Source: Nitrospirota bacterium
GTDB taxonomy: Bacteria > Nitrospirota > Nitrospiria > Nitrospirales > Nitrospiraceae
Assembly: GCA_016219645.1 (NCBI GenBank)
Contig: JACRLR010000007.1
Coordinates: 62,001 to 126,000, forward strand
DNA length: 64,000 nt
Direction: 5' to 3'
How positions within the stretch are numbered: the first letter of the stretch is position 1; every line of letters starts with the position of its first letter. The notes beneath the pieces are model-generated. The model saw only the letters and a program-made list of their open reading frames with translations, searched no databases and was not told where the DNA came from. Shown here in pieces: positions 1 to 64,000 of the stretch. The translations under genes were made by a program, and so were the position numbers.

Positions 1-944
1 ACTTGTCTGAACAATCCCTGCCGCCGTAACCTCAGTTGAAAGACGGTCCACAATCGCCGAAATCGGCCTTCATGTGCACAAGCGGCAAACCTTTTCAGCA
101 GCCATAACGCTTCAGCCGAGCAGGGAACGTCGAGCGAGGCGACTCGCTCGCCCAGCAAAGCCGCATGCCGAATCGAGCCAAACACGTAATACCCGCTTCG
201 ACCCAAGCGACGCCCCGAAGCGTCAGACAGCGGATTCACCATAGTGAAAAATCCCTCCGCCCCGATCTGGTTCGCACCGTGCTGGCGATACCGGACCAAC
301 GCGAGAGGCAGATACTCGATGCGGCCACAGGCGGCCGCGCAAAGTGCAAGCCACCAATCATGCATGATAACGTCAGCAGGCAGAGGGGTAGCCAACTCCA
401 GCAGGGGACGATTGATTACCATGGCACAACCAGTCACAAAGTTCTGAGTCAGCAACACACGAAGTGGATCACGAGACTCATGAGTCAAACCCTGGTAGCC
501 CATGAAAGAAGGGTGGATCCCTTCGAGTTGTTCACTCACCACCTCCAAATCTGAGTAGACGAGAATGGGAGTCTTCTGCCCATGCTGTGATTCCATCTCC
601 TTCAGGTACGTCAACTGGTCTGCAATTTTGTTGGATACCCACACATCATCCTGATCTGAAAAGAAAATATACTCAGCCTCCTCTGCATGAGCAATACGCA
701 TCAACTCGCCGAAGTTCCCGACGACCCCCAAATTCCCATGCCCGTCACCGACGCAACGGATACGCTCATCACGTCCGGAAACGTCTGCGATCACTTCCAG
801 TGTCCCATCCTGAGAACCATCATCTCTTATAAGAAGCTTCCAATTTGAGACGGTCTGACCTTGAATGCTTCGAATCTGCTCTCCGACAAACTGGCCCCCG
901 TTGTAAGTTCCTAAAAGAATGACAATGCTTTCAGCACCCAACAA
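1..944 (-). CDS. Family 2 glycosyltransferase, rhamnosyltransferase-like (partial)
   Basis: The frame is open on the minus strand and runs off the left edge, so the C-terminus is missing. I chose the TTG at 942-944 as start because a perfect AGGAGG (954-959) lies nine bases upstream and there is no upstream ATG in frame. The protein opens with a GT-A nucleotide-binding strand (ILLGTYNGGQFVGEQ), then RDDGSQDGT and the metal-site segment FSDQDDVW; further on are FVTGCAMV and HDWW. This order is typical of O-antigen GT2 enzymes that use dTDP-rhamnose or similar donors. It is the last visible gene of the O-antigen cassette. The family is clear; donor and acceptor are unknown. Confidence 0.85.
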   Translation of the reverse strand, partial: MLGAESIVILLGTYNGGQFVGEQIRSIQGQTVSNWKLLIRDDGSQDGTLEVIADVSGRDERIRCVGDGHGNLGVVGNFGELMRIAHAEEAEYIFFSDQDDVWVSNKIADQLTYLKEMESQHGQKTPILVYSDLEVVSEQLEGIHPSFMGYQGLTHESRDPLRVLLTQNFVTGCAMVINRPLLELATPLPADVIMHDWWLALCAAACGRIEYLPLALVRYRQHGANQIGAEGFFTMVNPLSDASGRRLGRSGYYVFGSIRHAALLGERVASLDVPCSAEALWLLKRFAACAHEGRFRRLWTVFQLRLRRQGLFRQ

Positions 945-1119
945 TCGTGTTAGCCTCCTATGGAATTTTTGGCAGAGAAATGACTTAGGCTACTTCAAGC
1001 TGGCCGACTTTCCTGAACAAGCCTTGGCTCAAATCTCTGAGTTATCTGCTTGTGGGGTTAAAACCCTCATCCATCGACTTGCTGTAATAATCCCCTGAAA
1101 TCACGGCACTGGATTGATT

Positions 1120-1926
1120 TCAGAGGCGCACTCCATACCTTAAATAGCGATACATTTTCGATATTGGTCGGTATAAATTTCCAAGCAGCGCATAGGGGGT
1201 GCCCAATGATAAGCGTAATAAGTCAGGCTTTATCTTCTCAAATTCAGCATCTCCACACGACGATCCGCCCTTGTCGTTGAATACCGACACCACTTCTGCC
1301 ACGTGGATGAAGGGAATCCCGAGGCCAACTAATTTGATGTTATACGCGTAATCTGCCAACCATTTATATTCCAAACTGTAGGTATATTTTTTGTACACCG
1401 ATCTGGGATAAAAGGTCGACTGGTGGCAGAAATTCATCCGTGCCAACCTGCGTTTAGAAAACTTACCGCCGTAGATCTTGCCACTGGAACGGAGGACTAC
1501 ATTTCCGTAATAGACGGAATCTGGATCGGACATTTTTTCCGCGACATTGCTGAGCGTATCCAAGAGCACATCGTCACAACCAAGAAAAATCAGCCAGTCG
1601 CCAGTCGCGAGCGAGCACACCTTGTTCATCGCGTCATAAATCCCCTTATCCGGCTCGCAGACCAGGGTAGAGATGCGTTTAGCATATTCATTCAGGACGT
1701 GTTGAGTGCCATCATCGGAAGCACCATCTACAACAACCAGCTCGATATTCTCATAGGTCTGCTTTGCAATGCTGTCCAAAGCACTTCTGATATGCTCGAT
1801 CCCGTTATAGACGACGATACCCACGGATATTTTTGGGGAAGAGCTATGCACCTCACTTAACAAGTTATGCATCGCCAAAGCCTGCTTACACCCGAATATG
1901 CCAGCGACAGTCATACAACGGCTCAT
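1120..1926 (-). CDS. Family 2 glycosyltransferase (WcaA-like)
   Basis: The 268-residue GT-A glycosyltransferase shows SVGIVVYNGIEHIRSALDSI, the VDGASDDGT loop, the EPDKGIYDAMNK segment and FLGCDDV as the DXD-like metal site. EPDKGIYDAMNKG-type motifs are characteristic of GT2 enzymes in colanic-acid and O-antigen clusters. It should transfer a sugar from a nucleotide donor at the inner membrane face during repeat-unit assembly. The start is uncertain: the first frame start has no good ribosome site, and an internal ATG near residue 19 (HNLLSEVHSS) sits closer to the conserved domain. Between it and the next gene downstream (ending at 944 upward) are about 175 bases with no feature I recognise. 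Confidence 0.85.
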   Translation of the reverse strand: MSRCMTVAGIFGCKQALAMHNLLSEVHSSSPKISVGIVVYNGIEHIRSALDSIAKQTYENIELVVVDGASDDGTQHVLNEYAKRISTLVCEPDKGIYDAMNKVCSLATGDWLIFLGCDDVLLDTLSNVAEKMSDPDSVYYGNVVLRSSGKIYGGKFSKRRLARMNFCHQSTFYPRSVYKKYTYSLEYKWLADYAYNIKLVGLGIPFIHVAEVVSVFNDKGGSSCGDAEFEKIKPDLLRLSLGTPYALLGNLYRPISKMYRYLRYGVRL

Positions 1927-1982
1927 GCTTCATTGCGATATCAGTAGCATATAGGCCATCGCCGCCAGTCTTAATTCACTGC

Positions 1983-2720
1983 TCAGGGTCTCCGATAGAA
2001 CACCCCATCTACCTGAAGAGTGCGCCCAGTCGCTGGATCGACGAACACCGGCTCTAACGCCCACACTACAAAACCTTCTGATTCCAGGCGTTCAATTGAC
2101 TCCCGCCAAAGCCGCTGACCTTCGTACAACGGAATCATAGAAAGCTCCATCTGGACTCCACGTACCTTTGCCAATGTTGCGATAGCTCCGTCGAGTACAT
2201 ACCATTCATAGCCTTGAGTATCGATCTTGAGAAACGCCGCCTGAGCATCCTTGAGATAGGGCGGCGCAACCGAGTCCAGTGTGATCAGCGGAGCCGACTC
2301 ATGTCCAACATAAGCAGACTCAGGTGCCACACTGGTATGCGTCGTAAGCATAGGGAGGATCGAACTACTGTCCGAGTTGCCGGAGATATTTAGGTCGATC
2401 ACGCCAAGATGATCTCCCAACGCGCAACGCGCATGCACATGCCAGGCTGGGTCACTATTGCTCTCCTGCAAAAGCCGACCATGGGCAGCCAATTGTGGTT
2501 CGAAGGAGACAATACGCCCTGAGTAGCCGCCTGCACGTAATTCTTTTGCAAATTGTCCTTCGTTGGCACCGATGTCAATTACCAGGTCTATATCAAAGGC
2601 GCGCAAAGCGGCCATCCGCCGTGCCAATGGCGAAGTGCCAGGATGAAACCGGTGAGCCTCAATGCCCGCAGCATGTAAGAGCTGTTTTACACCTTGCTTT
2701 GCAGAACTCAACATCATCAC
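1983..2720 (-). CDS. FkbM family SAM-dependent methyltransferase
   Basis: The protein has 245 residues. The SAM-binding motif I is LVIDIGANEGQFAKEL (about residues 49-64), followed by RIVSFEPQ, which is the FkbM pattern. A later FLKIDTQGYEWYVLDGA block is the conserved FkbM motif containing the KxDxQGxE signature. Such enzymes O-methylate sugars in polysaccharides. The N-terminal 45 residues (LHAAGIEAHRF, SPLARRM) are the usual FkbM lead-in. It sits among O-antigen glycosyltransferases on the same strand. Its substrate cannot be read from the sequence. Confidence 0.88.
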   Translation of the reverse strand: MMMLSSAKQGVKQLLHAAGIEAHRFHPGTSPLARRMAALRAFDIDLVIDIGANEGQFAKELRAGGYSGRIVSFEPQLAAHGRLLQESNSDPAWHVHARCALGDHLGVIDLNISGNSDSSSILPMLTTHTSVAPESAYVGHESAPLITLDSVAPPYLKDAQAAFLKIDTQGYEWYVLDGAIATLAKVRGVQMELSMIPLYEGQRLWRESIERLESEGFVVWALEPVFVDPATGRTLQVDGVFYRRP

Positions 2721-2730
2721 CTCATTTCAT

Positions 2731-2925
2731 CTACTCAAATATCTGATAACGCGATCTCGTATTTTTACATCTGTTGCTCGTAACGGACCATTTCTCGCAC
2801 AGCGAAGAAACTAGTTGCATCGTGGCCTCTTGGACGGGAGATTGAGGGAGATTCCTAGCCCAAAATACCTCGAGCCCAAACACATCTCGCAAAATGGCCT
2901 TAATGATACCTTTGATAAAGCCCAT
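2731..2925 (-). CDS. Small ORF, possible remnant of an FkbM-type N-terminus
   Basis: This 64-codon frame has an ATG preceded by a weak GGGAAG-type site. Its text (AILRDVFGLEVFWARNLPQS) resembles the pattern at the N-terminus of FkbM methyltransferases, just before motif I, but no SAM-binding motif follows. It lies directly upstream of a complete FkbM gene on the same strand. It may be a truncated duplicate or a chance frame. I do not recognise a function. Confidence 0.3.
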   Translation of the reverse strand: MGFIKGIIKAILRDVFGLEVFWARNLPQSPVQEATMQLVSSLCEKWSVTSNRCKNTRSRYQIFE

Positions 2926-2949
2926 TACACATCAGCTTCCCTAACATAT

Positions 2950-4062
2950 CTAACCGAGTAATTCCTGAATGACCCTGCCTCGCAATGATTTGACGGAATG
3001 TGCCTGTCTGAATTCGGCCATCCCTTTGAGCAACCCGGCATACTCAGCACTCTGAGGTCGCGGAATCCTCCGCAGCAAATCCACTGTCTCTTGACGGCTA
3101 TCAGGCGCGATCACACCGCACCCGAATTCTCTGACCATTCTGCCACACCAGCTGTCGCCATAAACAACGACCGGTCGGTTGACCCGCGCCGCAAGGTATA
3201 ACACCGCGCTTTCCATCCGCTTGTCCCACATGTCGTACAACATCAACAAATAATTCTGATCAGCCGCCCGCTCCAGCATATTGCTTTCTGACATAAAACT
3301 ATTAATGAAGCCATCAAACCCACCCAAAACCGACAATTGTTCTTTGCTTTGTGGACTGGCAAATTCACCGGCGACCGTCAGCCTCCCTAGACCGGCATCT
3401 CCTTGAAAAGCCGGCACCAGCCATTCAATACCTTTACCGACTCGAATCTGCCCGATGATGCCAAATGCCAATTGTCCTGAATGGCTCACGGGATACTGCC
3501 GAGGCTCACCGTCGGGAATCTCGAGTGATGGCAAATAGCTGATTTGTCCGCTTGCTACAAAGCTATAAGCATCGCGCCACGCCTGCGCCATTTCCTCAGT
3601 TCGCAAATACAACCTCACCTCAGGACGCTTCAAGAATCGCCCGATAACTAAACGAGCCAACCAATTTCTCACTCCCAACCTCGGCCCAAAAAGATGCAGC
3701 ACGGTAAATCTCTCAACCGGGAGCCACAACGATAACAAGGGCCAAAGCAACGCAAGTACAACAAGCGATTCATCAAAAAAGAAAATACGCTGATATTGAC
3801 GGCCATTCATCGGCATACGCAAGAGCCGTAACAATGCCCTGACCGTGTTGGAATGACCTGTTGGTGTCGTGACAACAAAGCTCTCAACTTTGCCCCACGC
3901 CTTTAATCGCTCTATTGACTCCAGGCAAAATCCAGCTTCGGTGTTATCAGACACCAAATAGTCCACGCGTTCATCCCTACCGATTGCGGATGCCATATTG
4001 ATGAGCGACTGCGCCGGGTGACCGATGGCACTAAACCAGGGTTCAATAATCAAAAGCTTCAT
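2950..4062 (-). CDS. Glycosyltransferase, GT-B type
   Basis: The 370-residue protein begins MKLLIIEPWFSAIGHPAQS, as in GT-B enzymes that open with a Rossmann strand and a glycine/histidine loop. The C-terminal half has FGIIGQIRVGKGIEWLVPAF, a GT4-like nucleotide-sugar strand, followed by AARVNRPVVVYGDSWCGRMV, where the retaining GT-B donor-binding region is expected. The usual EX7E motif is not clean, so family assignment inside GT-B is uncertain. It lies between a sulfotransferase gene and methyltransferase genes on the minus strand. The 228 bases upstream of it hold no convincing gene. Confidence 0.65.
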   Translation of the reverse strand: MKLLIIEPWFSAIGHPAQSLINMASAIGRDERVDYLVSDNTEAGFCLESIERLKAWGKVESFVVTTPTGHSNTVRALLRLLRMPMNGRQYQRIFFFDESLVVLALLWPLLSLWLPVERFTVLHLFGPRLGVRNWLARLVIGRFLKRPEVRLYLRTEEMAQAWRDAYSFVASGQISYLPSLEIPDGEPRQYPVSHSGQLAFGIIGQIRVGKGIEWLVPAFQGDAGLGRLTVAGEFASPQSKEQLSVLGGFDGFINSFMSESNMLERAADQNYLLMLYDMWDKRMESAVLYLAARVNRPVVVYGDSWCGRMVREFGCGVIAPDSRQETVDLLRRIPRPQSAEYAGLLKGMAEFRQAHSVKSLRGRVIQELLG

Positions 4063-4290
4063 CCTCGCGGCATCTTATCTATAACTCTCAGCGAAAGCCC
4101 TATCCCCCTCAGTGCGAATAAGTGGTGGCCGTTCCTCATCAAAGCGACCGCATAGTTGCGAAGAGAGAGCCCAGCTGTAGAATTTTATCGGTGCCTTCAA
4201 GACTTATGTAGTCTTGGCTACGTGCAGGATCACAAGACACTGGCAGAGTGGTGGAAGCACAAGCCCGCACGGCGGCCTGGGAGAAACATG

Positions 4291-5214
4291 TTAGAAATGG
4301 CCATTACTGGGCAGTTCCGGCTTGCTCGTTGGCTTGATCATACTTACGATATCCGAGAACACATTGCTAAGGGTCATTCCTGTTGAGTCAAGCTCGTGAA
4401 GCAATGCCTTTAAATCATATCCCATGACCTTTAATCGCTCCTCGCCAAGCGACCAGAGATAGCGCCGACACCACATTTTTCTAAGCGGGTTATTGATGAT
4501 TGATTTCCATTTCTCCAGCGGCGCGGTGTCAAGTGTTCGGTAATTCTTGGTTCCAGTCGGATCGCCCAATTTTCCCTTGAAGCTGACTTGTGAGAATTGT
4601 TTCAACACATCGGGATCGAATCTCAATTCCAGATACTCGGACATTCTGGCCAACTCTATTCCTGGCGATTGCAAGAAACTTTCATATTGAATTGCCAATA
4701 TTTGCTCAGAGTGTGCTTGATAGCCGGCAATTAAGTTACCTATCCCAAGATAGAGATCCACCTTGCACATCGACAGATCCCACTTCCCGCCCGCCCAGGT
4801 TTCGACAATGGAGGCAAGGACAGCTAAAGGATTGCGCCAGAGAAAAATAAATTTACCATTGGGGAACATATCTATTATCTCATCAATAATAAGTGCATAG
4901 CGTGGAGTTTTGTCCAAAAAGTAACGCGCATCTTTGTTTTTCGCAGCCTTTTCGTAAAGCTCGTTCACTGCCGATCCAATCGCCAACAGATAATCTTGCT
5001 TCCCATTCGGTAGTTCACCAATAAAATCGTTCAACGCAAAATTTGCCCATTGGTGCGAGTACACGGCCTTTACCCCATGCGCTCTCAACGCATATACAAA
5101 AGGCAGCAACAGCCAGGGTTCTGCTGCGGATGAAATTCGGCTATCTGCAGCCAACACCCGCTGTAATAATGTTGAACCAGACCGTGGCAATGAAAATATG
5201 AAAAGTGGTTTCAA
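4291..5214 (-). CDS. Sulfotransferase family protein (PAPS-dependent)
   Basis: The 307-residue protein has the 5'-phosphosulfate loop at its N-terminus, FSLPRSGSTLLQRVLAAD (about residues 7-24), as in glycan and amino-acid sulfotransferases. The second conserved block is FIFLWRNPLAVLASIVETW, the 3'-phosphate-binding region with the R-x-P pattern. DKTPRY is also typical. It should move sulfate from PAPS to a sugar or lipid acceptor. The cysC gene at 17.9-18.6k in the same cassette could make PAPS, which supports sulfation of the exported polymer. The acceptor is unknown. Confidence 0.85.
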   Translation of the reverse strand: MKPLFIFSLPRSGSTLLQRVLAADSRISSAAEPWLLLPFVYALRAHGVKAVYSHQWANFALNDFIGELPNGKQDYLLAIGSAVNELYEKAAKNKDARYFLDKTPRYALIIDEIIDMFPNGKFIFLWRNPLAVLASIVETWAGGKWDLSMCKVDLYLGIGNLIAGYQAHSEQILAIQYESFLQSPGIELARMSEYLELRFDPDVLKQFSQVSFKGKLGDPTGTKNYRTLDTAPLEKWKSIINNPLRKMWCRRYLWSLGEERLKVMGYDLKALLHELDSTGMTLSNVFSDIVSMIKPTSKPELPSNGHF

Positions 5215-5255
5215 CTTAATTCTTTTTGCATTAATTGGCCTGCTGCTAGCTAGGT

Positions 5256-6179
5256 CTAGCGCTTAAATACACGAAGCGATTGCTCCACTAACCCTTGAGT
5301 TCTCGACATAAGTTTTCTTGCATAACCGGCACCAGCCCTAAATTTTCGATTTGCTTTAACAATTCTTTCGTCAAGAAACACGTCTTCGGGAAGCCGGAAT
5401 GTGGTCTTATCACTCAGCGGCACATTAAACCTGTCAGTCTTACCGCAATGTATTCCTGAGCCGTCAAATCCAATGTTCTGAATGAGGGACTGGGTAGGAT
5501 ATACCGTGTATTGGTCTTTTATAAACTGGGTATACATGCACTTCACGTCGTATGCTGCATCGAGCCTACCATTGGCCACGTGCTCTAACATTGTCAACAT
5601 ATCCTTGCCACCCGCCCTCGTGAAAGATCGAGATAGCTTCCTATTCGAAGCAAATTTGTGAAATTCTTCAGGGGTAATATGACAAACACTATCTCGCCTG
5701 TCCTTCCACTCACCTACCCCCCATCCATTAAACCTTCTCATAAAAAAAGCATCATAAGGATAAGTAGTTGGAATCGGAATGGGCGGACAATATCCTGAAA
5801 TGCTGAACACTTTGCAATCAAGTCGATACTTCTCCAATGCCGAATTCATGTATCGTAGAAAGCCTGGTGCAGTAACAATATCGTCTTCCATTGATATCAC
5901 AACTCCAAATTTTTCTGCGACCTCATTCACTGCTGATACCCCATTGGAAACCGACCCCATATTGTATTCCCTGGCCACAACATGGAATAGAGAGAATCCG
6001 CGTACGGTTGCCAGATAAGCCCGCACAGCTTCAACCTTATCTTCATCACCGCTGCAGGCGGCATCAGAAAAAACGAAAACAGGAGTTTCGCCGGCTAGAT
6101 CGTTTTTAAGTAACGCATTGATCGTACTCTGCAAGTGATTAATGCGCGTATAGGTTGTAATAACAACCGGGGCTCTCAC
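5256..6179 (-). CDS. Glycosyltransferase, GT2/GNT-I-like
   Basis: The protein has 307 residues. It opens with PVVITTYTRINHLQSTINAL, a GT-A fold lead, and has VISMEDDIVTAPGFLRYMN, where EDD is the metal-binding motif and the following aromatic/asparagine pattern resembles N-acetylglucosaminyltransferase I-like enzymes. A tryptophan/glycine block (FNGWGVGEWKDRR) follows, also seen in that group. It is probably a cytosolic or membrane-associated transferase of the O-antigen pathway. It lies 41 bases upstream of the sulfotransferase gene in the same transcription direction. Confidence 0.75.
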   Translation of the reverse strand: MRAPVVITTYTRINHLQSTINALLKNDLAGETPVFVFSDAACSGDEDKVEAVRAYLATVRGFSLFHVVAREYNMGSVSNGVSAVNEVAEKFGVVISMEDDIVTAPGFLRYMNSALEKYRLDCKVFSISGYCPPIPIPTTYPYDAFFMRRFNGWGVGEWKDRRDSVCHITPEEFHKFASNRKLSRSFTRAGGKDMLTMLEHVANGRLDAAYDVKCMYTQFIKDQYTVYPTQSLIQNIGFDGSGIHCGKTDRFNVPLSDKTTFRLPEDVFLDERIVKANRKFRAGAGYARKLMSRTQGLVEQSLRVFKR

Positions 6180-6273
6180 AGTGACACCCTATGCATTTAG
6201 TTGGGATTTTCAGGCTGTTCCGGGATAGACAGCTGGCCATTTGTTGAGAATCAGTTTGCCTGCAATACATACA

Positions 6274-6978
6274 CTACAATCGCTGAGCAACGACTTGATA
6301 TCCCGAAACTCTCAAGCCGTAGAAATCATCATCGTTGCGTCCAGTTCCAATAACATGAAACTGTGGCTGAAGAAGTGCCTGAATATCCTTTACATCTTTT
6401 GGGACCATAAATCGGCTGCCATTGCGCAACCCGAAAGGATCGGACGTAATGAGCAAACTGCCGTCCGGCTGGCGTATCGCATTGGCTAATATTGCGTTGT
6501 CTTCGTCCGGAAAATTTGCCACCAACAGACCGCCCGGCTTGACGACCCGTGCCAGCTCGGCACGCACCAATGGCCAGATGATCGCACCATCGAGGTAATA
6601 ACAACTCGCACAGCACAACATATAGTCAAAGTAATGATCCGGATAAGGTAGCTTGGAGTTCTGGCCCACCGCGAAGTGCACCGGCCAGCAAAGTTGACCT
6701 GCCAGTGTCTCCAGACCATTCACCATCTCCTTTGAGGTTTCGCAGGCGTGAACCTCAAAGCCCAAGTCCAGCAATAATGGCAGATTCCTGCCGTCGCCGC
6801 AGCCCATGTCAAGGATGCGTGCACCTCGGTAACGGGTTTTGTCGATTTTCAGGCCCGGGTAGTTACCCCCCGCCAAGGTGCGTACCACCCATTCGGTCGG
6901 ATAGCGCCCGACGGAAGATCGGATACGATTTAAGTAAAACTCCCCCCAGCCGCCTGCTTGTGGGGTATGTGAGGTCAT
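6274..6978 (-). CDS. Class I SAM-dependent methyltransferase
   Basis: The frame is open back to 7185, but that part lies inside the neighbouring propeller gene. I place the start at the ATG 6976-6978 (MTSHTPQAGGWGEF), giving 234 residues. Motif I is ARILDMGCGDGRNLPLLLDL, with an acidic residue in VHACETSKEM at the adenosine ribose position. ARVVKPGGLLVANF is motif III. The N-terminal FYLNRIRSS/YPTEW pattern is seen in sugar-pathway methyltransferases. It is the first of two class I methyltransferase genes flanking the propeller gene and probably modifies the polymer or a precursor sugar. Confidence 0.8.
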   Translation of the reverse strand: MTSHTPQAGGWGEFYLNRIRSSVGRYPTEWVVRTLAGGNYPGLKIDKTRYRGARILDMGCGDGRNLPLLLDLGFEVHACETSKEMVNGLETLAGQLCWPVHFAVGQNSKLPYPDHYFDYMLCCASCYYLDGAIIWPLVRAELARVVKPGGLLVANFPDEDNAILANAIRQPDGSLLITSDPFGLRNGSRFMVPKDVKDIQALLQPQFHVIGTGRNDDDFYGLRVSGYQVVAQRL

Positions 6979-7006
6979 TTCGTGAGAACTTTCGTGGTTT
7001 GATCGA

Positions 7007-7966
7007 TCATGGCCTAGGACAGGTTGCCAAACCGAAGCCGTCACGTCCGAAATGATTGCCACTGTAAAGCATCCACAATTCATCGTGAAATGGAAAAACA
7101 TAGGGGTAACAAACCATTTCCGAATCCCAGCCCTCAGCCGAAGGTTCCAGTGAATTGGTTTCGTCACGCCGGATCCAATGGACAAGATCGGTTGAAGTGG
7201 CGTAACCCATGCGATACCCGCCAGCTTTATTGCGGAAATCCTTACCTAGACGGTGACAGAACCAAAGGTGATGAACGCCATCCATTTCCAATAAGGAAGG
7301 GTTGGTCTGGCATTCGTCCAGGGTATGGGAGGCAACACAGGGAATTCCTTCGCGCTCCCAATGGATGCCGTCATTTGATACCGCATGCATCAGGACATAT
7401 ACCGATTCTGGACGCCCTTCGTGCATGATCCACCTGATGCCGGAGCTGTACCACATATGGAATTTCCCATCGATGATGGTGACGGTGGGGCTGTTCTGCA
7501 GAAAAGGCTCTGCGTGTGTTCGACCCAGCAATGGTCCTTCGGCATAGCGCTGGAAGGTTACCCCACCGTCCAGGCTGATCGCCAGGCCGATGGCATGTGA
7601 ATAAGGAGCCCCTTCGCAGCGCATCCAGCCGACGTAATACATCCACACCTCGTCGCCCACTGGCAACACCACTCCTGGCATCACGCCGAACTGGTCGAAG
7701 GCCCCGAGCCCTCCCGCTTCGAGAATCGGTCGTTCATGGATCCGCAGGACTTTCTGCGGATCATCGCGGTCGATCTCGACAAAGGAGATAACGCTGGAAA
7801 AATAGCCGCGCTGATCGGGTTGCGGGCGACAGGTAAAATAGACTCGGATGCAATCCGCGAGCACCAAGGCACAGGGATTCTGATTGTGACTCATCATCCA
7901 GGGATATTGACCCACCGATGCAAAAATTTTCCCGCGTTTTTTCCAAGGGAAAAAATAAGTTTTCAC
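7007..7966 (-). CDS. Five-bladed beta-propeller glycosidase-like protein
   Basis: The 319-residue protein has repeated propeller-blade strands: CIRVYFTCR, EVWMYYVGW, KFHMWYSSG, VHHLWFCHR and ELWMLYSGN, each a hydrophobic-W/Y-Y pattern about 50-60 residues apart. Blades of this kind occur in glycoside hydrolase families 32, 43, 68 and 130. Phrases such as GLAISLDGGVTFQRY and AVSNDGIHWERE are typical of that superfamily. There is no signal peptide, so it would act in the cytoplasm. Similar genes occur in O-antigen clusters without a proven role; it may act on sugars or bind them. It is flanked by two methyltransferase genes. Confidence 0.65.
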   Translation of the reverse strand: MKTYFFPWKKRGKIFASVGQYPWMMSHNQNPCALVLADCIRVYFTCRPQPDQRGYFSSVISFVEIDRDDPQKVLRIHERPILEAGGLGAFDQFGVMPGVVLPVGDEVWMYYVGWMRCEGAPYSHAIGLAISLDGGVTFQRYAEGPLLGRTHAEPFLQNSPTVTIIDGKFHMWYSSGIRWIMHEGRPESVYVLMHAVSNDGIHWEREGIPCVASHTLDECQTNPSLLEMDGVHHLWFCHRLGKDFRNKAGGYRMGYATSTDLVHWIRRDETNSLEPSAEGWDSEMVCYPYVFPFHDELWMLYSGNHFGRDGFGLATCPRP

Positions 7967-7978
7967 TGTGCCGTCATC

Positions 7979-8998
7979 TCAGCTTGATTTGTTGTACAAT
8001 TCGTTCTTGGCCGTGGCACGAACCGTCCGTTCCAGCCAATCATGCATCGAAAGCCCCGCTTTGGTGCGGGCTTCTTGTGCAAGGCGCTTCGCCTCGTCGC
8101 TCACCCCTTCGAGTTGGCCGTGATAGCGTGTCCAGTGGCTTCCACCACGCGCGCTAGGTATTTGCATGTGATAATCGGGAACTGGTGATTCCTCGGCAAC
8201 GCGGAATTCGATTACATAGAACGCTCCCATCATGATGTACTCCAGTTGCACGTCAGTCGCGGTAACGGGCAGTGATTCCAGAGGTGGTTCGCACTTCAGT
8301 AATGGATTGGAGTTGGACATGATCTTTCCCATCTCTGTGTTCCGCAGCCATGGACCCAGCCCCTCATCCCCAACCACCACCTTGCCGCCGGGCCTGACCA
8401 CTCGTGCCAATTCGTTCAGACAACGCGGAATCTCCGAAAAAGTGTTAATACCGCCAAAATGGTGTGCGGCATCAAAATAATTGTCTGGAAACGGAAGATA
8501 GCTACCATTAGCTATTGAAAACTCGGCGGTAATTGATTGTGCTTGCATCTTCTTCATGGCAATTGCCAGCAGGCTGGGAGACAATTCCTGTAGATAAAGT
8601 TGGCCAGCTTGGCCTAACCGTCTTGCCAGGTGCTCTGCACCACGCCCGGTGCCGCAACCGATCTCCAACACCTTCGAGTCCGGTTGCAGCTCAAGCCGAT
8701 CCACCATGCGCTCACGCACAGCATTTTCATCTGCACGGTAAGTGATAAACGGTAGCACAGCGTAGCGATCATAATCCTGCGCTATATCTTCATAAGACTG
8801 ACGGGTCCGCTCGTCGGACTCCTGCAACACTCGGGGCCATGTGAAGTCAGGAATGCCGGTAGCGATTCGAAATGTTGATCCAGATGTGTTGTGGAATGAA
8901 CCCTCAACCACTTCATCGCCAACGGCAGTAAAAACATCCAGTTCCAAGGAAGATCGTGTAACAGGACAGGTATAAATTGCAGCTAACCTGGAATTCAT
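7979..8998 (-). CDS. Class I SAM-dependent methyltransferase with N-terminal zinc-ribbon-like segment
   Basis: I start at the ATG 8996-8998 because a GAGGG site lies just upstream; the frame continues back to 9115 without support. The 339 residues begin AAIYTCPVTRSSLEL, a Trm112-like CPxT segment often fused ahead of sugar methyltransferases, then GIPDFTWP. Motif I is VLEIGCGTGRGAEHLARRL, and ELARVVRPGGKVVVGDE is the motif III region. The C-terminal third (HMQIPSARGG, HDWLERTV) is not a domain I recognise. It probably methylates a sugar or aglycone in the cassette pathway. Confidence 0.82.
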   Translation of the reverse strand: MNSRLAAIYTCPVTRSSLELDVFTAVGDEVVEGSFHNTSGSTFRIATGIPDFTWPRVLQESDERTRQSYEDIAQDYDRYAVLPFITYRADENAVRERMVDRLELQPDSKVLEIGCGTGRGAEHLARRLGQAGQLYLQELSPSLLAIAMKKMQAQSITAEFSIANGSYLPFPDNYFDAAHHFGGINTFSEIPRCLNELARVVRPGGKVVVGDEGLGPWLRNTEMGKIMSNSNPLLKCEPPLESLPVTATDVQLEYIMMGAFYVIEFRVAEESPVPDYHMQIPSARGGSHWTRYHGQLEGVSDEAKRLAQEARTKAGLSMHDWLERTVRATAKNELYNKSS

Positions 8999-9008
8999 TA
9001 GATAGCCC

Positions 9009-9614
9009 TCATGTAATTGATACTTGTTGCAGCATCTCAGTTGCCAGCATTTCAAAATGGCGCAAGTTGTGCCACACGTTGTCTTTCTTAAAGGAATCTT
9101 TTTCTTCACCCACAAAACGGAATCCCAATTTTTCTATTGTCCGCCCTGACGGTGGGTTATCGGCCGCGTGATACACCAATATTTTATGAAGATGCAATCG
9201 GGTAAAACCAAATTCAATGACAGATGCGGCAGCTTCTGTAGCGAAACCGTTACCCTGATAGGGTAAACCAATCCAATAGGCCAGCTCGGAGCGATTCAAT
9301 GTCCAGCAACGGTGTTTTCTACGCACGTCAATTAACGAAATCAGGCCAACTACCTTCCCGGCATGAATCGCGACCCAATGAAATCCTCTTCCCGACTGCT
9401 GCGCCGCTACCAATGTGAGAATCATTTCCTCGGTTTCCTCGATTGACTCGTGTGGCGCCCAAGCCAGAAACGTTGAAAGGCGACGATCAGACATTAGTGG
9501 CCAGAGGTCATTTGCGTCCAAATTTGTAATCGCCCGTAACTGCAGGCGGGAAGTTTGCAACCGGTAACCATCCGGGTACGACGGCAGAAAACTAGTTCCA
9601 TCCCCTTCGTTCAT
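9009..9614 (-). CDS. GNAT N-acetyltransferase, RimJ/RimL type
   Basis: The 201-residue protein has the RimJ/RimL-type opening LQTSRLQLRAIT, then HWVAIHAGKVVGLISLIDV and the acetyl-CoA pyrophosphate loop YQGNGFATEAAASVIEFGF, followed by NPPSGRTIEKLGFRFVGE, the conserved N-x-x-S-x-R-x-x-E-K-L-G-F motif. It overlaps the upstream NeuD-like gene by four bases, so the two are translationally coupled. In this setting it probably acetylates an amino sugar, as WecD or PseH-type enzymes do, but ribosomal-protein acetylation cannot be excluded. Confidence 0.82.
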   Translation of the reverse strand: MNEGDGTSFLPSYPDGYRLQTSRLQLRAITNLDANDLWPLMSDRRLSTFLAWAPHESIEETEEMILTLVAAQQSGRGFHWVAIHAGKVVGLISLIDVRRKHRCWTLNRSELAYWIGLPYQGNGFATEAAASVIEFGFTRLHLHKILVYHAADNPPSGRTIEKLGFRFVGEEKDSFKKDNVWHNLRHFEMLATEMLQQVSIT

Positions 9615-10291
9615 AGATCGCCAAATTTTGACATGCGCAAGAACTGCCTGCTACTTAAGCGGAAGGCTTTGGTGCTTTCCGCCAGATACACCTCGCCAGA
9701 ATGTGTGCATTTGGTAACCAATGCGTTGGCTCCGATGAAGCATTCATCCTCCACTTTCAAACCGTGGGCCACGGTGGCGTTTACTGCAAAGAAGCAATTT
9801 TTTCCCACTGTGACGACCCCAGAAATGTTGGCACATGATGTCAGCCAGCAGTTATCCCCGATCGTCGAATGATGACCGATCATGGCGCCGCTCCAGACGA
9901 ATACATTATTGCCAAGCTGCACGCACGGGTGGATGAGAACCTGGTTCATGATGAAGCAGTTGTCTCCATGGGTGCAGTCCCTGGGCAAGCCTGAGTCGGG
10001 ATGGATGTAAGAAGCCAGAGTATAACCCAGGCTTCGAGCCCTGGCGCAGGTATCGGTGCGCAGAGAGTTCATGCCCTGATAGCCTAATGCGACAAACATG
10101 GAATATTCTGTAGGAGGGTACTTTTCTGACACTTCTTCAAATGCCACTATCGGCAATTTCTGCCATACCGTCCCCGGCATATACTGCTTATCTACGGTAC
10201 AGGCGACAACTTCTGTATCACTGTGGTTGCGAAAAAAATACAGGAGTACCTCGGCAATCTTCCCTGCGCCGAAGATTACAAGCGGTTTCAT
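9611..10291 (-). CDS. NeuD/PglD-family sugar O- or N-acyltransferase
   Basis: The 226-residue protein begins with the PglD-type nucleotide-binding domain (LVIFGAGKIAEVLLYFF), followed by a left-handed beta helix of hexapeptide repeats (about residues 105-200): HGDNCFIMNQVLIHP, LGNNVFVWSGAMIGHH, and the catalytic-type histidines in MIGHHSTIGDNC. This matches NeuD/PglD acyltransferases of nonulosonate and bacillosamine pathways. It overlaps the adenylation-enzyme gene upstream by four bases and the GNAT gene downstream by four. An attractive role is transfer of an unusual acyl group, made by the ACP/adenylation set, to an amino sugar. Confidence 0.82.
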   Translation of the reverse strand: MKPLVIFGAGKIAEVLLYFFRNHSDTEVVACTVDKQYMPGTVWQKLPIVAFEEVSEKYPPTEYSMFVALGYQGMNSLRTDTCARARSLGYTLASYIHPDSGLPRDCTHGDNCFIMNQVLIHPCVQLGNNVFVWSGAMIGHHSTIGDNCWLTSCANISGVVTVGKNCFFAVNATVAHGLKVEDECFIGANALVTKCTHSGEVYLAESTKAFRLSSRQFLRMSKFGDL

Positions 10292-11835
10292 TGTGCAGTT
10301 TCCTTTTCGACCAATCGATGCAATGCAAGCCGATCAATCTTGCCATTGGCATTTTTTGGGAGAAATTCCAATACATAGATGCGCCGCGGCAGCATATAGG
10401 ATGGAATGATCGTTCTCATTTTGTCGACTAGCTGTTCAGATGCTTCGGGTATGGGCATTGCCGCAAAACCAAGAATCTCGCCCAGTCCGTCACCCAGCCT
10501 CTGATAAATCACGGCACATTCCGCCACGCCGGTCAGCGTTGACAAGGCCACTTCGATTTCTTCCAATTCGATACGGTATCCCATATGTTTGATTTGGAAA
10601 TCGGCACGTCCCTTGAAGTGCAAACGCCCCTGAGCATCGCGCTGCACAAGATCGCCGGTGCGATAACCGATGTCTTGATACTGTGCATGGTGCGGATTCT
10701 GGATGAACGATCTTGCCGTCAGCCCGGGGTCATTATAATAACCCAATCCCACCTGCGGACCCCGCAAGAACAACTCACCGAAATCGGGATGGCTCTCATC
10801 CTGCGGCAGAATTTCTCCCTCAAAATTCTGTGCTAGCGAGCCCAATGTGGCCACCTGTTTCATATCGTCAAAATCCGCTGGCCCGATGGTATGAGCAGAG
10901 CAGATGCAGGTACACTCCGTCGGACCATAAACATTTTCCAAGTCTGCACGGGCGCCGAAGAGGTCGTAAAGTTGTTTGAGCTTGACCTTGGGAAACCCTT
11001 CACCACCGAAAATGATCTTGCGTACTGCAGGAAAATCATCGACAGCAATGGCGCGTGTCGTCAGCAGATACACCAACAAGGACGGCACAGAGAACCAGAT
11101 CGTGCAGAGAGCCTGGTTCACGAGTCTAATTAGGCGACGGGGATCTTTTACTTGGACAGGCGTGAACGGCACCAGCGCGGCACCTGAAAAAACAGCAGAG
11201 TAGAAGTCAGACACTGAGTTGTCGAAGTAAATCGGATTAACGTTCGTCAATACATCCTCCGATGTGATGGCGAATCGATCTCGCGACCACGCTGAAAACC
11301 AGATTAGATTGGCGTGGGAAATGACCGCTCCCTTGGGTGTACCGGTAGATCCTGAGGTGAACATGATGTAGGCAGGCGTGCCGCCGCCGATATTGCGCGA
11401 GTCAGGAAGATCTCCTTCGCAGTGCGCATCGGCGATCTTGCACAAATCGATCACTTCGCAGCGATGCTCGGCAAGAATGACCTCAGTATGAGGCAACTCG
11501 GTAAAGGCGTTGATGATGAGACGCGGCTGACAAGTCTGCAGGATTTTCCGCAGTCTTTCCCGCGGGCTGTCAGGATCGAGATTTGTATACGTAATGCCCA
11601 GCCGCAGACAGGCAAGCATGGCTGCAAAAGCCGCAGGAGATTTGTCGTGAAAGAGCGCAACAACTTCTCCCTTCCTGACACCACGGACGTGTAGAGCCCC
11701 TGCTATTCTTGTAGCCAGTATTGCAAGTTCCCTGTAGGTCACCACACTGCCGATATCCGGATATATCAGAGCCGGGCGATCCGGGTATTCTTCGACAACA
11801 CTCTCAAACGCAATGGCAAGATTGGAGACAAACAT
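10288..11835 (-). CDS. AMP-dependent (amino)acyl-activating enzyme, DltA-like
   Basis: The 515 residues form an ANL-superfamily adenylation enzyme. The P-loop-like core A3 is YIMFTSGSTGTPKGAVISH (about residues 160-178). VYGPTEC is core A5, YRTGDLVQRD is A7, and NANGKIDRLAL is the C-terminal A10 lysine motif. It therefore has both A domain parts and no attached carrier protein. The separate acyl carrier protein at 12.6k is its likely partner. DltA of teichoic acid D-alanylation is the closest familiar layout, but the binding-pocket residues do not let me name the substrate. It belongs to a coupled block with ACP, SDR and NeuD-like genes. Confidence 0.85.
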   Translation of the reverse strand: MFVSNLAIAFESVVEEYPDRPALIYPDIGSVVTYRELAILATRIAGALHVRGVRKGEVVALFHDKSPAAFAAMLACLRLGITYTNLDPDSPRERLRKILQTCQPRLIINAFTELPHTEVILAEHRCEVIDLCKIADAHCEGDLPDSRNIGGGTPAYIMFTSGSTGTPKGAVISHANLIWFSAWSRDRFAITSEDVLTNVNPIYFDNSVSDFYSAVFSGAALVPFTPVQVKDPRRLIRLVNQALCTIWFSVPSLLVYLLTTRAIAVDDFPAVRKIIFGGEGFPKVKLKQLYDLFGARADLENVYGPTECTCICSAHTIGPADFDDMKQVATLGSLAQNFEGEILPQDESHPDFGELFLRGPQVGLGYYNDPGLTARSFIQNPHHAQYQDIGYRTGDLVQRDAQGRLHFKGRADFQIKHMGYRIELEEIEVALSTLTGVAECAVIYQRLGDGLGEILGFAAMPIPEASEQLVDKMRTIIPSYMLPRRIYVLEFLPKNANGKIDRLALHRLVEKETAQ

Positions 11836-11859
11836 TCGGATGATTCCTTCGCACCCGAG

Positions 11860-12612
11860 TCAAAGGGATAGCCCGCCATCCACCTCTAGCACAGTACCTG
11901 TAATGTAGTCGTTTTCGACGATATGACGGGCTGACTGGTAAATTGCTTCTGGTGCGCCCAACCGGCGTAGTGGAATCTGCTGCTGTAACTTCGTGAGTAT
12001 TGCCTCACTCAACGCTGTGCGGGTGGAGTCGGTATCCAAAAACCCGGGCGCAATAGCCGCAAAACGCAGCCCTAGCACCCCCAATTCCTTCGCCCATGTA
12101 CTGGTCAATGCATTCACTCCTGCTTTTGCCGCCGAGTATGCAGACTGACCTGGGTTGCCGGCAGCCGAAACAGAACTAATTGAAATGATCACTCCTTTAC
12201 ATCGCCGCGCAATCATTTGATCCACCACCCGGCTGGTCACATAAAACACCGAATCCAAATCGGCAGCCAGAACCCTGCGCCATGTATCACGGGAATGCGC
12301 ACGGTCACCGCGAATACTCAAATTGACCAACGGCTCGCTATGGATAATGCCGGCATTATTGACCAGCACCTCTGGCTCAAATCCATCATCTGCGGCCTGG
12401 TGAACTGCACGATCCACGGCTTCTGCATCAGCAACATCGCAATGCCATACACCGACTGATTCCCTAAAGGCTGTTCGCAACTCAGAGCACAAGTCCAAAT
12501 CACGCTCGAAAACACCAACGCTAGCCCCATCTCGGACAAACCCCTCCACGAGCCAACGGCCAATCCCGCGACCCCCGCCCGTGACAAGTACTTTTGAACC
12601 AGCGATATTCAA
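11860..12612 (-). CDS. Short-chain dehydrogenase/reductase, FabG-like
   Basis: The protein has 250 residues. The cofactor loop is VLVTGGGRGIGRWLVEGF, the structural motif is NNAGI, and the catalytic set is ISISSVSAAG (Ser) with YSAAKAG (Tyr and Lys, spaced YxxxK). APGFLDT and the C-terminal ITGTVLEVDGGLSL are typical of 3-oxoacyl-ACP reductases. The stop overlaps the start of nothing downstream, but its own start overlaps the ACP gene by four bases. That points to reduction of a keto group on a carrier-bound acyl chain before transfer to the sugar. A sugar-oxidising SDR role remains possible. Confidence 0.85.
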   Translation of the reverse strand: MNIAGSKVLVTGGGRGIGRWLVEGFVRDGASVGVFERDLDLCSELRTAFRESVGVWHCDVADAEAVDRAVHQAADDGFEPEVLVNNAGIIHSEPLVNLSIRGDRAHSRDTWRRVLAADLDSVFYVTSRVVDQMIARRCKGVIISISSVSAAGNPGQSAYSAAKAGVNALTSTWAKELGVLGLRFAAIAPGFLDTDSTRTALSEAILTKLQQQIPLRRLGAPEAIYQSARHIVENDYITGTVLEVDGGLSL

Positions 12613-12836
12613 GCCAAGCCACCGTGGGACAAGATCATCCTCCGGGCATCACCCACGGTTTTCATATCGGCAATCTCATCACCCGAGAGCTGGATATTCC
12701 AGGCTTCTTCTATCCGCATGATCAATACGATATGTGTCATTGAATCCCAAGCGGGAATGTTTTGCAGCGCTAATTCATCCTTGATTGAATCCTTGGAAAT
12801 ATGAAATGTCTCCGCAACTACAACCTCTAACTTCAT
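12609..12836 (-). CDS. Acyl carrier protein
   Basis: I start at the ATG 12834-12836 because GGAG lies eight bases upstream; a GTG nine bases further up has no such site. The 75 residues are one carrier domain, with the phosphopantetheine serine in NIPAWDSMTHIVLIMRIEE. Helix II after the serine (THIVLIMRIEEAW) and the ADMKTVGD loop fit the fold. The WDS in place of the usual DS(L/V) is typical of carrier proteins in sugar-modification clusters. It is coupled to the ketoreductase by a four-base overlap, and the adenylation gene follows, so it should shuttle an acyl group for O-antigen decoration. Confidence 0.88.
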   Translation of the reverse strand: MKLEVVVAETFHISKDSIKDELALQNIPAWDSMTHIVLIMRIEEAWNIQLSGDEIADMKTVGDARRMILSHGGLA

Positions 12837-12869
12837 TTGTCTCACTCCAGCAAATAGGATTGGTTAAAC

Positions 12870-13577
12870 TCAAGCCACTTTCAGATCAAAACTGGCGACG
12901 GCGTCCATTAACAGGCGGCGCGGATTGTATAGCATGTGGTCGAGGATGGATAAGACCGTGCCATCGTTAGCCCCGGATCTTAGTCTCCCCACGTGCAGAT
13001 TGGGTTCCAGGAACAGCAGTTCAATACCGGCGCGCCTGAATAGGACCGTATCGTACATATCCCTTCCGCCCGGCGGATTCACATACGTTACTGCACCTTC
13101 GCGCTGACAAATATCCAGAATACGATGCTGGCCCTTCAAATCGTTTTTCGGATAGACGCTGCTGCTCGGAATAATCGTTGTCGCAATTCCCAGATGCACA
13201 GCAACGTCCTTAATGCTTTCATATAATGATCTTGAAAGACTCCCACTGGCGCCTTTAAGCCAGCGATTAAACAGTGGCAGAACAGTTCGCGCTTCTGGGG
13301 CCTGCGCATACGCCTCCACAATCATGCGCTCCATCTTATTCTTCCAACCATTGTCGGGTACGATGTCAATCTCGCTGATCAGTCTATTCTGGCTGGCTCC
13401 CACCAGCGGCACGGTCATCCAGGCTGTCTTGCCATTGACAACCACCCGATTGCGGTTAATCCATCCCCGGTTGATGTAGTTCACATCGTCCAGAATGACA
13501 AACATATCCACCGCAGCCATCAATTGCCAGTATCCCAGATAAGGAAATAGATACGGCTGCATGATCGCAAGTTTCAT
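12870..13577 (-). CDS. WbqC family protein
   Basis: The 235-residue protein begins MKLAIMQPYLFPYLGYWQL and continues FVILDDVNYINRGWINRNR, the hallmark of the WbqC-like family. The family is regularly found in O-antigen and aminosugar clusters next to aminotransferases and acyltransferases; a transfer role in attaching acyl or amino-acid groups has been proposed but I know of no firm assignment. It overlaps the aminotransferase gene by four bases and is 33 bases from the ACP gene, which supports work on the same amino sugar. Confidence 0.85.
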   Translation of the reverse strand: MKLAIMQPYLFPYLGYWQLMAAVDMFVILDDVNYINRGWINRNRVVVNGKTAWMTVPLVGASQNRLISEIDIVPDNGWKNKMERMIVEAYAQAPEARTVLPLFNRWLKGASGSLSRSLYESIKDVAVHLGIATTIIPSSSVYPKNDLKGQHRILDICQREGAVTYVNPPGGRDMYDTVLFRRAGIELLFLEPNLHVGRLRSGANDGTVLSILDHMLYNPRRLLMDAVASFDLKVA

Positions 13578-14692
13578 GGCAAATCGACAATCAGCGATAC
13601 AATGAACTCTATCTGGCCTGCAGAAAGATCAGGGTAGATAGGTAGGCACAACACCTTCAGCGCTATATCCGTCGCTACTGGAAGGTTACTTCTATGCGCT
13701 GATGGCAATCCCCGATACATAGGAAAATCTGAAATCAACGGGTAAAAATACCGGCGTGAAAATATGTTGTTGTCTATCAGTTTCTGGTATAGGGCTTCAC
13801 GACTCAACGGATAATCAACGTCCACCAGAATGGGAAAGTACCCATAGTTGTCGACCTTTTGGTCAGCTCCCCTCAAGCAACGAATGCCCTTTACATCCGC
13901 TAGGCGTTCCCGATATCTGGAATCAATTTCTTTGCGACGCGCAATAGCATGATTGATATATCGCAATTGCAACAGCCCTAATGCCGCATTAAATTCACTC
14001 ATCTTGCCGTTGATGCCCGGTGCCACCACAGTCACCTCATCGACAAAACCAAAGTTTTTCAGATGATCGACTCGTTGTTTTGTCTTTTCATCCTGGCAGA
14101 CGATCGCGCCACCCTCAAAAGTGTTGAACACTTTAGTGGCATGGAAACTCAGCACTGAGAGATCGCCATGCCGGAGTATGCTGCCTTTGGTATCTTGCAC
14201 GGCAAACGCATGCGACGCATCGTAGATGACTTTGAGATTGTAATTGTCGGCGATCTTCTGGATACCTTCCACATCGCAGGGATGGCCGTAGCAGTGCACT
14301 GGCATGATGGCGGTGGTATGCGGCGTGATGGCTGCTTCGATTTTGCTCGGGTCAAGATTCAGTGTAATTGGATCAATGTCTACAAACACTGGCCTGATAC
14401 CGTTCCACAACAAAGAATGGGACGTGGCGACAAATGAATAGGGTGTGGTGATTACCTCTCCTGTGATGCGTAATGTCTGCAGGGCGGTGATCAGCGCTAT
14501 CGTGCCGTTCGTGAATATCGAGATGTGTTCCACTCCGAGATATTCACAGAGCGCCGTTTCCAGTTGCTCATGGAAGGGGCCACCATTGGTGAGGATTTTA
14601 CTATCCCACATCTTTTCCAGATAAGGAATGAATTCTTCCAATGGCGGAAGAAACGGCTGCGTCACATAGAAATTCTTTTTCTCTTCCATCAT
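13574..14692 (-). CDS. DegT/DnrJ/EryC1 family PLP-dependent sugar aminotransferase
   Basis: I start at the ATG 14690-14692 (or the next ATG), which has AGGA just upstream; the frame extends to a TTG at 14722 without support. FTNGTIALITAL is the substrate/cofactor loop, YDASHAFAV holds the PLP-ring aspartate, and SFHATKVFNTFEGGA holds the Schiff-base lysine. MPVHCYGHPCD is also conserved. Enzymes of this type put an amino group at C3 or C4 of dTDP- or UDP-keto sugars (FdtB, QdtB, WecE-like). It should produce the amino sugar decorated by the acyl-activating block downstream. No dTDP-sugar isomerase is visible nearby. Confidence 0.9.
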   Translation of the reverse strand: MMEEKKNFYVTQPFLPPLEEFIPYLEKMWDSKILTNGGPFHEQLETALCEYLGVEHISIFTNGTIALITALQTLRITGEVITTPYSFVATSHSLLWNGIRPVFVDIDPITLNLDPSKIEAAITPHTTAIMPVHCYGHPCDVEGIQKIADNYNLKVIYDASHAFAVQDTKGSILRHGDLSVLSFHATKVFNTFEGGAIVCQDEKTKQRVDHLKNFGFVDEVTVVAPGINGKMSEFNAALGLLQLRYINHAIARRKEIDSRYRERLADVKGIRCLRGADQKVDNYGYFPILVDVDYPLSREALYQKLIDNNIFSRRYFYPLISDFPMYRGLPSAHRSNLPVATDIALKVLCLPIYPDLSAGQIEFIVSLIVDLP

Positions 14693-14718
14693 TTTTCCTG
14701 TGAATAGACTCGAATCAA

Positions 14719-15831
14719 TCAATAGGCAAACAGAACCGATTCCTCAGCATGAATGGTGAAGTGTCTCAGTGCGAATTTGTACCCAAGGCCGAGGCTATCT
14801 ATGTATTGTGGGATTTCCCAGAAGTCGCTCAATTTGTGATAGACGGAGATAGCCAGCTTGGGACGAAACCGGCGTATGGTGTCTTGTGCGCCGCGGAGCG
14901 CTTCCAGTTCAGCACCCTCTATGTCCATCTTGATGAAATCGACACGATCCAGATTCTTATTACTGGCCAGATCGTCTATCGTAAGCGTCTCAACGCGGGT
15001 AGCATCCGGTCGGCTGGCTTTCGTTCTCACCCTTGTTCCCGGTCCGCTGCCTTCGACAAACAGTTGCACGCCGGACTGAGACCAGACAGCCATCTTTACT
15101 AGATCAATCTTCCGAGAAAGCTCTGGATTCAATGTCATATTTTGCTGGAAAATCACCAGACTTTCCGGCATGAATTCGAATGAATATACCCTTCCATTTT
15201 CCCCTGCCTCATGGGCAAAATACAGTGCTGTGTCTCCGTAACAACCGCCTGCATCAATGACGACGTCACCGGCTTCAGCCTTGATCACTTTATCGGCCGT
15301 CCTGCACTCGTATTGATTGAACACAAAAACTGTGGTGATCGCGAAAGGTGGGAAAAAAATTATGATGGAGTAACCAATACTGGAGAGATCAACATTGCAT
15401 GCTTTACGCCCCCCCCATCCAAAATCTTTCGCATCTCTGCCCTGCCCTAATCGCTCCGCATCTTCCACCGCCTTCCAATATTGCGGATTATTCAGAGGCA
15501 ACTTAACACGGCGGTAGCCTAACGCGCGAAATGAAAGCAACTGCACCAGTAATTGCCTTGATTCATCATCTACCAATCTTTGATATATCCATTGAAACTG
15601 CTCTACGTTGGGCTCAAGCAAAGTCATCGAATATTCCATCGGATCATTCAGATCATAGAGTCCAACCATAGCCAGCAGATTCTTGATAGAGTGTTTTACT
15701 TGTTGCCTGGCATCTGGTTGCACAGGTTGTTTCTCTGCACCAAAACGGCGCTCGTCCCAATTGTCCTTAAAGTCGTTTTTAAGGCAGTTTGCTATGTTTT
15801 GCCTGTAGGCGACCAGAAAATCTTTTTCCAT
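14719..15831 (-). CDS. FkbM family methyltransferase with N-terminal extension
   Basis: The 370 residues contain a C-terminal FkbM domain: DVVIDAGGCYGDTALYFAH (motif I, about residues 190-208), RVYSFEFMPESLVIF, and VDFIKMDIEGAELEALRGA, the KxDxEGxE signature. Residues 1-180 are a long helical extension (NLLAMVGLYDL, QWIYQRLVDDESRQLLVQLL) of unknown role. The start ATG is 24 bases from the Wzt stop region. Position directly after the exporter genes makes it a candidate for methylating the chain terminus recognised by Wzt; that is inference. Confidence 0.85.
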   Translation of the reverse strand: MEKDFLVAYRQNIANCLKNDFKDNWDERRFGAEKQPVQPDARQQVKHSIKNLLAMVGLYDLNDPMEYSMTLLEPNVEQFQWIYQRLVDDESRQLLVQLLSFRALGYRRVKLPLNNPQYWKAVEDAERLGQGRDAKDFGWGGRKACNVDLSSIGYSIIIFFPPFAITTVFVFNQYECRTADKVIKAEAGDVVIDAGGCYGDTALYFAHEAGENGRVYSFEFMPESLVIFQQNMTLNPELSRKIDLVKMAVWSQSGVQLFVEGSGPGTRVRTKASRPDATRVETLTIDDLASNKNLDRVDFIKMDIEGAELEALRGAQDTIRRFRPKLAISVYHKLSDFWEIPQYIDSLGLGYKFALRHFTIHAEESVLFAY

Positions 15832-15852
15832 ATAATTGCTCGATCGTTTAAT

Positions 15853-17082
15853 TCACAAGGAAGGAGTCCGCACATCAATGTGTTGTGGCACTATGTGACG
15901 AACCAACTTGCCCCACTGCACTCTGTCTGAAATTATTCGGAAAGGGCTCAGGCCCTGTACCCGTGATAGTGCTTCGTTAGTTTCTGAATCCATCACGGCT
16001 ATGGTAATGCTGTACTTCCCCGAAGACAATTCCACTGTGCCCATTGATATTTTTACTTCCAGAACACCTGAGGGAAACAGATTCAATTTACCCTCTGTGT
16101 TGTTCACCGGCAAACAAACAACCGGGTTCATTGCCTCATCCATTATATAGATATGCATGATCGCCACTGATCTGTTGCTATTGATATGAAGTTTTATTCT
16201 GAAACCTAATTCTGCGCCGTGCGGTATTGTGGGCTCTTTGCTTTCCGCACATTGCTTATTTACTAACAACTCCACGCTATATATTTCAGCATCGCCGGTT
16301 CCGGAAGTCTGTTGTTCGTGCTTTACTAGGCCATAATATCGGTCGATTCCTTCTGAAGGATTCGGGCTGTCAGCCACCACCAACCCGTGGTCCAGTACCA
16401 TTACTCTCGTACTAAACCAGGAAATTTGCTGCATATTGTGTGACACAAAGACCACTGCAGATTTGTTTGCAATTCGCCTAACCGTATTGAGACACTTGAT
16501 GGCAAAGCCTATGTCGCCGACTGCCAGCACTTCATCCAGAAACAAGATGTCCGGCTCTATCAAAATTGCGGCAACAGCAAAACCCAGGCGCACATTCATA
16601 CCTGAGCTGTAGGTTTGTACTGGCGAATTGATGAACTCTCGGATCTCGGCAAAGTCGATGATTTCGTCTATCTTGCTGTCGACATATTTCTTGCCAATAC
16701 CCAGGACCGCGGCATTGACGTAGACGTTTTCACGTCCGGTCAGGACGGGATTAAACCCAGCCCCTAGGGCGATCAATGCCCCTACTTTTCCGCGCATTTC
16801 AATACGACCTTGGTCCGGTTTGATCAACCCATTCAGCATGCGCAACAAAGTCGTTTTGCCTGCACCGTTATGACCTATAAGGCCCAGACAGTCGCCCCTA
16901 TTAAGCACAAAGCTTATATCCTTGACCGCCCAGAATTCATCCTCACGCAGAACACCGTCTGTGCCATGCCGCCTACCCAGCAATTCACTGCCAATATCCC
17001 GCATGCCATACCACATGGATTTCTTGAGGCTGCGACAAAATTTCTTGGACAACCCATTAACCTTGATCAGCGTCTCTCCCAT
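15853..17082 (-). CDS. wzt: O-antigen ABC exporter, ATP-binding subunit with C-terminal carbohydrate-binding domain
   Basis: The protein has 409 residues. Residues 1-250 are an ABC ATPase: Walker A LIGHNGAGKTTLLRMLNG, a Q-loop region, the signature YSSGMNVRLGFAVA and Walker B DILFLDEVLAVGD. Residues 270-409 form a beta-sandwich extension (RIKLHINSNRSVAIMHIYIM, SGVLEVKISMGTVELSSG), as in Wzt proteins that read the capped non-reducing end of an O-antigen. AGGT seven bases before the ATG supports the start. It follows the permease gene by one base. With it, it would export undecaprenyl-linked polymer across the inner membrane. Confidence 0.92.
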   Translation of the reverse strand: MGETLIKVNGLSKKFCRSLKKSMWYGMRDIGSELLGRRHGTDGVLREDEFWAVKDISFVLNRGDCLGLIGHNGAGKTTLLRMLNGLIKPDQGRIEMRGKVGALIALGAGFNPVLTGRENVYVNAAVLGIGKKYVDSKIDEIIDFAEIREFINSPVQTYSSGMNVRLGFAVAAILIEPDILFLDEVLAVGDIGFAIKCLNTVRRIANKSAVVFVSHNMQQISWFSTRVMVLDHGLVVADSPNPSEGIDRYYGLVKHEQQTSGTGDAEIYSVELLVNKQCAESKEPTIPHGAELGFRIKLHINSNRSVAIMHIYIMDEAMNPVVCLPVNNTEGKLNLFPSGVLEVKISMGTVELSSGKYSITIAVMDSETNEALSRVQGLSPFRIISDRVQWGKLVRHIVPQHIDVRTPSL

Positions 17083-17083
17083 G

Positions 17084-17935
17084 TCAACTACCTATGCGCT
17101 CTATCAAGATAGGCATGGCAAGACGGAAAACTACCCAAGCTATAAGCAACAATCCAATCGAAACCAAATTGACAACCACAAAATAGCCCAAGTGCTCCGG
17201 TGTAAATCCCGTCAGCCAGTCACGCGCGGTAAGGATCAGCGGGGTTAGCGGATTTAGCTGAAACAAAGTTGCCGACAGGCCTTCTTTTGGCATCGCAAAA
17301 ACTACGGGGGTAAGGTACATGAGAAATTGCATCAACAAAGGGATACCCTTGCCCACATCGGTGTACAGCAAACCCACTGGTGTAAGCGCCAGACCTATAA
17401 GTGTTCCTACCAGGATCAGCGAAAGCAAACCCATGGGAAACAACAACAGGCTCCAATCCGGGTGGATCCCCATTACCAGCAAGGCAACCAACAGCAGTGA
17501 GACCTTGATCAGCGCATTGACTATCGTCTGGTAGATGCCAGCAACCACAAGTGCCTCACGTGGAAAATTTATTTTTGCCAGCATGATCTTGGAAGCGGTG
17601 ACAATTTGTAACGGGGCATTCAATGCATCCATCAGGATTGCCCACAACATCGTGCCCGTAAATACGTATACCGGATAGGGCAAGGGCGTGTCGCTTACGT
17701 TGACAACGCCACTGCGACTCAGAAAAATCCATACCAGCGTATTAGCCAATGGCAATAGGATGGCCCAAAGAAACCCGAGGAAGGCTTGCCGATATTGGGC
17801 GCTTAAATCTCGCACCATCAATCGCCATGCGAGCTCCCGGCTGGAGGCCAAGTCACGCAACATCTCTCGCGCCATTCTCAGGGGACTGGCTAGCATGGAA
17901 TCCGGTGTGTAGATAGTGCTGCGTGGTTCAGTCAT
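17084..17935 (-). CDS. wzm: O-antigen ABC exporter, permease subunit
   Basis: The 283-residue ABC-2 type permease has six predicted membrane segments. The N-terminal [18 protein letters not shown] motif is the amphipathic coupling region found in Wzm/TagG proteins. Helices follow at [68 protein letters not shown] and [16 protein letters not shown]. The [17 protein letters not shown] block before the last helix is conserved in the family. The gene overlaps cysC by eight bases and lies one base before wzt. Confidence 0.92.
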
Positions 17936-18578
17936 TTCCCTTGTGATTTCTCCTCTCTTCCACGCCTTTAATCAATCCGCGTTTTATCATTTCACCTATG
18001 ACCTGTTGCACACATATTTCCAGCTCTACCCCAGCTGTGTTTACAGTGAGTTCTGGGCTTTTGGGGACTTCGTACGGCGATGAGATGCCAGTAAATTCGG
18101 GGATTAGCCCGGCGCGGGCTTTTTTGTATATGCCCTTTGTATCTCGTGTCTCACAGACTTCGATCGGGGCGTTACAATAGATCTCGATAAAGTCGCCGTG
18201 CTCAACCATGCCACGCACGCGTTCTCGGTCCGCAAGAAACGGTGAGATGAAGGCGGTGAGTACGATCACCCCCGCTTCCATGAACAATTTAGCCATTTCG
18301 CCAATGCGGCGGATGTTTTCTTCACGGTCTTTGATTGAGAAGCCCAAGTCGCCGCAGAGCCCATGGCGGACATTGTCACCGTCTAGCACGAAGGTGTGGT
18401 GTCCTTGCTGATGCAGAGCTTCTTCAACGGCATGCGCCAGCGTAGATTTGCCCGATCCGGATAATCCGGTAAACCAAATGATCGCACCGCGATGACCGTT
18501 TTGCGCTTCGCGGCGGGCACGGGTAACAGTGGCGTGGTGCCAGACAACGTTGGTTGAGGCTGGGGGCTGTGTATTCAT
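17928..18578 (-). CDS. cysC: Adenylylsulfate (APS) kinase
   Basis: The 216-residue kinase makes PAPS from APS and ATP. The P-loop is [19 protein letters not shown], followed by [18 protein letters not shown] with the APS-binding D-N-x-R-H-G set, and [25 protein letters not shown] and [12 protein letters not shown] are also conserved. The last 30 residues ([12 protein letters not shown]) extend past the common core. No cysD/cysN or cysH is adjacent, so it is not part of a sulfate-assimilation operon here. Its place between the O-antigen ligase and exporter genes fits supply of PAPS for the sulfotransferase gene at 4.3-5.2k. Confidence 0.95.
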
Positions 18579-18624
18579 GTGAATGGGCCAGGGACAAACC
18601 GACTGGCCTGTAACTCCTGCTAAA

Positions 18625-19971
18625 TCAGTGCTTGCTTTGTGCGACCTTGCTCAATGAAAGATCGCCTGCCTCTGCCTCAGTCGAGATCTGAGAACTCACC
18701 GAACACAGTCCGGCGGCCACGAGAATCCAGAAGAGGTGCGCGAGACTCCCCGCAAACATGTAATCGAACAGGTTTCGCGTTACGAAACCTACTGTGACAA
18801 CCGCAATCGCCAAGAGTAGCCACTTATTTTCGCCTATTGACCGCCGCCACTGTCTTGACAGCGTTAAGACTATAGAGGCGAATATCCAGATGTATAAGAT
18901 GATGGCCGGCACACCACTCCCCATGAGTACCATGGCAAATGTGTTGTGTAACGCAGGGAGCAGTCTGTCCTCCAGGCGTTTGTCTTGATCCGCTTCTATC
19001 TCAGCCTTGTACACCTTCAGGAACGTGTTATTCCCATACCCTATTCCGACGAGGGGATGCTGAATCACTTGGTGAAACCCAAGTTGCCATGTTTTCACGC
19101 GGGCAGTGAGGGTCCATGGGTCGGTGGTACTCCGTTGGTATCCGGTCGCGGAGAGGGCAAGCAAGCCTACTCCTACCGCGATTGTGCCCGTTATGACCCA
19201 GATGACCAGTCGGCGTCGTCCAGCCATAAGCCCGAAACCGACTGCCTGAGCGAAATGCGCTACCCAGCCGGCCCTCGTATAGGCGGCGATTTGCGCGAAT
19301 CCTGCCGCCACGAGAGTCAGAACCCCGAGCGCGCGCGCCCAACGTGTCCGGTTGGTGACAACCCACCCGATGAGGATTGGAATGACGAGCACCAGATAAG
19401 TCGTCAGCCATTGGAAGTCCGAAAAGGGGGCCTCAGCACGGACAACACGATCCCTCCACGTCCCTCCACGTAGAACAAAATCCACCAGTGCATAGCCTGA
19501 CAACACAAGGCTGCCCACGACCACTGCCCATACAATCTGCCGGGGAAGTTCGATGCGCCTGTGATGACGCAGCACGAACATAGCCCAGTAGAAAACCAGA
19601 ACGTGGGCCACAAGTTTGCGCCACTCGGAGAAACTGTAGGCTGGATCGGTCGCAAAAGGCACCGTACACAGCACCCACCCGACAAGCCCGAGCAGCGGCA
19701 GGTCGATCGGGGTTCGAATCCACGGATTTATTTTCTCAGCCCAGGCGAGACAGAGTGCTACGGCGAGCAAGAAAAAGAACGCGTACTCTTGGGAGTGATG
19801 GAGCATCGGGAAGAAACTCACAAATGTGATTCCCAGCAGGCCATAGGCCTGAAGTTTCCAGAGGACCGCACTTGCTCGCCAAGGGGTATGGATAGGAGCA
19901 GCCGTGGGGGCGCCGTGATCAGGTTTTGTGATACTGATGTTTACGACAGGTTTTATGAAAGATTTCTCCAC
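18625..19971 (-). CDS. O-antigen ligase family protein (Wzy/WaaL type)
   Basis: The 448-residue integral membrane protein has about 11-12 hydrophobic segments (for example [62 protein letters not shown]). The large periplasmic loop ends in [17 protein letters not shown] and [19 protein letters not shown], the Wzy_C/ligase motif with the conserved histidine. With an ABC exporter present, transfer of finished polymer to lipid A-core is the more likely job than polymerisation. The start is a GTG 22 bases after the antiterminator gene. Confidence 0.85.
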
Positions 19972-19992
19972 CGAGCTTCATCCTCATCACAA

Positions 19993-20532
19993 TCATGCCG
20001 GCGCTATATCATTCACATCGATCTCCACGGCTGCGGCTTGTTGAATGAGCCGCACGCCCAACACCAAGCGGTGGCGCTTGTCTTTGCGCAAGAGAATCCC
20101 ACGCACGCCTTGGAGCGGTCCCCGGACCACTTCCACCTGCATGCCTTCGTGTAGATAGGGATGCGGATCGTAAGGCAACACCGTGCTCATCAGGGTCTTG
20201 ATCGCCGCAATTTCCTCGTCCGGTATCGCCTCCGGACAATGGCCGCTGCCGACAATGTCGACGACTCCGACAGTCTTGAGCACCGGTAGTTTGTGCTCCA
20301 ATACAAAACGGACGAAGCAATAGCCCGAAAAGAGAGGGACTTCAATTTCTTTCTTTCGATCCTTCCATTGACTGAGACGCTTCACCGTCGGCAATAACGG
20401 CTCAAGGCCCTGATTGGCCAATTGATCGCGCACGATCTTCTCGTGACGCGACTTTGTCCGTAATGCAAACCAGTGAAGATCGTTGGTGTGGTTTGTTTGG
20501 TTGATCTGATTGATCTGGTTGATCTCGTTCAT
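19993..20532 (-). CDS. UpxY/RfaH-type NusG paralogue, transcription antiterminator
   Basis: The 179-residue NusG-family protein has an NGN domain (DLHWFALRTKSRHEKIVRDQL, then VPLFSGYCFVRF) and a C-terminal KOW domain (GMQVEVVRGPLQGVRGILLR). Such specialised NusG proteins act on the long polysaccharide operon they head, which fits its place ahead of about 20 kb of cassette genes. Residues 2-16 (NEINQINQINQTNHT) are encoded by the 9-base repeat; the only usable ATG lies inside it, with no ribosome site, and overlaps the stop of the upstream gene as ATGA. Initiation therefore probably depends on translational coupling. Confidence 0.88.
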   Translation of the reverse strand: MNEINQINQINQTNHTNDLHWFALRTKSRHEKIVRDQLANQGLEPLLPTVKRLSQWKDRKKEIEVPLFSGYCFVRFVLEHKLPVLKTVGVVDIVGSGHCPEAIPDEEIAAIKTLMSTVLPYDPHPYLHEGMQVEVVRGPLQGVRGILLRKDKRHRLVLGVRLIQQAAAVEIDVNDIAPA

Positions 20533-20547
20533 TTGGTTTGTTTGGTG
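20487..20547. repeat. 9-base array A1 (single arm), spans upxY start and four-helix gene stop
   Basis: GTTTGTTTGGTTGATCTG and related 9-base units run through the overlap of the two genes. The complementary strand codes NEINQINQINQTN at the antiterminator N-terminus. Only one arm is present. Confidence 0.85.
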
Positions 20548-20903
20548 CGGAGGTATTTAATGAGACCGGACGTTATTCTCGCTGTCTTGTTGGCTTGCTC
20601 GTAGATCGACTCAAATGTGTCTTTAGACACGTAGCCTTGATCCACTGCAATGTACATGTGACTCTGTACCTCAGCTGTGGAAGACATAGCGATGAACAAG
20701 AACTGTGTAAACTCCTTGCTCGACCGACGAACAAATCCTTCAGCTATGTTTGCCATCACAGATCCCGCTGCACTCTGGATTTGACTACAAAGCCGAATAT
20801 CCTTTTGCCATCTAGAGTTCTGATGGATCGCATCATAAACCAGCCTCGTCAATTGCCTCGCTTCCTTCCAGCAGTCTAGATCTTCAAAACGAGTGATCTT
20901 CAT
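20529..20903 (-). CDS. Four-helix bundle protein (S23/IVS family)
   Basis: The protein has 124 residues: FEDLDCWKEARQLTRLVYDA, SAAGSVMANIAEGFVRRSSK and FLFIAMSSTAEVQSHMYIA, the hallmark pattern of the four-helix-bundle family first seen in 23S rRNA intervening sequences. Its role in polysaccharide clusters is unknown, but members commonly sit beside UpxY-like genes. Its last codons (RTKQTK) and stop lie in the 9-base repeat, which also supplies the start of the antiterminator gene. Confidence 0.88.
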   Translation of the reverse strand: MKITRFEDLDCWKEARQLTRLVYDAIHQNSRWQKDIRLCSQIQSAAGSVMANIAEGFVRRSSKEFTQFLFIAMSSTAEVQSHMYIAVDQGYVSKDTFESIYEQANKTARITSGLIKYLRTKQTK

Positions 20904-20910
20904 GCCCTGT

Positions 20911-21150
20911 CTCGTTTGTTTGGTTCATTTGGTTTATCTGGTTGGTTTTGGAATAGTCGATCGATTGCCCAGTTCTTCTAACCAAACAAACTAAACAAAC
21001 CTCTTCAACCAGATAAGCCTCTTCAACCAAACAAACCGGCTGCGAAGACAGCTCCGCCCTCTCACTTACAGAACCACTTCGCACACCCACACAACATTGA
21101 CTCAGGCACGACGGCTTGTCTGAACAAACCTCTTCAACCAAACAAACCAG
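20911..21150. repeat. 9-base composite array A2
   Basis: The left arm (20911-20951) has TTTGG-type units. Right-type units (CAAACCAAA) lie at 20980-21039 and again at 21120-21150, joined by copies of CTCTTCAACC. It fills most of the 262-base gap between the four-helix and regulator genes; no gene is convincing there. Confidence 0.85.
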
Positions 21151-21165
21151 TCAACGCGTCACGCC

Positions 21166-21753
21166 TTATTCAGGCAAGGCGAGTCGCAGCACATGTTCCC
21201 GTGGCACTCCCGACTGGACCAACTGTTCTTCGCAGGCCGCGGCGTGCTCAAGATCGGCAATCAACACTCGATCAAACTGCCAGTCGGCAATGCCTTCCAG
21301 CGAATACACGGGGCACGAGAGGAACGACGTGCGCGCGTTTCCATCGATGAATCCCACGCAGTCGATGTTCATTTCCCTGAGCGAGAGATAGGCCAATTCT
21401 GCCAGTTCGTTTGTGCCATAAATCGCCACCCGTTGCCCGTTTGTCCCATCGAGGCACGTCAACATTTGTTTCAACCGCCCACGCATCTCGCGGTGGTATG
21501 ACAGCGAATACTGCATGTACTGATTGGTGAGGCGCGATTTTTCAGCCAATCCCTGGGGGGTCAGTACATAACGGGTTCTATTGCGCGGGATAGCTGTGAC
21601 CTTGATGGAGCCCTGTCGGGCTAGACGCTTGAGATAGAGATTGGTCAGACCGAGCGCGACACCAAGTTTGAGGGCGAGGGTACGCTGAGTGGCCCCACCA
21701 TCCCGATCGAGCTCGCTGAGGAGGAGAAGATCTCGCTGATCTTGTAAATCCAT
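21166..21753 (-). CDS. MarR-type EPS-associated regulator with C-terminal nucleotide-binding-like domain
   Basis: The 195-residue protein opens with a winged helix (LLLLSELDRDGGATQRTLAL, then GLTNLYLKRLARQGSIKV and RYVLTPQGLAEKSRL) of the MarR type found in EPS gene clusters. Residues 100-195 form a small Rossmann-like part (RVAIYGTNELAELAYLSL, VGFIDGNAR, DRVLIADLEHAAACEEQLV) similar to PglD-type domains. It could sense a sugar nucleotide and control the downstream cassette. No ribosome site is visible at the ATG 21751-21753. A palindrome lies 27 bases upstream. Confidence 0.8.
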   Translation of the reverse strand: MDLQDQRDLLLLSELDRDGGATQRTLALKLGVALGLTNLYLKRLARQGSIKVTAIPRNRTRYVLTPQGLAEKSRLTNQYMQYSLSYHREMRGRLKQMLTCLDGTNGQRVAIYGTNELAELAYLSLREMNIDCVGFIDGNARTSFLSCPVYSLEGIADWQFDRVLIADLEHAAACEEQLVQSGVPREHVLRLALPE

Positions 21754-21779
21754 GAATTATACGGATAAATTTGATGCGC

Positions 21780-21794
21780 GTTCACAACATGAAC
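21780..21794. promoter_or_regulatory. Palindrome upstream of the EPS-type regulator gene
   Basis: GTTCACAACATGAAC is a perfect inverted repeat with five-base arms and a five-base centre. It lies 27 bases before the regulator ATG, between that gene and the heptosyltransferase stop. A TATAAT on the minus strand (21756-21761) is only two bases from the ATG, so it may not be a working -10 for this start. The palindrome could be an operator for autoregulation; this is inference. Confidence 0.3.
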
Positions 21795-21833
21795 ATATGC
21801 ACCTCTTCTGTCAAGCAAAAAATATGTCACCCG

Positions 21834-21856
21834 GCCTTCAGCCTTCAGCCTTTACC
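21834..21856. repeat. 7-base CTTCAGC array at a heptosyltransferase stop
   Basis: Two to three units of CTTCAGC (GGCTGAA on the coding strand) contain the TGA stop of the gene at 21838-22878 and its last residues KAEG. Confidence 0.75.
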
Positions 21857-22878
21857 CCTGCAGCCAGCTTCCCGGCATGGAGAAGCCGCTCTGCAGCGGC
21901 AACCACCTCAGGAACCGAGATTAACTTCATGCAATTCTCCTCGCCCCTCGTACAGGTCGGGTGAAAGCAACTGCGGCAATCGATTTCCTTGTAGAGTACC
22001 TCCACAGGACCACCACGTGGCCCCCACTCGCGAGGGTTCGAGGGGCCGAATAAGGCCACTACGGGAGTACCCACTGCGGAGGCCATGTGCATGGCGCCGC
22101 TATCGCTGCCGACGAAAAGCACTGACTGTTTGGCAATGGCTGCGAACTGTTTAATGGTTGTACCGCCCGCCATGATGATGGGGGGGGTCTTCGCCATCCC
22201 TTGAATCTGTCGCGCAAGATCGATGTCTTGCTCACTACCTCCGATCAACACCTGAGAACCGCACTGAGACGTGAGATAATCGGCCAGCTCGGCAAATCGC
22301 TCTGGAGGCCAGGCTTTAAACCAGTACCTGGCGCCTGGTTGCACGATCACCATCGACTGCGATCGCTGAATACCGAGTTGGTCTAATAGCTGGTCCGCGC
22401 TCTTCTTCTCATCCCGTGTCAGCCACAGCTGAGGATCCTTTGATTCGGCCTCGATACTCAGAGGCTTGAGGGCTTCCAGATCCCGGTCAATCCGGTGTCG
22501 AACACCAGATACGGGCTGAATCACCTCTGTGTAATATCTCCCCCGCCAACGATGTTCGTCGTTGAATCCGATCCGAACCGGCGCTCCGCTGATCCGGGTC
22601 AGAAACGCAGACCGATCTCCATCGGTCAAATCAATCACGGTGTCGAATTGACGGGCGCGCAGTCCGGCGATCAGCCTCGATTGTGCCGCTAGAGACCCTT
22701 TATCAAGGACCATGACCTCATCCAAGTCCGGGTTGCCCGACAAGACCTCTTCCGTCCCCCGATTCACCATCATCGTCACCCGGACATCCGGCCGTGCCGA
22801 TTTGATGGCTCGAACGGTCGGTGTCGCCAACAGCACGTCACCGATATAGCGGAGCTTGATGATAAGGACGTTCTTCAT
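21838..22878 (-). CDS. Family 9 heptosyltransferase (LPS core)
   Basis: The gene starts at the ATG 22876-22878 (MKNVLIIKLRYIGDVLLATP), the typical GT9 opening. The C-terminal donor-binding part has VQPGARYWFKAWPPERFAEL, then FVGSDSGAMHMASAVGTPVVALFGPSN in two pieces, the ADP-heptose-binding region, and the cysteine-bearing tail CRSCFHPTCTRGEENC. It should add heptose or a related sugar to the inner core at the cytoplasmic face. The last residues (VKAEG) and stop come from a 7-base GGCTGAA array; the same tail occurs in LpxK here. Confidence 0.88.
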   Translation of the reverse strand: MKNVLIIKLRYIGDVLLATPTVRAIKSARPDVRVTMMVNRGTEEVLSGNPDLDEVMVLDKGSLAAQSRLIAGLRARQFDTVIDLTDGDRSAFLTRISGAPVRIGFNDEHRWRGRYYTEVIQPVSGVRHRIDRDLEALKPLSIEAESKDPQLWLTRDEKKSADQLLDQLGIQRSQSMVIVQPGARYWFKAWPPERFAELADYLTSQCGSQVLIGGSEQDIDLARQIQGMAKTPPIIMAGGTTIKQFAAIAKQSVLFVGSDSGAMHMASAVGTPVVALFGPSNPREWGPRGGPVEVLYKEIDCRSCFHPTCTRGEENCMKLISVPEVVAAAERLLHAGKLAAGVKAEG

Positions 22879-22890
22879 ACTTCCTACACC

Positions 22891-22943
22891 CGACAACCCT
22901 CACCGCCGACCACTTACCACTCCCTACTTACCACTTACGATTT
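22891..22943. repeat. 7-base array between two glycosyltransferase genes
   Basis: On the minus strand the units read GTGGTAA, GTAGGGA, GTGGTAA, GTGGTCG. The stop codon of the GT4 gene (TAA, 22935-22937) is the first TAA of the array. Only one arm is visible. Confidence 0.7.
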
Positions 22944-24047
22944 TTCAGCGCACAATTCACGGTACAACGCGACAGTCTTCACCGCGGCGTTGTTCCACGA
23001 AAACTGTTTGGCGCGAGCAAATCCTTTGATCTTCAAGGAGGCTCGAAGCGGCTCATCCTCAAGCGTATGGACCATCGCTTCTCCGAGCGCTCGAGCGTCT
23101 TGAGGGTCTGCCAAGACTGCCGCATCCCCTGCCACTTCAGCCAAGGCAGTCGAGTTGGATGTCAACACGGGCGCCCCACAGGCCATCGCTTCCAACACGG
23201 GCATTCCAAACCCTTCGTACAACGAGGGAAAAACGAACAGATCGGCACAGGAATACAACAGCTGTAGATCTGTGGTGGATACCCGCCCGGGACAGAGTAC
23301 CTTTTCGGTTAAACTGCGCCTTCGGGCCGACTCCTCATAATTCCCGAACGGATGAATGGGCGAGCCGACCAGGACCAACATGCGTGGCCCCAATTTCTTC
23401 CGCACCATCTCAGCTGCTTCAAGAAAGATCTGATGATTCTTGCGCGGATCTGCCCCTCCGATAAATAAAACATAGTGACCAGACGTCAGACCAATCCGTT
23501 TCCGCAACTCTGCCATCGCCTGATCGTCCCGGCGTGGAGCGAAATCCTCCGACACTCCGTTGGGGATCACCCTGATGTGCTCACGTTTCAGCCCATAGAG
23601 TTCTACAAGCTCTCGCGCGGAAAATTCGGACACTGTGATGGCTTTCCTGGCTCGAAGCGCGGTCTGTCTCGTCTTGAACGAGGACGACCATTGTCCCAAC
23701 ATCTTTTTCGAGTATTCGGGATGACGATCCAGCCAAAGATCGTGAATGGTCACGACTCCGCCATAGCGCCCGACTGTCTGCATCTTGAAATTAGTTCCAT
23801 GGTAGAGATCCAACTGATCGGAGGAGCCCCGCTTCCCCATCCCCCATTTGCTCGAGTTTATCCACTGGAGCCGCTCAACGCCTTGCCATTCCTTCACAGC
23901 GTCAGGCTGCTCCGCGCCAGGTTTTGCATAGGCCACAAAGTCGATTCCCCCTTGCTGAGCCAGCATGGTACGAAGGAGATGATAGCTGTGCCATCCCACC
24001 CCGCCCTTATCGCCGACCATCGGGTTGGCATCAAAACCGATTCTCAT
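22935..24047 (-). CDS. Family 4 glycosyltransferase
   Basis: The 370-residue GT-B enzyme starts MRIGFDANPMVGDKGGVGWH, the GT4 glycine loop. KAITVSEFSARELVELYGL and RVIPNGVSEDF are the central linker; the C-terminal domain has VLFIGGADPRKNHQIFLEA and the retaining-type EX7E pattern in PSLYEGFGMPVLEAMACG. Mannosyl- or rhamnosyltransferases of O-polysaccharide pathways look like this, and the gmd gene upstream suggests GDP-rhamnose or GDP-fucose as possible donor. AGGA six bases before the ATG supports the start. A 13-codon copy of its 5' end is found at 25290-25370. Confidence 0.88.
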   Translation of the reverse strand: MRIGFDANPMVGDKGGVGWHSYHLLRTMLAQQGGIDFVAYAKPGAEQPDAVKEWQGVERLQWINSSKWGMGKRGSSDQLDLYHGTNFKMQTVGRYGGVVTIHDLWLDRHPEYSKKMLGQWSSSFKTRQTALRARKAITVSEFSARELVELYGLKREHIRVIPNGVSEDFAPRRDDQAMAELRKRIGLTSGHYVLFIGGADPRKNHQIFLEAAEMVRKKLGPRMLVLVGSPIHPFGNYEESARRRSLTEKVLCPGRVSTTDLQLLYSCADLFVFPSLYEGFGMPVLEAMACGAPVLTSNSTALAEVAGDAAVLADPQDARALGEAMVHTLEDEPLRASLKIKGFARAKQFSWNNAAVKTVALYRELCAEKS

Positions 24048-24172
24048 CTGAATCCTGAAACTTCCAATGTTTCACAAGATGATACGTGAAGCCGATCGGC
24101 AGCAGCCTTTCGACGAAAGCCTCCTGAAATTCTTTCAATAGAATGTCTGCTGGAGTGTCCGCCAGGAAAGCA

Positions 24173-25147
24173 TTACCGATGTCCAACCAATCGCAGATCT
24201 TCCTCAACCATCTCGTGAACCAAGTCCGTGAACTTGCCGTCGTACGACCAGCCGAGCTTTTGCCTGGCCTTTGAGGCATCGCCCAGCAGGGTTTCTACTT
24301 CTGACGGCCTCATAAACTGCTGGTCGATCTTGACATAGTCATGGTAATCGAGGCCGACATATGCGAAAGCGACCTCAGCAAACTGCCTCACCGTATGTTG
24401 TTCTCCCGTGGCAATGACATAGTCGTCCGGTTTGTCCTCTTGCAGCATCAGCCACATAGCTCTCACGTATTCGCGCGCATGTCCCCAGTCACGGCGCGCC
24501 TCCAGATTCCCAAGTCGTAGCTCTTTTGCCAAACCCATCTTGATGCGAGCGACATGTGACGTGATCTTACGGGTCACAAACTCGAATCCTCGGCGGGGGG
24601 ACTCATGATTGTAGAGAATTCCTGAAGAGGCTTTAATTCCATTCGCCTCTCGATAGTTTCTCGTCAGGTGGAAACCGGCGACTTTGGAAATGCCATAGGC
24701 CGAACGGGGATGGAACGGCGTCTGTTCGTTCTGAGGCACCTGTGCCACTTTCCCGAACATCTCGCTGGATGCGGCAAAGTAGAATCGGCAGTGAGGCGCC
24801 GCGTCTCGCAAAGCGGCCAACACATAATGCGTGCCATTAATATTGGCATTCAGCGTCGAAAATTCATCCTCGAAGGAATAGGCCACGAAACTTTGAGCAG
24901 CCAGGTGATAGCACTCATCCGGCTTCACCATCTCGAACACACGATAAATGCTCGGGAAGCTTTCCAGCGACGCAGCGTGGAACTGGATCTGATCTTTCAG
25001 GTGCAGGATACGGTGCAGCCGGTGAACCGGATCTTCGATGGCGACCCGTCTCACCACTCCATGGACTTCGTAACCTTGTTTGAGGAGCAGTTCCGATAAA
25101 TAGGATCCGTCCTGCCCTGTGATTCCGGTGATCAGTGCCCGTTTCAC
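24173..25147 (-). CDS. gmd: GDP-mannose 4,6-dehydratase
   Basis: The 324-residue extended SDR converts GDP-mannose to GDP-4-keto-6-deoxymannose. ALITGITGQDGSYLSELLL is the NADP-binding loop with the GMD-specific GITGQDG. ASSEMFGKV holds the catalytic Ser/Glu region, YGISKVAGFH the Tyr-Lys pair, and YNHESPRRGFEFVTRKI is the GMD family signature. The product leads to GDP-rhamnose, GDP-fucose or GDP-perosamine. No rmd, fcl or perosamine synthase gene is adjacent, so the end product is open. Between it and the next gene downstream are 125 bases without a convincing gene. Confidence 0.95.
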   Translation of the reverse strand: MKRALITGITGQDGSYLSELLLKQGYEVHGVVRRVAIEDPVHRLHRILHLKDQIQFHAASLESFPSIYRVFEMVKPDECYHLAAQSFVAYSFEDEFSTLNANINGTHYVLAALRDAAPHCRFYFAASSEMFGKVAQVPQNEQTPFHPRSAYGISKVAGFHLTRNYREANGIKASSGILYNHESPRRGFEFVTRKITSHVARIKMGLAKELRLGNLEARRDWGHAREYVRAMWLMLQEDKPDDYVIATGEQHTVRQFAEVAFAYVGLDYHDYVKIDQQFMRPSEVETLLGDASKARQKLGWSYDGKFTDLVHEMVEEDLRLVGHR

Positions 25148-25182
25148 TTCAACCTCCCCACGCCGATGGGATAAGCCGGTGC

Positions 25183-25286
25183 CTCTCGTTTATTTGGTTC
25201 ATTTGGTTTGTTTAGTTTGTCTGTCTAGCTCCGATCCGAGGAACGAAACAAACCAAATAAACTAAATAAACCAAACAAACCAGACA
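25183..25286. repeat. 9-base inverted array A3
   Basis: The left arm TTTGGTTCATTTGGTTTG and right arm CAAACCAAATAAACTAAA flank the loop GCTCCGATCCGAGGAACG. It is nearly identical to array A10 inside waaA, with about five differences over 92 bases. Confidence 0.9.
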
Positions 25287-25289
25287 GCA

Positions 25290-25370
25290 CTATAGCAGAA
25301 ATGACTCTCCCTCCTCAGCTTCAGTCCCTAAGTCGCCCATCATCGGATTGGCATCAAAACCGATTCTCAT
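25290..25370 (-). pseudogene. Truncated copy of the 5' end of the GT4 gene
   Basis: A 26-codon frame starts at 25368-25370 with MRIGFDANPMMGD, matching the first 13 codons of the glycosyltransferase gene at 22935-24047 (MRIGFDANPMVGD) almost perfectly at the DNA level. After that the reading diverges (LGTEAEEGESFLL) and stops. It lies between two 9-base repeat arrays. It is probably the remnant of a second glycosyltransferase gene lost by recombination, or a small duplication carried with a repeat. Confidence 0.65.
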
Positions 25371-25465
25371 CCTCTTCTGGTTTATCTGGTTCATTTGGTT
25401 TATCTGGTTATCTTGTTATCCGGTTCAACCAAACAAACCAAATAGACCAGACCAACCAAACAAAC
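25371..25465. repeat. 9-base inverted array A4
   Basis: The arms GGTTTATCTGGTTCATTT and CCAAACAAACCAAATAGA surround a short centre. It lies between the truncated GT4 copy and the next GT4 gene stop. Confidence 0.88.
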
Positions 25466-25470
25466 GATCT

Positions 25471-26592
25471 TCATCTTGCCAATACCTCACCATAGAGCTG
25501 TTCCAGATTCACAATGGATGCTTCGAGACTAAATCGCTCCCGCGCACGAGCCTTTCCACAGAGCCCCATGTGTTCTCGCCTGGCCCGGTCCTTTAAGAGT
25601 GTCACCACAGCTGCGGCCAATGACTCGGCATCTCCCGGAGGAACAAGCAACCCAGTTTCTCCCTGCGCCACGACTTCGGGAAGCCCTCCTGTGGTAGTCG
25701 CAACCACAGCCTTTCCCATCGCCATTGCTTCGACCACCGCAATTCCAAACCCCTCCATGAGTGCCGGGTGCACATACAGATCGAGACAGGCCAGGAACGG
25801 TTGAACCGGGTCCTGAAAACCGACAATGTGCACACGGTCGATAATTTTCAATTCCTGTGCGAGTCGCTTTAATTGATCAGCATAGTTATGGTCGTCACTC
25901 CCAACTATCACATAGTGCACCGTCGGTACCGCACAGGCGATCGCCGGAAGAGCCCGAAGCATGACCTCATAGCCTTTTCGTGGGAACAAATTGGCAACAG
26001 TACCTAAGAGGAAGGCTCCGTTCGGAATCCCGATCTTCTGCCTCACCGCCCCGTCATCATGCGCAACCTGTGCCTGGGACATATCAATACCGCTGTAGAG
26101 GGTTCGGACCCGGCCCGCCATTACCCCACCGGTAATCAACGACTGTTCAATTTGGCGAGAGATCGCAATAACAGCATCGACCCTATCGAGTTCATAGCGT
26201 CCCACCTTGGGCGGCTCAATCTCCTGTCTCACATGGGCAACGATCGGCACGGGCTTACCTGCACAACGAGCGACAGCCCTCACAATATGGGGCACCCACC
26301 AGATGTCGTTCACATGAACCGCGGCCGGGTCGATTTGCGTGACAAGAGTACTCAGCTCCCTGATCGCCGATTGTCGCTGAATAACTGCGAGAGGTTTTCT
26401 CCAGGGTGGGAAGGTGAGTGCATGAGTGGGAACTCCGATTGCATCAAGCCGATCTCGGAATGGGCCAGACCCTGGGCAGACCACGTGAGATTCCCACTTG
26501 CGACGATCCAGGGCCATCAGCAGTGCGATGAGATCCCGCTCCGCCCCTCCGATGGCTTCAATCCCATGCACATACAGAATTCGCGTGCCCAC
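25471..26592 (-). CDS. Family 4 glycosyltransferase
   Basis: The frame opens at 26739, but I start at the GTG 26590-26592, which overlaps the upstream stop by one base (TAGTG); from there the protein begins with the true domain, GTRILYVHGIEAIGGAERD (GT4 glycine loop). AVIAISRQIEQSLITGG, RTLYSGIDMSQAQ, LLGTVANLFPRKGYEVMLRA and PALMEGFGIAVVEAMAMG (EX7E) complete a normal GT4 enzyme of 373 residues. It probably adds a core or O-antigen sugar. A 9-base repeat array lies just before its stop. Confidence 0.87.
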   Translation of the reverse strand: MGTRILYVHGIEAIGGAERDLIALLMALDRRKWESHVVCPGSGPFRDRLDAIGVPTHALTFPPWRKPLAVIQRQSAIRELSTLVTQIDPAAVHVNDIWWVPHIVRAVARCAGKPVPIVAHVRQEIEPPKVGRYELDRVDAVIAISRQIEQSLITGGVMAGRVRTLYSGIDMSQAQVAHDDGAVRQKIGIPNGAFLLGTVANLFPRKGYEVMLRALPAIACAVPTVHYVIVGSDDHNYADQLKRLAQELKIIDRVHIVGFQDPVQPFLACLDLYVHPALMEGFGIAVVEAMAMGKAVVATTTGGLPEVVAQGETGLLVPPGDAESLAAAVVTLLKDRARREHMGLCGKARARERFSLEASIVNLEQLYGEVLAR

Positions 26593-27371
26593 TACCTGGT
26601 GTCCGGGTGAGAGGCCGCCTGCCTGGTGGTATCCCACAACTTGGCATACTTCACAAAGGTGTACATGCTGGCAAACACAGAGATAATGAGCCCGCGCACT
26701 CCATCGCGAAATGCTTGCCTTTGGACATAGTACTTCCAAAAGGTAAACAGCGGACGTATTGTCAGATCACTCCATCGAACTGTCTTTTTCGTTTTCCCGC
26801 GCTCTCTCGCTGCCAATGTCGTAAAGTTATTGAACTTCTTGAAGTGGTCTTCGATCGTCCGTTCCGTGTAATGATCGAGCGCATGGGTCAGATCTCCATG
26901 CAGTCCCTCAAACACAAACCGGTTGTGCGGCTCGCTATCGTCTAACCGGCCGACGCCACGACGAAACAATCTCAGTTGATAATCCGGATACACCCCTCCC
27001 CACCGAATCCACTTCCCATAATAATAATTCTTTCTTGGAAGCGAATAGGCCACAGGCCCTGCCGGGGTGGAGGTCTCTAACACACGTTGGATCTCCACAC
27101 GGAGATCGTCACTGACACGTTCATCGGCATCCAGAATAAATACCCAGTCTGATGTGGCACGATCGATCGCGGAGTTTTTTTGTTCACCGAAACCATTCCA
27201 CTTGCGCTGAAAAACATGCGGTGTGAACTCCCGGCAAATCTCAACGGTCTTGTCGCTACTATAGGAATCGACTGCGATGATTTCATCCATCCATGCTACC
27301 GAAGCGAGCGCTTCGCGAATGTTTCGTTCTTCATTGAACACGACAATCGCGCAAGAAATCGTTTGAGGCAT
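26592..27371 (-). CDS. Family 2 glycosyltransferase, WaaE/KdtX-like
   Basis: The protein has 259 residues. TISCAIVVFNEERNIREAL, VDSYSSDKT, GFGEQKNSAI and FILDADERVSDDL (metal site DAD) are the standard WaaE set. YPDYQLRLFRRG and HYTERTIEDHFKKFN are the C-terminal blocks of LPS core beta-glucosyltransferases, and the last 50 residues include a hydrophobic segment (GVRGLIISVFASMYTFV) likely to hold it at the membrane. A paralogue with the same layout is encoded at 28427-29179. Confidence 0.87.
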   Translation of the reverse strand: MPQTISCAIVVFNEERNIREALASVAWMDEIIAVDSYSSDKTVEICREFTPHVFQRKWNGFGEQKNSAIDRATSDWVFILDADERVSDDLRVEIQRVLETSTPAGPVAYSLPRKNYYYGKWIRWGGVYPDYQLRLFRRGVGRLDDSEPHNRFVFEGLHGDLTHALDHYTERTIEDHFKKFNNFTTLAARERGKTKKTVRWSDLTIRPLFTFWKYYVQRQAFRDGVRGLIISVFASMYTFVKYAKLWDTTRQAASHPDTR

Positions 27372-27482
27372 ATCGGTTCCTTTAGGAAAATATTTTCACG
27401 GAACTTCCCAAGCCCACATTGTTCATGCCGTAGCGAATTGGCTGAACGTCTTCCAATAGAGAGACCCGGCCGCCCTCTCACC

Positions 27483-28328
27483 TTACCCGCGAAACCCGTG
27501 CCGAAGAACTTCCCGATAAAACTGGGGATTCAACCAGCGAGTGCGGCGGGCTGCCCAACGCCTAGATAAACGGAGACGCTCCGCCATCACCGCCGGGTGC
27601 GATCCGCTGAATTCCTTCAACATGGCATAGTCCTCAAACTGAAACCGCTCATGCGCAAGTCGTCTGGCTTCTTCAAACGGCAAACTATCCCCATGATGCT
27701 TCTGGGCCTGCTCTCGCTTCTTCTCCAACAACGTTTGAGGATCCTTCACCCATCCGTAATGGAACATCGTTGCGCCTAAATTGACCAGCCACTCTTTCGG
27801 GCCGCTTTGGAGGTACAGCCCGGTCGGTTTGAAGTGAAACCCGACCGCATCGCCGCAAGACTCCACTTCACCGTTGTGTCGAATGATCCGCACGGCTTTG
27901 TGATAGAACCATGGATTCGTCGACCTATAGTCCGCGATGAAATGCAGGTATCGGAACAAAAGCCCCTTCACCGCTGGGTTGCCGAGCTGGCGGCGCATCG
28001 CCTCCTGGATGACCGGCAAATCGTCTTCGTGCACGACCTCGTCTGCTTGAATGTAGAACGCCCAATCACCGGTACAGTATGACAACGCAATGTTGGTCTG
28101 TTGGGCGTAGATCAGTCCGTCCTTTCGCAGCGTCTCATCCCAAACCGACTCCACGATTTTGATTTTCGGGTCGCTGATCGAGCGAATCCGCTCAAGCGTG
28201 CCGTCTTCGCACCGGCCGACATTCACAATAAACTCGTCGACGATCGGCAGAATGGAACGAATCGACTCCACGACGGGATAGTCGTACTTCACCGCGTTCC
28301 GTACGAATGTAAATCCGCTGACTTTCAT
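27483..28328 (-). CDS. Glycosyltransferase family 2-like protein
   Basis: The 281 residues begin VSGFTFVRNAVKYDYPVVES, then VDEFIVNVGRCEDGTLERI and YIQADEVVHEDDL, a GT-A-like layout with QADE at the metal position. This pattern is found in a group of bacterial glycosyltransferases in LPS and capsule clusters. FHYGWVKDPQTLLEKKREQA in the C-terminal half is also recurrent there. Activity is untested as far as I know. It lies between two WaaE-like genes, with a 9-base repeat array just upstream of its start. Confidence 0.75.
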   Translation of the reverse strand: MKVSGFTFVRNAVKYDYPVVESIRSILPIVDEFIVNVGRCEDGTLERIRSISDPKIKIVESVWDETLRKDGLIYAQQTNIALSYCTGDWAFYIQADEVVHEDDLPVIQEAMRRQLGNPAVKGLLFRYLHFIADYRSTNPWFYHKAVRIIRHNGEVESCGDAVGFHFKPTGLYLQSGPKEWLVNLGATMFHYGWVKDPQTLLEKKREQAQKHHGDSLPFEEARRLAHERFQFEDYAMLKEFSGSHPAVMAERLRLSRRWAARRTRWLNPQFYREVLRHGFRG

Positions 28329-28338
28329 AGCTGCAAAC

Positions 28339-28428
28339 TGGTTTGTTTAGTTTGTTTGGTTTGTTTCGTTAGAACCCGGAGTAACCAAATAAACCAAACA
28401 AACAAAATAAACCAAATAAACCTGGTTC
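28339..28428. repeat. 9-base inverted array A5
   Basis: The arms GGTTTGTTTAGTTTGTTT and CCAAATAAACCAAACAAA flank AGAACCCGGAGT. It fills the gap between the glycosyltransferase gene start at 28328 and the WaaE-like gene stop at 28427. Confidence 0.9.
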
Positions 28429-29179
28429 ATGGTTTTGTGAGTTCCCATAGCTTCGCGTACTTCATGCAGGTGTAATAGCCATAGAGACCTGAGAGAATCA
28501 AGCCTGGCATGCCGTCGAGGAAACCTGCCCGCTGTACATACATCTTCACAAACGCGCCGAGCGGATGGGTGATGAGTTGGTGGGAGGAGAACTGCCGGCC
28601 CTGCTCCGCCATGCGCTTGGCCATCAGATTCGAGTAACGGTCCTGTTTCGCCACATAGTGGTCGATGCCTCGGAAGGGATACTGCAGCGCAGGACTCTTA
28701 AGATACCCGACCGGTCCGTCGCAGTCGAAACTCTCATGGACCAGTTCTTCGCGATACCGAAACTTTCCCTTTCGAAACAACTGCGGCTGCCGATAATCGG
28801 GATACCAGCCGCAATGTTTAATCCACCGGCCTAAGAAATAGTTTTTTCGTGGCACGAAGTAGGCATCCGCATCCGGTCCTCGCTCAAGAAGTTCCTGAAT
28901 CTCTTCACGTAGCTCCGGTGTCATCCTCTCATCGCTGTCGAGACTGAAAGCCCAATCATGGGTCGTGAGCGCGACTGCCTCGTTGCGCAATCGTCCGAAT
29001 CCATGAAAGTCAAGTTGGTACACCTTGTCAGTAAATTCCCGGCTGATCGCCGCGGTCCGATCGGTACTGTGCGAGTCCACGACGATCAATTCATCACCCC
29101 AACCTGCCACAGACTCAAGACAGGCCCGCATATTGGGCTCATCGTTGTAGGCAATCACGTAGACCGAGAGTTTAGGCAT
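28427..29179 (-). CDS. Family 2 glycosyltransferase, WaaE/KdtX-like
   Basis: The 250-residue enzyme has the same layout as the gene at 26.6-27.4k: LSVYVIAYNDEPNMRACL, VDSHSTDRTAAISREF, FGRLRNEAVAL, FSLDSDERMTPEL, YPDYRQPQLFRKG and a hydrophobic tail (GMPGLILSGLYGYYTCM). KYAKLWELTKP at its end matches KYAKLWDTT of the paralogue. It is probably an inner-core beta-glucosyl- or galactosyltransferase. Repeat arrays lie on both sides (28339-28428 and 29190-29310). Confidence 0.87.
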   Translation of the reverse strand: MPKLSVYVIAYNDEPNMRACLESVAGWGDELIVVDSHSTDRTAAISREFTDKVYQLDFHGFGRLRNEAVALTTHDWAFSLDSDERMTPELREEIQELLERGPDADAYFVPRKNYFLGRWIKHCGWYPDYRQPQLFRKGKFRYREELVHESFDCDGPVGYLKSPALQYPFRGIDHYVAKQDRYSNLMAKRMAEQGRQFSSHQLITHPLGAFVKMYVQRAGFLDGMPGLILSGLYGYYTCMKYAKLWELTKP

Positions 29180-29189
29180 GAACGCCCCT

Positions 29190-29310
29190 CTGGTTTATTT
29201 GGTTCATTTGGTTCATTTGGTTCATTTTGTCTATTTGGTTTATTTTGTTATTTGGTTGGGCTGATTTCATGGTCGACAAGATGAACGAAACAAACCAAAT
29301 AAACCAGATA
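29190..29310. repeat. 9-base inverted array A6
   Basis: The long left arm has seven TTTGG-like units; the shorter right arm (CGAAACAAACCAAATAAA) follows a 30-base centre. It fills the gap between the WaaE-like and heptosyltransferase genes. Confidence 0.9.
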
Positions 29311-29321
29311 ACGATCTGCGC

Positions 29322-30341
29322 TTAGACATGGACTACTTTCAACGGCGAAGGTGCTCCAACTACCTGGAGCACATGTTGTGCAACCGTGTCCACCGTCAGC
29401 CGGTCGAGGCAGTCCCAATAGGGGCAGGCCTCGTAAATACATTTTTCGCACGTCGGCACTTCAGGGCGGAGGACCACCCCTTTGCCAAGCGGCTGCCAAC
29501 GAGTCGGAAGGTTGTTCCGTCTTGGATCGAAGAGACTGACATTCGGCACTGAGAAGGCTGCGGCAATATGCGCCGGACCAGTGGCTCCTGAGACCACCGC
29601 GTGACTCTCCGCAATCACAGCCATCAACTCGCGCACCGACAACTGCCCCATGAGATTCAGAACCGGTGCAGGAAGCGGCGCGGCAGTGGGCGTTTGCTGC
29701 TTGAACATGTCTGCTTCTGCCTGACTTCCGGTCAGCACGACCCCCACTCCTTTCCGATGTAACTCTTGCGCGAGTGAGTGATAATGTTCAACGCGCCAGC
29801 GCCGAGCGGCGAACCCGCCTGGATGGAGGACGACTCTGGGTGTCAGTATGCTACGCAACCGTTCCTGTCCGCGTACTCGTTCCGCCTCAGTTATCACAAG
29901 ACTCGGTGGCGACACGGTGCCTGGTTGCAATCCCAGCCCGGCGAGCATGCCGACATTATAGGCGGTTTCATGTTTGGAAAAATCTTTCCGATGTTCATAG
30001 ACCCGGCGATTCGCCAACAGACTATACCAGCGGTAGCCTGTCGCCACTCGAATCGGTACTCGGGCCAGGAACGCCGCCCACATCAGCCGTTTGAACGGCT
30101 TGAGAAACACTACGGCGTCGACAGCCCGGCGAAACAAGGATGTCAGCTCGCCCAGGGATTCCCGGCCCGTGACTGTCCTGACCTCGTCGAGATCCGGATG
30201 GTGAGCCAGAAGCGGGGCTGCATACTCGCTGGACAGGAAGGCAATGCGCGCTTCCGGCAGGAGGCGGCGGAGCGCGGAGGCGACCGGAAGACAGAGGATC
30301 TCATCGCCGATCCCATCAGGGCGGACTAAAAGGACATTCAT
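29322..30341 (-). CDS. Family 9 glycosyltransferase (heptosyltransferase)
   Basis: The 339-residue protein opens MNVLLVRPDGIGDEILCLPV, followed by RVVLHPGGFAARRWRVEHYH and VVSGATGPAHIAAAFSVPNV, the GT9 donor-binding motif. The tail TCEKCIYEACPYWDC has the cysteine cluster of this family. It probably adds heptose or hexose to the inner core. Its start overlaps the stop of the WaaC-like gene upstream by four bases (translational coupling). Confidence 0.87.
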   Translation of the reverse strand: MNVLLVRPDGIGDEILCLPVASALRRLLPEARIAFLSSEYAAPLLAHHPDLDEVRTVTGRESLGELTSLFRRAVDAVVFLKPFKRLMWAAFLARVPIRVATGYRWYSLLANRRVYEHRKDFSKHETAYNVGMLAGLGLQPGTVSPPSLVITEAERVRGQERLRSILTPRVVLHPGGFAARRWRVEHYHSLAQELHRKGVGVVLTGSQAEADMFKQQTPTAAPLPAPVLNLMGQLSVRELMAVIAESHAVVSGATGPAHIAAAFSVPNVSLFDPRRNNLPTRWQPLGKGVVLRPEVPTCEKCIYEACPYWDCLDRLTVDTVAQHVLQVVGAPSPLKVVHV

Positions 30342-31372
30342 CGAGGAACCATACGAAGGGGCCTCTGCGCTCGGGCCGCCGCCAGGACCTGGTCAGGCAA
30401 CACCAGTTTCAAACACTCCAAGGGCAGCGTATTGTGGCAGGTCCGACTGAAACAGGGGCTGCAGGGGACCTTCCCGGTCAGGACCTCATGACCGACTCCA
30501 TAGGGGCCCGTTCGCACCGCGCTTGTCGGCCCGAAGAGAGCCACGACCGGCGTACCGACCGCCGCTGCGATATGCATCGGACCTGAATCGTTCGTGATCA
30601 GCATCGACGCCTTGCTGAGGAGCGCCGGCAACAACCCTACTGTTGTGGCTCCGGTCAGATCGATGGCAGAGGTTTTCATCATGGCGCTGACCGCGGCAAC
30701 GTCTGCTCGTTCCTTGCGACCACCGATCATCACCACTGCACGGGATTCTTCTTGTTGCAGCCGATCTGCAACTTCGGCGAATGATTCAACCGGCCACCGC
30801 TTGGTCGGCCACCTGGCAGAGACACCCATCGCCACCCAGCTTGTTCCAGGCGTGACGCCGGAGCGAGTTAAGAGGCGTTCGACCTCCTCATGGTCGGTTT
30901 GCGGAATACGGAAATGAAACTCCGGCGCCCCGGACTCCCCCGCTCCCACGGCCTTGGCCACCAGCAAATAGCGATCGACTGCGTGCATCTCCACTTGCGG
31001 AACCGGCACGCGTTTCGAATAGAACCAGGGACTCCCTTCTCGCCCATTGGCAAATCCTACAAGCAGAGGAGACCCGCTGAGCCGACCGATGGCGGCGCTT
31101 CGGAAGAGCCCCTGAAGATCCACGACGAGATCGAATCGCTCTGCACGCAGAGGGGACACCTGCGAAAGCCACCCGGCGGCTGTCGATTCCACAGGCCAGA
31201 CCCGATCCACCCCATCGATGCGTTCGACGAGGCTAGCCCATTCACGCTTGACGAGCCAGGTCAGTCGAGCCTTGGGATAGGCTCGGCGAATTGCCGCGCA
31301 GGTCGGCATCGCATGCACAATGTCGCCAAGAGAACTCGGCTTGATCAATAAGATATGGCGATAGTCTTCCAT
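30338..31372 (-). CDS. Lipopolysaccharide heptosyltransferase, WaaC-like
   Basis: The 344-residue GT9 enzyme shows HILLIKPSSLGDIVHAMPTC (the WaaC-type opening), VDLQGLFRSAAIGRLSG with the D-L-Q-G motif, SARWPTKRWPVESFAE and ITNDSGPMHIAAAVGTPVVA. CSPCFSRTC is the tail cysteine set. The opening and the DLQG block suggest the heptosyltransferase that adds the first L-glycero-D-manno-heptose to Kdo, but heptosyltransferase II-type specificity cannot be excluded. It is 60 bases from the waaF-gmhB gene, separated by a 7-base inverted array. Confidence 0.85.
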   Translation of the reverse strand: MEDYRHILLIKPSSLGDIVHAMPTCAAIRRAYPKARLTWLVKREWASLVERIDGVDRVWPVESTAAGWLSQVSPLRAERFDLVVDLQGLFRSAAIGRLSGSPLLVGFANGREGSPWFYSKRVPVPQVEMHAVDRYLLVAKAVGAGESGAPEFHFRIPQTDHEEVERLLTRSGVTPGTSWVAMGVSARWPTKRWPVESFAEVADRLQQEESRAVVMIGGRKERADVAAVSAMMKTSAIDLTGATTVGLLPALLSKASMLITNDSGPMHIAAAVGTPVVALFGPTSAVRTGPYGVGHEVLTGKVPCSPCFSRTCHNTLPLECLKLVLPDQVLAAARAQRPLRMVPR

Positions 31373-31375
31373 GAG

Positions 31376-31453
31376 CGTTATTCGTCAATCGTTAAACGTG
31401 AATTGTAAGACTGAGCCCCTTATTGTGACCGATTAGCGATTAACGATTAACGG
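31376..31453. repeat. 7-base inverted array at the waaF-gmhB stop
   Basis: Left units CGTTATT, CGTCAAT, CGTTAAA and right units ATTAGCG, ATTAACG, ATTAACG are inverted copies of one 7-base motif. The stop and the last five residues of the upstream fusion gene are inside it. Confidence 0.8.
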
Positions 31454-33148
31454 CGGACGTGTCGTCGCTGCATCGGCCAAGATCCAGTCAACTGCCTCGG
31501 CCATAGACTTCGCCACTGTATCGGGCATGACTTGCTCAGCCTGGAGTCTATCCAACGCCTGCTGGTCTACCGAGCCACTTGTAATAAGAATAGCCTTGGC
31601 GCCCACTCTTTGTGCCAATTGAACGTCGCGTGCGTGATCGCCGATCATATAGGAACGGCGGAGGTCGAGTTGCAACTCTGACACCGCCCGCTCGACCATT
31701 CCGGCATTCGGTTTGCGGCAGTGGCAACCATCGTTGGGATGGTGCGGGCAGAAATAGATGGCATCGAGCGCCGCCTGCTCCTGTTCCAAAAGACCTTGTA
31801 ATCTCGCATGAATCGCTTCCAGATCCTTGAGGGTAATCATTCCACGACCGACCGCGGATTGGTTCGTCACGACCACTAATCTCGCACCGGCCTGTTTCAA
31901 TCGCGCCAGGGCCGACGCAACCCCCGGCAATAACTTCAGATCAGCGGCGATTTTCAGATAGCCTGGATCGTAGTTCAATGTCCCGTCACGATCCAGAAAG
32001 ACGGTGACCCCGTCGAGGATGTTTGTTTGGTTGATCTGGTTTATTTGGTTGGTCGGAATTATTCGGTTCGAACCAAATGAACCAAACAAACCAGATGAGC
32101 CAGATAACCGTTCGGTCGCTGCGTCATACACCATGTCCACCGACACCCCTGTCATACACCGATGGTCGATGGGACATTCACGCAACAGGCAGGGCGCGCA
32201 ATCGACCGGCTGCCGCACAACTGCATGGGCGCCCCCAAAGGGTGACGTGGTGCGCCAATCGGTCGGGCCGAAGATGGCCACGACCGGCACCTGGAATGCA
32301 GCGGCGATGTGCATAGGGCCTGTATCGTTTGAGAGGAGCATGGCACAGCGTTTCACTGCCGCCATGAGTTCCCGGATCGTCGTTGATCCGGACAAGACCA
32401 GCGATCGGGACGACAGACGGGCGGCAATCTCCTGGCCTAAACGCTCTTCCCCCTTGGCTCCAAAAATAACCACGCTGACCTGTTGATCTCGCGATTCGCG
32501 AACTGTGCGGCACAGTCGCTCCGCCACTTCGGCAAACCGATCGGGCAACCAGCGTTTGGCCCCGCCATACGTCGACCCGGGGTTGATGCCCACGACGACA
32601 TCCGATGCGGTCAATCCACCCTGGGCGAATCGCCCGGCCATCGCCTGCTCCTCTGCCGGAAAGACGACGAGTTCCGGTGCAGTCGGAACCCCAGTGAGAC
32701 CCAGCGGCTTTAGGAGATCCCAATAATAATGGACTTGGTGGACGAGCGGACGGGGGTCAGGCGGGGCAACTGGATCGGACAGGAGTAAACTTCGTCCGTC
32801 TGTCGTATACCCATAGCGCCGAGGCACAGAAGCCAGGAAAGTCAGGAACGCCGCCTCGAATGCATTCTGAAACAGTATCGCAAGGTCGAAGCCTTTCCGC
32901 CGCAACTCCCCGGCCAATACCCACTTACCTGAGAGCCCCGTATGTCGTCCGTTACTCTCATAGGTCAGCACATGCGTCAATGCCGGATGGTCCTTAAACA
33001 AATCTGCCACACCCGGTTTCACCAACAATGAAATTTGAGCGTCGGGAAATAGTTTCTGCAATCCGCGGAGCGCCGGCTCGGACATCACCGCATCGCCAAG
33101 CCAATTAGGCCCACGCACAAGAATTCTCTTGATGGCGTCTTTATTCAC
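31433..33148 (-). CDS. Heptosyltransferase II fused to D,D-heptose 1,7-bisphosphate phosphatase
   Basis: This is a two-domain protein. The N-terminal ~345 residues are WaaF-type GT9 (KRILVRGPNWLGDAVMSEPA, GINPGSTYGGAKRWLPDRF, LLSNDTGPMHIAAAFQVPVV, CLLRECPIDHRC). The C-terminal ~175 residues are a HAD phosphatase of the GmhB type (VFLDRDGTLNYDPGYL, VVTNQSAVGRG, FCPHHPNDGCHCRKP with its zinc loop, MIGDHARDVQLAQRVG). A repeat-derived linker (LFGSFGS, TNQINQINQTN) joins them. I start at the GTG 33146-33148 beside a GGAGG; an upstream TTG at 33223 would add repeat-encoded residues. The last residues (LIVNR) and stop come from a 7-base array. The fusion joins heptose precursor synthesis to heptose transfer. 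Confidence 0.88.
   Translation of the reverse strand: MNKDAIKRILVRGPNWLGDAVMSEPALRGLQKLFPDAQISLLVKPGVADLFKDHPALTHVLTYESNGRHTGLSGKWVLAGELRRKGFDLAILFQNAFEAAFLTFLASVPRRYGYTTDGRSLLLSDPVAPPDPRPLVHQVHYYWDLLKPLGLTGVPTAPELVVFPAEEQAMAGRFAQGGLTASDVVVGINPGSTYGGAKRWLPDRFAEVAERLCRTVRESRDQQVSVVIFGAKGEERLGQEIAARLSSRSLVLSGSTTIRELMAAVKRCAMLLSNDTGPMHIAAAFQVPVVAIFGPTDWRTTSPFGGAHAVVRQPVDCAPCLLRECPIDHRCMTGVSVDMVYDAATERLSGSSGLFGSFGSNRIIPTNQINQINQTNILDGVTVFLDRDGTLNYDPGYLKIAADLKLLPGVASALARLKQAGARLVVVTNQSAVGRGMITLKDLEAIHARLQGLLEQEQAALDAIYFCPHHPNDGCHCRKPNAGMVERAVSELQLDLRRSYMIGDHARDVQLAQRVGAKAILITSGSVDQQALDRLQAEQVMPDTVAKSMAEAVDWILADAATTRPPLIVNR
32021..32109. repeat. 9-base inverted array A7 inside the waaF-gmhB gene
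   Basis: Arms GTTTGTTTGGTTGATCTG and CCAAATGAACCAAACAAA lie in frame. On the coding strand they read LFGSFGS and TNQINQINQTN, the linker between the two enzyme domains. Confidence 0.9.
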
Positions 33149-33170
33149 AACCCTCCGCAACCGAGAAGGT

Positions 33171-33263
33171 TCGTTTGGTTTATCTCGTTTGTTTAGTTTG
33201 TTTGGTGTCTTCGAACGAAACAAACCAAATGAACCAAATAAACTAAACAGACCAACTCAACCA
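33171..33263. repeat. 9-base inverted array A8
   Basis: Arms TCGTTTGGTTTATCTCGT and CAAACCAAATGAACCAAA fill the gap between lpxK and the waaF-gmhB start. An upstream TTG start within the array would add residues such as NKLNKRDKPNEP. Confidence 0.88.
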
Positions 33264-33280
33264 GTCATCTGGAGGATAGC

Positions 33281-33303
33281 CTTCAGCCTTCAGCCTTCAG
33301 CCT
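33281..33303. repeat. 7-base CTTCAGC array at the lpxK stop
   Basis: Three perfect CTTCAGC units contain the lpxK TGA stop and code its last residues KAEG. Confidence 0.85.
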
Positions 33304-34374
33304 CGCCTTTTCAGCTACCCCGAACACCAACCGTTTCAATCGCTCTTCCCCAACCGTCACCTGTGTCGTCAGTCGGACTGCCCACCAGTTATCTGTGTGT
33401 TGGAGCAACGCAGCCAACTTGCAGGCATCTTTCTCTGTCGTCACAACCAATTCAGCCTGAAGGTCTCTCGCTTTGGCACTCAGCCGCTCGACATCCTGAT
33501 TCGTATATGTGTGGTGATCCGCATAGACGACTTCATCGAGAACCTTGAGGCCTATTTGCTCAACGAGGGAATGAAACGACCCGGCATGGCCCACACCGCT
33601 ACAGAGCAGCGCGGTCTTTCCTTTGGACCAGGAGAGCGGCTGTAAGTCTCCTGTCTTCACCGATAGGAGACATTCCGGACGAAACACCACTTGGATCTGG
33701 TCCGGTATCGCATCGATCACTCCCTGTAACCTATGACCGATCTCAGCCACCTGAGCCGGCGCGTCGGCTCTCGTGACAACGATCGCCGTCGCACGCGCTG
33801 CTGCCTGTAGTGGCTCCCTGAGCCGACCAGCCGGCACCAGAGCGGCAAGCCCTTCCACGTCGGTCGCATCGACCAGTAGGAGATTCACGTCGCGGTAGAG
33901 TCCCAGATGCTGAAATCCATCGTCCAGCACCAGACAATCAACCGGAAATCGATGCAACACCCAGTCACCGAGCTGATAGCGATCCGCGCCGACCGCAACG
34001 ATGGCCTTGGGACAACGTTGCGCGATCAAGAATGGTTCATCGCCTGCCTCATTCGGACCAACCAGCAAGCGCTCCCCATCCGACACCAACAGACGTGGAT
34101 CTGTAGTGGTCCGTCGATAGCCCCGACTGAGAATCGCCACCCGTTTCCCCTGTGCCAGCAGCCACTCGGTCAGCGCGATCACCACCGGTGTTTTTCCCGT
34201 CCCACCCAGCGTGAGATTCCCGACGCTCAGCACAGGAACCGGCAGTCTTCGTTGAGCAAACCAACCCCAGTCGTACAGCAACCGCCGCAGCCGCACGACC
34301 ACCCCATAAGGGATTGCGGCCCATATCAACCACCACTTGACGGTTGTTCCAGGATTCAACACTCTTCGTACCAA
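33283..34374 (-). CDS. lpxK: Tetraacyldisaccharide 4'-kinase
   Basis: The 363-residue inner-membrane kinase phosphorylates the 4' position of the lipid A disaccharide. The N-terminal helix region (WWLIWAAIPYGVVVRLRRLL) is followed by PVLSVGNLTLGGTGKTPVV, the LpxK P-loop, and then ILSRGYRR. GDEPFLIAQRCPKAIVAVG and VLDDGFQHLGLYRDVNLLL are family blocks. The last residues (LKAEG) and stop are made by a CTTCAGC/GGCTGAA 7-base array (33281-33303), so the native C-terminus may have been replaced. The start is a TTG; a GTG five codons in is an alternative. Confidence 0.92.
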   Translation of the reverse strand: MVRRVLNPGTTVKWWLIWAAIPYGVVVRLRRLLYDWGWFAQRRLPVPVLSVGNLTLGGTGKTPVVIALTEWLLAQGKRVAILSRGYRRTTTDPRLLVSDGERLLVGPNEAGDEPFLIAQRCPKAIVAVGADRYQLGDWVLHRFPVDCLVLDDGFQHLGLYRDVNLLLVDATDVEGLAALVPAGRLREPLQAAARATAIVVTRADAPAQVAEIGHRLQGVIDAIPDQIQVVFRPECLLSVKTGDLQPLSWSKGKTALLCSGVGHAGSFHSLVEQIGLKVLDEVVYADHHTYTNQDVERLSAKARDLQAELVVTTEKDACKLAALLQHTDNWWAVRLTTQVTVGEERLKRLVFGVAEKARLKAEG

Positions 34375-34383
34375 CTCAGGGAT

Positions 34384-34555
34384 TCAGGCTGAAGGCTTTT
34401 AGACTGAAGGTCGAGCTTGTTCATTTCGTCTATCTGGTCTGTCTGGTCTATCTGGTTGGTTTGGTTTATCCGGTTAGTCTGAGTCAACAAGTACACGAGA
34501 TAGACGAGACGGACCGAATAGACCAGATAGACAAGACAGACCCGCCTTCAGCCTA
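34384..34555. repeat. Nested array A9: 9-base inverted arms inside 7-base arms
   Basis: The inner part (34417-34542) is a TCTATCTGG-type 9-base inverted array. Outside it, GGCTGAAGGCTTTTAG (34387 on) and CTTCAGCC (34547 on) form a second, outer inverted pair of the 7-base type. It fills the gap between waaA and lpxK. Confidence 0.82.
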
Positions 34556-34571
34556 TCGACCTGAGCAGTTG

Positions 34572-35984
34572 TTATCGCTCAGCCATGAGGGAAAGCGACC
34601 GCTCCGCGCGAGGGGCCCCGCTGCTGCCTTGGTGTTGCATCAAGAGCTTCTCTATGGCCTCCAGCGTTTGTTCCAACGCTCCCTGATTTTGTTCCACCAC
34701 CTGACGAGCCGATCGTCCCATCCGCTCCCGTTGCTCGTCATCAGAAAAAAGAGCTAATACCTGCCTTGTGAGATCCTCCTGATGGGAAACCCGATATCCT
34801 CCACCAGCCTGAATCAGGAGATCTGCAATCTCCGCACAGTGGTCAGTGTGGGGGCCGAACAACACCGGCTTTGCCCACTGAGCCGGCTCCAGTAAATTAT
34901 GTCCACCGATTGGAACGAGCGTGCCTCCGACAAACGCGACCACCGCTTCCCGATAGATAGCGGGCAATTCGCCGCGTGAATCGAGCAACAGCACACGGGT
35001 GCCGATGGGCTGCAACGCGCCAACCTGCCCGATGGTACTGCGTCGCTGCACGGCGAGCCCGCGCGCACGGATCATTGCCTCCACCGATTCCACTCGCTCA
35101 ATGTGTCGTGGAGCCAACAGTAACACCGCTGAAGGGCATTGCCTCACAAGTGCCAGATAACATCCCACGAGGGCTTCTTCTTCACCAGGATGGGTACTAC
35201 CCGCTACAAATAACTGGTCCGTCGCCTGGAGCCCAAGGGAAGATCTGACCATTCCGCCTCGTACGACAGCTGGTATCGGTTGATCGAATTTGATATTTCC
35301 TGTTCGCCTGACCCGCGAGGCCTCTGCTCCAAGGGCAATGATACGGTCGACATCCCGGTCAGACTGCATCAAACAGAGACTGAGCGTCTGCAACATCGAT
35401 CGATACAATGATCGCACAGGCCCCCATTGCTGCCGCGCAAAGGACCGACTCGAAAGCCTGCCGTTCACCATCACAGTAGGAACCCCCTGCCGATGAAGGT
35501 TCCGGAGCAAATTGGGCCACAGCTCGGTTTCGATGAAGAGATATAGTACCGGGCGTAATCGGGTAACCAGCCGTGAGACGACCCAAGGGAAATCCAACGG
35601 AGCATAGAGATGTTCGGCCAGACCGGCCAGCCGCTGCTCAACTGCTTCTCGTCCTGTTTCCGTCACCGTCGACACGATGAACCGGTGATTCGGATAGCGC
35701 CGATGCAGCTCCTTGATCAATGGCGTGACTGCCACCACCTCGCCAAGAGAGACGGCGTGGATCCAGATAACTGGTTTGTTTGGTTCATTTGGTTTGTTTA
35801 GTTTGTCTGGTTGGCTCCGATCCGATGAACGAAACAAACCAAATAAACTAAATAAACCAAACAAACCTGTTTCACACCCCAGCCGCTGCGGTAATCCTCG
35901 GCGACAACGCTGTTTGGCGAGCAGGATGACAAGAATGATGGGAGAAGCTATCAGTAGCAGTACATTGTAGAGGAGATGCCACAT
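34572..35984 (-). CDS. waaA: Kdo transferase with in-frame repeat insertion
   Basis: The 470-residue GT30 enzyme adds Kdo to lipid IVA. An N-terminal membrane anchor (LLYNVLLLIASPIILVILL) precedes RGLPQRLG; the conserved VIWIHAVSLGEVVAVTPLI, FIETELWPNLLR, VMVNGRLSSRSF, VAGSTHPGEEE, AFVGGTLVPIGGHNLLEPA follow. Between RLG and VIWIHA, about residues 40-71 are coded by a 9-base inverted array (LFGLFSLFGLF, then DKLNKPNEPNKP); most relatives have only a short variable loop there. The loop lies between the membrane anchor and the catalytic core, so it may be tolerated. No good ribosome site is visible. Confidence 0.93.
   Translation of the reverse strand: MWHLLYNVLLLIASPIILVILLAKQRCRRGLPQRLGCETGLFGLFSLFGLFRSSDRSQPDKLNKPNEPNKPVIWIHAVSLGEVVAVTPLIKELHRRYPNHRFIVSTVTETGREAVEQRLAGLAEHLYAPLDFPWVVSRLVTRLRPVLYLFIETELWPNLLRNLHRQGVPTVMVNGRLSSRSFARQQWGPVRSLYRSMLQTLSLCLMQSDRDVDRIIALGAEASRVRRTGNIKFDQPIPAVVRGGMVRSSLGLQATDQLFVAGSTHPGEEEALVGCYLALVRQCPSAVLLLAPRHIERVESVEAMIRARGLAVQRRSTIGQVGALQPIGTRVLLLDSRGELPAIYREAVVAFVGGTLVPIGGHNLLEPAQWAKPVLFGPHTDHCAEIADLLIQAGGGYRVSHQEDLTRQVLALFSDDEQRERMGRSARQVVEQNQGALEQTLEAIEKLLMQHQGSSGAPRAERSLSLMAER
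35771..35869. repeat. 9-base inverted array A10 inside waaA
   Basis: Arms CTGGTTTGTTTGGTTCAT and CAAACCAAATAAACTAAA with the loop GCTCCGATCCGATGAACG lie wholly inside the waaA frame, adding about 33 codons. Array A3 is a near-identical copy. Confidence 0.93.
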
Positions 35985-36003
35985 GGCTTTTTGCGTTAGG
36001 CCA

Positions 36004-36070
36004 GAGACGTGAAACGTGGAACGACGCGACTTGCCCTTTACCCCTTACGCCTAACCCCTCACGCTTCACA
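36004..36070. repeat. 7-base array at the DUF374 gene stop
   Basis: On the minus strand the units read TGAAGCG, TGAGGGG, TTAGGCG, TAAGGGG, TAAAGGG. The TGA stop at 36059-36061 is the start of the second unit. A shorter outer part (GACGTGAAACGTGGAAC) has a similar period. Confidence 0.75.
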
Positions 36071-36738
36071 CTGTACGGCATTTTCCGCTTGATTCGTCAG
36101 TCGATTGAGGACCGTCTCAAGCTCCCGGCATGCCGCCTCCAACGCCTGTTCATCGGAATCTCGCGGCACCCAGATGGGGTCGCCCCATAGATAGAGACCA
36201 CGGGACCATGGATATGGGACCATGAATCGATCCCAGCTCGCGAAAAGTTTTTTTTTGAACAACCAAAGGCCAGCGGCACTATCGGAAGCCCCGTCGCCTT
36301 CGCCAGTTGAACCACCCCGAGTTTCGCAACCTGGCGAGGTCCCTTGGGTCCATCGGGAGTCACGACAAGATCAGCGCCTGATCGCCCAAGACGGATGAGC
36401 TCACGCAAGGCAAGCGCCCCACCCCTTGTGCTCGACCCACGAACCGCACAATGTCCAAAGCGCGAGACAATGCGCGCGATGATCTCACCATCTTGATGCT
36501 GGCTGATTAATACGTTGGCCCCTGTTCCACGATAGCCGGTCGGGATCATGAGTTGCTGCGCGTGCCAAAACGCAAGGATGATGTGCTGGCCCTGACGGTA
36601 CAACGCATCGACCTGCTCATGGCCCTGCGAATCCATCCGCATCGACCGCCCCAACCCTCGAATCACCGCTGCGCCGAGGGGAGGGAGTACAGAGAGCTTC
36701 AGCCACGTCTCGACACGCTTCAGAGCCGGGCTACGCAT
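36059..36738 (-). CDS. DUF374 lysophospholipid acyltransferase-like protein, frameshifted
   Basis: The gene starts at the ATG 36736-36738 inside the msbA 3' end, with AGGA nine bases upstream. The first frame gives the conserved DUF374 blocks IILAFWHAQQLMIPTGYRG, ISQHQDGEIIARIVSRFGH, RGSSTRGGALALREL and VVTPDGPKGPRQVAK. At a run of nine A on the coding strand (36248-36256) the expected text continues in another frame (LFASWDRFMVPYPWSRG to the stop at 36059), while the original frame ends early at 36097. It could be a sequencing or true indel, or slippage: the site reads A-AAA-AAC, a classical -1 slippery heptamer. The family is related to LpxL/LpxM-like acyltransferases, and the gene lies between msbA and waaA. 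Confidence 0.82.
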
Positions 36739-38476
36739 CTGCCACATCCTGGAACTGCATCGCGTGGAGCCGTTGATACTGTCCACCCCGGCGAAGGAGC
36801 TCGTCGTGCGTCCCCACTTCGATAATAGACCCTCGGGCCAGAACCATAATCCGATCTGCCTGTTGAATCGTGGACAATCGATGGGCAATGACGATGGTCG
36901 TCCTATTCTTCATCAAATTGGCGAGCGCCAGCTGAACGACCCGTTCAGACTCGGTGTCCAGGGCCGACGTCGCTTCATCGAGGATGAGCAAGGGAGGGTC
37001 ACGCAAGATTGCGCGGGCTATGGCCAAGCGCTGCCGCTCTCCGCCGGAGAGTTTCACCCCCTTCTCACCCACGACCGTCTGGTATCCCTGGGGAAGACGA
37101 TCGACAAATTCATGGGCATAGGCCAATCGTGCCGCCCGAATAATCTCTTCGTCGGTGGCGTCTTCCCGTCCGAAGGCGATGTTATTACGAATGCTGTCGT
37201 CGAATAAGACGATATCCTGCGAGACCATTCCGATCTGGGATCGGAGCGAGCGGAGGGTGTATGATTGAATATCGACTCCGTCGATGAGAATGCGGCCGGC
37301 GGTCGGTTCATAAAACCGCGGGATTAGGTTGACAAGAGTCGTTTTTCCACTACCGCTGCTGCCGACAAGGGCCACCATTTCTCCCGCGCGAATCGTCAGA
37401 TTGATGTCGTTGAGAGCCGGCACTGCCTGACCCTCATAATGAAACGTCACATCCTCGAACGTCACCCACTCCGCAATCCTCGGCAACTCCAACTGACCCC
37501 GTTCTGCATCCTGCTCGGTCTTGAGGTCCAAGACGCTGAAAACCCGTTCCGCCGCTGCCAGCGACTGTTGAAGCTGATTATTAGAACCGGACAGTTTCCT
37601 GATCGGTGTATAGGCCATGAACATCGCCGTCAGAAATGAGAAAAATGCCCCCGGCGTCATTGAGCCGTTGATCACAAGGAAACCGCCATACCAAATAATC
37701 GCCGCGACCCCCAGGACACCGATGACCTCCATATGCGACGACCCGAGGGAGGAGACCTGAATCGCCTTCATTGTCGTACTAAGGAAGGAGCGGTTGCTCT
37801 GCTGAAATCGCTCCCCCTCGGTTTCTTCTCGCCCATAGGCCTTGACCATGCGAATGCCGGATAACGATTCCTGAAGCGTGGAGGCCATATCTCCCATCCG
37901 CTCCTGGCCGCTTGCCGCTAACGTCCTCAACCGTTTCCCCATCCGCACCATTGTGACAACCGCCAAGGGGATGACGATCACCGAGAGGCCGGCCAGCCGC
38001 CAGTTCTGATAAAAGATCACGCCCATCATGGCCAGGAACGTGAGGCCGTGCTGAAAAACATCTTTCAGGACTCCCGCCACCGCATTGGCCATCAATGTGA
38101 CGTCGCTGACCACACGGGACACCAACCGTCCCGACGTATTCACATCATGATAGGACACTGGCAGACGAATGAGCTTCCCGAACAACTCCTGCCGAATGTC
38201 GGTGATCACCCGATTCCCGACATAACTCATGAGATAATTTTGCCCGTAGCTAAAGACGCTCTTCAGGACAGCTACGACGAAGAGCGCGATCGGAAGTATC
38301 AGCAAGAGACTTTCATTCTTATTGATGAAGATCTCGTCAAGGACCGGTTTGACGAGCCAGGCATAGGCGCCGGAGAATCCCGCCACCAACCCAGAGCATG
38401 CGAACGCCGCAACCAACCGAACCTGGTAGGGCTTCAGATAGCGCAGCAACCGTTTCAAGCGATCTAAAGTCGACAT
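36731..38476 (-). CDS. msbA: Lipid A flippase MsbA, ABC transporter
   Basis: The 581-residue half transporter has six membrane helices in the first ~320 residues (for example FACSGLVAGFSGAYAWL, LILPIALFVVAVLKSVFSYG, VLGVAAIIWYGGFLVI) and an ABC ATPase domain: Walker A GSSGSGKTTLVNLIPRFY, signature KLSGGERQRLAIARAIL, Walker B LLILDEATSALDTESE and AHRLSTI. It flips lipid A-core across the inner membrane. It overlaps lpxB at its start by 13 bases and the DUF374 gene at its end, so the block is tightly coupled. Confidence 0.92.
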   Translation of the reverse strand: MSTLDRLKRLLRYLKPYQVRLVAAFACSGLVAGFSGAYAWLVKPVLDEIFINKNESLLLILPIALFVVAVLKSVFSYGQNYLMSYVGNRVITDIRQELFGKLIRLPVSYHDVNTSGRLVSRVVSDVTLMANAVAGVLKDVFQHGLTFLAMMGVIFYQNWRLAGLSVIVIPLAVVTMVRMGKRLRTLAASGQERMGDMASTLQESLSGIRMVKAYGREETEGERFQQSNRSFLSTTMKAIQVSSLGSSHMEVIGVLGVAAIIWYGGFLVINGSMTPGAFFSFLTAMFMAYTPIRKLSGSNNQLQQSLAAAERVFSVLDLKTEQDAERGQLELPRIAEWVTFEDVTFHYEGQAVPALNDINLTIRAGEMVALVGSSGSGKTTLVNLIPRFYEPTAGRILIDGVDIQSYTLRSLRSQIGMVSQDIVLFDDSIRNNIAFGREDATDEEIIRAARLAYAHEFVDRLPQGYQTVVGEKGVKLSGGERQRLAIARAILRDPPLLILDEATSALDTESERVVQLALANLMKNRTTIVIAHRLSTIQQADRIMVLARGSIIEVGTHDELLRRGGQYQRLHAMQFQDVADA

Positions 38477-39591
38477 TCCGCCAATACCACCTGTGCAGCC
38501 CGGCTGGTGGCGCCGGATTCTCCCAATGATTGCCGAACCTGCCGCAGCCCTTCTTTCATATCATTATATGCCGATCGATCGCGCAAGAGGCGCAGGACCT
38601 CTTGACATAACCGCTCGCCCGTCGCTTCATCCTGAATCAGTTCCGGTACGATTGATCGGCCCGCCACCAGATTAACAAGGCCGATCCATTTCACTCTGAT
38701 CAGCCAGCGAGCCAACCGATAGGTCAACGGCGATGTCCTGTACAGCAACACCATGGGAGTCCCCACGACAGCCGCCTGCAAGGTCGCAGTCCCGGACGCA
38801 ATGAACAACACATCGGACAGGGCCATCACCTCGCTGGCTTTGTCGTACACCACCCGAACCGGCACAGGGCAATCCTGCAGCAGAGCCTGGATCAGATTAT
38901 CGTTAATTGAAGACGCCTGCGCCAGGATAAACTGCGTTCCCGGTTCGGCCAGGACCAATTGCGCCGCTGCCTTGAGGAGTACCGGCAGGAGCATTTCGAC
39001 TTCACTCACCCGACTTCCCGGCAACAATCCAACGACGCGGCCAGACTCGCCTAAGCCAAACTCCCTGCGAAGCTTGGCACGATCATAATGCGACGCGACC
39101 ATATCAAGCAATGGATGGCCGACGAATGTGCAACGAACTCCCGCCCGGTGATAGAGTTCCGCTTCAAATGGAAGGATGACGACAACATGATCGACCCGGC
39201 GCTGGATCCACTTCATTCGCCCGGGCCGCCAGGCCCACACTTGTGGGGCAATATAATAGAGCACACGGCGACCGGCGGCTTTGGCAACCCTGGCAAAATG
39301 AAGATTCAGCCCTGGATTATCGATCAGCACGACAAGGTCCCAGGCCTCTGCCTTCAACACCCGCCGGATGGCGCGGATGCGTTGAATGACAGCGGGGATC
39401 GCCGACAGCCCGATCATTCCCATCACGTCCAGCTGTGGGACACCAGGCACAAGGTTCACACCAGCTGCACGCATCCCAGGCCCGCCAATGCCGACTAGTT
39501 GAGCCGTCGGATCAAGCGCCATGATCGCTTGAGCTAAATGAGCCCCGTGGAGATCACCCGAGGCTTCACCGGTTACAATCAAAATTCGCAT
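38464..39591 (-). CDS. lpxB: Lipid-A-disaccharide synthase
   Basis: The 375-residue GT19 enzyme condenses UDP-2,3-diacylglucosamine with lipid X. RILIVTGEASGDLHGAHLA is the family opening, followed by GIGGPGMRAAGVNL and LIDNPGLNLHFARVAKAAG, then YYIAPQVWAWRPGRMKWIQR and VGHPLLDMV. GLLPGSRVSEVEMLLPVLLK and ASGTATLQAAVVGTPMVLLYR form the donor site. It overlaps msbA by 13 bases. A G-rich/C-rich array separates it from the oxidoreductase gene upstream. Confidence 0.95.
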   Translation of the reverse strand: MRILIVTGEASGDLHGAHLAQAIMALDPTAQLVGIGGPGMRAAGVNLVPGVPQLDVMGMIGLSAIPAVIQRIRAIRRVLKAEAWDLVVLIDNPGLNLHFARVAKAAGRRVLYYIAPQVWAWRPGRMKWIQRRVDHVVVILPFEAELYHRAGVRCTFVGHPLLDMVASHYDRAKLRREFGLGESGRVVGLLPGSRVSEVEMLLPVLLKAAAQLVLAEPGTQFILAQASSINDNLIQALLQDCPVPVRVVYDKASEVMALSDVLFIASGTATLQAAVVGTPMVLLYRTSPLTYRLARWLIRVKWIGLVNLVAGRSIVPELIQDEATGERLCQEVLRLLRDRSAYNDMKEGLRQVRQSLGESGATSRAAQVVLAECRL

Positions 39592-39597
39592 GGCTTC

Positions 39598-39727
39598 GGG
39601 GAAGGGGTAGGGGGGTAACGGGGTGTTGGGGACGGGGTAGGGGGCGCAGCGGGGTAGAGGAGTAACAGCCTACCCTGTTTTATCCCCTGCCCCATCTATA
39701 CCCCACTATCCCTTTACCCCTTTTTTT
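39598..39727. repeat. G-run/C-run inverted array between lpxB and the oxidoreductase gene
   Basis: The left half has eight or more runs of four or more G (GGGGTAGGGGGGTAACGGGG and on); the right half is C-rich (CCCCTGCCCCATC, TACCCCACT). The oxidoreductase stop lies at its edge. It can fold as a hairpin, or the G strand as a quadruplex. Confidence 0.8.
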
Positions 39728-40712
39728 CCCCTGCTCCGGCTACCGCTTTTCCTCTACTACCCCCTTCTTTATGGCGAGCTGCAAAGGCCTCAATGGCCTG
39801 CAAAACTTGATGCGCCACATCCACTGCCGCCGCGCCATCCTCACCCGCTATCATAGGCCTTGCCCCGGTGCCGACTGCCTGAAGAAACGATTGAAGCTGG
39901 AGTTTCAACGGTTCTTCATCTCCACCCTGGAACTGCTCAACCTCGACGGTCGGCCGCTCCCCTGCCTTGGCGTTGCGTCGGCCAATCATCCCTTGCCTGG
40001 TCTGGAAATCAATGGACAGATAGCTATCCCGTTGGAAGAGACGCAGCCGGCGCATCTTATTTGTCGACACACGACTGGAGGTCAGGTTGGCCACACAGCC
40101 GCTCCGGAACTGAATGCGCGCATTGGCGATATCGAGCGAAGAAGATAACACCGCCACTCCCGCAGCGCGGATCTCTTCAACCGGGCCGGGATTCAAGGAC
40201 AGGACAAGATCCAGATCGTGAATCATAAGATCCAGTACCACATTTACGTCCGTCCCCCGTCCACTGAAACTGCTGAGCCGGTGACATTCGATGAACACAG
40301 GTCGCCCGATATGAGGGCGCATCAGCGCCATCACCGGATTGAACCGTTCACTATGCCCCACTTGCAAACAACAACCCCGTTCCTTGGCCAGTTGCACCAA
40401 CTCATGCGCCTCTGACGGCGTCACAGCAATCGGCTTTTCGACCAGGACGTGTTTCCCGGCCTGGAGACAGGCCTTTGTAATGGCATAGTGACCCGACGTA
40501 GGGGTTGCCACGCTGACAACATCGATTTCCGGTAACAACTCATCGGCTGTACGAAAGATTCGCGCCCCATGCCGTTCTGCGACCACCTGCGCACGCTCGA
40601 CCGACTGGTCCACCACGCCGACAAGCTGCGCTCCAGGCAACGAGGCATAGAGGCGTGCATGGTGCTGCCCCAGATGTCCGACGCCGATGACGCCTACCCT
40701 GAGCCGTGTCAT
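39714..40712 (-). CDS. Gfo/Idh/MocA family oxidoreductase (GnnA-like position)
   Basis: I start at the ATG 40710-40712; the frame opens 18 codons earlier inside lpxI. The 332-residue NAD-dependent oxidoreductase has the Rossmann loop VGVIGVGHLGQHHARLYASL, then EKPIAVTPSEA (the conserved EKP) and NVVLDLMIHDLDLVLSL with the catalytic H-D. Its place between lpxI and lpxB recalls gnnA of Acidithiobacillus, which oxidises C3 of UDP-GlcNAc for a 2,3-diamino lipid A; the partner transaminase gnnB is not next to it here. The C-terminal tail (GEKKG) and stop lie at the edge of the C-rich array. Confidence 0.85.
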   Translation of the reverse strand: MTRLRVGVIGVGHLGQHHARLYASLPGAQLVGVVDQSVERAQVVAERHGARIFRTADELLPEIDVVSVATPTSGHYAITKACLQAGKHVLVEKPIAVTPSEAHELVQLAKERGCCLQVGHSERFNPVMALMRPHIGRPVFIECHRLSSFSGRGTDVNVVLDLMIHDLDLVLSLNPGPVEEIRAAGVAVLSSSLDIANARIQFRSGCVANLTSSRVSTNKMRRLRLFQRDSYLSIDFQTRQGMIGRRNAKAGERPTVEVEQFQGGDEEPLKLQLQSFLQAVGTGARPMIAGEDGAAAVDVAHQVLQAIEAFAARHKEGGSRGKAVAGAGEKKG

Positions 40713-40716
40713 GGCG

Positions 40717-41583
40717 CTACGGCTTATCTCCACCCGGCTCGAGTTTCGCAATACCGACGATGGCAATCCTGGCGGACCGGGCCTTGTCCAGCATGATCTC
40801 GCGATCCAATAGGATCGTTCGACCAGCTTCCACGGCCAAAACTGAAGCCTTGACCGACGCCATCACTTCAATGGTTCCGGGCCCGACTGCGGGAAGGTCG
40901 AAACGCAGATCCTGTTGTGGTTTAGACCGTTTCACGACGACTGCGCCTTCCTTGGCTAATTCACCGCCGCGTTTGATGGCCCCGTCGGTTCCTTCGACCG
41001 CTTCGACCGCCACGACCACACGATCCTTGATCACAACGCATTGCCCGATATCCAGACGCCCGATGTCATACGCCACATTCCATCCATAACGGATGTCTTC
41101 CCACTCCTTTTCCGATGGTGCCCGCGCGGTCAAGGTCCCTTCTTCCGCGAGAATCCCCTGGAGCCCGAAGGTCGATTCACAGATGGCAATGCCTTCCTGC
41201 TCCAGCTCCTTCGCAAACTCGCGCAGAATGTCGTCATCTTTCCAAAGCGCCAGGCGCGTCGCCATCGCGAGGGTCCGCAAATCAGGCCGCACGGTGGTAA
41301 ATACATGGGTCTTCTTGATGCCGCCCAGCATGACCGCTTGATGGACGCCGTCTTGCTTGAAGGCCTTGATCAGTTTGCTAAGCTGACCGATCTTGATCCA
41401 ATGAATCCGATCCACATGGCTGGCCAACTCCGGTTCGGTCTCGCCTTCATGTGCAACAGCCGAAACGTGGTAGCCCAGCTTTCTCGCGTTATCCGCAAAA
41501 ATGATCGGGAACCGGCCATTGCCGGCGATCAATCCGATCCGTTCGTCGTCGGTGACCTGAGGCCGTGACGGCACCGCGCTCAT
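40717..41583 (-). CDS. lpxI: UDP-2,3-diacylglucosamine diphosphatase LpxI
   Basis: The 288-residue protein is of the LpxI (DUF1009) family, which replaces LpxH in many bacteria and cuts UDP-2,3-diacylglucosamine to lipid X. Typical blocks are RIGLIAGNGRFPIIFADNA, VSAVAHEGETEPEL, VMLGGIKKTHVF, DIGQCVVIKDRVVVAVEAVEGT (in pieces) and FDLPAVGPGTIEVM. The gene overlaps lpxA by four bases and is followed four bases later by the oxidoreductase ATG. It gives the pathway its LpxH function in this cluster. Confidence 0.95.
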   Translation of the reverse strand: MSAVPSRPQVTDDERIGLIAGNGRFPIIFADNARKLGYHVSAVAHEGETEPELASHVDRIHWIKIGQLSKLIKAFKQDGVHQAVMLGGIKKTHVFTTVRPDLRTLAMATRLALWKDDDILREFAKELEQEGIAICESTFGLQGILAEEGTLTARAPSEKEWEDIRYGWNVAYDIGRLDIGQCVVIKDRVVVAVEAVEGTDGAIKRGGELAKEGAVVVKRSKPQQDLRFDLPAVGPGTIEVMASVKASVLAVEAGRTILLDREIMLDKARSARIAIVGIAKLEPGGDKP

Positions 41584-42386
41584 TCCTCATCCTCCTGGTC
41601 CTTGCTAACCGATCGGCAGATGCCTCGCTTCGTCCCCTCCAAAAACGCCAGCACTGTCATGACATCCGGCTGATCTCCGAACTCGACCTTGGCAAGTTTG
41701 GCCGCCTCCGCAGTTCGATGCCCCGACCGGAAGAGAATATCGTACGCCCGCTTCAGTACCGAGATCCGGTCGGTCGAAAACCCTTGACGGCGCAACCCCA
41801 CCGAGTTGAGGCCATACATCCTCGCACGATAGCCACCCGCAGCCCGCATGAACGGCGGAAGGTCCTGCCCTAACGCACAGCACCCGCCGACCATGGAGTA
41901 CGATCCGACCCGTACGTATTGATGGATGCCCGTAAGCCCTCCAATGATGGCATGATCCCCGATCGTGATATGGCCGGCTAAACTGGCTGCATTGGCAAGA
42001 ATCAGATGGCTGCCAAGATGACAATCGTGGGCGACATGCACATAAGCCATCAGGAAGTTCTTAGACCCGATGGTGGTCGCCCCGCCGCCTTGCGCTGTCG
42101 CCCGGTTGACTGTCACATATTCCCGAATAATGTTGTCGTCGCCGATCACGACTTTCGTCGGTTCGCCCTTGTAGTTGAGATGTTGCGGCGGGGTCCCAAT
42201 CGAAGCAAAGGGATGTAGCAGGCACCGAGCGCCGATCTCCGTCCAGCCGTCGACCGTGACATGAGAAACCAGACGCGTCCCTTGCCCGATCGTGACATGC
42301 TCACCGATCAGGCAGAACGGCCCGACCTCCACATCATCGGCAACATTCGCCTTAGGATGAACAATCGCTGTTGCATGAATCTGCAC
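41580..42386 (-). CDS. lpxA: Acyl-ACP--UDP-N-acetylglucosamine O-acyltransferase
   Basis: I use the GTG 42384-42386 because GGAGG lies six bases upstream; the frame opens 11 codons earlier in a repeat. The 268-residue trimeric enzyme is a left-handed beta helix with hexapeptide repeats from VQIHATAIVHPKANVADDVE onward. MAYVHVAHDCHLGSHLILAN holds the catalytic histidine, and GGLTGIHQYVRVGSYSMVGG the acyl-chain ruler region. The C-terminal helical part (RQGFSTDRISVLKRAYDILF) is normal. It catalyses the first step of lipid A synthesis and overlaps lpxI by four bases. Confidence 0.95.
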   Translation of the reverse strand: MQIHATAIVHPKANVADDVEVGPFCLIGEHVTIGQGTRLVSHVTVDGWTEIGARCLLHPFASIGTPPQHLNYKGEPTKVVIGDDNIIREYVTVNRATAQGGGATTIGSKNFLMAYVHVAHDCHLGSHLILANAASLAGHITIGDHAIIGGLTGIHQYVRVGSYSMVGGCCALGQDLPPFMRAAGGYRARMYGLNSVGLRRQGFSTDRISVLKRAYDILFRSGHRTAEAAKLAKVEFGDQPDVMTVLAFLEGTKRGICRSVSKDQEDEE

Positions 42387-42404
42387 TCGTAACCTCCAGT
42401 AGAA

Positions 42405-42491
42405 GCGGTCATCGGTCACTGGTCATTAGTCATTCGTAAGTCAATCCGTTACTTTCCCACGATTGACAAGTGACCATTGACTATTGACCGG
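42405..42491. repeat. 7-base inverted array between lpxA and fabZ
   Basis: Left units CGGTCAT, CGGTCAC, TGGTCAT, TAGTCAT and right units GTGACCA, TTGACTA, TTGACCG are inverted copies. The fabZ stop and last two codons are in the right arm. Confidence 0.85.
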
Positions 42492-42930
42492 TTTTCTCCT
42501 CGGTCACCATAGCCGTCACTTCGGCTTCACAGACGAGCTCTTCTTCGACAAAAGCCTTCCCTTCCATCTTCCAGAACGGCACCCGTTTCTTGACGACGTT
42601 GATCTCAAACCGCAATCGATCGCCGGGCACAACCGGCTTGCGAAACTTCGCGCTATCGATACCGGTCAGATAGACCACAGGACGCGTTGCGTGCCCTAAC
42701 GACTTCAACGCCAGAATCGCACCGACTTGAGACATGGCTTCAAGAATCAATACCCCCGGCATGACTGGGTGTCCGGGGAAATGCCCTTGAAAAAAGGGTT
42801 CATTGATCGTGACGTTCTTCGTCCCGACGATCCGCCGGTCGGGGTCCAACTCCTGCACGCGATCGACCAAGAGAAAAGGATACCGGTGAGGCAAGAGGGA
42901 TTGAATTTCGGCTTGCTCCATCACAGACAT
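42481..42930 (-). CDS. fabZ: (3R)-hydroxyacyl-ACP dehydratase FabZ
   Basis: The protein has 149 residues. AGGAGG eight bases before the ATG fixes the start. LLPHRYPFLLVDRV is the family opening; the catalytic pair is in FQGHFPGHPVMPGVLILEAM (His and Glu). SAKFRKPVVPGDRL is also conserved. It forms trans-2-enoyl-ACP in fatty acid synthesis and competes with LpxA for hydroxyacyl-ACP, which explains the shared cluster. Its last codons (TGQ) and TAG stop lie in a 7-base inverted array (42405-42491). Confidence 0.95.
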   Translation of the reverse strand: MSVMEQAEIQSLLPHRYPFLLVDRVQELDPDRRIVGTKNVTINEPFFQGHFPGHPVMPGVLILEAMSQVGAILALKSLGHATRPVVYLTGIDSAKFRKPVVPGDRLRFEINVVKKRVPFWKMEGKAFVEEELVCEAEVTAMVTEEKTGQ

Positions 42931-42949
42931 CGGCCAAACCTCCTATATC

Positions 42950-43100
42950 AGGATGCTGAAAAAGTCCGCCAGTGTTCTTGGAAGGTTACGGCTGAGGCTA
43001 AGGTTGAGCAAACAAGAACCTGTTCGACGCTTAACCTTAACCTCGACCTAAGCCTTCTTCGCTCACTGCGGCCTTGCTGGACAGTCTTTTTGAGCATCCT
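42950..43100. repeat. Inverted-repeat element, copy 1
   Basis: Ends AGGATGCTGAAAAAG and CTTTTTGAGCATCCT form terminal inverted repeats of about 22 bases. The interior has its own inverted arms (GGCTGAGGCTAAGG and CTTAACCTTAACC). No reading frame of note is present. Copy 2 is at 52704-52858. Confidence 0.8.
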
Positions 43101-43144
43101 GATGCTGTAAATCGCCACCGATACGTCAGATTTTCGTGGCGACA

Positions 43145-43225
43145 CTTCGATTGCTCCTTCGTAGCTCGCGCTTCACTCCCGAGGGGATAAGGGCTGATTG
43201 AGCTTCTACTGCGCGCGTCCAATGA
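43145..43225. repeat. Dispersed repeat fragment (GCGCGCAGTAGAAG family)
   Basis: The complement contains TTGGACGCGCGCAGTAGAAG, which recurs at 55423-55442. A second short piece (GAGCACAGAAGTTCATCA) follows at 43374-43391. Confidence 0.65.
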
Positions 43226-43228
43226 AGA

Positions 43229-43349
43229 CTGGTTCATCTGGTCTATCTCGTCTATCTCGTCTATCTGGTCTATCTGGTTGGTCGGAACGGAAATTCATCC
43301 AGAAGAACCAGACAGACCAGAAAGACCAGCCAACCAGACAGACCAACCC
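43229..43349. repeat. 9-base inverted array A11
   Basis: This is a TCTATCTGG variant: arms TCTATCTGGTCTATCTGG and CCAGACAGACCAGAAAGA. With the two elements before it, it fills the 468-base gap between fabZ and the skp-like gene, where lpxD lies in many other bacteria. Confidence 0.88.
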
Positions 43350-43398
43350 AGGCGCGTTCCGCGAGCACAGAAGTTCATCAACCCTTATCCCCTCCTAA

Positions 43399-43935
43399 CT
43401 ACTTATTTTGCCGATCAAACTCTTTCACCACCTGGCCGGTTAAATCCAGCTCAGGCTGATGGTAGATCACGATTTTCACCGCTGACTCGATTCCCTTGTC
43501 GATGATCGCATCGTACCCGGTCTTCTCTCCGACGGCTTGTGCAGCCAATTGTATTTTCTTCGAATATTCGATCACCATTTCACGCTGCTTTTGTTGAACC
43601 TCGCGACGGAAGTCAGCGACCCGGCGTTGATAGGCTTCCGCCTTGGCCTGGAGCTGAGTCTGCTTTTCTTGCTTCGCGCTGTCAGTCAGCTTTCCATTTT
43701 GAATCGCCTCTTGCAGCTCTTTCAGTTCTTGTTCGTCGGCATTGACGATCTTTTGCCTGGCCATAGAGTAGCTCTTGAGCTCTTCCACAGCCCGCTTGCC
43801 CGCCTTTGATTGTTCAATGACCATCTGTTGGTCCATGACTGCAACCTTAAAGGTCTCAGCCGACAATCCCGGCAACACCATCGCCAGCCACAATACCACT
43901 GCACCGACCAGACTAGTCACTCCCCTTCGTTCCAT
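43399..43935 (-). CDS. OmpH/Skp family periplasmic chaperone
   Basis: The 178-residue protein has an N-terminal signal peptide (VGAVVLWLAMVLPGLSA, cleaved near residue 26). FKVAVMDQQMVIEQSKAGKR is the Skp/OmpH opening strand and is followed by a long charged helical arm (residues 45-125, rich in K, E and Q) and the closing strand YDAIIDKGIESAVKIVI. DLTGQVVKEFDRQNK is typical of the tail. It should guard outer-membrane proteins on their way to BamA. AGGAGG five bases before the ATG supports the start. A second, lipidated paralogue is encoded next to it. Confidence 0.9.
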   Translation of the reverse strand: MERRGVTSLVGAVVLWLAMVLPGLSAETFKVAVMDQQMVIEQSKAGKRAVEELKSYSMARQKIVNADEQELKELQEAIQNGKLTDSAKQEKQTQLQAKAEAYQRRVADFRREVQQKQREMVIEYSKKIQLAAQAVGEKTGYDAIIDKGIESAVKIVIYHQPELDLTGQVVKEFDRQNK

Positions 43936-43954
43936 TGAATCCTCCTCTGCCCCT

Positions 43955-44047
43955 CTGGTTAGTTTGGTGTGTCTTGTTTATTTGGTTTGTTTCGTTCAAC
44001 CCAAAACCAAACAAACTAAACAAACCAAATGAACCAAACAGACTAAC
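43955..44047. repeat. 9-base inverted array A12
   Basis: Arms GGTTAGTTTGGTGTGTCT and CAAACTAAACAAACCAAA fill the gap between the two skp-like genes. Confidence 0.88.
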
Positions 44048-44601
44048 TACGGATATTCACGATTCACTTCATCAATGATCTGACCCGTAATATCGATTCC
44101 TGCCTCGCTATATAAGGTAGGGCCGCCTTTCCCTTTCTCCATGACGATCTGCAATCCGAGGCGCTTCGACACTTTTCCCACAACGAGTTCCATCTTCTCA
44201 CGGAACCCTTCGAGCACGTCTTTTTGCTTTTCTTGAACCTCCCGGTTCATTTCGGCCGCTTTCTGCTGATATTCAGCCACCCGGCGTCGAAACTGATCTT
44301 CGCGCTCCTTTTTTGCAATCGCGCTCAACACATTGGCCTGCCTCCCGAAATCTTCCTCCATGCGGCGGAGTTCCTTCTCGTCCATCTCGATGACCGCCTG
44401 GCGATTCTTGGAGAACGCGCTTAAGGAATCCTTGGCCCTTTTGCCTGAGCTCGTTTCGTTCAAGACACGGGCTGAATCGACGACTCCGACGTTCCCCTCA
44501 AATTTGTGGCCGCCTGAGGCACAACCGGAGACGATGAGGAGCGCCATCAACAGACCACCTGCACCGCACAATTTCCGCATGGCGACAGCAACCTGGCTCA
44601 C
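44047..44601 (-). CDS. OmpH/Skp-like protein with lipoprotein signal
   Basis: The start is the GTG 44599-44601, seven bases after GGAGG. The 184-residue protein has a lipobox (LLMALLIVSGCASGG, Cys about residue 27), so it is predicted to be lipidated, unlike classical Skp, which is soluble. GNVGVVDSARVLNETSSGKR is the Skp opening, a long charged helix follows (RRMEEDFGRQANV, RRRVAEYQQKAAEMNREVQE), and LGLQIVMEKGKGG plus DITGQIIDEVN close the domain. A membrane-tethered chaperone beside BamA is a reasonable inference. It lies between bamA and the soluble paralogue. Confidence 0.88.
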   Translation of the reverse strand: MSQVAVAMRKLCGAGGLLMALLIVSGCASGGHKFEGNVGVVDSARVLNETSSGKRAKDSLSAFSKNRQAVIEMDEKELRRMEEDFGRQANVLSAIAKKEREDQFRRRVAEYQQKAAEMNREVQEKQKDVLEGFREKMELVVGKVSKRLGLQIVMEKGKGGPTLYSEAGIDITGQIIDEVNREYP

Positions 44602-44639
44602 ACCTCTACCTCCCTCCTGCTTGCAACAATTCGCTCAGT

Positions 44640-46964
44640 TCAGAATATAGACCCAACGGTAAACTCGAAGACCCCTTCACGCTCTCCTTCGTTGGGGTCC
44701 AGATTAATCCCATATGCGGCGCGGAGAGGGCCAAACGGTGAAACCCATCGCCCTTCGAAACCGGCCGCTGACCGCAAGGGAAAGTTTATGTTCGTATCAG
44801 CGAACCCTTTCCCATAGTCGAAAAACACCACGCCATTGAGTTTCGCCTCTTCCGAGATCGTAAAGATAAAGTCAAAGTTGAAGATCAACTCACTGGCTGC
44901 GCCGAGGAGGGTGTTAGTCGACGTCACCGGCCCCGCCTTGCCGAAAGAAAATCCGCGCATTGTGTTGATGCCTCCGACGAAATACAGTTCGGTAAGGGGA
45001 ACGGGCTCGTGTTTGCTGCCGGTATTGAGGCCCTCTACAGCCCCATAGCGCGCACGGATCGACAAACGCGTATCGTACGGGAGCGGAGTATATTTCTGGA
45101 CATCGAAGGTGTACTTAAAGAAATCGTTGGACCCCCCCAGATAGGGCGTGCCGACACCAAGACTGACGGTGGTCCGCCAACCGCTGCGGGGATCCATATG
45201 GAAGTCTCTCGTGTCGCGGGTCAGCGAGGTTCGAAACCCCGTCGTCGTCTGCTCCCCAATTTGATTGAGGATAAGGGATGGCGCGGATGACGTCGGATCG
45301 GTATATTTTATGTATTCCACAACCGGACTGAAGGTCCCCGATACATACTCAGAAAACCATCTGCCAAACGTCACGCTGCCACCCAATTTCCGCTCCCTGT
45401 AGGTGAAATAATTCGTCTGGGTGCTGAAGAGATCGAATTGCATCGAGGTCAAGGAGTCGTTCAAATAGGGGTTACGAAACGTGATCAACCCCAGTTGCCG
45501 CCTCTGTCCCAACTGACCGCGCACACGCCCCATCCAACCATTCCCACCGAGGTTTCCTTCCGTAACGTCGGCGATCGCGACTAATTGGTCCAACGTGCTG
45601 AATCCACCGCCGATGCTGAACTGGCCGGTCGGCTTTTCCTTCACCTTCACATTCAGGTCGACCTTATCCGGGCCCACTTGCTGGGGAAGGATTTCCACCG
45701 TCTCGAAGAAATTCAAGTTATTGAGCCGCTGGAAGCTCCGCTTCAATGCGGGAGTGTCGATGACATCCTGCTCATCGAGACGGATTTCCCGCCGAATGAC
45801 ATTGTCTTTGGTCTTCTCGTTCCCATTGATGTTGATCTGACGGACCTGCATCAACTGCCCTTCCTTGACGGTCAGGATGACGGCCGCAGTCCGGTCCGCA
45901 TCATTCGGAATCACATTGGGCAAGACATCGGCAAATGCGTAGCCTTTACTCCCGTATAAATCCTTCAGTCTGGTGATCTCATCGCGGAGCTTCTGGCGTT
46001 GAAAAATCTCCCCCGGCTTCATTTTGAGCCCCTGGCGGAGCTCCGGATCTTCAAACACGACATTCCCACGGAATCCGATTTCGCTGATGGTGAAAGGCTC
46101 CCCCTCCCTCACCGGATACGTCACGACAAACCATTTCCTGTCGTCGCTGAGTTCCACGGTCGGCAACCCGACCTGGGCATTCAAGTAGCCTCTGTTGAGC
46201 AAGATCTCTTTGATCCGCTCAACATCGTTATTCATCTCCTCCCGTTTCAAGACACCGGCATCTGAAACAAACGACGGTAACTTCCGCTGCGTGAACAGAC
46301 CATACCAGGGAATCCATTCCCGTGTTGCCATCGCCTTGAACATTTCATCTTTCGTCGCCGCGTGCAGTCCGTCAAAATTGACCGTTTTGATGCGCGCTTT
46401 ATCCCCTTCTTTCACAAAGAACGTCAGACGCTTTCGATCCTCATCCAAGGTCTGCACGACCGGAATCACTTCGCAATTGAAGAAACCGTCCCCCTGGTAG
46501 GCCAGGCGAATCTTCTCCGCACTCTCTTTGACCTGGGCCTGATCGAGAAAGGTCTGGTTCTTAATCGTGATCTTTTCTTTCAGCTTATCGTCGCTTAACG
46601 CTTGATTGCCATCGAATACGATCTCGGCGATAAAAGGTTTCTCCCGAACCAGAAAGATCAGAGCCACCCCGCCTGCTCCTGGTTCCGTCTCTACTTGCAC
46701 ATCTTCAAAGTACCCGGCATCGTAGAGAATTTTAATTTGCCCATGAACATTCTCAGGGATATAAGGATCGCCGGGCCTTAACGTCAAACGGCTGATAATC
46801 GCCGGCACCTCGATCCGCTTGTTCCCTCGAATCTCAATCGCCTTCACTTTGACGCCAGCCTCCTCTGCAGCGACCGCAATCACCGGTAAGGAACCGTAGG
46901 CCAGGGTGACGAGGATCATAATGAGTGGCCAACGAGTCCATGCTGAGGAACAAGTTGTGCTCAC
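44640..46964 (-). CDS. bamA: Outer membrane protein assembly factor BamA
   Basis: The protein has 774 residues. A signal peptide (MILVTLAYGSLPVIAVAAEE) precedes five POTRA domains (from KVKAIEIRGNKRIEVPAIIS to about residue 425; repeated openings such as AEIVFDGNQALSDDKL, KTVNFDGLHAATKDEM, ISEIGFRGNVVFEDPE and VRQININGNEKTKDNVIRRE). The C-terminal ~340 residues are the Omp85 barrel, with VGGINTMRGFSFGKAGPV as the conserved VRGF-type loop and a final strand ending in phenylalanine (FEFTVGSIF), the usual beta-signal. It inserts outer membrane proteins. It appears to head the minus-strand block. Confidence 0.96.
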   Translation of the reverse strand: MSTTCSSAWTRWPLIMILVTLAYGSLPVIAVAAEEAGVKVKAIEIRGNKRIEVPAIISRLTLRPGDPYIPENVHGQIKILYDAGYFEDVQVETEPGAGGVALIFLVREKPFIAEIVFDGNQALSDDKLKEKITIKNQTFLDQAQVKESAEKIRLAYQGDGFFNCEVIPVVQTLDEDRKRLTFFVKEGDKARIKTVNFDGLHAATKDEMFKAMATREWIPWYGLFTQRKLPSFVSDAGVLKREEMNNDVERIKEILLNRGYLNAQVGLPTVELSDDRKWFVVTYPVREGEPFTISEIGFRGNVVFEDPELRQGLKMKPGEIFQRQKLRDEITRLKDLYGSKGYAFADVLPNVIPNDADRTAAVILTVKEGQLMQVRQININGNEKTKDNVIRREIRLDEQDVIDTPALKRSFQRLNNLNFFETVEILPQQVGPDKVDLNVKVKEKPTGQFSIGGGFSTLDQLVAIADVTEGNLGGNGWMGRVRGQLGQRRQLGLITFRNPYLNDSLTSMQFDLFSTQTNYFTYRERKLGGSVTFGRWFSEYVSGTFSPVVEYIKYTDPTSSAPSLILNQIGEQTTTGFRTSLTRDTRDFHMDPRSGWRTTVSLGVGTPYLGGSNDFFKYTFDVQKYTPLPYDTRLSIRARYGAVEGLNTGSKHEPVPLTELYFVGGINTMRGFSFGKAGPVTSTNTLLGAASELIFNFDFIFTISEEAKLNGVVFFDYGKGFADTNINFPLRSAAGFEGRWVSPFGPLRAAYGINLDPNEGEREGVFEFTVGSIF

Positions 46965-47056
46965 TGGATCTGCGTTCCATATACCAAGAAAACAGATAAT
47001 AGAGGCATTATGCGTTACCCTGCCCCGGCATTCTCGATACCCGCAAATTGTGAAGC

Positions 47057-47170
47057 ATATCTCGCTATTCGCGCCGGACTCCCGACATTCGCGAGAAAAG
47101 CTAGACGGGCCGGAATGTTCCCCTTTGCGAGTCGCGCCAGTCTCGCACGTCCTGCTTGTCTCGCTCAGAT
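47057..47170. repeat. 9-base CGC-rich arrays upstream of bamA/galU
   Basis: Two stretches (47057-47097 and 47124-47170) have roughly 9-base spacing of CGC or TCTCGC units (CGCCAGTCT, CGCACGTCC, TGCTTGTCT). The 529-base gap between the divergent bamA and galU genes holds these, array A13 and the galU promoter; I see no gene there. Confidence 0.5.
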
Positions 47171-47376
47171 TTCACGAACGACGACCAACGAAGGGGCAGC
47201 TGACGTGGGAGCACTTGGTGGTCAGCGCGAACGTATCCCTCACAGGAACATGCGTGCGAAACTTCCGAATTATATTGGGCAAGTATTTGAATGTAAAGCT
47301 GGCAGGACGCATTATTCTCAAAGATCGATTACACACAGACGGAGTGGGCCAGACTTGTTGCGCTTGTCTCTTTGGG

Positions 47377-47420
47377 GCTGTTTGGTTTGTTTAGATAAAC
47401 CAACTAAACCAATAAACCAG
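47377..47420. repeat. 9-base short hairpin A13
   Basis: GGCTGTTTGGTTTGTTTA pairs with TAAACCAACTAAACC over a very short loop. It lies 40 bases upstream of the galU promoter. Confidence 0.8.
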
Positions 47421-47458
47421 ATGCACCCTTGTCGCTCGCTTGCAAGCTCCTGCTTTCC

Positions 47459-47487
47459 TTGACATCGCCTACCCCATCACATAGTAT
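47459..47487 (+). promoter_or_regulatory. Sigma70-type promoter of galU
   Basis: TTGACA (47459-47464), a 17-base spacer and TAGTAT (47482-47487) form a near-consensus promoter. Transcription should start about seven bases after the -10, at 47494, which is the A of the galU ATG. No ribosome site is present, so the transcript is predicted to be leaderless. Confidence 0.7.
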
Positions 47488-47493
47488 CGAAAC

Positions 47494-48405
47494 ATGTCGC
47501 GCTACGACGTTCGCAAAGCCGTACTTCCTGCTGCAGGCCTCGGTACTCGCTTCCTCCCCGCGACCAAAGCTTCCCCCAAAGAGATGTTGCCGCTCGTCGA
47601 CAAGCCGCTGATTCAATATGCCGTGGAAGAAGCGGTCGCCTCCGGAATCGAGGACATTATTATCATCACGGGGCGAGGCAAACGCGCAATCGAGGACCAT
47701 TTCGACCGATCCGTCGAGTTAGAAGAAAATCTCAAGGGGAGCGGGAAGGCGCAGCTCCTGAGCCAGATGCGCCATATCTCTACGCTCGCAAATTTCTGCT
47801 ACGTCCGGCAGACGGAAGCCCTCGGCCTCGGCCACGCGGTTCTCTGCGCCCAACGGCTGATCGGTGACGAACCCTTTGCAGTCATACTCGGCGATGAAGT
47901 CATCGATGCCCCGGTCCCAGGCCTCGCACAACTCATTCATGCCTTCAAGAAACGACACGGCGCGGTCCTCGGTGTACAGGAAGTACCTCACCATGAAGTC
48001 AACCGCTACGGAATCGTATCGCCTAAAGCCATCTCCGGGGGGCTACATCGAGTCGAGGGTCTCGTTGAGAAACCAGCGCCGGACGAAGCCCCGTCCGATC
48101 TGGCGGTCATCGGTCGCTATGTGCTGCCGCCTGACATTTTCTCCATTCTTCGAAAAACCAGGCCGGGTAAAAATGGCGAGATCCAATTGACCGACGCACT
48201 TCGGGAACTGGCGAAAAAGTCTCCTATGTATGCGCTGGAGATACAGGGGCAGCGCTATGATGCCGGAGACAAGTTGGGATTTCTCATTGCGACCGTTGAA
48301 TTCGCACTCAAGAATCCCTCTCTGGGGCCGGAGTTCGGTGAATATCTCCGGGATCGAATACGGCCTTCCGGAGGACGCCGCACGACAGCGCCGCGAAAAT
48401 CCTGA
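47494..48405 (+). CDS. galU: UTP--glucose-1-phosphate uridylyltransferase
   Basis: The 303-residue nucleotidyltransferase makes UDP-glucose. KAVLPAAGLGTRFLPATKAS is the pyrophosphorylase signature, EMLPLVDKPLIQYAVEEAV follows, and ALGLGHAVLCAQ, VILGDEVI and VEKPAPDEAPSDLAVIGRYV are GalU blocks with the catalytic Lys region. YDAGDKLGFLIATVEFAL closes the sugar site. There is no ribosome site; the promoter at 47459-47487 would start the RNA at the ATG. UDP-glucose feeds the core glycosyltransferases on the other strand. A 9-base array follows the stop. Confidence 0.95.
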   Translation: MSRYDVRKAVLPAAGLGTRFLPATKASPKEMLPLVDKPLIQYAVEEAVASGIEDIIIITGRGKRAIEDHFDRSVELEENLKGSGKAQLLSQMRHISTLANFCYVRQTEALGLGHAVLCAQRLIGDEPFAVILGDEVIDAPVPGLAQLIHAFKKRHGAVLGVQEVPHHEVNRYGIVSPKAISGGLHRVEGLVEKPAPDEAPSDLAVIGRYVLPPDIFSILRKTRPGKNGEIQLTDALRELAKKSPMYALEIQGQRYDAGDKLGFLIATVEFALKNPSLGPEFGEYLRDRIRPSGGRRTTAPRKS

Positions 48406-48412
48406 CAGGCTC

Positions 48413-48541
48413 CGTTTGTTTGGTTGATTTGGTTTGTTTCGTTCATTTGGTTGGTCCAGTCAATTAAAGAGCCAATGGTCATCTGATTGTTTTGTGCATC
48501 CCGTTCCTCAACCAAATAAACCAAACAAACCAAAGAAACAA
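48413..48541. repeat. 9-base inverted array A14
   Basis: Arms GTTTGTTTGGTTGATTTG and CCAAATAAACCAAACAAA flank a 60-base centre. It fills the gap between galU and lon. Confidence 0.88.
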
Positions 48542-48555
48542 GGACACCAGTTCCC

Positions 48556-51060
48556 ATGAACGACCCGAGCGAACAGGACTTGCAGCTGCCCCAGAACGTC
48601 GACGTTCCCGACCAGCTTCCCATGTTGCCGGTGCGAGACATCGTCGTCTTCCCCTACATGGTCCTCCCTCTCTTTGTCGGACGGGAGATGTCGATCAAAG
48701 CGATCGAAGCCGCGTTAGCCGGTAATCGAATGATCTTTCTCTCGACGCAAAAGGCCCTGGACGTCGAAAATCCCTCACCGGAGGATATCCATACGATCGG
48801 CACGGTCGGCATCATTATGCGGATGCTGAAATTGCCCGATGAACGGATCAAAATACTCGTGCAGGGGCTCTCGAAGGCCAAGATAGCCGGCTATGTTCAG
48901 TCTGAACCCTATTACTCCGTGCGTATCGACAAACTCACCGAACACAAGCCGGCCGGCGCCGCACTCGAAACCGAAGCCGCCATGCGGACGGTCAAGGAAC
49001 AGATCGAACGGATCATTAGTCTGGGCAAGGTCTTGATCCCGGACGTGATGATCGTGATCGAGAACCTCGAAGACCCGGGGCGGCTGGCCGACATGGTGGC
49101 GTCAAATCTCGGCCTCAAGGTCGAGGCCACCCAGGCAGTTCTGGAGATCGTCGATCCGGTCAAACGCCTCCGGCATGTCAGTGAGATTCTCGGAAAAGAA
49201 ATTGAAGTCCTCTCCATGCAACAAAAGATTCAAGCCCAGGCCAAAGGGGAGATGGACAAGACCCAGCGTGAGTACTTCCTGCGCGAGCAACTCAAAGCGA
49301 TCCAGAAAGAGCTGGGCGAGCTCGACGAGCGCGCGGAGGAAATCAGCGAGTTTCGCAAGCGTGTCGCAGAACTGAAAATGCCGGAGAAGGTGCTGAAGGA
49401 AACCGAAAAGCAGCTCAAACGGCTTGAGAAGATGCACCCGGATACAGCCGAATCTGCGACCGTCAGAACCTACATCGAATGGATCGTGGAACTGCCCTGG
49501 TCCAAGAGATCGAAGGACAACCTCGACCTCAAGGCTGCCGCCAAAGTGCTCAATGAAGACCACTACGATCTGGAAAAGGTCAAGGAACGGATCCTTGAGT
49601 ATCTTGCAGTACGGAAGCTCAAAGACAAAATGAAGGGCCCGATTCTCTGTTTCGTCGGCCCCCCTGGCGTCGGAAAAACTTCGCTCGGAAAATCGATCGC
49701 CCGCGCACTCGGCCGCGAGTTCGTCCGCATCAGTCTCGGCGGCGTCCGTGACGAAGCCGAGATCCGCGGCCATCGACGTACCTACGTCGGCGCACTCCCG
49801 GGCCGCATCATCCAAGGCATGAAACAAGCCGGCACGAACAACCCTGTCTTCATGCTGGACGAAGTCGACAAAGTCGGAATGGATTTTCGAGGTGATCCCT
49901 CCGCAGCCTTACTCGAAGTGCTCGACCCGGAACAGAATAACTCGTTCACGGATCATTACCTGGGCGTGCCCTTCGACCTGACCGAAGTCATGTTCATTAC
50001 CACGGCGAATCTGATCGACCCTATTTTGCCCGCCTTACGTGATCGGATGGAAGTGATCGGGATCCCCGGCTATACCGAAGAAGAAAAACTGGGCATCGCT
50101 CAGAAATATCTGATCCCTCGGCAACTCAACGAACATGGCATCACCGAAAAGCACGTCCGCATTGCCGAATCGGCGGTGCGCCAGATCATCGCCAACTATA
50201 CGAGAGAAGCCGGCGTGCGTAACCTCGAACGCGAGATTGCCAACGTCATGCGCAAAGTGGCGAAAAAAGTGGCGGAAGGCAAAGGCGTCGGGTTCCCTGT
50301 CAATCCAGCCAATCTGCACAAGTACCTCGGCGTCCCCAAATTCGTGCCGGAAGAGGAATTGGAAACGGACGAGATCGGCGTGGCTACCGGCCTAGCCTGG
50401 ACGGAATCCGGCGGCGATGTCCTGTATATCGAAGCCACGGCGATGAAAGGGAAGGGGCAATTGACCCTCACCGGCCAGTTGGGCGATATCATGAAAGAAT
50501 CCGCCCAAGCCGCCTTGAGCTATGTCCGGTCGCGGGAGCGCACGCTCGGCATCAATCCCGATGCATTCACCACTCAGGACATCCATATCCATGTGCCGGC
50601 CGGAGCCATCCCCAAAGATGGGCCATCGGCAGGCATTACCATGGCCATCGCCATTGCTTCGACGTTGTCGCAAATCCCGGTACGCCGAGACCTGGCTATG
50701 ACCGGCGAGATCACGCTCCGTGGCCGAGTGCTCCCCATCGGGGGATTGAAGGAGAAACTCTTGGCAGCCAAACGAGCCAAACTTACCACTGTGATTCTCC
50801 CGAAACGCAACAAAAAGGATCTTGACGAAATCCCCAAGCACATTTTGAAAGGCATTCACCTCGTGTTTGCCGACACAATGGATGATGTCATGAAGGTGGC
50901 GCTTCGGCGTGGCTCGAAATCCCTACGTCCTGCGGGCAAGCCCGACCAGCCGCCGCCACAATCAAAGAAACAGGCCGCGCGGGTGAAGACAGGGCGAGCG
51001 GCTCGCTCCCTGCCCGTGCATGCAAGCAGTGCGGCGACGTCTCCCCTACAGTTCCAGTAG
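48556..51060 (+). CDS. lon: ATP-dependent protease Lon
   Basis: The protein has 834 residues. The N-terminal LON domain ([20 protein letters not shown] to about residue 215) is followed by a coiled coil ([20 protein letters not shown]). The AAA+ part has Walker [21 protein letters not shown], Walker [11 protein letters not shown] and sensor region [11 protein letters not shown]. The protease domain has the Ser in [14 protein letters not shown] and the Lys in [13 protein letters not shown]. The last ~50 residues form a basic, proline-rich tail ([16 protein letters not shown]) beyond the usual Lon end. It degrades misfolded proteins. The stop is followed directly by a fragment of the AGGATGCTGAAA element. 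Confidence 0.97.
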
Positions 51061-51150
51061 CAGGATACTGAAACACGAAGTGTCTCTTGTTTATTTGGTT
51101 TATTTGGTTTGTTTGGTTGAACTAAACTAACCGGATGAACCGGACCAATC
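51061..51150. repeat. Element fragment plus 9-base array A15 before thiL
   Basis: CAGGATACTGAAAC directly after the lon stop resembles the end of the 150-base element. TTATTTGGTTTATTTGGTT and AACTAAACTAACCGG form a shorter array; its last units contain the first thiL ATG. Confidence 0.75.
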
Positions 51151-52214
51151 CGTCGAGCATGGCCTCCACGGCCCGCACAAAGACCCGCCCCACGATCCGG
51201 GAATTCGATCTCATTCGAGCCCTCCACCGACGCCATGGGCGCCGCACTTCTTCCGTGATACAAGGAATCGGCGACGATGCCGCAATCATCACGTCGCAGG
51301 CCGGTCAATGGACGGTGCTGACAACCGACCTGTTAACGGAAGGGATCCATTTCGATCTCCGAACCGCCACACTATTCGATATCGGTTTCCGCGCCGCAGC
51401 AGCAAATCTCAGTGACATCGCCGCGATGGGGGGAACCCCGCAGCACCTGCTCGCTTCCTTGGCGATTCCCCGTACCGGCGCCAGCCGCCAGGTCCACCAG
51501 CTGTACCGAGGGATGATGGCCGCCTGCCGCCCACACCATGTCGGACTGATCGGCGGAGATACGTCAGCTTCGTCCCGCGGATGGTTTCTCAGCTTGACTT
51601 TGACCGGAATGGTCCCTCCCCACCAGGCCCTCCTCCGGAGCGGCGCGCGAGTCGGAGATTTCCTCTACGTGAGCGGCACAATCGGCGATTCATTGGCCGG
51701 CCTGAGACTTTTGAATGAACCGCCATTTCGCACGATGCCTCATCGGCGCACTGCTGCACTCTCGAATCGACATCGGCAATTTCTTATCGAACGGCATCTG
51801 CGTCCGACCGCGCGCGTCACAGAGGGCCAATGGCTCGGTACCCATCGTCTCGCAACCGCCGCAATCGATATTTCAGACGGTCTCTCCGGCGATCTCCGCC
51901 ATATCTGCGAGCAAAGCCATGTCGGAGCAGAGATCGATCTGCGCGCTCTCCCCCTCTCGACAGCTTGCCGCGCCTATGCAGCTACCAGGAAACTGAACCA
52001 GGCGGACCTCGCGCTGACCGGAGGGGAGGATTATGAATTGCTCTTTACCGTATCGCCACGCCAACGTGCACGACTTGATCGGATGGCCAGCAACAAAGGA
52101 TTTGCTCTCACCTGCATCGGGAATATTCGGCCCCTTCGGTTTGGCATCCAAGTCCTTTCCCCCTACGGCCAACGTCACCGGTTAGAGAACCGCAGTTACC
52201 GACATTTCACATAA
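51135..52214 (+). CDS. thiL: Thiamine-monophosphate kinase
   Basis: The 359-residue kinase makes thiamine diphosphate from thiamine phosphate and ATP. REFDLIRALHRR opens the family pattern; VIQGIGDDAAII, TTDLLTEGIHFDL, ANLSDIAAMGGTP and HVGLIGGDTSASS are the ATP/metal-binding PurM-like blocks. ISDGLSGDLRHICEQS and LTGGEDYELLFTV lie in the C-terminal half. The first ATG (51135) lies in the 9-base array (coding MNRTNPSS); a second in-frame ATG at 51159 may be the older start. Neither has a strong ribosome site. Confidence 0.93.
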   Translation: MNRTNPSSMASTARTKTRPTIREFDLIRALHRRHGRRTSSVIQGIGDDAAIITSQAGQWTVLTTDLLTEGIHFDLRTATLFDIGFRAAAANLSDIAAMGGTPQHLLASLAIPRTGASRQVHQLYRGMMAACRPHHVGLIGGDTSASSRGWFLSLTLTGMVPPHQALLRSGARVGDFLYVSGTIGDSLAGLRLLNEPPFRTMPHRRTAALSNRHRQFLIERHLRPTARVTEGQWLGTHRLATAAIDISDGLSGDLRHICEQSHVGAEIDLRALPLSTACRAYAATRKLNQADLALTGGEDYELLFTVSPRQRARLDRMASNKGFALTCIGNIRPLRFGIQVLSPYGQRHRLENRSYRHFT

Positions 52215-52234
52215 CCAGTTTCATCCACGACACC

Positions 52235-52705
52235 ATGGCCAAAATTCCTTCGGTCCGATCGCTGTTGAAACAGGTTCTCCATCTCCAGGAGTCACCACAG
52301 CGAACAGCGTTAGCCTTCGCCATTGGAGTCTTCATCTGTTTCTCCCCGGTTTACGGGCTACACACAGTGATAGTGATTGTCTGCGCCTGGGCATTGAGGC
52401 TCAACCTTCTCGCCCTCATGGCAGGCGCCTATCTCAACAACCCCTGGACAATAGTTCCTATCCTCGGCGCCACCTACTGGGTCGGGGCCCTCTTGCTCGG
52501 ACGATCGGACAGTCCATCTTTCGACTGGCACGATGTGAGTTTCAGCGCGATCTATGAACAGATCATGCCCTACGCCGTGCCATTCTTTCTTGGAGGATTT
52601 GTCTTGAGTGTACTGGGGTCGGCGATCGCCTACCCACTCGCCTACTATTTCTTGGCCAAACATCGGCAGTCACACCCGCTCGGCCAGGAGCCTACCCAAC
52701 AGTAG
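52235..52705 (+). CDS. DUF2062 family membrane protein
   Basis: The 156-residue protein has three to four hydrophobic segments: TALAFAIGVFICFSPVYGLH, VIVIVCAWALRLNLLALMAG, TIVPILGATYWVGALLL and VPFFLGGFVLSVLGSAIAY. The G-x-F-x-x-F-x-P-x-x-G-x-H core and LNNPWTI (YLNNPWT) are the DUF2062 hallmark. Its function is unknown. It starts 20 bases after thiL in the same direction. Its TAG stop is the first part of the 155-base inverted-repeat element at 52704-52858. Confidence 0.85.
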   Translation: MAKIPSVRSLLKQVLHLQESPQRTALAFAIGVFICFSPVYGLHTVIVIVCAWALRLNLLALMAGAYLNNPWTIVPILGATYWVGALLLGRSDSPSFDWHDVSFSAIYEQIMPYAVPFFLGGFVLSVLGSAIAYPLAYYFLAKHRQSHPLGQEPTQQ

Positions 52706-52858
52706 GATGCTCAAAAAGGTCGTCCAGCAAGGCCGCAACGAGTGAAGGCCCGAGGCGTACCCTTTGGGGTACGTTGAGGGTCTGAACGATGCGACCTGCC
52801 TGCGCGAAGCGCTTCGGCGGAGGCAGGGAACGCAGCTGGCGGCCTTTTTCAGCATCCT
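52704..52858. repeat. Inverted-repeat element, copy 2
   Basis: Ends AGGATGCTCAAAAAGG and CCTTTTTCAGCATCCT are terminal inverted repeats. The interior has two stems (GTACCCTTTGGGGTAC and CTGCCTGCGCGAAGCG region). It starts on the stop codon of the DUF2062 gene and fills most of the 208-base gap before the HD gene. Confidence 0.85.
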
Positions 52859-52913
52859 GCTAGACAGAGCCATTGCCGCCCCCACGAGATGTACGCTAAG
52901 ATGACGGGACGTC

Positions 52914-54335
52914 ATGCACGAATCCAGTCATCAATCCACCGCTCCATACGACGGCTCTGCGCTGATCGCCGATCCAATCCATCAATACGTCTCCTTCACT
53001 GTGCCCTTCTCCTCTGCGGACCCGCATGAACGGACAGAAAAAGACCTAATCGATTCCCCCTGGGTCCAACGTCTGCGATACATCTATCAACTCCAAAGCG
53101 CCCGTTGGGTCTATCCCTCGGCGGAACATACGCGCTTTGTCCACTCAATCGGCACGATGCATGTGGCAGGCCGCTTTGCGCAGCATCTCTATCCGTTCCT
53201 CAAAAAGTCCGTCAAAGAGATTCCTTCGGCGAACTATGTTGAGGAGTTTCTTCGTGTCACGGCACTTGTCCACGACATCGGCCACGGGCCCTTCTGCCAT
53301 TTTTTCGACGACAACTACTTACATGCCTTCCATGCCAGCCACGAAAAACTAGGGCAGATCATCATCCGCGAACATCTCGGTCCGATCATCCGTAAGCTCC
53401 GGCGCAGCCCGTCCGGCCCCTTTGATCGAGGCGAGGAACTCAACCCGGACCAGATCGCCCATGTCATTCTCAAAGAAAAGGGGAAAGACAATTCCCGTAT
53501 TCCCCGATGGCTCAATATGCTCCAACCGGTCATTTCCGGCAGCTACACCGCAGACAACCTCGACTATGTCCTGCGCGACTCCTACATGTGTGGCGTGGCG
53601 GTTGGCCCGGTCGATCTATCCAGGCTCATTCACTATACGATCATCACGGATAAGGGATTTACAATTCATAAGACGGGCCTGCCGGCCCTACAGATGTTCC
53701 TCAATACCCGCATGTATCTCTATTCCAATGTCTACTATCACCGAACCACTCGGGCGATTGACATCCACCTTCGTAACATCTTCGGCGACACCATGAAGCT
53801 CGTGTTTCCCCACGACCCTCGCAAGAAGATGGATGAGTACCTCACGCTGACCGACTGGTCCTTGCTTGAACAGGTGCGGGGATGGAAGACCTCGCGCCAT
53901 GCAGCCGAGCGGCGTTTGGGTACAGAATGGCAGCGGATTCTCGTCCGCGACGTCAAGTGGAAGATGGCCTACAGCGCCGTACTCAAGGAAAAGGGCCAGG
54001 AACGAGGCATGGACTTTCCCAGCCACACGCACTTTGAAGAACAGATCAAGAACGAATTGCCCGCGCGGCTTCAGAAAGTGGAGTTCCATGTCGACATGGC
54101 ACCGCTCGACCCACGGCCAGACCCGAAAGACCGTCGCGGCAACCCCCTCTATGTCTACGACCCCAGCACTAGAAGTATCTCAACCGAGCCGCTTGAGGAA
54201 TTTCTCGACCTTCTGCCGACCAGGCTCGTCCAATTTCGCATCTACACGCTTGACCACCAACACGACGCAGCCCTTTCACGCGCCGCCGCCACAGTACTGA
54301 ACAAGACCCCCTCCAGCCTCGAAACCAATTTGTAG
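52914..54335 (+). CDS. HD-domain phosphohydrolase, dGTPase-like
   Basis: The 473-residue protein has the HD superfamily metal site split as in SAMHD1/dGTPase relatives: VQRLRYIYQLQSARWVYPSA, HTRFVHSIGTMHVAGRFAQH (first His) and RVTALVHDIGHGPFCHFFDD (His-Asp). DNLDYVLRDSYMCGVAVGPV supplies the last aspartate. DPIHQYVSF at the N-terminus is typical of this group. The C-terminal 130 residues are not a domain I recognise. It probably hydrolyses a nucleotide phosphate. The start ATG has no clear ribosome site. Confidence 0.85.
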   Translation: MHESSHQSTAPYDGSALIADPIHQYVSFTVPFSSADPHERTEKDLIDSPWVQRLRYIYQLQSARWVYPSAEHTRFVHSIGTMHVAGRFAQHLYPFLKKSVKEIPSANYVEEFLRVTALVHDIGHGPFCHFFDDNYLHAFHASHEKLGQIIIREHLGPIIRKLRRSPSGPFDRGEELNPDQIAHVILKEKGKDNSRIPRWLNMLQPVISGSYTADNLDYVLRDSYMCGVAVGPVDLSRLIHYTIITDKGFTIHKTGLPALQMFLNTRMYLYSNVYYHRTTRAIDIHLRNIFGDTMKLVFPHDPRKKMDEYLTLTDWSLLEQVRGWKTSRHAAERRLGTEWQRILVRDVKWKMAYSAVLKEKGQERGMDFPSHTHFEEQIKNELPARLQKVEFHVDMAPLDPRPDPKDRRGNPLYVYDPSTRSISTEPLEEFLDLLPTRLVQFRIYTLDHQHDAALSRAAATVLNKTPSSLETNL

Positions 54336-54400
54336 TATTGCTTGTTCGACTCAGAAAAGCTGAGATACTGTCCTTGTGACTTGCCTTAAGGGAGGACAGT

Positions 54401-54772
54401 ATGAAACAGCACCTTCTCTGGATCGCAATAGCTGTGACCCTCTTTGCCACGACGCCGGCCTTCGCCCAATCAGCCGGAGACGGTCTCCCACCAGACGCCA
54501 CAGGCATCCTGAATTCACTCCCGCCGGATCTTCACAAGAAGCTCCAGCAGCTCTCCGAACTACTTGATGAGAACATCAAGGCCGGCAAGATCTCCGACGC
54601 ACTGATACAGAAACAACTCATGTCAGGAGGTCTCGAACGGACCATCCGTTCCCTCGGCCCCGAGGCCAATCAGTTGTTCGATGAAATCAATGCCGATATG
54701 AAGAACGGCAAAGGCCCAGGCGAAGAAGCCCTGGCACCCTTACTCGGCGGCTTAAGCGGGATGGGAAAGTAG
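54401..54772 (+). CDS. Small exported protein of unknown function
   Basis: The protein has 123 residues, with GGGAGG eight bases or less before the ATG. The signal peptide is LLWIAIAVTLFATTPAFAQS, with cleavage after AFA. The mature part is helical and charged (LPPDLHKKLQQLSELLDENI, LGPEANQLFDEINADMKNGK) and ends in a glycine-rich tail (LLGGLSGMGK). It has no domain I recognise and would act in the periplasm. A short stem (CTCAGAAAAGCTGAG) lies between the HD gene and its start. Confidence 0.75.
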   Translation: MKQHLLWIAIAVTLFATTPAFAQSAGDGLPPDATGILNSLPPDLHKKLQQLSELLDENIKAGKISDALIQKQLMSGGLERTIRSLGPEANQLFDEINADMKNGKGPGEEALAPLLGGLSGMGK

Positions 54773-54982
54773 AGACTGCTCTTGATGCAGGGCGAGTCGG
54801 GATCACATCAGCGTTTCAAACAGACTCCCGGTACATTTTTCTTCACGGCCTGCGTGAGAACAGACCTGATGGGACACGCGGGACATTTTCTCTGGTCACA
54901 TTGTCAGCCCCTCCCGATCGCGTTGCCACTCCTCGCTTCAGCTGCCAGTCGACCAGTGCCGCACGAAAGAGTACCATGCGGC

Positions 54983-55162
54983 ATGGCGCTGCGCTGGAAA
55001 CTGCTCGTCGGCCTTGGGATGGTACTCATCGCACTGGGACTCGGAGTTGACTGGTCCCCAAAGACTGACCCTTCGCTTCCGGACACCAGATCATTTCTCC
55101 TGTTCCTTGGCGGAGTGGTCGGAGTCGCCGGATTGTTGTTCGGCCTCAAACAGGAAAAATAA
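54983..55162 (+). CDS. Small membrane protein of unknown function
   Basis: I place the start at the ATG 54983-54985; the frame is open back to 54782, but that part looks non-coding. The 59-residue protein has two hydrophobic helices (LLVGLGMVLIALGLGVDW and FLLFLGGVVGVAGLLFGL) separated by a polar loop (SPKTDPSLPDTRS). It resembles DUF2905-like two-helix membrane proteins, an assignment I hold loosely. The function is unknown. Confidence 0.6.
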   Translation: MALRWKLLVGLGMVLIALGLGVDWSPKTDPSLPDTRSFLLFLGGVVGVAGLLFGLKQEK

Positions 55163-55189
55163 GAATTCAGCTGGGCCCTATTCCCCGCA

Positions 55190-55480
55190 GCCGTAAAAGA
55201 CTCCCGGGATATGTATTCTTCTCTTGCAGAAGAATAAGAGGGGGCGACCAGGTGCCATTTTTGCTCGCAGAACGCGCGCGATAAGAAAGAGGCGAGGGAG
55301 CGGGCAGACCGTTCTTCTTGCTCGCAGAGTCCCCACGATAAAGCTGTGGTCGCTCGATGCGCGCAGTAAAGAACAATCTGTCCACTCCCTCTTGGGAAGT
55401 TGAGGTATTAGAAGGTGCTCGTTGGACGCGCGCAGTAGAAGTTCATCAGCTCCCATTCTGGAGAGAGAACGAGCGAGCTT
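55190..55480. repeat. Three imperfect tandem units in a gene-free gap
   Basis: GCTCGCAGAACGCGCGCG, GCTCGCAGAGTCCCC and GCTCGTTGGACGCGCGC start three units of about 70-100 bases, each with a GCGCGCnrTAAGAA-like core. The gap 55163-55733 otherwise has a 13-base inverted repeat near 55590-55650 and no convincing gene. Confidence 0.6.
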
Positions 55481-55733
55481 GGAGTGATCATTAATCGAAC
55501 ATGCATTCAGAAAGTATCTAGACTGCGCTCATGACGAAAAGTAGCATGTCCCTGTTCTCAGTCCTCCCATGAAACAACGGAACGGCGACATTCTGAATTG
55601 TTTCTCCGGACAAAGGCTCGATGGTTCACACAATCCAGAATGCCCCCCTTCTTTGGTCGAAAAAGACTCCCGGTACATCCTCTTCTCCTGTGGCTTCTTT
55701 TTCCCTTCGCCTCTTCCTACAAGCGATGAGGGC

Positions 55734-57404
55734 TCAAAAGAATTCCGGATGCTCTGCCTCCAACTTCTTCTCGAATTGAGTGACTTCAGAAAAGGCTCCA
55801 AATTGGGGAGCGATGCGCCTCCCGATGTCCCAACAGCGCCAAGCATTCGGGGTGTCGTAGCCCAAAAGCAGCGCGTCACCCAGATCCTTGTAGGCGCCGG
55901 TTAACAACGGGTGGCTTTGCAAGACCTCGGTGAATAGCCTTTGGGCTGCAAGAGTTTCGCCCAATGCCTTTCGATGATTGGCCTCGAAGATTGTGAGAAT
56001 GTGTTGTTTACTCCGAGCATGCTGTTGTAACTCCTGAAGTGTCTTTATAGCTTCTTGAAGCCGTTCCTTGGTATCAGGGTTGAGGGCGAGTAAGAGTTTC
56101 CGGAAGGCAGCATCTGACTCTATCATGCCTTTCTCGTCCGCCGAAAACGCGGGTAGCAGTTCCCCCGTTGTGAGTGCATACTCCGTTGTTCCCAAGAACG
56201 CATCAAAAGGTCGAGCCTCCCTAAAGGCGGCTGCGATCTCCTCTCTTAGTTTTTGTTTTTCTTCATCCATCTGAAATACCGGCATGTTCCAAGCACGATC
56301 GAGGATTTCGTCTAGGCCGTCTTGAGACTGCATCAGCATGCGCTGCGCATATGGTTGTAAACTGTAGGGACCATCGTCGACTGTTTGCGCGCTCGTCACC
56401 GCGATAGTGAGCGAGTTGACCGCTGCTATGTTTCGAAAGGTGAACGTGGCTCTCGATGGGATCAGTTTTCCCTGAGCGACATTGTCCAGAATGAAGGGAT
56501 GTCCCCCAAAGTTGTATCGAAGAAACTGAGCGAAGGCCATCGAATCTTCGACGGTGACCGGCATGCCCTTGAGGCTCTGACGGAACAAGGACTTGCCAGC
56601 GGTCATGAATACCGTTTCATCACTGTCGCGATCGACACTAATGACCAAAGGAGGGTGCGTCTGGATCGATAAGCTGTGCTCGTTGTCTTCTCGCTCTGCT
56701 ATCTGCTTGTCGATCTTCGCGTTGATCAACATTTGATTCATCACCGTTCGATTATTGAGTTCCAACACTCTGAACCCGATGGAATCGTAAAGCGAGTAGT
56801 CGACATACTTCCCCGTCTTCTTCTCCACAAAAATGCGGCGCCGTTTCTCGAAGTCCAGGATCGTGACGTGGTCGGTAGTACTTACGGCCAAATAGCGTTT
56901 GCTCAACACAACATCGGCATCGTAAGCGGTATCCTTGGGGATGTTGCCCGACCCTGGTAATGGGATATGTCGGGAATCCACGTGCACTTTGAGGAGCAAC
57001 ATCGTCCTCGCGGAGGGAGCCAGATGGCTGTTCAAGGCCTGATTGGTTTCGAACTCCATGGACGGGGTCGAGATAAGGGTCAAGTTTGTTATGCGCCCCT
57101 GGGCTCGGGCAGCCCCGTTTGATGCAGGGTATTTCCGAGTCAGGTTTTGATAGACCGCCACCGCTTCTGACTTGCGTCCCGCTCTTTCCAAACATAGCCC
57201 TCTATATAACGAAATTTCAGAGCTCACGGACTCAGAGTACTCTCCATATCCTTCTGCCTGACTCAGCTTCACAAGGCATGTCTCATAGTCAGCCTTTTTG
57301 TATGAATTTTGTGCCTGATACAAGGCTCCGCTCTGTGTCACGGCACATGCGGTCAAAGAGAAGCACATCACTAGCGATATTAGGATAACGCTCTTATTGA
57401 TCAT
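55734..57404 (-). CDS. TPR-containing lipoprotein of unknown function
   Basis: The 556-residue protein has a lipobox (LISLVMCFSLTACAV, Cys about residue 20). Residues 25-110 form TPR-like helices (YQAQNSYKKADYETCLVKL, SLYRGLCLERAGRKSEAVAV, LTRKYPASNGAARAQGRI). The middle has beta-rich text (LLLKVHVDSRHIPLPGSGNI, FEKRRRIFVEKKTGKYVDYS), and the C-terminus returns to helical repeats (ALGETLAAQRLFTEVLQSHP, LLTGAYKDLGDALLLGYDTP). I do not recognise the family. It is alone between long repeat regions. Confidence 0.75.
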   Translation of the reverse strand: MINKSVILISLVMCFSLTACAVTQSGALYQAQNSYKKADYETCLVKLSQAEGYGEYSESVSSEISLYRGLCLERAGRKSEAVAVYQNLTRKYPASNGAARAQGRITNLTLISTPSMEFETNQALNSHLAPSARTMLLLKVHVDSRHIPLPGSGNIPKDTAYDADVVLSKRYLAVSTTDHVTILDFEKRRRIFVEKKTGKYVDYSLYDSIGFRVLELNNRTVMNQMLINAKIDKQIAEREDNEHSLSIQTHPPLVISVDRDSDETVFMTAGKSLFRQSLKGMPVTVEDSMAFAQFLRYNFGGHPFILDNVAQGKLIPSRATFTFRNIAAVNSLTIAVTSAQTVDDGPYSLQPYAQRMLMQSQDGLDEILDRAWNMPVFQMDEEKQKLREEIAAAFREARPFDAFLGTTEYALTTGELLPAFSADEKGMIESDAAFRKLLLALNPDTKERLQEAIKTLQELQQHARSKQHILTIFEANHRKALGETLAAQRLFTEVLQSHPLLTGAYKDLGDALLLGYDTPNAWRCWDIGRRIAPQFGAFSEVTQFEKKLEAEHPEFF

Positions 57405-57484
57405 AATTCTGCAATCCCCTGCCCTTTTGACACTACGGATGGGGGCAGGCTACTTTTTCGATTGAGAAGAGTCAAATTCTATCC

Positions 57485-57687
57485 AGCAGGTGTGCCAGGG
57501 CTCAGAGCGAACATTGCCGGAAGGAGCGGGGACCCAGCGAGATGCGGCGGGGAAGGAAAGCTGGAACTGACTGAGGCACCGGGGTCGAAGATCGTGGCCG
57601 AAGGAATTCCAGAAGGATTCCGCCCCGCCGCGTCCGCAAGGGTCGCTCCGGTAGGCAGGTGAGCGGTTGAGCCCTGGCGCACCTGCT
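57485..57687. repeat. 203-base long inverted-repeat element
   Basis: AGCAGGTGTGCCAGGGCTCA at the left pairs with TGAGCCCTGGCGCACCTGCT at the right (one mismatch). Inner parts also pair: GATGCGGCGGGGAAGGAA with TTCCGCCCCGCCGCGTCC. It lies between the M23 gene stop and the TPR lipoprotein start. Confidence 0.82.
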
Positions 57688-57694
57688 CTCCGGA

Positions 57695-58702
57695 CTATTC
57701 TTTGATTGGTACAGCCTTCTGAGCTGGCGGAGGTTCAGGAGCGGGAGTGGAAATCGTCACCGCCGATGTCGAACCGTTCTTGAGTGGCAGATCGAGGATC
57801 GAATAGGGGTTCACACGGGCGCCGTTGAGTTTGACGCCCCAATGGAGATGCGGGCCGGTGGCGCGGCCAGTCGCCCCCACCTTACCGATGATCTGCCCTG
57901 CCTTCACCAGATCGCCATCCTTCACCAGAATCTCTGACAGATGGAAATACATGCTGTAGAAGCCAAGCCCGTGATCGACGAAGACTCCCCTGCCGGAGAA
58001 GATATGATCGACGGTCAGGCGCACGACTCCATCGTTCGTCGCTGCCACGTCGGTTCCCACCGGCGCGCCGATATCCTCTCCATTGTGTGGATTGCGAGGC
58101 TTCCCGTTCATCACCCGCACGCTGCCGAAAATGCCGGTGCGCTTGCCATTCACCGGCTCCAAAAAGTTGCTGCGCCATAACTTCAAGCGCGAGTTCTCCG
58201 CGAGCGCCTGCTTGACTTGCTCCTGCTCGGCTTTCCAGCGTGCCGTGGCCTTCTCATCCAGATCGACCTTCTCTTTCGGCAATGTTAGATGCTCAACGGA
58301 AAAATTTTCTTTGGCCACCAGAATGTTAACGCTCAACCGCTTGGCCTGTTCGCCCTGCCTCACCTCGACAGCGAGCTCATAGGTCCCCGGTTCGTCCTGC
58401 ATATCGATCCCGAGCAATCCCAGATAGCCGGCCGGCTCCCCAGGCCTGAATTCCCGGAAAAATGGAATCGTCCGGCTCAGAAACACTCCCTTCACTTCCG
58501 TCGCCTGTTCTTCACCCTTCACCTTGATCAGCAGCACCTGCCCCTGCTTACCGCTGTATTCTCCATCGAAGCCCATGGGTGCAGGAGGCGTATTGGAAAA
58601 CAACTCAACGGGAAAGACACTGGATAGCAACACAATAGCCGTAATCAACATTCGATCAAGCCGTGAGATCCGCATACGCGCCTGGTTGCCCGCAGTCATC
58701 AT
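57695..58702 (-). CDS. M23 family metallopeptidase (LytM domain)
   Basis: The protein has 335 residues. An N-terminal hydrophobic signal (MLITAIVLLSSVFPVELFS) precedes a beta-rich domain (residues 35-150). The LytM peptidase domain has HNGEDIGAPVGTDVAATNDG (first zinc ligands H and D), VDHGLGFYSMYFHLSEI and GPHLHWGVKLNGARVNPY (HxH). It should cut or bind peptidoglycan cross-links in the periplasm. Its ATG overlaps the pafA stop as ATGA, an unexpected coupling of a cell-wall enzyme to a proteasome operon. A 203-base hairpin element follows the stop. Confidence 0.9.
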   Translation of the reverse strand: MMTAGNQARMRISRLDRMLITAIVLLSSVFPVELFSNTPPAPMGFDGEYSGKQGQVLLIKVKGEEQATEVKGVFLSRTIPFFREFRPGEPAGYLGLLGIDMQDEPGTYELAVEVRQGEQAKRLSVNILVAKENFSVEHLTLPKEKVDLDEKATARWKAEQEQVKQALAENSRLKLWRSNFLEPVNGKRTGIFGSVRVMNGKPRNPHNGEDIGAPVGTDVAATNDGVVRLTVDHIFSGRGVFVDHGLGFYSMYFHLSEILVKDGDLVKAGQIIGKVGATGRATGPHLHWGVKLNGARVNPYSILDLPLKNGSTSAVTISTPAPEPPPAQKAVPIKE

Positions 58703-60093
58703 CGGTAGAACCGTAGTCCCGCCACCTGGGAAAGTAACTCATCCACGCGCCGATTTACGGCACTGAAGGGGTCCATGCAGAGAATCGTCTCTTCCCAATA
58801 GCCATTGAGTTTCAGATAGGTCCAGTCGACCGTATAGGACCGATTTTTTGCACGGGCAAACCGGATAAAGTCGCCGCGCACCTTCGCCCTCGTGGTCTGG
58901 GGAGGGGTCGACATGGCCCGTTGCACCGCCTCCTCCTCCACCACCCGTTCGATCAGCCCCCTGGATTCCATCAGATAGTATAACCCGCGCGTCCGTTTGA
59001 CGTCATGAAATTGAAGGTCGAGCAGGAACACCCGCGGATCATCCCAGCCGCACCCCTTCTTGTCGATATAGGACTGGATGAGATGGCGCTTGGTCACCCA
59101 ATCGATTTCGCGCACCAGCTGCATGGGGTCTTCGTCCAGTTTTTCCAGGACCATAGCCCATCGTTGCCACACATCGTCGAGGAGCGGATCATGCGTCTGT
59201 TGAGCCAAATACTCCTGCGCCCGATCGAGGTAGATCCGTTGAACTTCGACCGCTGTCAACTGGCGACCATCATCAAGCTTGACCTTGCGCTTCAGGGTTG
59301 GATCGCGCGAAATCTCCCGAATGGCTTTTACCGGGTCCTCAAACTCCATTCCTTGGACCCCGTACCCCTCTTCGATCATGGACAGCACCAGTGACGCCGT
59401 ACCGACCTTCAAAAATGTCACGAACTCCGACATATTGGAATCCCCGACGATGATATGGAGGCGGCGGTAACGTTCCGCATCGGCATGCGGTTCGTCTCTG
59501 GTATTGATGATGCTGCGAGAAGAGGTTGTCGAAGAGGAGGTCTTCTCGTGAATGTGTTGCGCTCGTTGAGAGATGAAATATTGTGGCTTGCCGGATACCT
59601 TCAAGACCTTACCGGCACCGCTATAGATCTGCCGCGTGACAAAGAAGGGAATGAGCTGCTCCGTGACTTTCCAGAAATCAACATCGCGGCGCATAAGAAA
59701 GTTTTCATGGCACCCATAGGTGTTGCCCAACGAGTCCGTGTTGTTCTTAAATATGTAGATTTCGCCGGACAGGCCTTCTTCTCGCAATCGTTCTTCTGCT
59801 GCCGGCAGGCAAGCCTCAAGCAACCGTTCACCGGCTTTATCATGGATGACAAGATCAAGGATGTTGTCGCACTCGGGGGTGGAATACTCAGGATGGCAAC
59901 CCGTGTCCTGGTAAAACCTGGCGCCGTTCACGAGAAACGCATTGGAAGGCCAGCTGTTCGGAATGAGGCCTTCAAAAATATATCCCAGCACCTTCTCCAT
60001 CGGCAAATAGACGCGACCGTTCGGAGAAAAGATAAGTCCGTACTCATTCTCCAAACCGAAAATGCGTCGTCTCAAGGGGCTGGGTTGCAGCAT
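58699..60093 (-). CDS. pafA: Pup--protein ligase
   Basis: The 464-residue enzyme is of the carboxylate-amine ligase (glutamine-synthetase-like) fold. RRRIFGLENEYGLIFSPNG holds the ATP/metal glutamate; GCHPEYSTPECDN and FKNNTDSLGNTYGCHENFL are the shared PafA/Dop motifs; SRSIINTRDEPHAD and HIIVGDSNMSEF follow. It lacks the long insertion after the first strand that marks Dop, which supports the ligase call. It should link Pup or a Pup-like tag to lysines of target proteins. The start ATG has no ribosome site; a weak TTGAAG/TATTCT pair lies just upstream. Confidence 0.93.
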   Translation of the reverse strand: MLQPSPLRRRIFGLENEYGLIFSPNGRVYLPMEKVLGYIFEGLIPNSWPSNAFLVNGARFYQDTGCHPEYSTPECDNILDLVIHDKAGERLLEACLPAAEERLREEGLSGEIYIFKNNTDSLGNTYGCHENFLMRRDVDFWKVTEQLIPFFVTRQIYSGAGKVLKVSGKPQYFISQRAQHIHEKTSSSTTSSRSIINTRDEPHADAERYRRLHIIVGDSNMSEFVTFLKVGTASLVLSMIEEGYGVQGMEFEDPVKAIREISRDPTLKRKVKLDDGRQLTAVEVQRIYLDRAQEYLAQQTHDPLLDDVWQRWAMVLEKLDEDPMQLVREIDWVTKRHLIQSYIDKKGCGWDDPRVFLLDLQFHDVKRTRGLYYLMESRGLIERVVEEEAVQRAMSTPPQTTRAKVRGDFIRFARAKNRSYTVDWTYLKLNGYWEETILCMDPFSAVNRRVDELLSQVAGLRFYR

Positions 60094-60170
60094 GTAGTCA
60101 ACACAGAATAGCAGCCGGCTCCGGCTTCTTCAACAGAAGTGCATGATCCGCCGTTGGGGTGAAACGAGCC

Positions 60171-60265
60171 CGGTTTCTCTGGTTTGTTTAGTTTATTTGG
60201 TCCTTCCGGTCAGTCTCGTGCAACCAAACAAACGAGTCAAACCAAACAAACCAAATAAACAGGTT
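60171..60265. repeat. 9-base inverted array A16
   Basis: Arms GGTTTGTTTAGTTTATTT and CCAAACAAACCAAATAAA fill the gap between prcA and pafA. Confidence 0.88.
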
Positions 60266-60950
60266 AGGTGGTGAGGAGCTGTTTGGTGTCCACCGGAGTC
60301 AGCCGTCGGAATCTTCGTCCGTCTCTGGTGCGGTCTAACACTGCTACTTCCAAACTCTCCGGCGAGAGTTTCTGATTCCCAACTTGGTCGAGTGCGGCAA
60401 TACAGAGCACAAGCGCAGCTTGAAGTTCCGGAGGTTGTGTGAACCCTTTTTCTCGTAACACGGCCTGCACGGCCTCGGACTTGCCTCCGATCACCGCAAA
60501 GGCACGCTCATCGATGATGCTCCCGTCAAAAGATATGCGGTACATCTCGTTGGCCTGACCATTGTGACCCACCTGGACAACCAGGATTTCTACCTCCAGC
60601 GGCTTCAACTCCTGGCTGAAAATGGTGCCGAGGCTTTGTGAATAGCCGTTCGCAAGTGAGCGAGCCGTCACATCTTCCCTGCTATACATGAATCCCTTGA
60701 GGTCCGCATGTCTAATGCCGGCCTTTCGGAGGTTCTCAAACTCGCTGTACTTGCCGGCCCCCGCAAAGGCAATGCTGTCGTACACCTCGGATATCTTATA
60801 CAGGGAGGCGCTGGGATTCTCCGCGACAAGAAGGATCCCACTCACATATTCGAGGGCAATGATGGAACGGCCTTTCGCAATGCCTTTCTTGGCATACTCC
60901 GCCTTGTCCTGCATCATCTGCTCGGGCGAGACGTAATAGGGCATTGGCAT
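60264..60950 (-). CDS. prcA: Proteasome subunit alpha
   Basis: The 228-residue Ntn-fold subunit lacks the catalytic Thr. YYVSPEQMMQDKAEYAKKGI is the alpha N-terminal helix; AKGRSIIALEYVSGILLVAE is the first strand pair. KISEVYDSIAFAGAGKYSEF is the alpha-type core and RAFAVIGGKSEAVQAVLREK the later block. The C-terminus (VDTKQLLTT) forms part of the ring surface. AAGGAG upstream, inside the prcB end, supports the ATG; the genes are two bases apart. It builds the outer rings of the 20S core with PrcB. Confidence 0.94.
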   Translation of the reverse strand: MPMPYYVSPEQMMQDKAEYAKKGIAKGRSIIALEYVSGILLVAENPSASLYKISEVYDSIAFAGAGKYSEFENLRKAGIRHADLKGFMYSREDVTARSLANGYSQSLGTIFSQELKPLEVEILVVQVGHNGQANEMYRISFDGSIIDERAFAVIGGKSEAVQAVLREKGFTQPPELQAALVLCIAALDQVGNQKLSPESLEVAVLDRTRDGRRFRRLTPVDTKQLLTT

Positions 60951-60952
60951 AC

Positions 60953-61780
60953 TCAGTTCTCCTTGGACCGGCGGGTCGCAATCAACCCGTCATAGATACC
61001 GCGGATCTGCTGGTCGGAGACATCGATAATGCCGGTCGCGTTCACGATCTTCGCGGTGGGGTAAATGCCCCGCACGAGATCTGGGCCGCCGGTGCCGACA
61101 TCGTCATCTGCTGCATTGTACAGAGCCAGCAGAGCCAACTTCAGCGCATCAGGCTCCCCCAGACCTTTGAGGAAATGCTCCCGCATCGCATTACGCGCAT
61201 CTTTGCCGCCCGACCCGATCGCGTGGTAGTCCGACTCTTCGTACCGGCCACCCGCGAGATCGTACTTGAAGATGCGGCCTTCTGCTCGCTTCAGATCGTA
61301 GCCGACATACAGCGGCATGACGACCAGCCCTTGAAAGACCATCGGCAGATTGGCCTTGACCATTTGTCCTAGCTTGTTGGCCTTCCCTTCACAGGACAGC
61401 TGGACCCCTTCCAGTTTTTCATAATGTTCCAGCTCCACTTGGAACAGCTTGGCCATTTCGATACAGGGGCCGGCGGCCCCTGCGATCGCCATGGCGGAAT
61501 ACTCATCAATTTTGAAAACCTTTTCGATCCGCCGCTCGGCAATTTGAAATCCCTCCGTCGCGCGACGGTCCCCGGCAATCACCACACCCTGCTGATATTT
61601 GATGGCGAGTACCGTGGTGGCCTGCGGCACGTTGACAGAGCCGGCTCCACGGGTCGCCTCGGCCGCGGCTTGAGTCTGCAGCGATCCGCTGCGACCGGTC
61701 GGAGTAAGCCCGGGGTGGTGCTGGGTCAAGAAATCGAAAAAACTCGATTCATTATGATTCGGGAGAAATGGCAGTTTCAT
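60953..61780 (-). CDS. prcB: Proteasome subunit beta
   Basis: The 275-residue catalytic subunit has a propeptide of 54 residues (RSGSLQTQAAAEATRGAGSV) ending before the active TTVLAIKYQQGVVIAGDRRA, so Thr55 becomes Thr1 after self-cleavage. The conserved Asp (GDRRAT) and Lys (RIEKVFKID) of the active site are present, as is YSAMAIAGAAGPCIEMAKLF. IGSGGKDARNAMREHFLKGL is a later family block. It forms the inner rings and does the proteolysis. Only 28 bases separate it from dop, where actinobacteria usually have pup. Confidence 0.95.
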   Translation of the reverse strand: MKLPFLPNHNESSFFDFLTQHHPGLTPTGRSGSLQTQAAAEATRGAGSVNVPQATTVLAIKYQQGVVIAGDRRATEGFQIAERRIEKVFKIDEYSAMAIAGAAGPCIEMAKLFQVELEHYEKLEGVQLSCEGKANKLGQMVKANLPMVFQGLVVMPLYVGYDLKRAEGRIFKYDLAGGRYEESDYHAIGSGGKDARNAMREHFLKGLGEPDALKLALLALYNAADDDVGTGGPDLVRGIYPTAKIVNATGIIDVSDQQIRGIYDGLIATRRSKEN

Positions 61781-61808
61781 AATGTGGATCGCCCGGGGTC
61801 TCTGTTGG

Positions 61809-63308
61809 TCAAGCCTTCAGCTTTTCCAGTAATGCATCGACGGTCTCGACCTGATCGAGGAGGTCGCTCGTCAACGAGGCTGTCCCTCTCAACGGGTCCA
61901 TCAATGGCACTCGTTTGACCTGATTATTCCCGACATCGAACAGTACCGACGTCCAACTGACCCCATAGAGTGACTTCGCAAACTTGCTGACACATCGTCC
62001 ACGAAAATAGGCTCGCGTCCCTGGAGGCGGGGTGGCTTCCGCCCGAATGATTTCGACGTCCTGTACGATACGTTCGATCAAGTGACTACGCTCGAGCGTA
62101 AAGTAGAGACCTCTGTCAGGACGGACGTCGTGATATTGAAGATCCATTAAGCGGATTCGTGGATCGTCCCACCCACAGCCCTTCCGCTCCATATAGGATT
62201 CCATCATCTGGCGTTTGGCCACCCAATCCAATTCCCGCACCAAGAGCCGGGGGTCCTGCTCCAACCGATCCAACACGTCTTCCCAACGGACAAGGATGTC
62301 TTTCGTGACTTGAGGCAGATCGCGACAGGCATAGTAACCCATGGCGGCCTTCAAATACGCTCGTTGAATTTCCACCGCCGTTGTTGATCGCCCCCCCGTC
62401 AGTTTGAGGGCTTCCTTCATGCCGACATCGCGAGACACCTTCTTGATGCTTCTAACTGGATCATCCAACTCAAATTGCGGAAGATCCACTCCTGCATCGA
62501 GCAGGTCCAGGACAATGGACAAGGTGCCGACCTTGAGGTAGGTCGAAAGCTCCGCCATGTTGGCATCGCCCACGATCACGTGCAATCGTCGGTGCTTGTC
62601 ATGCTCTCCATGCGGCTCGTCCCGTGAATTGACGATAGGCCGCCTGACCATCGTATTCAGGTCGACGAGGCACTCGAAAAAATCCGCGCGCTGCGAGATC
62701 TGATAATCCGTTGGGCTGGTCTGATTTTCTGCGCCGACCTTGCCTGCCCCTGCAAAAACAAGTCGCGTGACAAAGAATGGCGCCAGGACCTTCACGATGC
62801 GCTCGAAAGGAACCGCACGGGACATGAGATAATTCTCGTGATAGCCGTAGCTGTTGCCCTTGCCGTCCGAGTTGTTCTTGTACAGCACACAATGGTCTCG
62901 TCCTGTAACACGCACCATCTGTGCGAGGCACTGAGCGAGAATCCGCTCACCGGCTCGTTCGAAGGCGACGATCTCTCGCGGGTTATTGCACTCAGGGGTG
63001 GAGTATTCAGGGTGGGCGCCGTCAACGTAGAGTCGTCCCCCATTGGCCAGCACCTTATTCAACTGACGGTTGTATTCAGGATTGGGCCGCTCCCGCTCTC
63101 CCTCGACCTCGAATCCGCGCGCATCGAGCAGCGGATTTTCATTTTCATAGTCCCACACGGCAAGAGGGGCCGGCAGACCTGGATAGTGCCCGATGACAGC
63201 GATGGAATTGGACACAGGGTCGGCTGCGGCAGGATCGCGCGACGCGATGCCGAATTCTGTTTCTGTCCCCATGACGCGGGGAATCGTCAGCGAGATAGGG
63301 TCCTGCAT
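61809..63308 (-). CDS. dop: Depupylase/deamidase of Pup
   Basis: The 499-residue relative of PafA has the Dop-type start RVMGTETEFGIASRDPAAAD and the Dop loop (PLAVWDYENENPLLDARGFE, residues about 48-67), which PafA lacks. GAHPEYSTPECNN, YKNNSDGKGNSYGYHENYLM, NSRDEPHGEHDKHRRLHVIV and GDANMAEL are the catalytic blocks. It should deamidate Pup-GlnC to the Glu form and remove Pup from targets. Twelve bases separate it from arc upstream. Confidence 0.94.
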   Translation of the reverse strand: MQDPISLTIPRVMGTETEFGIASRDPAAADPVSNSIAVIGHYPGLPAPLAVWDYENENPLLDARGFEVEGERERPNPEYNRQLNKVLANGGRLYVDGAHPEYSTPECNNPREIVAFERAGERILAQCLAQMVRVTGRDHCVLYKNNSDGKGNSYGYHENYLMSRAVPFERIVKVLAPFFVTRLVFAGAGKVGAENQTSPTDYQISQRADFFECLVDLNTMVRRPIVNSRDEPHGEHDKHRRLHVIVGDANMAELSTYLKVGTLSIVLDLLDAGVDLPQFELDDPVRSIKKVSRDVGMKEALKLTGGRSTTAVEIQRAYLKAAMGYYACRDLPQVTKDILVRWEDVLDRLEQDPRLLVRELDWVAKRQMMESYMERKGCGWDDPRIRLMDLQYHDVRPDRGLYFTLERSHLIERIVQDVEIIRAEATPPPGTRAYFRGRCVSKFAKSLYGVSWTSVLFDVGNNQVKRVPLMDPLRGTASLTSDLLDQVETVDALLEKLKA

Positions 63309-63320
63309 AGATGTGATGTC

Positions 63321-64000
63321 TTAGAGATAGTGCCCTGTCGTAACGGTTTCGATCTGACGCGACTCGCCCGGACCTCCACTGATCGTCCGAAGATGCACGA
63401 TCTTCTCGCCTTTCTTTCCGGAGATCTTCGCCCAGTCGTCCGGATTGGTCGTGTTGGGCAGGTCTTCGTGTTCCTTAAACTCCTCACGGATGGCCCGGAT
63501 CAAATCCTCGGATTGAAGACCACGGCCTTCCTTTGCGATCGCCCGTTTGACGGCAAACTTTTTCGCGCGTGACACGATGCCTTCGATCAGCGCACCGCTC
63601 GCGAAATCCTTGAAATAGAGCACTTCCTTTTCGCCATTTGCGTATGTGACCTCAATAAACTTATTCTCTTCCGATGACGCATACATCGCCTCGACCGTGA
63701 GATCGGTCATCTTTTGGACCAAGGCCTTGGCGTCTCCCCCATGGCGAGCCAAATCTTCCTCTGAAAACGGCAGGTCGATACTCAGATACTTCGAGAAAAT
63801 ATCCTTTGCCGCCACCACATCGGGACGACCGACCTTGACTTTTACATCTAACCGTCCGGCGCGAAGCACGGCCGGATCGATGAGATCCTGGCGATTACTG
63901 GCTCCGATGACAATGACATTGCGCAGCCGTTCCATCCCGTCGATTTCAGAGAGAAACTGAGGGACGATCGTCGATTCAATGTCGGAAGAGATTCCGGTGC
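63321..64000 (-). CDS. arc: Proteasome-associated AAA+ ATPase ARC/Mpa (partial)
   Basis: The frame continues to the right edge, so the N-terminus with the coiled coil, OB folds and Walker A lies outside. The visible part has [40 protein letters not shown] and [15 protein letters not shown], the second region of homology with arginine fingers. A small helical subdomain follows ([20 protein letters not shown]). The C-terminus [11 protein letters not shown] ends in a penultimate tyrosine, the docking motif that opens the proteasome alpha ring. It unfolds tagged substrates for PrcAB. Confidence 0.94.

Follow-up and report, generated by a model that had tools for sequence, protein, structure and literature searches.

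How does a non-coding repeat come to be read as protein within a conserved enzyme? The question arises at waaA, the gene of the Kdo transferase, in a Nitrospira genome of 3.65 Mb. The window, i.e. the whole stretch of DNA analysed here, spans 64 kb of that genome (G000:C7:62001-126000), and the sample comprises 32 species of the genus. Most of the genomes compared are metagenome assemblies; the closed N. moscoviensis chromosome has the same anatomy. The features discussed below are collected in Table 1.

Inside waaA, positions 35771-35867 form an inverted array of 9-nt units. A trained periodic HMM yields the unit TYTGGTYTR and calls zero arms in shuffled sequence. The two arms are 84% complementary over 44 nt, and the RNA fold of the array reaches -46.4 kcal/mol, versus -24.6 +/- 2.9 in shuffles. 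The reading frame is open across the whole array in the window copy, and the resulting loop peptide of WaaA is GLFGLFSLFGLFRSSDRSQPDKLNKPNEPNKP. The original prediction of a 9-base inverted array lying in frame inside waaA is thus confirmed. Its placement of the array, after the membrane anchor and before the catalytic domain, is upheld as well: the anchor ends upstream of the array, PF04413 covers residues 67-235 (Pfam, E=2e-62), and the alignment to the known Kdo transferase structure 2xci begins at residue 70 (E=3e-35). A single full-length match to WaaA was found in the genome. The N-terminal anchor is coding and conserved as protein, with a divergence by codon position of 0.28/0.14/0.50 in the array-bearing species. 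A start codon located 3' of the array, which would leave the array non-coding, was rejected because the anchor has the divergence pattern of coding sequence and is also conserved in relatives that lack the array. Since all 26 waaA arrays described below are read through in frame and the upstream anchor evolves as protein, the array is internal to WaaA. AlphaFold gives pLDDT values of 44-57 at residues 41-70 and above 90 from residue 71; the array-encoded segment is accordingly modelled as a disordered linker of roughly 32 residues, joining the anchor to the catalytic domain. In the sister species, waaA (L054:6001-7392, G017:C39) displays an in-frame TAA shortly past the loop, reflecting either a pseudogene or an assembly error.

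Table 1. Coordinates of the array-bearing genes, array parts and related elements in the window. In the HMM calls, the AC-rich arm extends over the last bases of the core.
Feature	Position	Strand	Remarks
waaA (Kdo transferase)	34572..35984	-	470 aa, single copy; PF04413, PDB 2xci
WaaA N-terminal membrane anchor, residues 1-36	35877..35984	-	invariant columns, codon-position divergence, predicted helix 2-23
AC-rich arm (+ strand), 5' (GTTTG) arm in waaA mRNA	35824..35867	-	read GLFGLFSLFGLF
Non-repeat core/apex TCGGATCGGAGC	35813..35827	-	from alignment; common to intergenic element 25184-25286
TG-rich arm (+ strand), 3' arm in mRNA	35771..35812	-	read PDKLNKPNEPNKP
Intergenic element, same family, inferred donor lineage	25184..25286	none	94% identical over 97 nt
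Intergenic hairpin array, 9-nt family	28338..28422	not assigned	
Intergenic hairpin array, 9-nt family	29189..29311	not assigned	
Second in-frame 9-nt array, linker of heptosyltransferase-GmhB (HAD) fusion 31433-33148	32021..32107	-	
Intergenic hairpin array, lpxK / heptosyltransferase-GmhB spacer	33168..33264	none	site empty in L054
Intergenic hairpin array, waaA / lpxK spacer	34409..34542	none	site empty in L054
Intergenic hairpin array, 9-nt family	43229..43346	not assigned	

The array belongs to a dispersed family, counted in 1.25 Mb of this genome taken in stretches. There, 126 hairpin elements were counted along with 36 arms that stand alone, for a total of 288 arms and 162 elements; the median element length is 97 nt and the median folding z-score -6.5. 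Adjacent arms follow the order TG-then-AC in 126 cases and AC-then-TG in 6; a TG-rich run is followed by an AC-rich run, and the strand therefore folds on itself. Coding DNA amounts to 82%, though only 6 of the 162 elements fall in called coding sequence, according to gene calls made with a simple codon-usage script. An 18-nt pattern retrieves 630 matches in G000, 706 in G002, 535 in G003 and 417 in G008, tens in other Nitrospira species, and few if any in most of the order's other genera; the reversed-pattern control was uninformative because the 9-nt unit is nearly mirror symmetric. Across species of this one genus, the family ranges from 5 to about 700 pattern matches, and such strong differences in copy number suggest bursts. 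Spacers of the same operon (about 36000-36075, 31340-31460 and 33278-33303) also harbor other arrays, inverted or direct, whose period is short, about 7 nt (TTACGCC/TCACGC, TTAATCG and AGCCTTC); several repeat families of like build therefore coexist in the operon. Arrays are also observed at protein ends (L125:17948-19777, L132:1330-4671 and L177:18624-19148), the hosts being an outer membrane efflux protein (near its N-terminus), a TPS-domain secreted protein (C-terminus) and a small ORF, although it is doubtful whether these ends are coding.

The three-codon unit had been proposed to make the array safe for the reading frame. This stands for changes by whole units but not for whole elements, whose lengths are uniform modulo 3 (43/42/41) and whose frames are open in a proportion of 0.32, versus 0.33 for random intergenic DNA. 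That the unit is inherently translatable was likewise rejected: all variants of TYTGGTYTR keep five of six frames stop-free, yet the actual elements, being degenerate, have no larger share of open frames than random spacer DNA. Since element lengths are random modulo 3 and the arrays are not especially stop-free, it is selection that keeps the frame. Complementarity between the two arms of a given element barely exceeds that between arms taken from different elements; therefore, neither strict selection for a hairpin nor a palindrome correction that keeps the arms complementary fits, and the latter was discarded. A role as terminator was also discarded, as the intergenic elements are distributed in rough proportion to intergenic length, with no clear preference for convergent gene pairs.

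Several known repeat classes share traits with this family. Intragenic REPs tagged with GTAG/CGTC are high-copy hairpins, mostly intergenic, that sometimes lie in frame and encode 20-30 residues (PMC3733652). The Nitrospira family is likewise high-copy, intergenic and hairpin-forming. However, its arms are made of degenerate 9-nt units, and its elements measure about 97 nt, against 20-40 for REPs. Furthermore, the GTAG/CGTC tag was found at 13 and 10 of 252 stem feet, versus 16.7 expected by chance, and the transposase domain Y1_Tnp occurs once in G000 and was not detected in the array-bearing G019, G015, G023 and G031, some genomes being incomplete. With neither a tag nor a consistent Y1 transposase, a RAYT-driven REP was dismissed. 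As regards MITEs, which are defined by terminal inverted repeats with a target-site duplication, no conserved motif was detected at or outside the element ends, and the filled and empty states of the lpxK-hepT site, a single site compared by eye, reveal no clear target duplication. PARCELs are palindromic DNA repeats that encode protein repeats, in the form of 25-residue amphipathic coding domains in tandem (PMC2996958); the Nitrospira arrays share this coding of protein repeats by palindromic DNA, but their unit is 9 nt and the repeat is primarily non-coding, most copies being intergenic. The TAACTGA heptamers of Beggiatoaceae are, as here, tandem repeats of a short unit that are scattered through intergenic DNA, with a few inside genes (PMC4679880). 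Their units are repeated directly, and every forward frame contains stops, whereas the Nitrospira arrays are inverted. No published description of 9-nt arrays in Nitrospira was found in the literature searched; RepRanger counts REP-like sequences in N. moscoviensis, and the part of that source considered here does not describe the 9-nt arrays.

At the level of the genus, 26 of the 81 Nitrospira genomes examined have an in-frame array at the same position of waaA. Among them is the closed N. moscoviensis chromosome, where the array likewise matches a family dispersed in that genome. The abrupt insertion anticipated in the WaaA alignment is seen: array-bearing species have loops of 21-46 residues, against 12-16 in most of their array-free relatives; relatives free of the repeat were checked for the same loop and do not share it. 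Four array-free members nested in the genus (L045, L047, L048 and L049) possess a loop of about 21 residues, which looks like a decayed array. Variation in steps of three residues, also anticipated, holds within sub-lineages (loops of 23/29/32 and 24/30/36 residues, with L054 and L037 differing by one 9-nt unit) but not across all species. On a quick tree of the WaaA catalytic part, on which gain is indistinguishable from loss, the presence or absence of the array changes at least nine times, five of these changes being forced by well supported branches.

The codons of the loop bear the mark of the DNA unit. Glycine is encoded by GGT in 83 of 91 cases within the 26 array loops, compared with 151 of 950 in the rest of WaaA and 13 of 77 in array-free loops. 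The same is observed for proline and CCA (98 of 117, versus 58 of 609 and 20 of 125, respectively). The loop codons are thus dictated by the DNA unit and not by the gene's own usage. As third positions elsewhere in these genes differ by about one half between species, such a bias lasts only with renewal of the DNA or with a constraint acting at the DNA level. A constraint might take the form of selection on the hairpin itself, in waaA mRNA or DNA, which would fix the codons; the hairpin might, for example, slow the ribosome between membrane insertion and domain folding, or provide a site for a nucleoid or RNA protein. The strong fold of the waaA array and the unit-dictated codons of the array-bearing species are in line with this proposal, as is the third-position divergence in five related waaA arrays, 0.12 versus 0.41 in the flank. 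Many close relatives, however, have no array at the waaA site and keep a short loop, and in any one element the sequence of an arm does not follow that of its partner. In addition, third-position divergence is not lowered in the linker of the heptosyltransferase-GmhB (HepT-GmhB) fusion (0.365 versus 0.31), so that a general DNA-level suppression of synonymous change is not supported. Selection on the hairpin is therefore considered unlikely.

This HepT-GmhB linker is the second in-gene site of the window, and it carries a 9-nt array at a conserved position in many species. In L054 (9653-9740) and L047 (9480-9640), the linker is occupied by a 7-nt inverted array, GTGAGGGG / CCTCACG, having partial matches elsewhere in those genomes; judging from the peptides, this 7-nt array is also present in the HepT-GmhB linkers of L091, L096 and L105. 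Other linkers of this fusion (L115, L057, L092 and L102) look repeat-derived by eye. Because 9-nt, 7-nt and other repeat-like linkers are found depending on the species, the site seems to host unrelated repeat families. These observations also bear on whether the peptide is the target of selection, the alternating (L/F-G-S) and (P-D/N-K/R) repeats being functional in WaaA and the likeness to DNA repeats a by-product. Both conserved in-gene arrays read their TG-rich arm in the S/F-G-L frame, and their positions are conserved in many species, which speaks for this reading. On the other hand, HepT-GmhB linker peptides are quite different, and stem from other repeat families, in L047, L054, L115 and others. 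The WaaA loop varies in length as given above and is absent from many relatives, its codon choice tracks the DNA unit, and the structural model predicts disorder. Selection on the peptide is thus very unlikely.

The window offers a case of apparent renewal of an in-gene copy. The waaA array and the intergenic element at 25184-25286, 10 kb apart, are 93.8% identical over 97 nt, the fourth-best of 7875 element pairs, and have a 12-nt non-repeat core in common. This core is absent from the waaA arrays of G017, G003 and G020, which are those compared; in the sister species G017, waaA DNA is 88% identical, yet the site holds a different array. Given this match to a spacer element and the unlikeness to the sister species' array, recombination from spacer to waaA is suggested, and in this genome an intergenic copy appears to have replaced the one in the gene. 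The orthologous spacer of G003 also carries a core-bearing element (L193:2854-2961), which is 84.5% identical to the window waaA array. Flanks included, the spacer elements of G000 and G003 are 78% identical, hence farther apart than the waaA copy and the G000 spacer; on this basis, the core was probably first in the spacer, the waaA copy being overwritten later. We infer both the spacer-to-gene direction and gene conversion as the route; the direction assumes roughly equal rates and draws on one exchange. Next to the spacer element lies a GDP-mannose 4,6-dehydratase-like gene (24173-25147), whose similarity to G003 reaches 97% in amino acids and 90% in DNA, while its neighbouring gene is 75% identical to G003. 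As the dehydratase gene is unusually similar to its G003 counterpart, this region may have moved between species, which counts against the direction proposed above.

Could the waaA array instead be an old insertion, inherited vertically, its likeness to intergenic elements reflecting shared unit composition with no exchange between spacers and genes? The orthologous waaA arrays of G017, G002, G016, G006 and G008, which are 87-97% identical, behave as such a history would have it. Nevertheless, the window array shares its core and 94% of 97 nt with the spacer element and not with its orthologs, and synonymous sites should by now have taken on the codon usage of the rest of the gene, which they have not. 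Purely vertical descent is accordingly regarded as extremely unlikely.

The best explanation, with a probability of about 0.7, is that of a dispersed hairpin repeat tolerated in the WaaA linker, renewed by DNA turnover and under selection on its frame. It builds on what was observed: where the array lies and in which frame, its membership in the family, codons dictated by the unit, and an intergenic element to which it is nearly identical. The waaA array is one copy of a dispersed, mostly intergenic Nitrospira hairpin family, and it fills in frame the loop that leads from the membrane anchor to the first strand of the catalytic domain, a place where an unstructured linker of variable length would be tolerated. 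In-gene copies would turn over by loss or gain of 9-nt units, and may be replaced through recombination with, or copying from, other elements, intergenic ones included; selection would retain only the lengths and frames that preserve WaaA. The array segment is most likely a passive linker. The proposal that a non-coding repeat becomes protein sequence thus gains support from the abrupt insert, the unit-dictated codons and the 94% match to an intergenic element.

The closest precedent is that of the Rickettsia palindromic elements (RPE; Ogata et al. 2000, 2002), in-frame palindromes of about 150 bp at tolerated gene positions (PMC10969869). The waaA array resembles them as a dispersed palindromic repeat in frame within an otherwise conserved gene and, in this respect, works like an RPE. 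In the descriptions consulted, RPEs are mainly found in genes and a 9-nt tandem build is not described (PMC10969869). In contrast, the Nitrospira family is mostly intergenic, its in-gene site recurs across much of the genus, and in one case the copy in a gene matches a copy in a spacer. Coding sequences with palindromic repeats have precedents in RPEs and intragenic REPs; the nonameric inverted-array build and the evidence for renewal from spacers set the present arrays apart.

The passage from non-coding repeat DNA to protein can here be traced over dozens of species, at one site of a conserved enzyme. The waaA site offers the array-free state, several array states, and one case in which both donor and recipient can be identified. 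Testing for codons set by the DNA unit (GGT and CCA) provides a simple means to find more segments of this kind. The system also carries a warning, namely that linker sequences in Nitrospira genomes are not to be taken as protein-level conservation. More broadly, and tentatively, domain linkers of Nitrospira housekeeping enzymes might be long-term hosts of self-renewing repeats, one linker being re-seeded time and again from intergenic arrays, even of unrelated families such as the 9-nt or 7-nt arrays of the HepT-GmhB linker. If so, the sequence of these linkers would be written by repeat turnover, with selection controlling only their frame and length.
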